Below are positions 1 through 20,116 of a stretch of DNA of 20,116 nucleotides, piece after piece. Source of the DNA: a virus. Where the stretch lies: the IMG/VR virus record IMGVR_UViG_3300030419_001061, positions 1 through 20,116 of that record. One strand, 5' to 3'. The stretch's first letter is position 1, and the number at the start of each line of letters is the position of its first letter. Both the position numbers and the translations under genes were made by a program. The notes under the pieces were generated by a model. That model searched no databases, was not told the DNA's origin, and was given only the letters and a program-made list of their open reading frames with translations.

Positions 1-88
1 GACCAGCTACAAATTTAGCAAAACCAAGATCTCTCTGAAGTTCTGTTAGCTTACCAGTTAGTCGTTGTTTTTGAGCTTCTAAAGCCAT
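1..88 (-). CDS. N-terminal fragment of an unrecognised protein, cut by the window edge
   Basis: An ATG at 88 opens a frame that stays open to base 1, giving 29 complete codons that begin MALEAQKQRLTGKL. An SD-like AGGAA lies about 10 bases upstream of the ATG. The start overlaps the end of the preceding AspH-like gene by 38 bases in another frame, which fits the tight packing of the whole strand. The visible residues are charged and helical (alternating Q/K/R/E with L), as in a coiled coil. Too little is visible to name a family. In T4 the primase and recombination genes follow gp41, but nothing here identifies either. The gene is 3'-truncated in this window. Confidence 0.55.
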   Translation of the reverse strand, partial: MALEAQKQRLTGKLTELQRDLGFAKFVAG

Positions 89-584
89 ACTCAGTGTTTC
101 CTACTATATGAACTCTACTTGTTTTACTTCCATTAAAAAAAGTATGCATTCTCTTTGTATTTACCAAATAAGCATAGCCTGGATCAAGTCTTTCGAGACC
201 TCCTTCAAATGCAAAGAAGTTTCCAGGATCACTGTATATTGGAATGTGTACTCTGAAGTCATCATCTTTGTGCCATTTGTAACAAGTACCGCTTTCTCTA
301 GTCAAATATCTTGACCTGTAACATCTAAAATCTTTTAACAAACTTTTTGTAAGAGTATTATCATACTCATAATTATACAACACATAATCCTTTTGGAAAA
401 CATGTCCTCTAGTAAAATATTCCTCATGCCATCCACATCCACCAAGGTGTCTGTCCTCACCATCTTTCTCTCTATAGTTTATTGATGTTTGACCGTTTTC
501 CCATAATACTTTGTGTCTTATTGTTTCATACTCTCTACGAAGAATGTCTATATTAACACTTTGTAGTTTTCTTACTACTTCCAT
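51..584 (-). CDS. AspH-type 2-oxoglutarate/Fe(II) dioxygenase
   Basis: A 177-residue protein resembling the aspartyl/asparaginyl beta-hydroxylase fold. The likely iron ligands are His105 and Asp107 in WHKDDDF and the distal His147 in RMHTFFNGS. Arg157 in SRVHIVG is the expected 2-oxoglutarate anchor. The strand RVHIPI (111-116) just after the HxD is typical of the family. It would hydroxylate a substrate using 2-oxoglutarate, O2 and Fe(II). The substrate is unknown; peptidyl, free amino acid and nucleic acid targets are all possible. The ATG at 584 overlaps the preceding gene by 10 bases and has an upstream GAGGA about 9 bases away. This is one of three unrelated-looking 2OG oxygenases in the window. 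The family call is from motif spacing only, but it is fairly secure. Confidence 0.75.
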   Translation of the reverse strand: MEVVRKLQSVNIDILRREYETIRHKVLWENGQTSINYREKDGEDRHLGGCGWHEEYFTRGHVFQKDYVLYNYEYDNTLTKSLLKDFRCYRSRYLTRESGTCYKWHKDDDFRVHIPIYSDPGNFFAFEGGLERLDPGYAYLVNTKRMHTFFNGSKTSRVHIVGNTEYGFRSSKTTTNW

Positions 585-790
585 TCTGTTTTATCCTCAA
601 AAGCATTGATAGCAAACTGTAATATTTCTTTATCTTTCTGTCCTAAAGCTATATTCATTCTATTCAACCATGAGATTTGATCCCATAGTGTACCTCTTTT
701 TTGTTTATCAAGATGGTCCTGTCTTGCTAATGCGCACTCTAATGCATTCATCTTATCAAAGATAACATCTTGCAATCTGACATCTGGCAC
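575..790 (-). CDS. Small hypothetical protein, 71 aa, GTG start
   Basis: I do not recognise this protein. It is mostly charged and predicted helical, without cysteines in metal-like spacing or a membrane segment. The only start that keeps the full frame is GTG at 790, which shares its G with the TAG stop of the upstream gene. GGAG lies 8 bases before it, so translation is probably coupled to the upstream gene. The next in-frame ATG (codon 14, in DKMNAL) would leave a shorter protein without a better SD. The downstream AspH-like gene starts inside its last codons. Its position suggests a short operon with the genes on either side. Confidence 0.6.
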   Translation of the reverse strand: MPDVRLQDVIFDKMNALECALARQDHLDKQKRGTLWDQISWLNRMNIALGQKDKEILQFAINAFEDKTEWK

Positions 791-987
791 TACACTATCT
801 CCAAATTGTATGCATGAGTATCAACTTCTTGAGTGGCTAACCTTACAGCATTATTCTTACTATATTTGGAGTTGCCAGTTATTCTATATGTCTCCAAGAA
901 GTATTGTACGTATGCTTCGTGAACTTTATGTTTTTTACTATATGCAAACCCATCTAAAAAATCTTGTGATTCTGGATATAAATCCAT
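790..987 (-). CDS. Small hypothetical protein, 65 aa, first gene after the left terminator
   Basis: An unrecognised small soluble protein beginning MDLYPESQDFLDGFAYSK, with several aromatic and charged residues and no obvious motif. The frame could begin at a GTG (999), but the ATG at 987 is preferred: AGGGAG lies about 11 bases upstream of it, whereas it would touch the GTG. It is the first gene downstream of the terminator near 1100-1134. A CATAAATA box near 1063-1056 is the best visible promoter candidate for it. It ends in TAG overlapping the GTG start of the next gene by one base. Confidence 0.6.
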   Translation of the reverse strand: MDLYPESQDFLDGFAYSKKHKVHEAYVQYFLETYRITGNSKYSKNNAVRLATQEVDTHAYNLEIV

Positions 988-1049
988 TTTTTTATCCACT
1001 CCCTGCCATCTTAAAAGCTAAATAACTTTATAATGTTAACCTCTAACCG

Positions 1050-1063
1050 TTGAGATATTTATG
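1050..1063 (-). promoter_or_regulatory. Candidate late-type promoter box (CATAAATATCTCAA)
   Basis: Reading 1063 to 1050 on the minus strand gives CATAAATA followed by TCTCAA. The first eight bases differ from the T4 late promoter box TATAAATA at one position. The core TAAATATCTCAA recurs exactly before the DNA polymerase gene (6684-6673), also just after a terminator. It sits in the only gap before the 987 start, about 65 bases from that ATG. It could be a promoter or the site of a phage regulator; the function is inferred from position and repetition. Confidence 0.45.
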
Positions 1064-1094
1064 AGATCTCCCAAGTTCCAAGAAATTTTAGTTA

Positions 1095-1134
1095 AAGAAA
1101 AAGGCCCATTGTGTTAACCAACCAATGGGCCTTT
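1095..1134 (-). terminator. Rho-independent terminator ending the structured RNA region
   Basis: A 12-bp perfect stem pairs 1100-1111 (AAAGGCCCATTG on the plus strand) with 1123-1134, with an 11-base loop. On the minus strand the stem is followed by a T-rich run TTTTTCTTT, partly contributed by the stem itself. It would stop minus-strand transcripts coming from gp41 and from the putative RNA promoter at 1280. No convergent plus-strand gene is present, so the minus orientation is the meaningful one. Confidence 0.8.
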
Positions 1135-1268
1135 GCAGTTATCAATGTTGGATTGGCTGAACCCCACAGGTCTAAAAGACTTCCCAATCAGTTCCGTCTG
1201 TTGTAGTTTGACTACACTCTTGCCTTCTAGTAACGGCGCCCCCACGTCGATACTAACACACATTGATA
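1095..1268 (-). ncRNA. Candidate structured non-coding RNA with its own promoter and terminator
   Basis: There is no convincing gene between 1272 and 999, but the stretch is highly structured. A 9-bp stem pairs 1260-1268 with 1140-1148 and closes a domain of about 129 bases. Inside it are CCGT/ACGG (1233-1236 with 1194-1197) enclosing a 6-bp hairpin with a 3-base loop (1211-1216 with 1202-1207), and GATTGG/CCAATC (1184-1189 with 1151-1156) enclosing GTCT/AGAC (1177-1180 with 1170-1173). This forms a three-way-junction-like layout. A terminator follows at once. TATAAATA at 1280-1273 would place a start near 1267, at the foot of the closing stem. I found no tRNA cloverleaf and could not match a riboswitch or ribozyme family I know. 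Structure was judged by eye. Confidence 0.55.
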
Positions 1269-1271
1269 TAT

Positions 1272-1472
1272 CTATTTATAATTTTCATCTGTAATGATTG
1301 CCACGTTTTCAACAAAAAAACGTGGTGTTTCTCCAGCAAAACCACCTCCAGACTCAAGAAAACGTGCTAATGCACTAGCTTCTTCTTTGAGTTCAAACTT
1401 CTCTATTATCTGATCAGTCTTCAACTCATGAACACAAAAGAGACCTTGTCTTTTTCTAACAGAATACTTCAA
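1272..1472 (-). CDS. Small hypothetical protein, 66 aa, TTG start, after gp41
   Basis: An unrecognised small basic protein (MKYSVRKRQGLFCVHELKTD at the N-terminus). The start is TTG at 1472, overlapping the TGA of gp41 (sequence TATTGA). It is supported by AAGGAG eight bases upstream, and no in-frame ATG exists nearby. A two-strand beta pattern (YSVRKRQGLFCVHEL...QIIEKFEL) followed by a helix is suggested. It is probably translated together with the helicase. Its final codons contain the TATAAATA box described separately. The function is unknown; linkage to gp41 does not by itself imply a replication role. Confidence 0.65.
   Translation of the reverse strand: MKYSVRKRQGLFCVHELKTDQIIEKFELKEEASALARFLESGGGFAGETPRFFVENVAIITDENYK
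1273..1280 (-). promoter_or_regulatory. T4-late-type promoter box TATAAATA
   Basis: The minus strand from 1280 to 1273 reads TATAAATA, an exact match to the T4 late promoter consensus. It overlaps the last codons and stop of the 66-codon gene. Late promoters start roughly six bases beyond the box, which here is about 1267, the first base or so of the closing stem of the structured RNA. The same eight bases also occur by chance within AT-rich coding DNA (for example 19178-19171), so position rather than sequence alone carries the argument. Confidence 0.5.
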
Positions 1473-2833
1473 TATACAAACTCCTTGAATTTATCGCCCA
1501 TTGCTTGTCCTGTTGGTGTTTCATCAAAGATAGCATCATCTAAGATGTCGTCTTGAGCATTCTGCTCAGTGTCATATAGAGTCATCTTTGCTCTGTCAAC
1601 TCCTATGACAAATCTCTTGTCCATAGCTGGATCACTGTATCTGTTCTTCAATTGTTTAACAAGTATCTGGTTCAAGTTATCTAACTCTTCTGTGCTAATA
1701 ATCGCAAACATAAAGTCAGCAGTCGCCGGCAAACCAAAGCTCTCCGAGGTGTCTTCAAGCCCCAAGTCACTAGACGTGTAACCCGATCGTGTTGTTTGTG
1801 TCGCAGAGACGATTGGCACGTCATATTCCACAGCGAGGCCTCGTAACTCTTCTGCAATTGCTTTGACATACGTGTACGAATTGACTCCTGCACCATATTT
1901 TATCCTCGCACTCATACATATGTTAAGATAGTCAATGTAGATTATATCTGGTACAAAGTTCTTCTTTACTTTCAGTTCTTGTAACAGATATCTGAAGTGG
2001 TTAGCTCCAGCTCCTGTAGTAGGATACTCTTTGATAACTATCTTACCTTTATAGTTATTCTCAATACGTCTTATCTTTTTATCGTATTCATCTTTCTCAT
2101 AACCTCTTACTTCATCTATTGTGCTACTCATCATATTAGCATCAATACGTTCTGCTATTCTTTCTTCTGCCATCTCTAATGTAATATACAATACATTCTG
2201 AGCATCTCTTAGATTAGCTGCAGCACAATGACACATAAACATACTCTTACCAACACCAGTACCAGCAAGACATATATTCAATGTCTTCTTAGACAAGCCA
2301 CCTTTGGTAATCTTATTCATTAGATCAAGATCAAACTTGATCTTTACTTCTTCAGTATGATAAAAGTCCCATCTTGCATCTGCATCTTCTATGAAGTCAT
2401 GACCGATATGTGGGTCAAAGCTAACACTAAGAGCATCAGATAGAATAGAAGGGAGTGCTCCCCTTCCTTTGTCAGTCTTGCCATCAATGATAGAGATTGA
2501 CTCCATAATGGCATTATATACTGCTTTGTCTTGACAGAATTTTTCTGTTTCATCTAACAACCAATCTTCATTGTTGTCGTTTGCCTCAAATCCTTTTACC
2601 AACTCATTAGCTGCTGTAAACTGTTCTTCTGATAACCCAGACTTATTACTAAGCTCAACAGATATAGCTTCTATGGTTGGTGGTTGATTATACTTATCAA
2701 AGTAATCAACAATAATCTTATAAACAGCTTTGTCTACTTGATCATGAAAGTACTCAGGCTTAAGGTAAGGTATTACCTTCCGAACGTAATCTTCATTCTG
2801 AGTCAGGCTGCTCAGTATCGTCCGTTCTATCAT
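1469..2833 (-). CDS. 41: Replicative DNA helicase, T4 gp41-like (DnaB family)
   Basis: A 454-residue DnaB/RecA-fold helicase that would unwind the fork in the 5' to 3' direction as a hexamer and work with a primase. Walker A is GTGVGKSM at 191-198. Walker B is the hydrophobic strand DIIYIDYLN with Asp301. A SATQTTR segment after Walker B matches helicase motif H4-type Gln/Thr residues. The N-terminal about 150 residues are the helical primase/loader-interaction domain. Length is close to T4 gp41. The ATG at 2833 has GGAG about six bases upstream and lies inside uvsX (41-base overlap). Gene order uvsX then 41 matches T4. The family call is secure; the assignment as gp41 rests on synteny as well as motifs. 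Confidence 0.93.
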   Translation of the reverse strand: MIERTILSSLTQNEDYVRKVIPYLKPEYFHDQVDKAVYKIIVDYFDKYNQPPTIEAISVELSNKSGLSEEQFTAANELVKGFEANDNNEDWLLDETEKFCQDKAVYNAIMESISIIDGKTDKGRGALPSILSDALSVSFDPHIGHDFIEDADARWDFYHTEEVKIKFDLDLMNKITKGGLSKKTLNICLAGTGVGKSMFMCHCAAANLRDAQNVLYITLEMAEERIAERIDANMMSSTIDEVRGYEKDEYDKKIRRIENNYKGKIVIKEYPTTGAGANHFRYLLQELKVKKNFVPDIIYIDYLNICMSARIKYGAGVNSYTYVKAIAEELRGLAVEYDVPIVSATQTTRSGYTSSDLGLEDTSESFGLPATADFMFAIISTEELDNLNQILVKQLKNRYSDPAMDKRFVIGVDRAKMTLYDTEQNAQDDILDDAIFDETPTGQAMGDKFKEFVY

Positions 2834-3851
2834 CTATATCTCCACCATAACTAAACTTATTCTTCACATAACCTTCAATAGCATCCATCACATCTTGTGT
2901 GAAATACTTCTCTGGATCTTTCAATATTGCTTTAGGATATACTTTACCTTGTTCAGTTTCAATTCTGTTAGCAGAGACAGTCCAAGCTTCAGCTTGTACA
3001 GCCAGTTCAACAAGTCCATAGTACCTATCAAGACCTGTGTCATAATTAAGTAAACATTCAACTTCAGCATTCTCCTTGCTCAATCGTGACTTAAACATCT
3101 TCACTTTTATAATATTACCAACTACTTCTTTACCATCACGTTCTTTCTTCTTAGATAAGAATGCAATAGTACTAGCAGCATACTTCAGTCCACTACCACC
3201 ACCCATCTCTTTCATTGGAATATAACTACCAATAACTTCATAGACATGGTTAGTAACAATCATAGGTACTTTCAGCTTTGCCAGCTTCAGAGTCAATACT
3301 CTGAATGTACCTCTTATCAATTGAGCTTTAGTCATATCTCTTGTATCAACTCCTGCAGTACTATCTGCAATCTCTTTCTCAGAAGATAAGATGCCAAGAG
3401 AATCAAGAACCATCATCATAGGAGGACGTTTGTCCTCAGCAGTCTTCTCATATGTATCAAGCACATTGATTGCATGAGCTCTAAACTGCTGAATGGATTG
3501 TGGTTCTGCAAGTATTATTCTTTGTGTGTCAATACCTCTGCTTTCCATCATATCCTTAGTGACAGCAGCTTCAGTATCATAGTAGACAACACCTCCAGTA
3601 GGATTGTCTATCAAAAATTGTTTCACTACAGCTAATGCAAAGAAAGTCTTACCAGTAGTAGTCTCTCCAGCAAAGGCTGTTATCTTGTTATTAGGTACTC
3701 CTCCGTAAATGCTTCCAGACATTACAGCATTCAATATATACGAACCTGTATCAACTGTACCAGAGAACTCAGCAGAACCTCTACCGTCTGCTGCTATTGT
3801 GGTATCTTCATCCTTTAAGTCTTCCGCTAGATTACGAAAAAAGTCACTCAT
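2793..3851 (-). CDS. uvsX: RecA-like recombinase UvsX
   Basis: A 352-residue RecA/Rad51-fold strand-exchange ATPase. Walker A is GETTTGKT at 62-69, and Walker B is MMMVLDSLG with Asp150. A conserved VTNHVYEV segment and a GGGSGLKYAAS segment correspond to the DNA-binding L1/L2 neighbourhood. It would form filaments on ssDNA for recombination-dependent replication and repair. The acidic C-terminus (GGDIDDRTDDTEQPDSE) is typical of RecA-like proteins. The ATG at 3851 overlaps the preceding gene by 4 bases, with GAGG about 10 bases upstream. Neighbours gp43 and gp41 match T4 order. No UvsY or gp40 was recognised nearby. Confidence 0.93.
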   Translation of the reverse strand: MSDFFRNLAEDLKDEDTTIAADGRGSAEFSGTVDTGSYILNAVMSGSIYGGVPNNKITAFAGETTTGKTFFALAVVKQFLIDNPTGGVVYYDTEAAVTKDMMESRGIDTQRIILAEPQSIQQFRAHAINVLDTYEKTAEDKRPPMMMVLDSLGILSSEKEIADSTAGVDTRDMTKAQLIRGTFRVLTLKLAKLKVPMIVTNHVYEVIGSYIPMKEMGGGSGLKYAASTIAFLSKKKERDGKEVVGNIIKVKMFKSRLSKENAEVECLLNYDTGLDRYYGLVELAVQAEAWTVSANRIETEQGKVYPKAILKDPEKYFTQDVMDAIEGYVKNKFSYGGDIDDRTDDTEQPDSE

Positions 3852-4141
3852 CCTGTATAAACCTCTTTAAGTTTGTCACTAAATTCTTCGACCTTCTCCA
3901 AACGATTAGGCCAATAGATATATTCTTTCTCGGGATTCTTTTGTAAGTTATTCAGCAATGGCTGAATCATATTGTATAGTGTATCACATTTCTCTTTGAG
4001 AGTCAACGCTTCTTTTGATATTTCATCAGCTTTTGCTGAGGTAGCTGCAACCTCTTCTTTTACTGTTTGTACTGCCTCAAGTTCATCAGCATCCATTGCT
4101 GTGAACCCAAAGTCAAAATCTACTGCTGGTTTTACTGCCAT
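3848..4141 (-). CDS. Small acidic coiled-coil protein between polymerase and uvsX
   Basis: A 97-residue protein starting MAVKPAVDFDFGFTAMD. The frame extends 15 codons further upstream into the polymerase gene, but the ATG at 4141 is preferred. It shares one base with the polymerase TGA, has GGAGG 10 bases upstream and gives a sensible N-terminus. A central alanine/lysine/glutamate-rich stretch (about 25-60) looks coiled-coil. A distinctive tail (NPEKEYIYWPNRLEKVEEF) looks like a conserved motif. My impression is that similar proteins sit beside uvsX in other marine T4-like phages, but I cannot name a function. The position suggests a recombination or replication accessory role, which is inference. 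Confidence 0.8.
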   Translation of the reverse strand: MAVKPAVDFDFGFTAMDADELEAVQTVKEEVAATSAKADEISKEALTLKEKCDTLYNMIQPLLNNLQKNPEKEYIYWPNRLEKVEEFSDKLKEVYTG

Positions 4142-6654
4142 CAGAAAAAATCCTCCAATGTTGCTTGCCCTCTTTCCAATTTCCATTGTATAGTTTCAGC
4201 TACAGTTCTCATTGGTTCTAAGAATGACTTCTCAAACTGAGTGTCAAAGTCAATATACTTTTCCATCTTAAACTGTACTGGTAGACCTGTCGATACAGCA
4301 ATCACATTCTCTCTACCTGGATTGGGTACCTTCATGTAACAAAACTTAATTTTGTCACCTTCATAGATTGGATTGTATACATTCTCCAAACCCAACTCAG
4401 TTAGTAGATGATTGTATACAAGAGCTCCTCTTACGTGTATTGGTGTTCCTTTGTTGTATAGGGTTACACTGTTTTTATATTTATCTATTCCTTTGACTCC
4501 TCGAGGAAAGGCTACATCTTCAAATGGTAAAGACTTGAACTCTTGTCTAAAGTCTTCAACAAACTCAACAAGAGCATCTTCATCCTTTACCATGATTAGT
4601 TCCATAGCAGCTTTCATCTTATCTCTACAGATTTGAGGAACAGATGATCTTTGTGTTTCCATACCTTGAATCTTCATGTATGGTTGTTTGAATCTTACAC
4701 CTTCCATATCGTGGACGTGTAATGCATATCTTTTCTTTGCTGTCCATATACCTTTGTCAGCAAGAGCTTCTCTTTTCATGAACATCTTCTGTTCATAAGC
4801 ATTTGTATACTTTGCAAGATCTTGATAGTGCTTATCAATGAAAGGTTCAAATACTTCCTCTGCAACCTTGTCCATCCAATCAACAATCTTCTTATGAGGT
4901 GTATTTGGTTCAAAGATACTCTCAACCATCTTATCAAGAGTTATGTACATTGAGTCAGTATCACAAGCAATAACATAATCTATATCTTCTGTCTTTAGTG
5001 TCTTATTAAGGTATTCGTTTATGTTTCTTTCCATCCAACGAATAGATAGCTGCCCAGACAAAGTTATAGACTCAGCATATCTTATATCAAACCATCTAAA
5101 GAAGTTGTTTCCAAGAGCACCATAAGCACTGTTAAGTTGAATCTTCTTAGCCATCTGCATGTTGTGAGCTTTTGCAATCTCAGCAGAGAAGTCTTGTCCA
5201 GTATCTTCTTGCTTCTGTTTATATTCATTCATCTTGTTCTTATACACAACACGATCTTGGTACATCTTATCCATAAGGTTAGCCAAGAAACTTCTCTTAT
5301 CTCGAGAATACAATGCACCAGAACCAGTACAAGCTAAGTTGTGCTCTTCAAGATATTTTCTTATATTTTCTTCATGTAGTTTACCATCAAGTATCTCTTG
5401 CAATCCTACTCTTGATGGAAGAGGACTATCATGAAATGTATCTGGTCCAATATTATATTGCATGATAAGATGAGGATACAAACTATTCAAGTCAAAAGAA
5501 ACAATCCACTTATGCATTCCAATCTGAGGATCTTTAACATAAGCACCATCAACTCTTCGTTCTTTCTCTGATGGGTCTAGTTGAGGAATTACAATCTTTT
5601 GCTTGTAAAGATAGTTGTGTATGATGATATCCCACATACGAACAGATGTATAAGCATCAACATAGTTAACCTTTCCATCGTATGCGATAGCATATGCCAA
5701 CTCAAGCAATCCAAGTTTAGCATCTAGTCTGGTAACAAGTTCAACGTCTTTGATATTATAGTCAATAAACTTTTGATAGTCATTCTTATACAATCCAAGA
5801 AGACCATCATACTCACTATAATCTAACTTACGTTCACCAAGCTCAACAAAAGCTATGTTATCAAGCCTATACGATTCTTGTTGTACATATGTGAACTTAC
5901 GATACAATTGTAGATAGTCAAGTATTGTAACACCAAGTATATCTGGTCTGATAGCTTCAGTACCATCTCTTCTACTTACAACAAATTTTCTGTCATTAAT
6001 GATACCAAATGGACTTAGTTGCTGAGCATCATCAAATGATAGTATGTTTGTGATTCTGTTAACAATGTATGGAACGTCAAACATTTCTACGTTCCAACCA
6101 GTAATGACATCTGGATCAATAGCTTTCCAGATATCAATAAACTTTCTTAGTAGATGTGCTTCAGATTGACACTTTACATAAGTAACATCTTCTCTTGTAT
6201 TGTTATAGTCACCACAACCCAACACAATAATCTTATCATCAACTTGTACAGTGATGGCTGTTATAGGTTTAGTAGCTTCTTCAATTGAAGGAAAGCCTTC
6301 GTCAGCTGCAACCTCAATATCTATGTTAAGCACTTTGATAAGATTGACATCATAATCTATATCATCAGGATATGCATCATTAAGATATAGGTATAGCTGA
6401 TTGGTAAGACCATATAAGTTGAAACCAGACACTTTGTTGTAGTTCTTATAGAACTCTCTCATGTCGTGGATGGAATCAAAGTCCATCTTTTCAACATTCT
6501 TACCTTTGATAGTTTTCCAACCAGTAGGTTGTCCACTACTTTCAACAAACATATATGGCTTATAACGAACAGTATCGGTGAACCGCTTTCCGTTCTCATA
6601 GCCAATAACTAAGATTTTAGACTTGTATAGCCAAGCGCCAGTATAGAATTTCAT
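4141..6654 (-). CDS. 43: DNA polymerase, family B, T4 gp43-like
   Basis: An 837-residue replicative polymerase with 3'-5' proofreading, slightly shorter than T4 gp43. Exonuclease motifs are NIDIEV (Asp112, Glu114), ITGWNVEMFDVPYI (185-197) and YNIKD (299-303). Polymerase motif A is SFDLNSLYP (Asp388), motif B is the KIQLNSAYG region (504-512) and motif C is CDTDSMY (Asp565, Asp567). All catalytic residues are present, so it should be active. The C-terminus GQATLEDFF resembles the clamp-binding tail of T4 gp43 and would bind the gp45 clamp encoded here. The ATG at 6654 gives an N-terminus MKFYTG that suits T4-like polymerases. No strong SD is visible; a promoter lies directly upstream (6661-6689). 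Confidence 0.97.
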   Translation of the reverse strand: MKFYTGAWLYKSKILVIGYENGKRFTDTVRYKPYMFVESSGQPTGWKTIKGKNVEKMDFDSIHDMREFYKNYNKVSGFNLYGLTNQLYLYLNDAYPDDIDYDVNLIKVLNIDIEVAADEGFPSIEEATKPITAITVQVDDKIIVLGCGDYNNTREDVTYVKCQSEAHLLRKFIDIWKAIDPDVITGWNVEMFDVPYIVNRITNILSFDDAQQLSPFGIINDRKFVVSRRDGTEAIRPDILGVTILDYLQLYRKFTYVQQESYRLDNIAFVELGERKLDYSEYDGLLGLYKNDYQKFIDYNIKDVELVTRLDAKLGLLELAYAIAYDGKVNYVDAYTSVRMWDIIIHNYLYKQKIVIPQLDPSEKERRVDGAYVKDPQIGMHKWIVSFDLNSLYPHLIMQYNIGPDTFHDSPLPSRVGLQEILDGKLHEENIRKYLEEHNLACTGSGALYSRDKRSFLANLMDKMYQDRVVYKNKMNEYKQKQEDTGQDFSAEIAKAHNMQMAKKIQLNSAYGALGNNFFRWFDIRYAESITLSGQLSIRWMERNINEYLNKTLKTEDIDYVIACDTDSMYITLDKMVESIFEPNTPHKKIVDWMDKVAEEVFEPFIDKHYQDLAKYTNAYEQKMFMKREALADKGIWTAKKRYALHVHDMEGVRFKQPYMKIQGMETQRSSVPQICRDKMKAAMELIMVKDEDALVEFVEDFRQEFKSLPFEDVAFPRGVKGIDKYKNSVTLYNKGTPIHVRGALVYNHLLTELGLENVYNPIYEGDKIKFCYMKVPNPGRENVIAVSTGLPVQFKMEKYIDFDTQFEKSFLEPMRTVAETIQWKLERGQATLEDFF

Positions 6655-6660
6655 TATTAG

Positions 6661-6689
6661 ATTATCTCTCTTTTGAGATATTTAGTCAA
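6661..6689 (-). promoter_or_regulatory. Sigma70-like promoter abutting the DNA polymerase start codon
   Basis: On the minus strand TTGACT (6689-6684) and GATAAT (6666-6661) are separated by exactly 17 bases, each matching the bacterial -35/-10 consensus at five of six positions. The spacer contains the TAAATATCTCAA motif shared with 1061-1050. Transcription would begin about seven bases past the -10, at or next to the A of the polymerase ATG (6654), so a transcript from here would have little or no leader. The -35 lies one base from the T-run of the upstream terminator. Confidence 0.6.
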
Positions 6690-6690
6690 C

Positions 6691-6716
6691 AAAAAAAAAG
6701 GAGGCCGAAGCCTCCT
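6691..6716 (-). terminator. Strong rho-independent terminator before the DNA polymerase gene
   Basis: Six GC-rich base pairs (GGAGGC at 6700-6705 with GCCTCC at 6710-6715) close a four-base loop CGAA, which reads TTCG on the minus strand, a very stable tetraloop. On the minus strand the stem is followed by nine T residues (6699-6691). It ends the transcript of the lysozyme/small-gene block just before the polymerase promoter. Confidence 0.9.
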
Positions 6717-6719
6717 GTT

Positions 6720-6824
6720 TTACATGCACAAGTCCTCATAGAGGGTTGTGTGTTTTCTGTGGACACTGAGATCACCATATCTCGGTTTAAGTCTGCCTAT
6801 TATCCATTCTATTATTGACATCAT
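6720..6824 (-). CDS. Tiny gene, 34 aa, last before the terminator
   Basis: ATG at 6824 (or the adjacent ATG at 6821) opens a 34-codon frame, MMSIIEWIIGRLKPRYGDLS at its N-terminus, ending in TAA at 6720, five bases before the terminator stem. The start overlaps the TGA of the preceding small gene as ATGA, the usual coupled arrangement in this genome. The N-terminal hydrophobic stretch IIEWII is too short for a confident membrane segment. I do not recognise it. Its exact fit between a coupled start and a terminator is the argument for it being real; there is no homology evidence. Confidence 0.45.
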   Translation of the reverse strand: MMSIIEWIIGRLKPRYGDLSVHRKHTTLYEDLCM

Positions 6825-6991
6825 ATAGCTCCATAGCCAGGAACATTTTTCACTGACTTCATTTCTGGTTTATAAGTCTTTTCAATTCCTTTTCTAGAAT
6901 CATAAAAGTGTTTTGTTCTTCGACGGGCTTCTGCCTCTCTAGCAACTGCGACGGATTCGCAGAAATTTTTGAACCAACGGCTTACGGACAT
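6821..6991 (-). CDS. Small basic protein, 56 aa
   Basis: ATG at 6991 starts a 56-codon frame (MSVSRWFKNFCESVAVAREA at its start) ending in TGA at 6821. AAAGGAG lies about 13 bases upstream, a rather long but usable spacing. The protein is predicted helical, with a basic cluster EARRRTKHFYDSRKG in the middle and a short tail. It fills an otherwise empty interval between the 7299 gene and the terminator, and it is coupled by ATGA to the tiny gene that follows. The function is unknown. The basic helix could bind nucleic acid, which is speculation. Confidence 0.6.
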   Translation of the reverse strand: MSVSRWFKNFCESVAVAREAEARRRTKHFYDSRKGIEKTYKPEMKSVKNVPGYGAI

Positions 6992-7038
6992 AAAAGTTTA
7001 TTAACTCCTTTGTTAAAAAAATTAAATTGTAAAAAGTA

Positions 7039-7299
7039 CTAAACTGCGAGGTCTACATTTTGACCTAGGAAACCTAAAGGTGCCGGCTTTGGAGCTCCAA
7101 GCTGGTTATACAAGTAAACAACAACTGTTCTCTGTGTGATAACCTTCTTAGTACGAGCATCTTCAACCGTTTCAACATACTCTACTCCTTGTTTACCGAA
7201 AAATGGAGTCGACTTGTATTTTATTTGGTCCAAAGGCTTCTTTGGTAATGTAGCTCTTTCATCAATTACACTGTAAACATTATCAACTGGACTTATCAT
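7039..7299 (-). CDS. Hypothetical protein, 86 aa, downstream of lysozyme
   Basis: A small protein beginning MISPVDNVYSVIDERATLPK. The frame can be extended five codons to a TTG at 7314, but that start has no SD. The ATG at 7299 sits eight bases from the TAG stop of the lysozyme gene. The pattern of alternating hydrophobic residues (TVVVYLYNQLGAPKPAPLGFLGQNVDLAV) suggests beta structure with a proline/glycine-rich tail. It has no signal peptide and no recognised motif. It could be a small virion or lysis-associated protein because it follows the endolysin, but this is position only. Confidence 0.65.
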   Translation of the reverse strand: MISPVDNVYSVIDERATLPKKPLDQIKYKSTPFFGKQGVEYVETVEDARTKKVITQRTVVVYLYNQLGAPKPAPLGFLGQNVDLAV

Positions 7300-7306
7300 A
7301 TATTTT

Positions 7307-7753
7307 CTACCCAACCGCTTTCATTCTCTCTATAAGTCTATTGGCTCTATTTGGAACTTGTTCAGCCCACTTTGAGTCTAACATTTGAGCAGCAGCTTCT
7401 TGCCAGTTTTCAGCAGCAACTGCCTCTCTGAGTTTCTTAAATTTTTTAAGTCTTGGTCCGCCCAAGTTAAATAACATATTTGCTAGAATCAATTGTACTT
7501 CATCAGGCTTTTCATAATAACCTGGAAATATACCTTCTATTTCTTTTATAACAATTTTTATATCGTCTTCAAATGCTTCAAAAACTCTTTCTGGAGGAAC
7601 TGCAGTTCCAACTTTGTACATATGCTCTGGATCTTTTTTGTTAACCAGATGTCCTATTCCAAACGTTGGTTTACCAAGATGATCTAAGTAGATTGCATCT
7701 ACTCTTCCCTCATCTTCTTCCAATTCAACTCTAAGTTTTACTACATCAACCAT
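7307..7753 (-). CDS. e: T4-type lysozyme (endolysin, GH24)
   Basis: A 148-residue muramidase that cleaves the MurNAc-GlcNAc bond of peptidoglycan for host lysis. The GH24 catalytic set is visible as Glu15 (in EEDEG), Asp24 (in IYLDHLG) and Thr30 (in PTFGIGHL). Each is exactly four residues later than Glu11, Asp20 and Thr26 of T4 lysozyme. There is no signal peptide or signal anchor, so a holin is expected for access to the wall; none is visible here. The ATG at 7753 has AAAGGAA about five bases upstream. A strong hairpin lies just in front of that SD and may control translation (see 7769-7791). An alternative role as a virion-associated lysozyme is possible, but the domain stands alone. Confidence 0.92.
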   Translation of the reverse strand: MVDVVKLRVELEEDEGRVDAIYLDHLGKPTFGIGHLVNKKDPEHMYKVGTAVPPERVFEAFEDDIKIVIKEIEGIFPGYYEKPDEVQLILANMLFNLGGPRLKKFKKLREAVAAENWQEAAAQMLDSKWAEQVPNRANRLIERMKAVG

Positions 7754-7768
7754 GTTATTTCCTTTTGA

Positions 7769-7791
7769 AGGGGCAGAATACCTCTGCCCCT
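7769..7791 (-). promoter_or_regulatory. Strong hairpin in front of the lysozyme ribosome binding site
   Basis: A 9-bp perfect stem (7769-7777 with 7783-7791, sequence AGGGGCAGA/TCTGCCCCT) with a five-base loop fills the gap between hsp20 and lysozyme. On the minus strand it is followed by TCAAAAGG rather than a T-run, so it is a poor terminator. The 3' arm ends CCCCTT, which could instead pair with the AAGG of the lysozyme SD, so two mutually exclusive folds are possible. A TATATATA stretch (7798-7791) precedes it. T4 gene e is known to be translationally controlled by a hairpin at its start; a similar role here is inference. Confidence 0.55.
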
Positions 7792-7800
7792 ATATATAAG

Positions 7801-8277
7801 TTACGCTTCTACAAGAAGCTCTTTTTCTTCTTTTGAAGTCAGATTTCCTAATTCAATCTTTCTAGGTTTCATGGCTTCTGGTATTTTTCTTTCTAATTTT
7901 AGAACCAGAATTCCATTTATGATATCACCTTCAACGACTTCAACATAGTCTGCCAACGTGAATGCTCTTTGAAACTTGCGAGTCCCGATCCCTTTATGTA
8001 CAAAGGATTCTTCTTCCGCACTTTCTTTTTTCTCACCACGGATTGTGATAACATTTTCTTTGACTTCAACATCTAACTCCTCTCTTGTAAATCCGGCAAC
8101 AGCCAATTCTATAGTGAAGGTGTCATCTCCTGTCTTGATAATATTGTAAGGAGGATATGACTGATTATGTGGTTCTAGTCTATGCACCGATTGCAATTGG
8201 TCGAATAGTCTATCAAACCCAACACTAGTTTTGAAAAACGGATCATTGAAATTTAGAGGGAATAAGTGTGTTACCAT
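7801..8277 (-). CDS. hsp20: Small heat shock protein, Hsp20/alpha-crystallin family
   Basis: A 158-residue ATP-independent chaperone of the IbpA/Hsp20 class, which holds unfolding proteins. The alpha-crystallin domain spans roughly residues 35-130. The beta-sandwich signature appears in IELAVAGFTREELDVEVKE, ITIRGEKK and RKFQRAFTL, and a GILVLKLERKIPE strand closes the domain. A PRKIEL tail may serve as the I-x-I/V-type oligomer motif. The frame extends to 8325, but the ATG at 8277 is chosen because AAGGAG lies six bases upstream and the N-terminus MVTHLFPLNF suits Hsp20 proteins. It follows a sigma70-like promoter. Hsp20 genes are a common feature of marine T4-like phages, where a role in virion assembly has been suggested. 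Confidence 0.93.
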   Translation of the reverse strand: MVTHLFPLNFNDPFFKTSVGFDRLFDQLQSVHRLEPHNQSYPPYNIIKTGDDTFTIELAVAGFTREELDVEVKENVITIRGEKKESAEEESFVHKGIGTRKFQRAFTLADYVEVVEGDIINGILVLKLERKIPEAMKPRKIELGNLTSKEEKELLVEA

Positions 8278-8334
8278 TGTATGCTCCTTTCCAGCAAGCA
8301 ATTGTTTACAGCCCACTATTGGCACTGTAATATT

Positions 8335-8363
8335 AATATAAGCCTTTTGCGCTACAAAGTCAA
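8335..8363 (-). promoter_or_regulatory. Sigma70-like promoter for hsp20
   Basis: TTGACT (8363-8358) and TATATT (8340-8335) on the minus strand are 17 bases apart, each one mismatch from consensus. Transcription would start near 8328, leaving a leader of about 50 bases before the hsp20 ATG at 8277. The -35 overlaps the regA stop codon. An additional CCTAAATA box sits further upstream (8389-8382) within the end of regA. This would let hsp20 and lysozyme be expressed independently of the clamp operon. Confidence 0.6.
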
Positions 8364-8761
8364 CGCTTTTTGCCTATATTATATTTAGGTATCAATTCCC
8401 ATTGGTCTTTATCTTTGAATGGAATTATTTTTGTTTGATTCAAAGGTGCAACGGGATTTGAAGTTTGTTCTGGATTTTGTAGTTGAACAAGGCCCCACTC
8501 ACTCAAAAGATTTGCAATGGTGTTTCGCCTTGCTATATCCTCTTCAGAAAAGTTAGTTGGTTTACCGTCTAATGCAAACAATTCTTTAAAATGTACTATG
8601 TAATACTTTTGTTGTTTATGGAGAATGTGGCAGCTTTGATAAAGTGCTCTATTCTTTCGAGATGCTACACCAATTCTAGTTAGTGTCTCTTTAACCTTTA
8701 AAAAATCTTCATCCTGGGTGAGCGTCACCTCGACCATAGAATCAACAGATCCTACGCTCAT
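8360..8761 (-). CDS. regA: RegA translational repressor
   Basis: A homologue of T4 RegA, which binds ribosome binding sites of early phage mRNAs and shuts down their translation. The block DEDFLKVKETLTRIGVA followed by ALYQSCHIL, YYIVHFKE, the EEDIARR region and a C-terminal PKYNIGKKR matches T4 RegA closely. Two starts are possible. The ATG at 8761 has AGAGGA eight bases upstream, overlaps gp62 by 20 bases and gives 133 residues. The ATG at 8737 starts MVEVTLTQDEDF, aligning with the T4 N-terminus (MIEITL), and gives 125 residues against 122 in T4. I keep the longer one for its SD, but homology favours the shorter. The position right after gp62 and before gp43 is that of T4. Confidence 0.93.
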   Translation of the reverse strand: MSVGSVDSMVEVTLTQDEDFLKVKETLTRIGVASRKNRALYQSCHILHKQQKYYIVHFKELFALDGKPTNFSEEDIARRNTIANLLSEWGLVQLQNPEQTSNPVAPLNQTKIIPFKDKDQWELIPKYNIGKKR

Positions 8762-9149
8762 CTTTTGTTCCTCTTAAAACTTTGTTTTTGATTGAATTAA
8801 TTTGTTCAGAGGACAGGACTTTGAGTGCCTGCTCAGCCTTTTTATTACTATATCCATAGTACAACTTTATAATCTCCAAGTCTTCACTATCCTCATTTTT
8901 TACCCACTTAGCAAATCGCTTCTTAGGTCTAACAGTATTTAGAAGAAACTCATATTGGAGAAGATTATCTACATCTGCAAACATATTCATCTGATTAGCT
9001 GCAAATAATGTATCTGGAAAGTAAGATAATGCTTTATTAGCAAAGTATGGTATGTATCCAGCTTCAGCTAACTCATCATTATCTGTTCCACGCATAATGT
9101 TCTTTTTCTTGTGATTTATATCATTTACGTAATCAAATGGATTAGACAT
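8742..9149 (-). CDS. 62: Clamp-loader small subunit, T4 gp62-like
   Basis: A 135-residue protein, shorter than T4 gp62 (187). It shows the conserved core: NKALSYFPDTLFAANQMNM, a loop, then YEFLLNTVRPKKRFAKWVK, which lines up with the T4 segment ending KRYGKWAK. In T4, gp62 forms a 1:4 complex with gp44 and loads the gp45 clamp. The ATG at 9149 overlaps the TauD-like gene by 8 bases and has GGAG six bases upstream. Unlike in T4, gp62 does not directly follow gp44; three genes are inserted between them, so translational coupling to gp44 is lost. Identification relies on the core motif plus its place next to regA. Confidence 0.85.
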   Translation of the reverse strand: MSNPFDYVNDINHKKKNIMRGTDNDELAEAGYIPYFANKALSYFPDTLFAANQMNMFADVDNLLQYEFLLNTVRPKKRFAKWVKNEDSEDLEIIKLYYGYSNKKAEQALKVLSSEQINSIKNKVLRGTKDERRIC

Positions 9150-10023
9150 TATCTACTCCGTGCGCTAGCCTCCACATGAGTCTATCTTGCATTCTATCAT
9201 AAAACCATCTCTTGTGCAATGTGATATCCTGGTCTGACAACACGATGTCACCATCATCCCAATAATGATGATACATATACTCATCTTTAAGTATGTGCTT
9301 AGTAAGATACTCGTGTTCTTCATTAAAGTCAACTCCTGTAATGAATTCATCACGATACTTAAACTCAAATACTTGATGGAAAGGAAAGAACAACCCAGTT
9401 CTTCCATATTTTTCTTGCACTAATGGCCAAACAACATCACGATTGATATGGTCAAGAAAGCTAGGATCATCTGAATAATTACCTCTCTTGTGGCCACATA
9501 TACAATACAACTCTTTATAATATTCTTTCTTCTCTTTAGGTAGATCATCATATGCATCAGCCATATTGAGCCAACTTGTTTTACTACCTTTAGATCCATA
9601 GACACTATACAAAGTAACAAAAGAATGTCTTTGATGATTAGATGCCTTGTTACAATGCCAATCTAACTCTCTATCGTGTCCAAAGAACCCTGTCTGTCTA
9701 CCTTCTATAAGTTTACCTGTAACTCTCATTACTCCTGGTGCAGCACTATAATCTAGATATCTTTGTCTTCTTGTAGGTGATTCAATTCTATCAGCCCAGT
9801 CTTTTCTGGCATCTTCAGAGTTAGGATCTTCATACAAATCTAACTTTGCTGTGTAACCTTCGAGATCACCAATGGTATGACACATTCTCTGTAAGTCTGT
9901 TGCATCTAAGTTTGGATGACCCTTTACAACAACAACTTGGTTTTCAACAAGAAGTTTACCAATGTTCAACAACTCTTCAACTGATGCATTCTTTATACTA
10001 TCTATTTTACATTCAACAAACAT
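9142..10023 (-). CDS. TauD-like 2OG-Fe(II) dioxygenase with an altered metal motif
   Basis: A 293-residue protein with the layout of the TauD/TfdA family. A presumed first metal motif WHCNKAS (His123, Asn125) is followed far downstream by GDIVLSDQDITLHKRW (distal His270) and an Arg-rich segment YDRMQDRLMWRL that should anchor 2-oxoglutarate. The N-terminal VVVVKGHPNLD strand also fits. The usual HxD is HxN here, so iron binding may be weaker or the enzyme may have a different chemistry; read errors cannot be excluded. The ATG at 10023 overlaps the SGNH-like gene by 22 bases and has AAGG seven bases upstream. The substrate is unknown. It lies in the cassette splitting the two clamp-loader genes. 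Confidence 0.72.
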   Translation of the reverse strand: MFVECKIDSIKNASVEELLNIGKLLVENQVVVVKGHPNLDATDLQRMCHTIGDLEGYTAKLDLYEDPNSEDARKDWADRIESPTRRQRYLDYSAAPGVMRVTGKLIEGRQTGFFGHDRELDWHCNKASNHQRHSFVTLYSVYGSKGSKTSWLNMADAYDDLPKEKKEYYKELYCICGHKRGNYSDDPSFLDHINRDVVWPLVQEKYGRTGLFFPFHQVFEFKYRDEFITGVDFNEEHEYLTKHILKDEYMYHHYWDDGDIVLSDQDITLHKRWFYDRMQDRLMWRLAHGVDNV

Positions 10024-11045
10024 TCATCAACCTTATCTTCTATTTCATACGAGAGAGCTTCATGACTATGAGGTCCTTGATGCATACCATCTCTAGCAAA
10101 GTCAGTAAAGTGTGCGGTATTTATTTTTTTTCTGGTAGCTGTCATAGCAGAAGCCATATTGTTATGAGTCATCCATATCAACTTTGCTCCATTAGTATGA
10201 CATAACCAACTTATAGCTTCTTTATGTTTGGTATATCTTAACACAGATGGTTCCTTAGAAAACAAAGACATTCTTGTAAACCAATCCATATCATCTTTTG
10301 ACATATCTGTTTGTTGGTTTCTCATATTAATCATAAGATGTCCTTTTTGAACACTCATGAATAAATTGACCCAGTCACCTAACTTAGGATCAAACATCTC
10401 AGCTCTTGAACTAGCCCAAGGATATGTTACTATAACCATTTCTGGTTTAACTGCACCAATATATCCTTTTAGTATTCTGTAGTATGTCTCAAGGCCTTGG
10501 CCTGGACATCCAAAGTTCAAATACCTTTTCTCTGGCCATTTTCTATTGTGTAGATGCCATGACCACGTCTGTTCTAAATTAACGCCAACACCGAAAGTGA
10601 TAGAACAACCAAGATACATAATACCACCCTGGTCCGAAAAGAAATCCTCCATCTGTCCATTGTCTTGCTTTCTGAATCCATTGTTGTTAAAACTATATTT
10701 TATCTCCTTGTCTTTCCAATGCTCAATCTTAGGACCCATTATTGGATCTGCTAAGTTCTTTGCAAATCTTGACTCTGAGTCTGGAGGTAACCAACTGATG
10801 GTCTTATTCCTCCATTGAAAATTATTTTGTATAATATTTTGTGGAAACTGACTTCCGTAATTGAAAGTCCAATTCTCATCATGAGGTTCATCTATAATAG
10901 GATGAAGATCTATAGCTTGAGCAGTGTTTCCATTGTATTCATTTTTTCTAGTTAGACCAGTATCACCGGCCCATTTCTTCTGTCGATCTGAGTTCTGCCA
11001 ACTCTCCACGCTCTCCCACAGAGCTTTCCTCAATTCCTCGAACAT
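10002..11045 (-). CDS. SGNH-hydrolase-like protein A (paralogue of the 12797-13819 protein)
   Basis: A 347-residue protein. Residues about 140-325 look like an SGNH/GDSL hydrolase: IMYLGCSIT places a nucleophile Ser148 after a beta strand, NFGCPGQGLETYYR supplies the glycine block, and FARDGMH (Asp319, His322) supplies the terminal DxxH. Such enzymes remove or transfer acyl groups, often acetyl on glycans. The N-terminal about 130 residues, ending in YSFNNNGFRK, are shared with its paralogue. It has no signal peptide. The ATG at 11045 lies within the preceding zinc-protein gene (83-base overlap) and no other Met occurs before residue 103. The substrate is unknown; phage-encoded glycan tailoring is a guess supported only by the glycosyltransferase nearby. 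Confidence 0.75.
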   Translation of the reverse strand: MFEELRKALWESVESWQNSDRQKKWAGDTGLTRKNEYNGNTAQAIDLHPIIDEPHDENWTFNYGSQFPQNIIQNNFQWRNKTISWLPPDSESRFAKNLADPIMGPKIEHWKDKEIKYSFNNNGFRKQDNGQMEDFFSDQGGIMYLGCSITFGVGVNLEQTWSWHLHNRKWPEKRYLNFGCPGQGLETYYRILKGYIGAVKPEMVIVTYPWASSRAEMFDPKLGDWVNLFMSVQKGHLMINMRNQQTDMSKDDMDWFTRMSLFSKEPSVLRYTKHKEAISWLCHTNGAKLIWMTHNNMASAMTATRKKINTAHFTDFARDGMHQGPHSHEALSYEIEDKVDECLLNVK

Positions 11046-11181
11046 AACCTTCTCTTCCCATAACTACTAAACATTCACCACAAACTGCATATTCATAATC
11101 TGCTCCTTGCAAACAAACAGCTAACTTATCATTTAAAATTTCACCGTTACATACGTTGCAGATCATATCTTTTATTTCCAT
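10963..11181 (-). CDS. Small zinc-binding protein, two CxxC motifs
   Basis: A 72-residue protein with CNVC (Cys8, Cys11) and CGEC (Cys34, Cys37), the spacing of a zinc ribbon or knuckle. The first ATG (11181) overlaps the gp44 stop region. A second ATG at 11166 (MICNVCNG) starts six bases after the gp44 stop and may be the true start; neither has a strong SD. The last about 27 residues, rich in Glu/Gly/Arg, are read out of frame with the beginning of the SGNH-like gene A, an unusually long overlap for this genome. The function is unknown; small zinc proteins of this type can bind nucleic acid or protein. Confidence 0.65.
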   Translation of the reverse strand: MEIKDMICNVCNGEILNDKLAVCLQGADYEYAVCGECLVVMGREGYVRGIEESSVGERGELAELRSTEEMGR

Positions 11182-12110
11182 TCTAGTTCTGCCATCATTT
11201 CAGTCAAACACGCTACTAAGTTTATCTCTTGATCAGCTACAAATGCAGCTTTATGTTGATAGTCAGCTAGTATTAGTACTAGCTGTGGTATACTATTTGG
11301 CTTCAAGTAGGTAGAACTGTTGTCGTAGATTAAGCGAAAGATAGACGTTGAATCATTGTCGCTATTTAGTCCAACCCACTTACGCATCTCAGTAAAGTTT
11401 TTATCCTTAATATATTGTACCAATGCCTTAAAATTATCATCAGATAATGAAACCAATATACCACTATCAATACTACCTGATACACTATATCTCTGAAGCT
11501 CGTTAAGTACTCTTCTCCAATCAGGAAAGTGCATTTGTAATAGTTCTGCAACTACCTTTTGGTCAGCTTGTATATTGTTGTCTTCTAAGATCTTCATCAC
11601 TCTCTTGAAGAATGATTGTGCCATCTTAGGTTTCTCTTTATTAGGAATCTTGAAATGGATCACACTACATCGAGAATGTAGAGGTTCAATAATCCTATTG
11701 ACAAAGTTACAAGTAAGTATGAAACCACAGTTCTTACTGAACTCTTCCATAAAGTTTCTTAGAGCTGGCTGAGTAGACTGTGCATTAAGATAGTCAGCCT
11801 CATCTAAGATAACATACTTTCTACCACCAGAGAAACTAACCGAAGAAGCAAATGTCTTGATATCATTTCTCAATGTATCAATATTACCAGACATACTACC
11901 ATTTACTACAATGTAGTCAGAGTCTAGCTGCTCAAGCATAGCTTTAGCTACAGAAGTCTTACCGACACCAGGACCACCAGTAAGTAACAAGTTAGGTACA
12001 TTCTGTTGATCTACAAATGTCTGGAATGTCTCTTTAATTTGTTGAGGTAATATACAATCGTCTATCGTCTTAGGACGATACTTCTCGACCCACAAATAAT
12101 CATCACGCAT
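11172..12110 (-). CDS. 44: Clamp-loader large subunit, T4 gp44-like (AAA+ ATPase)
   Basis: A 312-residue AAA+ clamp-loader ATPase that opens the sliding clamp and places it on primed DNA. An N-terminal WVEKYRPKTIDDCI box is followed by Walker A GGPGVGKT (45-52), Walker B ILDEADY (101-107) and the SRC motif HSRCSVI, whose Arg147 is the arginine finger. The C-terminal helical collar domain follows. Size is close to T4 gp44 (319). The ATG at 12110 has AAGGTG four to five bases upstream and lies nine bases after the gp45 stop. It should pair with the gp62-like protein encoded at 8742-9149. Confidence is high from motifs and synteny. Confidence 0.95.
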   Translation of the reverse strand: MRDDYLWVEKYRPKTIDDCILPQQIKETFQTFVDQQNVPNLLLTGGPGVGKTSVAKAMLEQLDSDYIVVNGSMSGNIDTLRNDIKTFASSVSFSGGRKYVILDEADYLNAQSTQPALRNFMEEFSKNCGFILTCNFVNRIIEPLHSRCSVIHFKIPNKEKPKMAQSFFKRVMKILEDNNIQADQKVVAELLQMHFPDWRRVLNELQRYSVSGSIDSGILVSLSDDNFKALVQYIKDKNFTEMRKWVGLNSDNDSTSIFRLIYDNSSTYLKPNSIPQLVLILADYQHKAAFVADQEINLVACLTEMMAELEWK

Positions 12111-12119
12111 ATATCACCT

Positions 12120-12794
12120 TTAAGAGAATTGACTATTAGACTCAACAGCAATCCAGTATGTTATCTTTGGTCCTTGCTCATTGCAAGAAGTAAACTGAGA
12201 TATACCTTTAGAGGTAATCTTACACAGATAATCAAATGCCATCAGCTTCATATTCTCTGCTTTGAATATAAAACTGAAAGTATGATCTGTATCATTACTT
12301 CCAAGTGTTTGTGTATACCTATCAGATGTTGGATCATTACTATTGATAGCTTCAAGAGTTATATTGTCTCTACCACTAATAGCAATCTCTGGTAGCTGCA
12401 TTATGTTAGCTGCTCTCTGAACTGCATTCATCTGATCCCATTTGATTTGTATATCCAAGTCAGGATCAGGTATCTCAATAGATTCCTTCGTTGGAGTAAC
12501 AATCATAGATGGATCTGCAAACGTGTATGAAACACTCTTTCCAGCATCAGAGATTTCCAAGACATCTTCTTTAAAGTTATATGTGGGAGTTTCAAAAAGG
12601 GAAACTACACCCAAAAATCTTGAGAGGTCATAGATAGCTCCATCAGACGGAAACGTATCATCCAATGTAGCTCTAGCCATGATGCTCTTCTGAGGAGACA
12701 TCGTTGCTAATGCATTACCTTTCTTAAAAGCAATTGAAGGATTAATCATAGAAAAATTCTTCAGTATATTCACAGTATCATTACTAAATTTCAT
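12120..12794 (-). CDS. 45: Sliding clamp, T4 gp45-like
   Basis: A 224-residue processivity clamp, nearly the same length as T4 gp45 (228). The N-terminus MKFSNDTVNILKNFSMINPSI and the spacing of the two clamp-fold domains fit gp45. It would form a trimeric ring that tethers gp43 and, in T4, also activates late transcription. The ATG at 12794 has GAGG five bases upstream, two bases after the preceding SGNH-like gene stop. The polymerase in this window ends with a plausible clamp-binding peptide. No catalytic residues are expected. Identification is by overall pattern and by position immediately before gp44. Confidence 0.9.
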   Translation of the reverse strand: MKFSNDTVNILKNFSMINPSIAFKKGNALATMSPQKSIMARATLDDTFPSDGAIYDLSRFLGVVSLFETPTYNFKEDVLEISDAGKSVSYTFADPSMIVTPTKESIEIPDPDLDIQIKWDQMNAVQRAANIMQLPEIAISGRDNITLEAINSNDPTSDRYTQTLGSNDTDHTFSFIFKAENMKLMAFDYLCKITSKGISQFTSCNEQGPKITYWIAVESNSQFS

Positions 12795-12796
12795 AA

Positions 12797-13819
12797 TTAC
12801 CTCATAATGTAGTTAAGTGCCTCTGTCAGAACCTCAGCATTGTGATTGTGAGTCTCTCTTCCATAATGCACCAAGTCTCTTGCAAAGTCATTTTCATGTA
12901 CTTGATGTACATACTTGTTATTGATCAATTGCAAGTCATCATCAACGTCATTCATATCTTCTTCAATAGCATACAACTTAGCACCAACATCATGACACAA
13001 CCATTTGATTGCATCCAATGCTTTATACCATCTAATGTAAGATGTAGCAGTGTGAAAATATTCAATTGTCGCCTCTGAATTCTGTTCTTCAAGTCTTCGT
13101 CTTCCCAACTTATTGATAGATTGCATCTGCCAACAGTTGTGATTTAAGTCCCATTGTTCAGTTCTTGTTGCATGCCAAGGATAAGACATAACAACAAGAT
13201 TGGGTTTGATTTCATAAATGTATCGTTTTAGTATTCTATAGTATGAATCCACACCATAGCCTGGCATTCCCATATTAATATATCTTAGGTCTTTAGTCAA
13301 CTCACAATTGTAGTGAGCTTTGTATGTCCAAGATTCTTTTAGTGGTAAGCCTACTGCCATTGTATGACTATCACCAATATAGATTGCACCTCCAGTTTCA
13401 GAGAGATAGTCAACTGATGAACCATCATGTCTGAATCCTTGTATATTGATAAGATACTCAATTTCTATTGGTTCATCTTGAGCATCTAACCAACCATTAT
13501 CTCTCATCAGTCCTTTTGTATGAGGATCTGACATATGTTTTTCTATATGTCCTAGAGTGTCAGTAGGATACTCTATTGCAGATGTTGGTAAGAATCTACC
13601 AAGAGCTGCCTTCATATTCTTTTGATGTGATGTAGTTTGATTGAATGCAAACATATTATCTGCATATATTCTTTTGTTAGATATAGTCTTCAGAGGACCT
13701 CTCTCAATACTATTATCCTTGATAAGTCTCATTCCAAGCGCTTTGAGTGCTTTGATTACATCCCAATCAACATCATTATTGTACCTATCTGGCTCTCTTC
13801 CTTTTTTCCAGTTAAGCAT
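12797..13819 (-). CDS. SGNH-hydrolase-like protein B (paralogue of the 10002-11045 protein)
   Basis: A 340-residue protein sharing the layout of SGNH-like protein A. An N-terminal domain ends in YLINIQGFRHDG. It is followed by AIYIGDSHT (Ser151, closer to a true GDS motif), NMGMPGYGVDSYYRILKRYI (glycine block) and FARDLVH (Asp315, His318). Both paralogues also share KPxxVxxxYPW and an AIxWLCH helix. It would be an esterase or acyltransferase of unknown substrate. The ATG at 13819 overlaps the glycosyltransferase stop by eight bases. Adjacency to that glycosyltransferase suggests joint action on a glycan, which is inference. No membrane or signal segment is seen, so the product should be cytoplasmic or packaged in the virion. 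Confidence 0.75.
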   Translation of the reverse strand: MLNWKKGREPDRYNNDVDWDVIKALKALGMRLIKDNSIERGPLKTISNKRIYADNMFAFNQTTSHQKNMKAALGRFLPTSAIEYPTDTLGHIEKHMSDPHTKGLMRDNGWLDAQDEPIEIEYLINIQGFRHDGSSVDYLSETGGAIYIGDSHTMAVGLPLKESWTYKAHYNCELTKDLRYINMGMPGYGVDSYYRILKRYIYEIKPNLVVMSYPWHATRTEQWDLNHNCWQMQSINKLGRRRLEEQNSEATIEYFHTATSYIRWYKALDAIKWLCHDVGAKLYAIEEDMNDVDDDLQLINNKYVHQVHENDFARDLVHYGRETHNHNAEVLTEALNYIMR

Positions 13820-14765
13820 TGTTTACTCGTTTGTTAGCCTCCTCTGCCTTTTGTTGTTTCTTTTCTAACTCAGATATAGGTGAGCCTTTCTTATGTCCAA
13901 TCAAACTCTTATCTGCAGTTGCAGAGGCACCAATAGATGCAAGAGCATGTAAACTACCTCCATACACAAAGCTACCAACATGAGCAAGTTTAACCCATGG
14001 ACACAACCAAATTTTCAAACCAGCTTTGATAGCCCATTGACAGAACATATAGTCTTCAGATAGATATCTCCTTGACTCTGGATCAATCAGAGCTTGAAAG
14101 TACATCATGATTTCTCTTGAACCATCAAAGTGTTCAGTTCTTACATGGTCAGGTCTATACTTGAATCCACCAGGAGACAACTCAGAATCATCCCAATATG
14201 CATCTTTGAACTTTTGTAGAGTCTTTTTAGTAAACATCATAAATCCAGTACCACCTTCTAACACAGGAGCTGGTACATCTAAACTAATCTCTTTTGTACC
14301 TGGCACAGGATTGAATACATAATCACCAACAAAGTTATCTAAGATATTAGGATCTTCATCAGCTTGTCCTTGATCCACAGCAGCCTTGATCTTCTCCCAA
14401 GCAATACATTTTTTAGGATATGGTGAACATAGTATATCGTAATCATCTTCTCCGTCTTCAGCATGATCCTGAAGTGCCATCATCGATATGACATCATTAG
14501 CTTCAAAACCAATATCAGCATCAATAAAAAGCATATGGGTACAATCACTTCGCATAAATTCATCACAACAGTAGTTCCTTGCTCTAGTTATCAACGATTC
14601 GTTAAACAAATAGTAATACTTGAGTTCTATGCCATAATGCATACAAAGTGCAGATAAGTCATTAGTAGACTTACAGAACATACCAGCACATTGTCCACCA
14701 TACATAGGAGTTGCTACAAAGAGCTTTCGTTTGCGCAAATCTTCTATTTCAATTTTTATTTCCAT
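13812..14765 (-). CDS. GT-A type glycosyltransferase
   Basis: A 317-residue protein resembling GT2/Anp1-like transferases. It has an N-terminal nucleotide-sugar fold LFVATPMYGG, a helix with LITRARNYCCDEF, and the metal-binding DxD in MLFIDADIGF (Asp82, Asp84). An acceptor-side block GGTGFMMFTKKTLQKF and SEDYMFCQWA (probable catalytic/acidic residues) follow, then a C-terminal KKQQKAEEANKR helix. It would move a sugar from a nucleotide donor onto DNA, a virion protein or a cell-surface acceptor; the acceptor cannot be told. The ATG at 14765 shares its A with the stop of the dUTPase-like gene (TAATG). It links the modification block to the clamp block. Confidence 0.82.
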   Translation of the reverse strand: MEIKIEIEDLRKRKLFVATPMYGGQCAGMFCKSTNDLSALCMHYGIELKYYYLFNESLITRARNYCCDEFMRSDCTHMLFIDADIGFEANDVISMMALQDHAEDGEDDYDILCSPYPKKCIAWEKIKAAVDQGQADEDPNILDNFVGDYVFNPVPGTKEISLDVPAPVLEGGTGFMMFTKKTLQKFKDAYWDDSELSPGGFKYRPDHVRTEHFDGSREIMMYFQALIDPESRRYLSEDYMFCQWAIKAGLKIWLCPWVKLAHVGSFVYGGSLHALASIGASATADKSLIGHKKGSPISELEKKQQKAEEANKRVNNA

Positions 14766-15268
14766 TAATGTGTACTTCCAGCATACTTAGCATCATGAGC
14801 AGATCCACTACCATAACTACCAGCGTATTGATTCAATGACTCAGCTTCAAATAACAAGAACTGTCCAACGCGAGTACCTTGTTTGATTGCAGCATTACCA
14901 ACATTAACATGCAAAGCACCAGCCATCACACCGCTGTAGCCAGAATCATATAAACCACTGGTAATAAAGATACCATTCCTATTGAGTGTAGACCTTGTGA
15001 TAACAAATCCTGCTTCATTTGGTCCAATAGTAATCTCTCCTTCCATTATAATCTCATATGTACCAGGCTTGAGATTGAACCAACCGTCATTATCAGGAGT
15101 AATCTGTGAACTTCCTCTATGTGATTTACCCTCTTCACTTATCATGAACTCTCTTGAATTCATTTCAAATACTTTATCAATCCTCAGATCAATAGCATTA
15201 GGCTGTACTTGATCTGGAGTATACGGACTAAGGCTAGACTCAGACTTTATACTACATATGTGGAGCAT
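14765..15268 (-). CDS. dUTPase/dCTP deaminase superfamily protein
   Basis: A 167-residue nucleotide-pool enzyme. The N-terminal VQPNAIDLRID and the core PGTYEII, ITRSTLNRNGI, GLYDSGYSG and GQFLLFE blocks match the shared dCTP deaminase/dUTPase fold. The catalytic Asp of dUTPases is present in YDSGYSG. The Glu that dCTP deaminases use a few residues later in the same strand seems absent (GALHVNVGN). I therefore favour dUTP pyrophosphatase activity (dUTP to dUMP), keeping uracil out of DNA and feeding dTMP synthesis. The glycine-rich tail YAGSYGSGSAHDAKYAG could close over the active site. The ATG at 15268 has AGAGGA eight bases upstream and overlaps the preceding gene by 17 bases. Confidence 0.78.
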   Translation of the reverse strand: MLHICSIKSESSLSPYTPDQVQPNAIDLRIDKVFEMNSREFMISEEGKSHRGSSQITPDNDGWFNLKPGTYEIIMEGEITIGPNEAGFVITRSTLNRNGIFITSGLYDSGYSGVMAGALHVNVGNAAIKQGTRVGQFLLFEAESLNQYAGSYGSGSAHDAKYAGSTH

Positions 15269-15584
15269 TCTGTTTGTCCTCTGTAAAATGTTGTAATAAT
15301 GTTATATAATGTATAGCTTTCATAAGATCTTTCTTGTTATGACCACCTTTCTTGCCATACCTCATCAAATACTTGATAGCAGTATCACGAGTAGTAGTGG
15401 CAGCACTACCAAGTGTATTCCACACATCAGTAGTCTGTATCTCACCATCTCCAACATAATGACCTTTATACGTTGAAGCAATATAGTCTTTTACTTGTTC
15501 GAGAAAGTCACCTTCTCCATATCTAAATGTTTCATTATCCATAAGATCTTTCTCTATCTTTTCCCAGAGCTCACCTTGCACCAC
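15252..15584 (-). CDS. DUF3310-like phage protein
   Basis: A 110-residue protein with the signature order of DUF3310-type phage proteins: GHYVGDGEIQTTDVW, then DTAIKYLMRYGKKGGHNKKDL and a final helix MKAIHYITLL. The family is widespread in phages and is sometimes annotated as nucleotide-kinase-like, but its activity is unproven. The start is GTG at 15584, backed by GAGGAG seven bases upstream, inside the last codons of the transglycosylase-like gene. No suitable ATG exists. Its place between the transglycosylase and the dUTPase-like gene fits a role in nucleotide metabolism, which is inference. Confidence 0.62.
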   Translation of the reverse strand: MVQGELWEKIEKDLMDNETFRYGEGDFLEQVKDYIASTYKGHYVGDGEIQTTDVWNTLGSAATTTRDTAIKYLMRYGKKGGHNKKDLMKAIHYITLLQHFTEDKQNAPHM

Positions 15585-16404
15585 GACATAACTCCTCGAT
15601 GTAATCTATATTCTTTTTTGCTATATCTAGATTATACGAGCTATTATGATAAAAGTCAACTTCTACTTCAAACTTTCCATTGACTAATCCTGTTGGACTA
15701 TTATCAAACTGTATACCATTGAGACCTGCCCATACAGCTGCAGAACTATCCCATGTATCAATAAAGTCAGCATAAGGACCCATGAGTGCAATCTCATTTG
15801 GACCTTCTGTCATTCCAAGAAAGTGTACTTTTTTACTCAACAAGTTTGGTAACAAACCTTTCTCTTCAATCAACCTCATAAAATGATATCTTGAAAGATA
15901 TTTTTGTAGTTTGTTATGTTTCTCACATTCATACGCAAGAGGAATATTGAGTATTGAGAATGCAATGTAATCAACATCGTTGTTAGCTAGAGCCCACTTA
16001 TAACCAAATAACAAACCATCTACATCTCCAGGTTCTGACTGGGGACAGAAGAATGTTTTGAGATCCTCTTTCTTCAACTGAGGAATCATCTTTTCAGCTG
16101 CATCAATAGTTTTAGTAAATGGTTCTCCAGGATAGTCTGACATAACAACATAGTCAGCATTACACTGCCATGCCATCTCAATCAGCTTTTCTGTTGGATA
16201 CATTGGATTGCCTTGCTTATACATCTCAAAGGCACTATTGTCCATAATGATAGTGTGTCCATTATCATGCAGATTACTATAGAAGTCTGCATAACCTGGA
16301 TCTTCTTCGACTAGATGTGCAAGGACTAGATGAGTACGAGGTTCTTCTACAGGAAACAATTCCTGTAAGTACTCTGTAGGACTAATATGACAAAAATCAA
16401 TCAA
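15571..16404 (-). CDS. dpdA: TGT/DpdA-like 7-deazaguanine DNA transglycosylase
   Basis: A 277-residue TIM-barrel protein. It resembles the tRNA-guanine transglycosylase superfamily, in particular the phage DpdA enzymes that exchange guanine in DNA for a 7-deazaguanine. A strand TIIMDNSAFE puts Asp55 where TGT has its DSGGFQ proton-acceptor Asp. VVMSDYPGEPF (Asp90) lies after it. VHFLGMTEGPNE then FIDTWDSS supplies Asp216/Asp219 at the TGT nucleophile position. No CxCxxC...H zinc site of tRNA TGTs is present, which argues against a tRNA enzyme. The start is TTG at 16404 with AAGGAA nine bases upstream. FolE and QueD-like genes just upstream support the call. The exact DpdA subfamily cannot be told by eye. 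Confidence 0.7.
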   Translation of the reverse strand: MIDFCHISPTEYLQELFPVEEPRTHLVLAHLVEEDPGYADFYSNLHDNGHTIIMDNSAFEMYKQGNPMYPTEKLIEMAWQCNADYVVMSDYPGEPFTKTIDAAEKMIPQLKKEDLKTFFCPQSEPGDVDGLLFGYKWALANNDVDYIAFSILNIPLAYECEKHNKLQKYLSRYHFMRLIEEKGLLPNLLSKKVHFLGMTEGPNEIALMGPYADFIDTWDSSAAVWAGLNGIQFDNSPTGLVNGKFEVEVDFYHNSSYNLDIAKKNIDYIEELCRGAR

Positions 16405-16927
16405 CTTTTATTTTTCCTTCATAATAACCAATTGCACCGTTTTCACCATCCTCAGATACTTCAATCCTCATATATCTACCAGGATAGTGATCACCTATGT
16501 ATTTAGCTAAGTCATCAGCAATCATCTCACAACTTTTATAGTCTAGTTGTAGAGTACCTTCATCATAACGTTTTTCAAGCTCTCTTTTGAACAGGATAAA
16601 TTCTATCTCGCGATCATCGTGAAAGACCTGAATCTCAACTCTGAACTTAAACATATGTCTATGAGGATTAGCTAAGAACTCAACACCAGGCATATCTTTT
16701 GCATCTGGCCAACAATGTATACCTTCTTTCTGAAAGGTAACATATATCCATTTGCTTGGATACTTTCTGAACTTAGTTGTACTTGTAGTTGTAACAGTGA
16801 AGGTATTGTTGGCTGGTAAACTAACTCCTTCTGGTACTGTTACTATGTCATAATCTGCACTATGGCTTGCTACTGTAAATATTTCATTGTTCGTCATTGT
16901 ATTCATCACCACTTTTTCCATCACCAT
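16397..16927 (-). CDS. Second QueD-like T-fold protein
   Basis: Up to 176 residues. The C-terminal two-thirds follow the 6-pyruvoyltetrahydropterin synthase/QueD pattern: FQKEGIHCWPDA (His71), then NPHRHMFKFRVEI (His89, His91). These three are spaced like the zinc histidines of QueD. DDREIEFILFKRELE then matches the substrate-side strand-helix, KSCEMIADDLAKYI the buried helix, and IEVSEDGENGA the final strand with a Glu. The QueD catalytic Cys before HxH is missing at its usual position. The activity is therefore uncertain: a modified QueD step, a later pathway step or a structural partner. Several ATGs (16927, 16921, 16906, 16897) are possible starts; the last gives the shortest overlap with the upstream gene. 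This is a motif-level inference. Confidence 0.6.
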   Translation of the reverse strand: MVMEKVVMNTMTNNEIFTVASHSADYDIVTVPEGVSLPANNTFTVTTTSTTKFRKYPSKWIYVTFQKEGIHCWPDAKDMPGVEFLANPHRHMFKFRVEIQVFHDDREIEFILFKRELEKRYDEGTLQLDYKSCEMIADDLAKYIGDHYPGRYMRIEVSEDGENGAIGYYEGKIKVD

Positions 16928-17198
16928 CTAATGTCATTTCTTCGATTACTGCTCCAGTAAAGTCTGAGTCTACTAGATGACTCTTATCAAGTAACATAGT
17001 GTTCTGTAATGAACTAGCCCATGTAGTACCTTCTTGATGAAAAGCAAACTCATTATTACTGTCATAGTATCTACCATCTTTATCAAATACTCTGGTAACA
17101 GTCTTCTTAGATACTGTACCAGAATACATCTCATAGGTAACCAGTTCTTGTCTAAGCAAGCCTGGCCAACCTTTGTTTATAAGTGCTGTATGGCTCAT
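16884..17198 (-). CDS. Hypothetical protein, 104 aa, in the 7-deazaguanine cluster
   Basis: An unrecognised protein beginning MSHTALINKGWPGLLRQELV, with a beta-rich middle (TVSKKTVTRVFDKDGRYYDS) and an acidic tail (LDGDGKSGDEYNDEQ). The ATG at 17198 overlaps the TGA of the upstream gene as ATGA. There are no cysteines, no metal motif and no membrane segment. Its last codons are read out of frame with the start of the second T-fold gene. Its location between folE and the transglycosylase makes it a candidate accessory of the modification pathway, but nothing in the sequence shows a function. Confidence 0.65.
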   Translation of the reverse strand: MSHTALINKGWPGLLRQELVTYEMYSGTVSKKTVTRVFDKDGRYYDSNNEFAFHQEGTTWASSLQNTMLLDKSHLVDSDFTGAVIEEMTLDGDGKSGDEYNDEQ

Positions 17199-17641
17199 AA
17201 ATTCATCTCCGTTGATGCAGTGCCTCTATAAGACTTCAACTTGTTTTCCATCTTCCATTTGTTATCTTGAGCACTTTTGAAAGTACGAATCAGAATATCT
17301 TCTGAGATATCTTCAGGCATTAGAAAGAACTCACTGATACCACCCATGCCATCTAGTGAGCCATCTTGTAAGTCAAAATGTTCTTCTAATCTGAAGTCCT
17401 TGGGACATAATGCGTGGAAGGTATGTTCCATCCCAACTGCCGCAGCTCTTGCAAGACTGTAGGTTTCAGAAGAAAATTCGATACAAGCCAGTATTTCTTT
17501 TTCGAAGATATCGTACTGTTCTTTCGTACCATACCTGTCACCAAATCTTTCTTCAAGAAGTCTTTCTTTACCCCACTTAGAGATACCAATCTTATATGCT
17601 TCAGCACCGTTACATTTCCACTTCGTCAAATACACATTCAT
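17195..17641 (-). CDS. Possible GIY-YIG-like protein, 148 aa
   Basis: The N-terminus MNVYLTKW...AYKIGISKWG...RLLEERFG resembles GIY-YIG/T5orf172-type domains: VYL and KIG stand in for GIY and YIG, an Arg follows in the helix, and Glu in GMEHTFHAL could be the metal ligand. The C-terminal half (DGMGGISEFFLMPEDISEDI) is not recognised. It could be a nuclease, or a domain relative with another role. Start choice: the frame can open at TTG 17647, but ATG 17641 lies six bases after AAAGGGAG and is preferred. It sits directly after folE and its end overlaps the next gene by four bases. The family assignment is tentative. Confidence 0.55.
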   Translation of the reverse strand: MNVYLTKWKCNGAEAYKIGISKWGKERLLEERFGDRYGTKEQYDIFEKEILACIEFSSETYSLARAAAVGMEHTFHALCPKDFRLEEHFDLQDGSLDGMGGISEFFLMPEDISEDILIRTFKSAQDNKWKMENKLKSYRGTASTEMNL

Positions 17642-17658
17642 ATACAACTCCCTTTGAG

Positions 17659-18369
17659 TTAGTTAAGTATAGACAGTCCTCTCGCAATGTTAAGAAACTC
17701 ACGACGGACCTCAGAATTAGTTTCTTCAAAGGCACCGTTGACAGCTAAGGTACAAGTACTAGATCCAGTATCTTGAATACCTCTACTCTTTACACAGTAA
17801 TGAACTGCTTCAAGATATACAGCAACATCTGGTGTACCAGTTACAAAAGATATAGTAGCTGCAATCTGTTCAGTCAATCGTTCTTGTACTTGAGGCCTCT
17901 TAGAGAAGAACTCTACAATACGATTTAGTTTAGATAATCCAAGAACCTTATCTCTTGGAATATATGCAACACAAGCCTTACCATCTATCACAACTAAGTG
18001 ATGCTCACAGTTAGACTGTACGTTTACATTTCGTTCTACTACAAAAGAATTAGGAGAGTTTCTTTTACTCTTTGCCATCTTATTCTCAATTGTAGTACAT
18101 TTAGGAAACTGGTCATAATCCAATCCCCAGAATATTTCTTTGACCCACATCTTAGCTACACGGTTAGGTGTGTCCATCAGTGAGTCATCAGTAAGATCCA
18201 AGCCAAGTGTTGCTAATGCACCAGCTATGAATGTTCTTATAGATTCAATCTTATCTTTTTCGTCTACACCTACTAGATCAGTCATAGGTGTTTCGAGACC
18301 AATCTGTCGAAGATGCTCTCGTACTTTCTGACCCAACACAGGGTCAGACTTATAGTCAGGATGACTCAT
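17659..18369 (-). CDS. folE: GTP cyclohydrolase I
   Basis: A 236-residue enzyme converting GTP to 7,8-dihydroneopterin triphosphate, the first step of both folate and 7-deazaguanine synthesis. The zinc ligands are present: Cys121 and His124 in SNCEHHLVVIDG, and Cys192 in HYCVKSRG, with the neighbouring His residues of the active site. The MDTPNRVAKMW and KLNRIVEFF segments are family hallmarks. The frame extends to 18405, but ATG 18369 is chosen because GGGAG lies about seven bases upstream and the overlap with the upstream gene falls to 14 bases. With QueD-like genes on both sides, its role is most likely 7-deazaguanine supply rather than folate. Confidence 0.95.
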   Translation of the reverse strand: MSHPDYKSDPVLGQKVREHLRQIGLETPMTDLVGVDEKDKIESIRTFIAGALATLGLDLTDDSLMDTPNRVAKMWVKEIFWGLDYDQFPKCTTIENKMAKSKRNSPNSFVVERNVNVQSNCEHHLVVIDGKACVAYIPRDKVLGLSKLNRIVEFFSKRPQVQERLTEQIAATISFVTGTPDVAVYLEAVHYCVKSRGIQDTGSSTCTLAVNGAFEETNSEVRREFLNIARGLSILN

Positions 18370-18841
18370 TACTTTTCTCCCACGGGAATACAATCCATTC
18401 ATCATTATCTACTTTTCGAGGACTAAAGTCAACATTGAAGGTTGAGTTATATCTACTCCACATTGAAACAGTTTTTACATTTACTTTCATACTTTCATAA
18501 CTTTGAGTCCAATGTCTTCTAATCCACTTGTGAATCTGGTTAAATGTTTTACCAGAGTCATTGATATCATCTACAATAAGTATTTGATGGCCTTTTTCAA
18601 GAACTCTTTCTGGCAATGGATCTTTTTGAGCACCATCTCTGTTTTGCCATCTTATAGGAATGTTTTCAATTCCTAATGCATGAGAAAGATACACTCCTGG
18701 AACCAAGCCACCTCTAGCTATTGAGATTACAGTATTAGGAGTCCATTTAACTCCTGGTGATGTAGCCTCAGATCGAGCTTGGACCCACTCAACAACTTGG
18801 CTTATGTCCTTCTCGAAGTCTCTGTGCTTGTAGTATATCAT
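18356..18841 (-). CDS. Purine phosphoribosyltransferase (xanthine/guanine-type)
   Basis: A 161-residue PRTase that would join a free purine base to PRPP. It has the ARGGLVPG loop (42-49), the PRPP-binding motif ILIVDDINDSGKT (87-99) and a C-terminal DEWIVFPWE (147-155). The Trp-x-x-x-Pro-Trp-Glu pattern resembles the base-binding end of xanthine-guanine PRTases such as Gpt. Guanine, hypoxanthine or xanthine is therefore the likely base; specificity is not settled by eye. The ATG at 18841 overlaps the upstream stop as ATGA. Sitting between queD-like and folE genes, it could recycle guanine released from DNA by the transglycosylase back to GMP, which is inference. Confidence 0.85.
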   Translation of the reverse strand: MIYYKHRDFEKDISQVVEWVQARSEATSPGVKWTPNTVISIARGGLVPGVYLSHALGIENIPIRWQNRDGAQKDPLPERVLEKGHQILIVDDINDSGKTFNQIHKWIRRHWTQSYESMKVNVKTVSMWSRYNSTFNVDFSPRKVDNDEWIVFPWEKSNESS

Positions 18842-19053
18842 TGTAAATAATTGTCAAGTGCCTCTAGTTTATCAAGAGCTTCAGCAAGTTTAGCTAACTG
18901 CTCATCGACTGCTGCAACTATATCAGAATGTTCTCCTATACCAGCAGGATTTTCCATATAGATATCAATATTAGTTCTAGCTTCTGCTGCTTGTGCCTCA
19001 TACTTGAGTTTCAAAGCATGAGATATACTTTCATCTAGTGATGCCTTAATCAT
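18838..19053 (-). CDS. Small helical protein, 71 aa
   Basis: A protein starting MIKASLDESISHALKLKYEA that is almost wholly helical with heptad-like leucine/alanine spacing in both halves (residues about 5-30 and 48-70), suggesting a helical hairpin or coiled coil. A longer frame reaches 19083, but ATG 19053 has GGAG six bases upstream and overlaps queD by only eight bases. I cannot name a family. It is translationally linked to the PRTase by an ATGA overlap, so it is co-expressed with the purine/deazaguanine genes. Confidence 0.65.
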   Translation of the reverse strand: MIKASLDESISHALKLKYEAQAAEARTNIDIYMENPAGIGEHSDIVAAVDEQLAKLAEALDKLEALDNYLQ

Positions 19054-19519
19054 CGAACTCTCCGTCTTCTCTGTGACCAACACGCATAGCCATGTTACTT
19101 ACTGTTTCACGGACTTCTACCTTACAGCACCATACTCTTGTACCTGGTTCCCAGTTAGGTAGGAATATTGTATTTATATATTCATACAAGAAGTCTGCAA
19201 TACCTTCACAACCAGTTTTTTCAACTTCTGTAATCTTTGCAAGACCAAGCTCTCCAAGTTTAAGTAAATGTTCTCTGTCAGGATCATCTTGTGCAACAAG
19301 TAGTGTATGGTCAAACCAATCTTCAAGATTACCTTTTAGAGGTTTTAGTCCACCAAAGTCCACAACCCAGTTACGAGCATCAAGGTCATTAGTCTCAAAC
19401 TCAAAGTGAAACGATAAAGCATATCCATGTATCAGATTACAATGAGAGTCAGCTCTCCATTGTCTATATGCCACAGGACCTAGATGTGTATATGTTTTAG
19501 TACTAATATATTTTGCCAT
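19046..19519 (-). CDS. queD: QueD-like 6-carboxytetrahydropterin synthase family protein
   Basis: A 157-residue T-fold protein. It would turn dihydroneopterin triphosphate from FolE into 6-carboxy-tetrahydropterin, the second step to preQ0. Catalytic Cys27 and His31 in SHCNLIHGY, the NWVVDFGGLKPLK strand-helix, DHTLL (Asp70, His71) and VEVRETVSN (Glu138) match the family. Oddly, the usual HGH is HGY (Tyr33), and the residue matching the first zinc His appears to be Tyr18 (GPVAYRQW). Zinc binding therefore differs from classical QueD unless His11 or His26 substitutes. The ATG at 19519 has AGGAG six bases upstream. It lies eight bases after the 2OG oxygenase gene. Confidence 0.82.
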   Translation of the reverse strand: MAKYISTKTYTHLGPVAYRQWRADSHCNLIHGYALSFHFEFETNDLDARNWVVDFGGLKPLKGNLEDWFDHTLLVAQDDPDREHLLKLGELGLAKITEVEKTGCEGIADFLYEYINTIFLPNWEPGTRVWCCKVEVRETVSNMAMRVGHREDGEFDD

Positions 19520-19527
19520 GTTATCTC

Positions 19528-20116
19528 CTACCTATAAAAGTCATGAATGCCAGAAGTTCTGTCACGCCAAACTTTCTGGTAGTCTTCATCTTGGATCTTA
19601 CAATTACCACTTATTGAAATACGAACATCTGCAGACGTGTTTGGTGTCGTATAATGGTTAAGCCAAGATGGAAAGATAACCAATCGACCAACTCTTGGAG
19701 TGATCTCATGGTTGTTCATCTGCATATGACTTACCATTTGGAATCTTAGTCTACCTCCATACTTCTCATCAGGTAGTAAAGGATAGTATACCCAAGATAA
19801 AAATAAGTTCTTGTGATCTCTTTCATTACGATGACTGTGTATCATTGTAGATTGATTCTCTACAAGAATGTGTGCCCAGATCTCAGATAGATAGTATCTA
19901 TCATCAATATTAGAATGCACAACAGTCATCACCTTATCTGTTAGTTTTGTTATTTCAGGATCATCAGGAATCCTTGAGTCCTCATACCCAGTTGCATTTG
20001 GACTCTCATCAATCTTTTTGTGCGCCCATGACATGCATAGCTCACTAATCTTTCTGTTGTCAAGATCCTTACCAATCTCTGTATGTAAAACTTTAGTACA
20101 TGATACTGTCTCAAAC
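19528..20116 (-). CDS. 2OG-Fe(II) oxygenase, N-terminus outside the window
   Basis: The frame is open from the right edge (base 20115) to the stop at 19528, 195 visible codons. The internal ATG at 20034 is therefore probably not the start; the preceding residues (FETVSCTKVLHTEIG and on) look like normal protein. The motif set is that of phage 2OG-Fe(II) oxygenases of the PF13759 type: MIHSHRNE (His93, His95), a WVYYPLLP strand, then RVGRLVIFPSWLNHYTTPN (distal His154) and VRISISGN (Arg165). Residue numbers count from the window edge. The HxH in place of HxD is, as far as I recall, usual for this group. It leads the queD/folE block, so a role in modifying the deazaguanine or another base is possible but unproven. 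Confidence 0.8.
   Translation of the reverse strand, partial: FETVSCTKVLHTEIGKDLDNRKISELCMSWAHKKIDESPNATGYEDSRIPDDPEITKLTDKVMTVVHSNIDDRYYLSEIWAHILVENQSTMIHSHRNERDHKNLFLSWVYYPLLPDEKYGGRLRFQMVSHMQMNNHEITPRVGRLVIFPSWLNHYTTPNTSADVRISISGNCKIQDEDYQKVWRDRTSGIHDFYR

Follow-up and report, generated by a model that had tools for sequence, protein, structure and literature searches.

A new family of structured RNA encoded beside the gp41 helicase gene of uncultured T4-like phages

Does the DNA behind the gp41 helicase gene of a T4-like phage encode an RNA of its own and, if so, how might that RNA act? The window analysed here is a 20,116-base stretch of a virus record (IMGVR_UViG_3300030419_001061, positions 1 to 20,116) whose minus strand carries DNA polymerase gp43, UvsX and gp41, a set that constitutes the replication cluster of T4-like, Kyanoviridae-type phages. 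A preliminary description had proposed that a candidate gene for a phage noncoding RNA, comprising a promoter, a closed structured domain and a terminator, lies next to gp41, and comparative evidence now supports this proposal. The features are listed below, all on the minus strand, with the evidence for each in parentheses; R1 and R2 are two covariance models introduced later in the text.

1469..2833, minus strand: gp41, DnaB-type replicative helicase, conserved neighbour of the RNA (PHROG 19, E 3e-122)
1272..1472, minus strand: conserved 66-aa ORF between gp41 and the RNA, context outside the RNA (tblastn to relatives)
1273..1280, minus strand: TATAAATA, T4-late-type promoter box (sequence and position in homologues)
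1098..1268, minus strand: noncoding RNA gene, predicted 5' end at ~1267 and 3' end in the terminator U-tract (R1 and R2 model matches)
1260..1268, minus strand: P1 closing stem, 5' strand, pairing with 1148-1140 (compensatory changes at all 9 model pairs, 91.7% paired)
1227..1256, minus strand: P2 hairpin, 1256-1251 with 1232-1227, inner CG pairs (fold; 4 of 4 pairs covary, 99.2% paired)
1219..1225, minus strand: J2/3, conserved single strand AGGCAAG (AGGCA-G invariant in the 60-row alignment, partly imposed by the search pattern)
1202..1216, minus strand: P3 hairpin, 1216-1211 with 1207-1202 (fold; 4 of 4 pairs covary, 81% paired)
1190..1195, minus strand: J3/4, conserved single strand GGAACT, consensus GGAANW (GGAA invariant in the 60-row alignment)
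1184..1189, minus strand: P4 stem, 5' strand GATTGG, pairing with 1156-1151 (anchor-fixed register, 98.3% paired)
1170..1180, minus strand: P4a, small variable hairpin in P4, 1180-1178 with 1172-1170 (relatives, several of which lack it)
1157..1169, minus strand: P4b, 3-bp stem 1169-1167 with 1159-1157 and 7-nt loop UGGGGUU at 1166-1160 (stem 100% paired)
1151..1156, minus strand: P4 stem, 3' strand CCAATC (anchor-fixed register, model and MAFFT alignments)
1140..1148, minus strand: P1 closing stem, 3' strand (P1 covariation; 82.6% paired on the structure-independent MAFFT alignment)
1098..1134, minus strand: intrinsic terminator, 12-bp stem 1134-1123 with 1111-1100 and T run 1102-1098 (sequence and fold)

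The order along the minus strand runs from gp41 through the 66-aa ORF, the RNA and a second promoter-like box to a small ORF (790-999), and the stop of the 66-aa ORF falls inside the TATAAATA box. The T4-late box that had been claimed at 1280-1273 is present on the minus strand; its distance from the closing stem, previously given as about six bases, was measured as 4 nt. T4-type late transcription starts about 6 nt past the box, placing the expected start at ~1267, at the foot of the closing stem as had been anticipated. This 9-bp stem (TATCAATGT, 1268-1260, with ACATTGATA, 1148-1140) is perfect, as described, and lies within the MFE structure, which also contains the P2 arm, the P3 arm and the terminator; the claimed 12-bp terminator likewise stood, with five T residues directly after its stem. 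The interior of the domain had to be redrawn. Three arms (P2, P3, and P4 with its two sub-hairpins) were found inside the closing stem instead of two nested ones, and the suggested CTAGAAG/CTTTTAG pseudoknot was rejected because CTTTTAG sits in the variable P4a, which in relatives reads GTCCGAAGGGAC or ATCTTCGGAT or is missing. Taken from this single sequence, the case is only moderate, since the fold, terminator included, has a z of -1.98 and is matched by 5 of 200 shuffles, and TATAAATA alone occurs in the 20-kb window at chance level (2 found vs 2.0 expected).

Searching IMG/VR with gp41 yielded 80 loci, and in about 20 of them an nhmmer search with the RNA stretch revealed a homologue behind the helicase gene, reaching down to approximately 65-70% gp41 identity. 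Patterns made from conserved pieces recovered many further homologues, at least 121 distinct ones overall; a regular expression (AGGCA[ACT]G ... GGAA ... TGGGG[AT]TC with an upstream TAAATA) gave 122 distinct sequences within the loci fetched, 121 of which were long enough for analysis. Another pattern, TTACTAGAAGGCAAGAG, matched a record nearly identical to the window and also five contigs unrelated to it, and was set aside. The contigs bearing the RNA are environmental fragments, and each long one holds a single convincing copy. Across the homologues a common architecture recurs, consisting of P1, P2, an AGGCA(M)G strand, P3, a GGAANW strand and P4 abutting P1; a 3-bp hairpin with a UGGGGUU loop lies within P4 of all homologues, a terminator comes after, and the extra hairpin P4a inside P4 belongs to some homologues only. 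In the window's clade P2 ends in a G-rich loop, UGGGGG (1244-1239, minus strand), which groups B and C do not have. The AGGCA-G and GGAA junction strands and the UGGGGUU loop are invariant in sequence and nearly all stem sequence varies, an invariance that is partly forced by the collection patterns; this is not so in the gp41-anchored set, where the UGGGGUU loop is constant in all complete, genuine matches among loci chosen independently of the loop pattern.

Pairing was assessed with registers set by the anchors alone in the 121 sequences, the control being 3' strands dealt out among the sequences. In this anchor test, 98.3% of P4 cells were paired vs 75% in the control (maximum 78.4% in 500 trials), and the 3-bp P4b stem, in which CG, AU, UA and GC pairs all occur across the 121 sequences, was 100% paired vs 74% (maximum 78.5% in 500 trials). 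A structure-independent MAFFT alignment of 60 sequences gave 92.4% pairing for P1, P4 and P4b combined, vs 74.5% when shuffled and 35-46% when slid. The covariance model R1 derives from 19 sequences that all belong to a single clade, the window's own clade being left out, and recovers both the other groups and the window, where it matches 1275-1136 with 22.3 bits (E 4e-4 for the window alone, 0.017 for 0.78 Mb); R2, built from all 93 rows of the R1-search alignment, scores 47.1 bits on the window. The 93-row alignment has compensatory changes at 24 of 26 pairs, 94.4% of cells paired (vs 65.9% shuffled and 31-53% slid) and a covariation score of 0.760 vs 0.225, values that are biased towards the model to which the alignment was fitted, a bias from which the anchor and MAFFT tests are free. 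The covariance check put forward in the preliminary description therefore came out in favour of the structure, compensatory changes being abundant in the stems among relatives. A conserved reading frame, which would have spoken against an RNA gene, was not found: the spacers separating the invariant motifs have lengths of all three classes modulo 3, and the protein-coding reading was rejected because at most 67 of the 121 homologues keep any one frame open.

The full TATAAATA box occupies the same place in 94 of the 121 homologues, all of which had been chosen for an upstream TAAATA, its median distance to the AGGCA motif being 39 nt. Of 120 homologues, 112 have a stem that resembles a terminator and comes with a run of T residues, vs 0 in shuffles. 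Because of these boxes and terminators, the 121 homologues and the strong covariation, the case is far above chance. Combined, a promoter and a terminator, both of them sequence predictions, the lack of a conserved frame and a covarying structure describe a free-standing noncoding RNA gene, with late transcription predicted from the conserved T4-late-type box.

The proposed Rfam scan (Rfam 15) returned no match at gathering threshold for the window and 18 related loci, and only weak chance matches up to E = 10 (window, and the relatives L065 and L185 from other groups). ARAGORN reported no tRNA and no tmRNA; the combination of a tRNA-like domain and a tag reading frame by which it recognises a tmRNA was not found, and there is no conserved frame. 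In complete records of 16 isolate or single-cell T4-like genomes, R2 gave no convincing match (KJ019105 (ACG-2014f), Melnitz-3, S-MS29, DSL-LC02, C48C1, DLP6, two AG-345 single-cell viruses, P-SSM2, MED4-213, T4, HTVC008M, S-PM2, KVP40, Syn9 and pf16); stray matches to KVP40 tRNA-Leu-2 (18 bits), a stretch inside a pf16 coding sequence (16 bits) and MED4-213 (14.5 bits) were put down to chance. The gp41-tree clade with most of the tested cultured relatives (ACG-2014f, S-MS29, DSL-LC02, P-SSM2, MED4-213, Melnitz-3 and C48C1) has no RNA, and inspection of ten gp41 loci without a model match revealed no diverged copy. Among 84,980 bacterial and archaeal species genomes (GTDB), 12 stretches fit the pattern and 0 fit R2. 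A blastn search of 50,697 phage records, for which five members of the family from groups A, B and C served as queries, found no genuine homologue, the matches being terminator-like or other short scraps only, and a plasmid search gave no match.

In the open-licence literature, the only noncoding RNAs found for related phages are manA and wcaG (PMC2864571), CfrI and PhotoRC-II (PMC9602691), a glutamine riboswitch and a two-piece tmRNA (PMC9004378), and abiF (PMC9964418); none of them agrees with the window's RNA in position or model, and an earlier description may exist outside that literature. The manA (RF01745) and wcaG (RF01761) RNAs are likewise structured RNAs of T4-like aquatic phages, mainly metagenomic, and lie in 5' UTRs of metabolic genes as presumed cis-regulators (PMC2864571), whereas the window's RNA is free-standing and gp41-linked, has another architecture, does not match RF01745 or RF01761 and does not occupy a 5' UTR. 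The Melnitz-type two-piece tmRNA with glutamine riboswitch is also a structured RNA of related Kyanoviridae-type phages; it lies beside a transcription coactivator and is placed under an early promoter by its authors (PMC9004378), and neither R1 nor R2 found anything in Melnitz-3. CfrI of cyanophage S-PM2, also a noncoding RNA of a T4-like cyanophage, is antisense to psbA (PMC9602691), and R2 does not match anywhere in S-PM2. Novelty is claimed for the family of RNA and for its architecture, a claim that does not extend to the mode of action. Few viruses are as well studied or as abundant as the T4-like phages, and this RNA gene is common to many of their uncultured lineages and absent in every cultured one examined; therefore, laboratory work could not have met it. 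The depth of its conservation implies a useful function, and many aquatic phages probably make a functional, hitherto unstudied RNA late in infection.

With regard to mechanism, the free-standing gene would give rise to a small structured RNA, about 140 nt long without its terminator, transcribed late, like virion genes, from the T4-late-type TATAAATA promoter and ending at its own terminator. The RNA is predicted to fold as a four-way, cloverleaf-like junction with P4 abutting P1, in which the UGGGGUU hairpin and the purine-rich junction may form a binding surface for a host or phage protein or ribonucleoprotein; late in infection, the RNA might then alter or sequester this putative partner. 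Pairing inside the RNA does not explain the invariant loop and strands. Variable stems around a few fixed motifs form the pattern of recognition by shape plus few fixed contacts, suggesting that action in trans through binding of a protein or ribonucleoprotein is the most likely; we infer trans action and partner binding on this basis and assign the reading of a late, trans-acting, protein- or ribonucleoprotein-binding RNA a probability of about 0.5. It is an even bet that the family represents a new class of structured RNA, common among uncultured T4-like phages, serving as a late cloverleaf ligand of a conserved host or phage machine via its UGGGGUU hairpin, and this machine may be that of translation, RNA decay, packaging or tRNA-directed defence. 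The fixed hairpin and junction strands offer concrete bait and mutants for a partner search, and the covariance alignment is a ready family for annotation.

The placement of the RNA bears on whether it is a free-standing gene or instead a cis-acting element, which could serve the gp41 operon as a 3' UTR stabiliser or transcription-termination device or could be a riboswitch controlling the gene that follows. In 143 loci the RNA shares the strand of gp41 and lies 97-2364 nt beyond the end of that gene; in 39 loci it is on the opposite strand, at a distance of 50-643 nt from gp41 (33 further RNA loci have no complete gp41 ORF). All opposite-strand phages fall into a single supported clade of the gp41 tree. 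Occurrence beside gp41 on either strand indicates a free-standing gene and no cis element, and a fold that is maintained despite reversed orientation speaks against cis regulation; in that clade the RNA cannot be within the gp41 mRNA. Additionally, separate promoter boxes serve the RNA and the gene that follows it, and no switching helix was seen that competes with the terminator; a cis-acting role is the least probable of the readings considered, even with the RNA always near gp41 where a locus holds gp41 and with a terminator behind it. In the opposite-strand clade (L267, L268, L153, L178, L184, L253 and others) the RNA is convergent with gp41, and many members share a GGGTGCGTG stretch at P1.

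Other modes of action in trans compete with partner binding. A base-pairing small RNA would use the UGGGGUU loop, and also P2's UGGGGG loop in the window's clade, as a seed on C-rich sites of phage or host mRNAs and so block or favour translation late; we consider this unlikely, even though the 7-nt loop is exposed, invariant and G-rich and its stem covaries, the intrinsic terminator is typical of bacterial sRNAs, and the window's clade has a second G-rich loop. A small RNA pairing through a constant seed in its loop would show much the same features, and its targets could be outside the 20-kb window; AACCCCA and CTTGCCTY sites in the window are confined to the RNA gene itself, so an antisense target of the loop or of AGGCAAG, if any, lies outside. 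However, the conserved four-way core and two more invariant strands exceed the needs of an antisense loop, and group B and C relatives are without the second G-rich loop. Quite unlikely as well is a tRNA-like or ribosome-like mimic that engages tRNA-binding machinery or decoys a tRNA-cutting host defence, its 3-bp/UGGGGNN hairpin playing the part of a CCA-binding loop. One such loop is the P-loop of 23S rRNA, which UGGGGUU on a 3-bp stem may resemble, though over very few positions. The consensus structure shares the four-helix cloverleaf order of tRNA (RF00005), with P4 abutting P1 at a 0-nt step as the T stem abuts the acceptor, a coaxial arrangement that is a likeness of topology only; unlike tRNA, the RNA has no T loop, no CCA end and long conserved junction strands, J2/3 and J3/4 being far longer than in tRNA. 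The best stray match of R2 in KVP40 coincides exactly with tRNA-Leu-2, P1 aligning to its acceptor stem and P4 to its T stem, whereas the other dozen or so tRNAs in that stretch do not match R2, Rfam tRNA and rRNA models have no match with E up to 10, and neither ARAGORN nor RF00005 recognises the window's RNA. The RNA was not filed as a tRNA because the tRNA models fail and those other KVP40 tRNAs lack an R2 match; the cloverleaf order and the KVP40 cross-match nevertheless make a tRNA-like role worth testing. The pRNA of phage phi29 is a phage RNA of similar size with several helices, and a comparable RNA for virion assembly or DNA packaging, made late and used in the procapsid, would agree with the late-type promoter, the several covarying arms and loops and, in some relatives, the adjoining genes with late-type boxes. 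There is very little chance of such a role, as T4-type packaging to our knowledge needs no RNA, cultured T4-like relatives do without this one, no complementary loop pair for multimerisation was seen, and phi29 pRNA differs in both fold and phage lineage.

The KVP40 tRNA-Leu-2 alignment (L421:2357-2446) extends over the acceptor, anticodon and T stems with 18 bits and passes through AGAGGCAUGAG. Around the RNA gene, the second late-type box, CATAAATA (1063-1056, minus strand), stands after the terminator and ahead of ORF 790-999 and is kept in L003 and L011. The 66-aa ORF has a GGGFxGxTPxFF-like core that is kept among relatives in the window's clade, and a similar ORF at the equivalent position in L065 (4494-4688), which matches phrog_29065, a family of unknown function, was called homologous to it. 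On the 3' side of the RNA, group B phages carry a polynucleotide-kinase-like ORF or a DUF6267/cytidyltransferase-like ORF (L065:4877-5536, L057:6905-9130).
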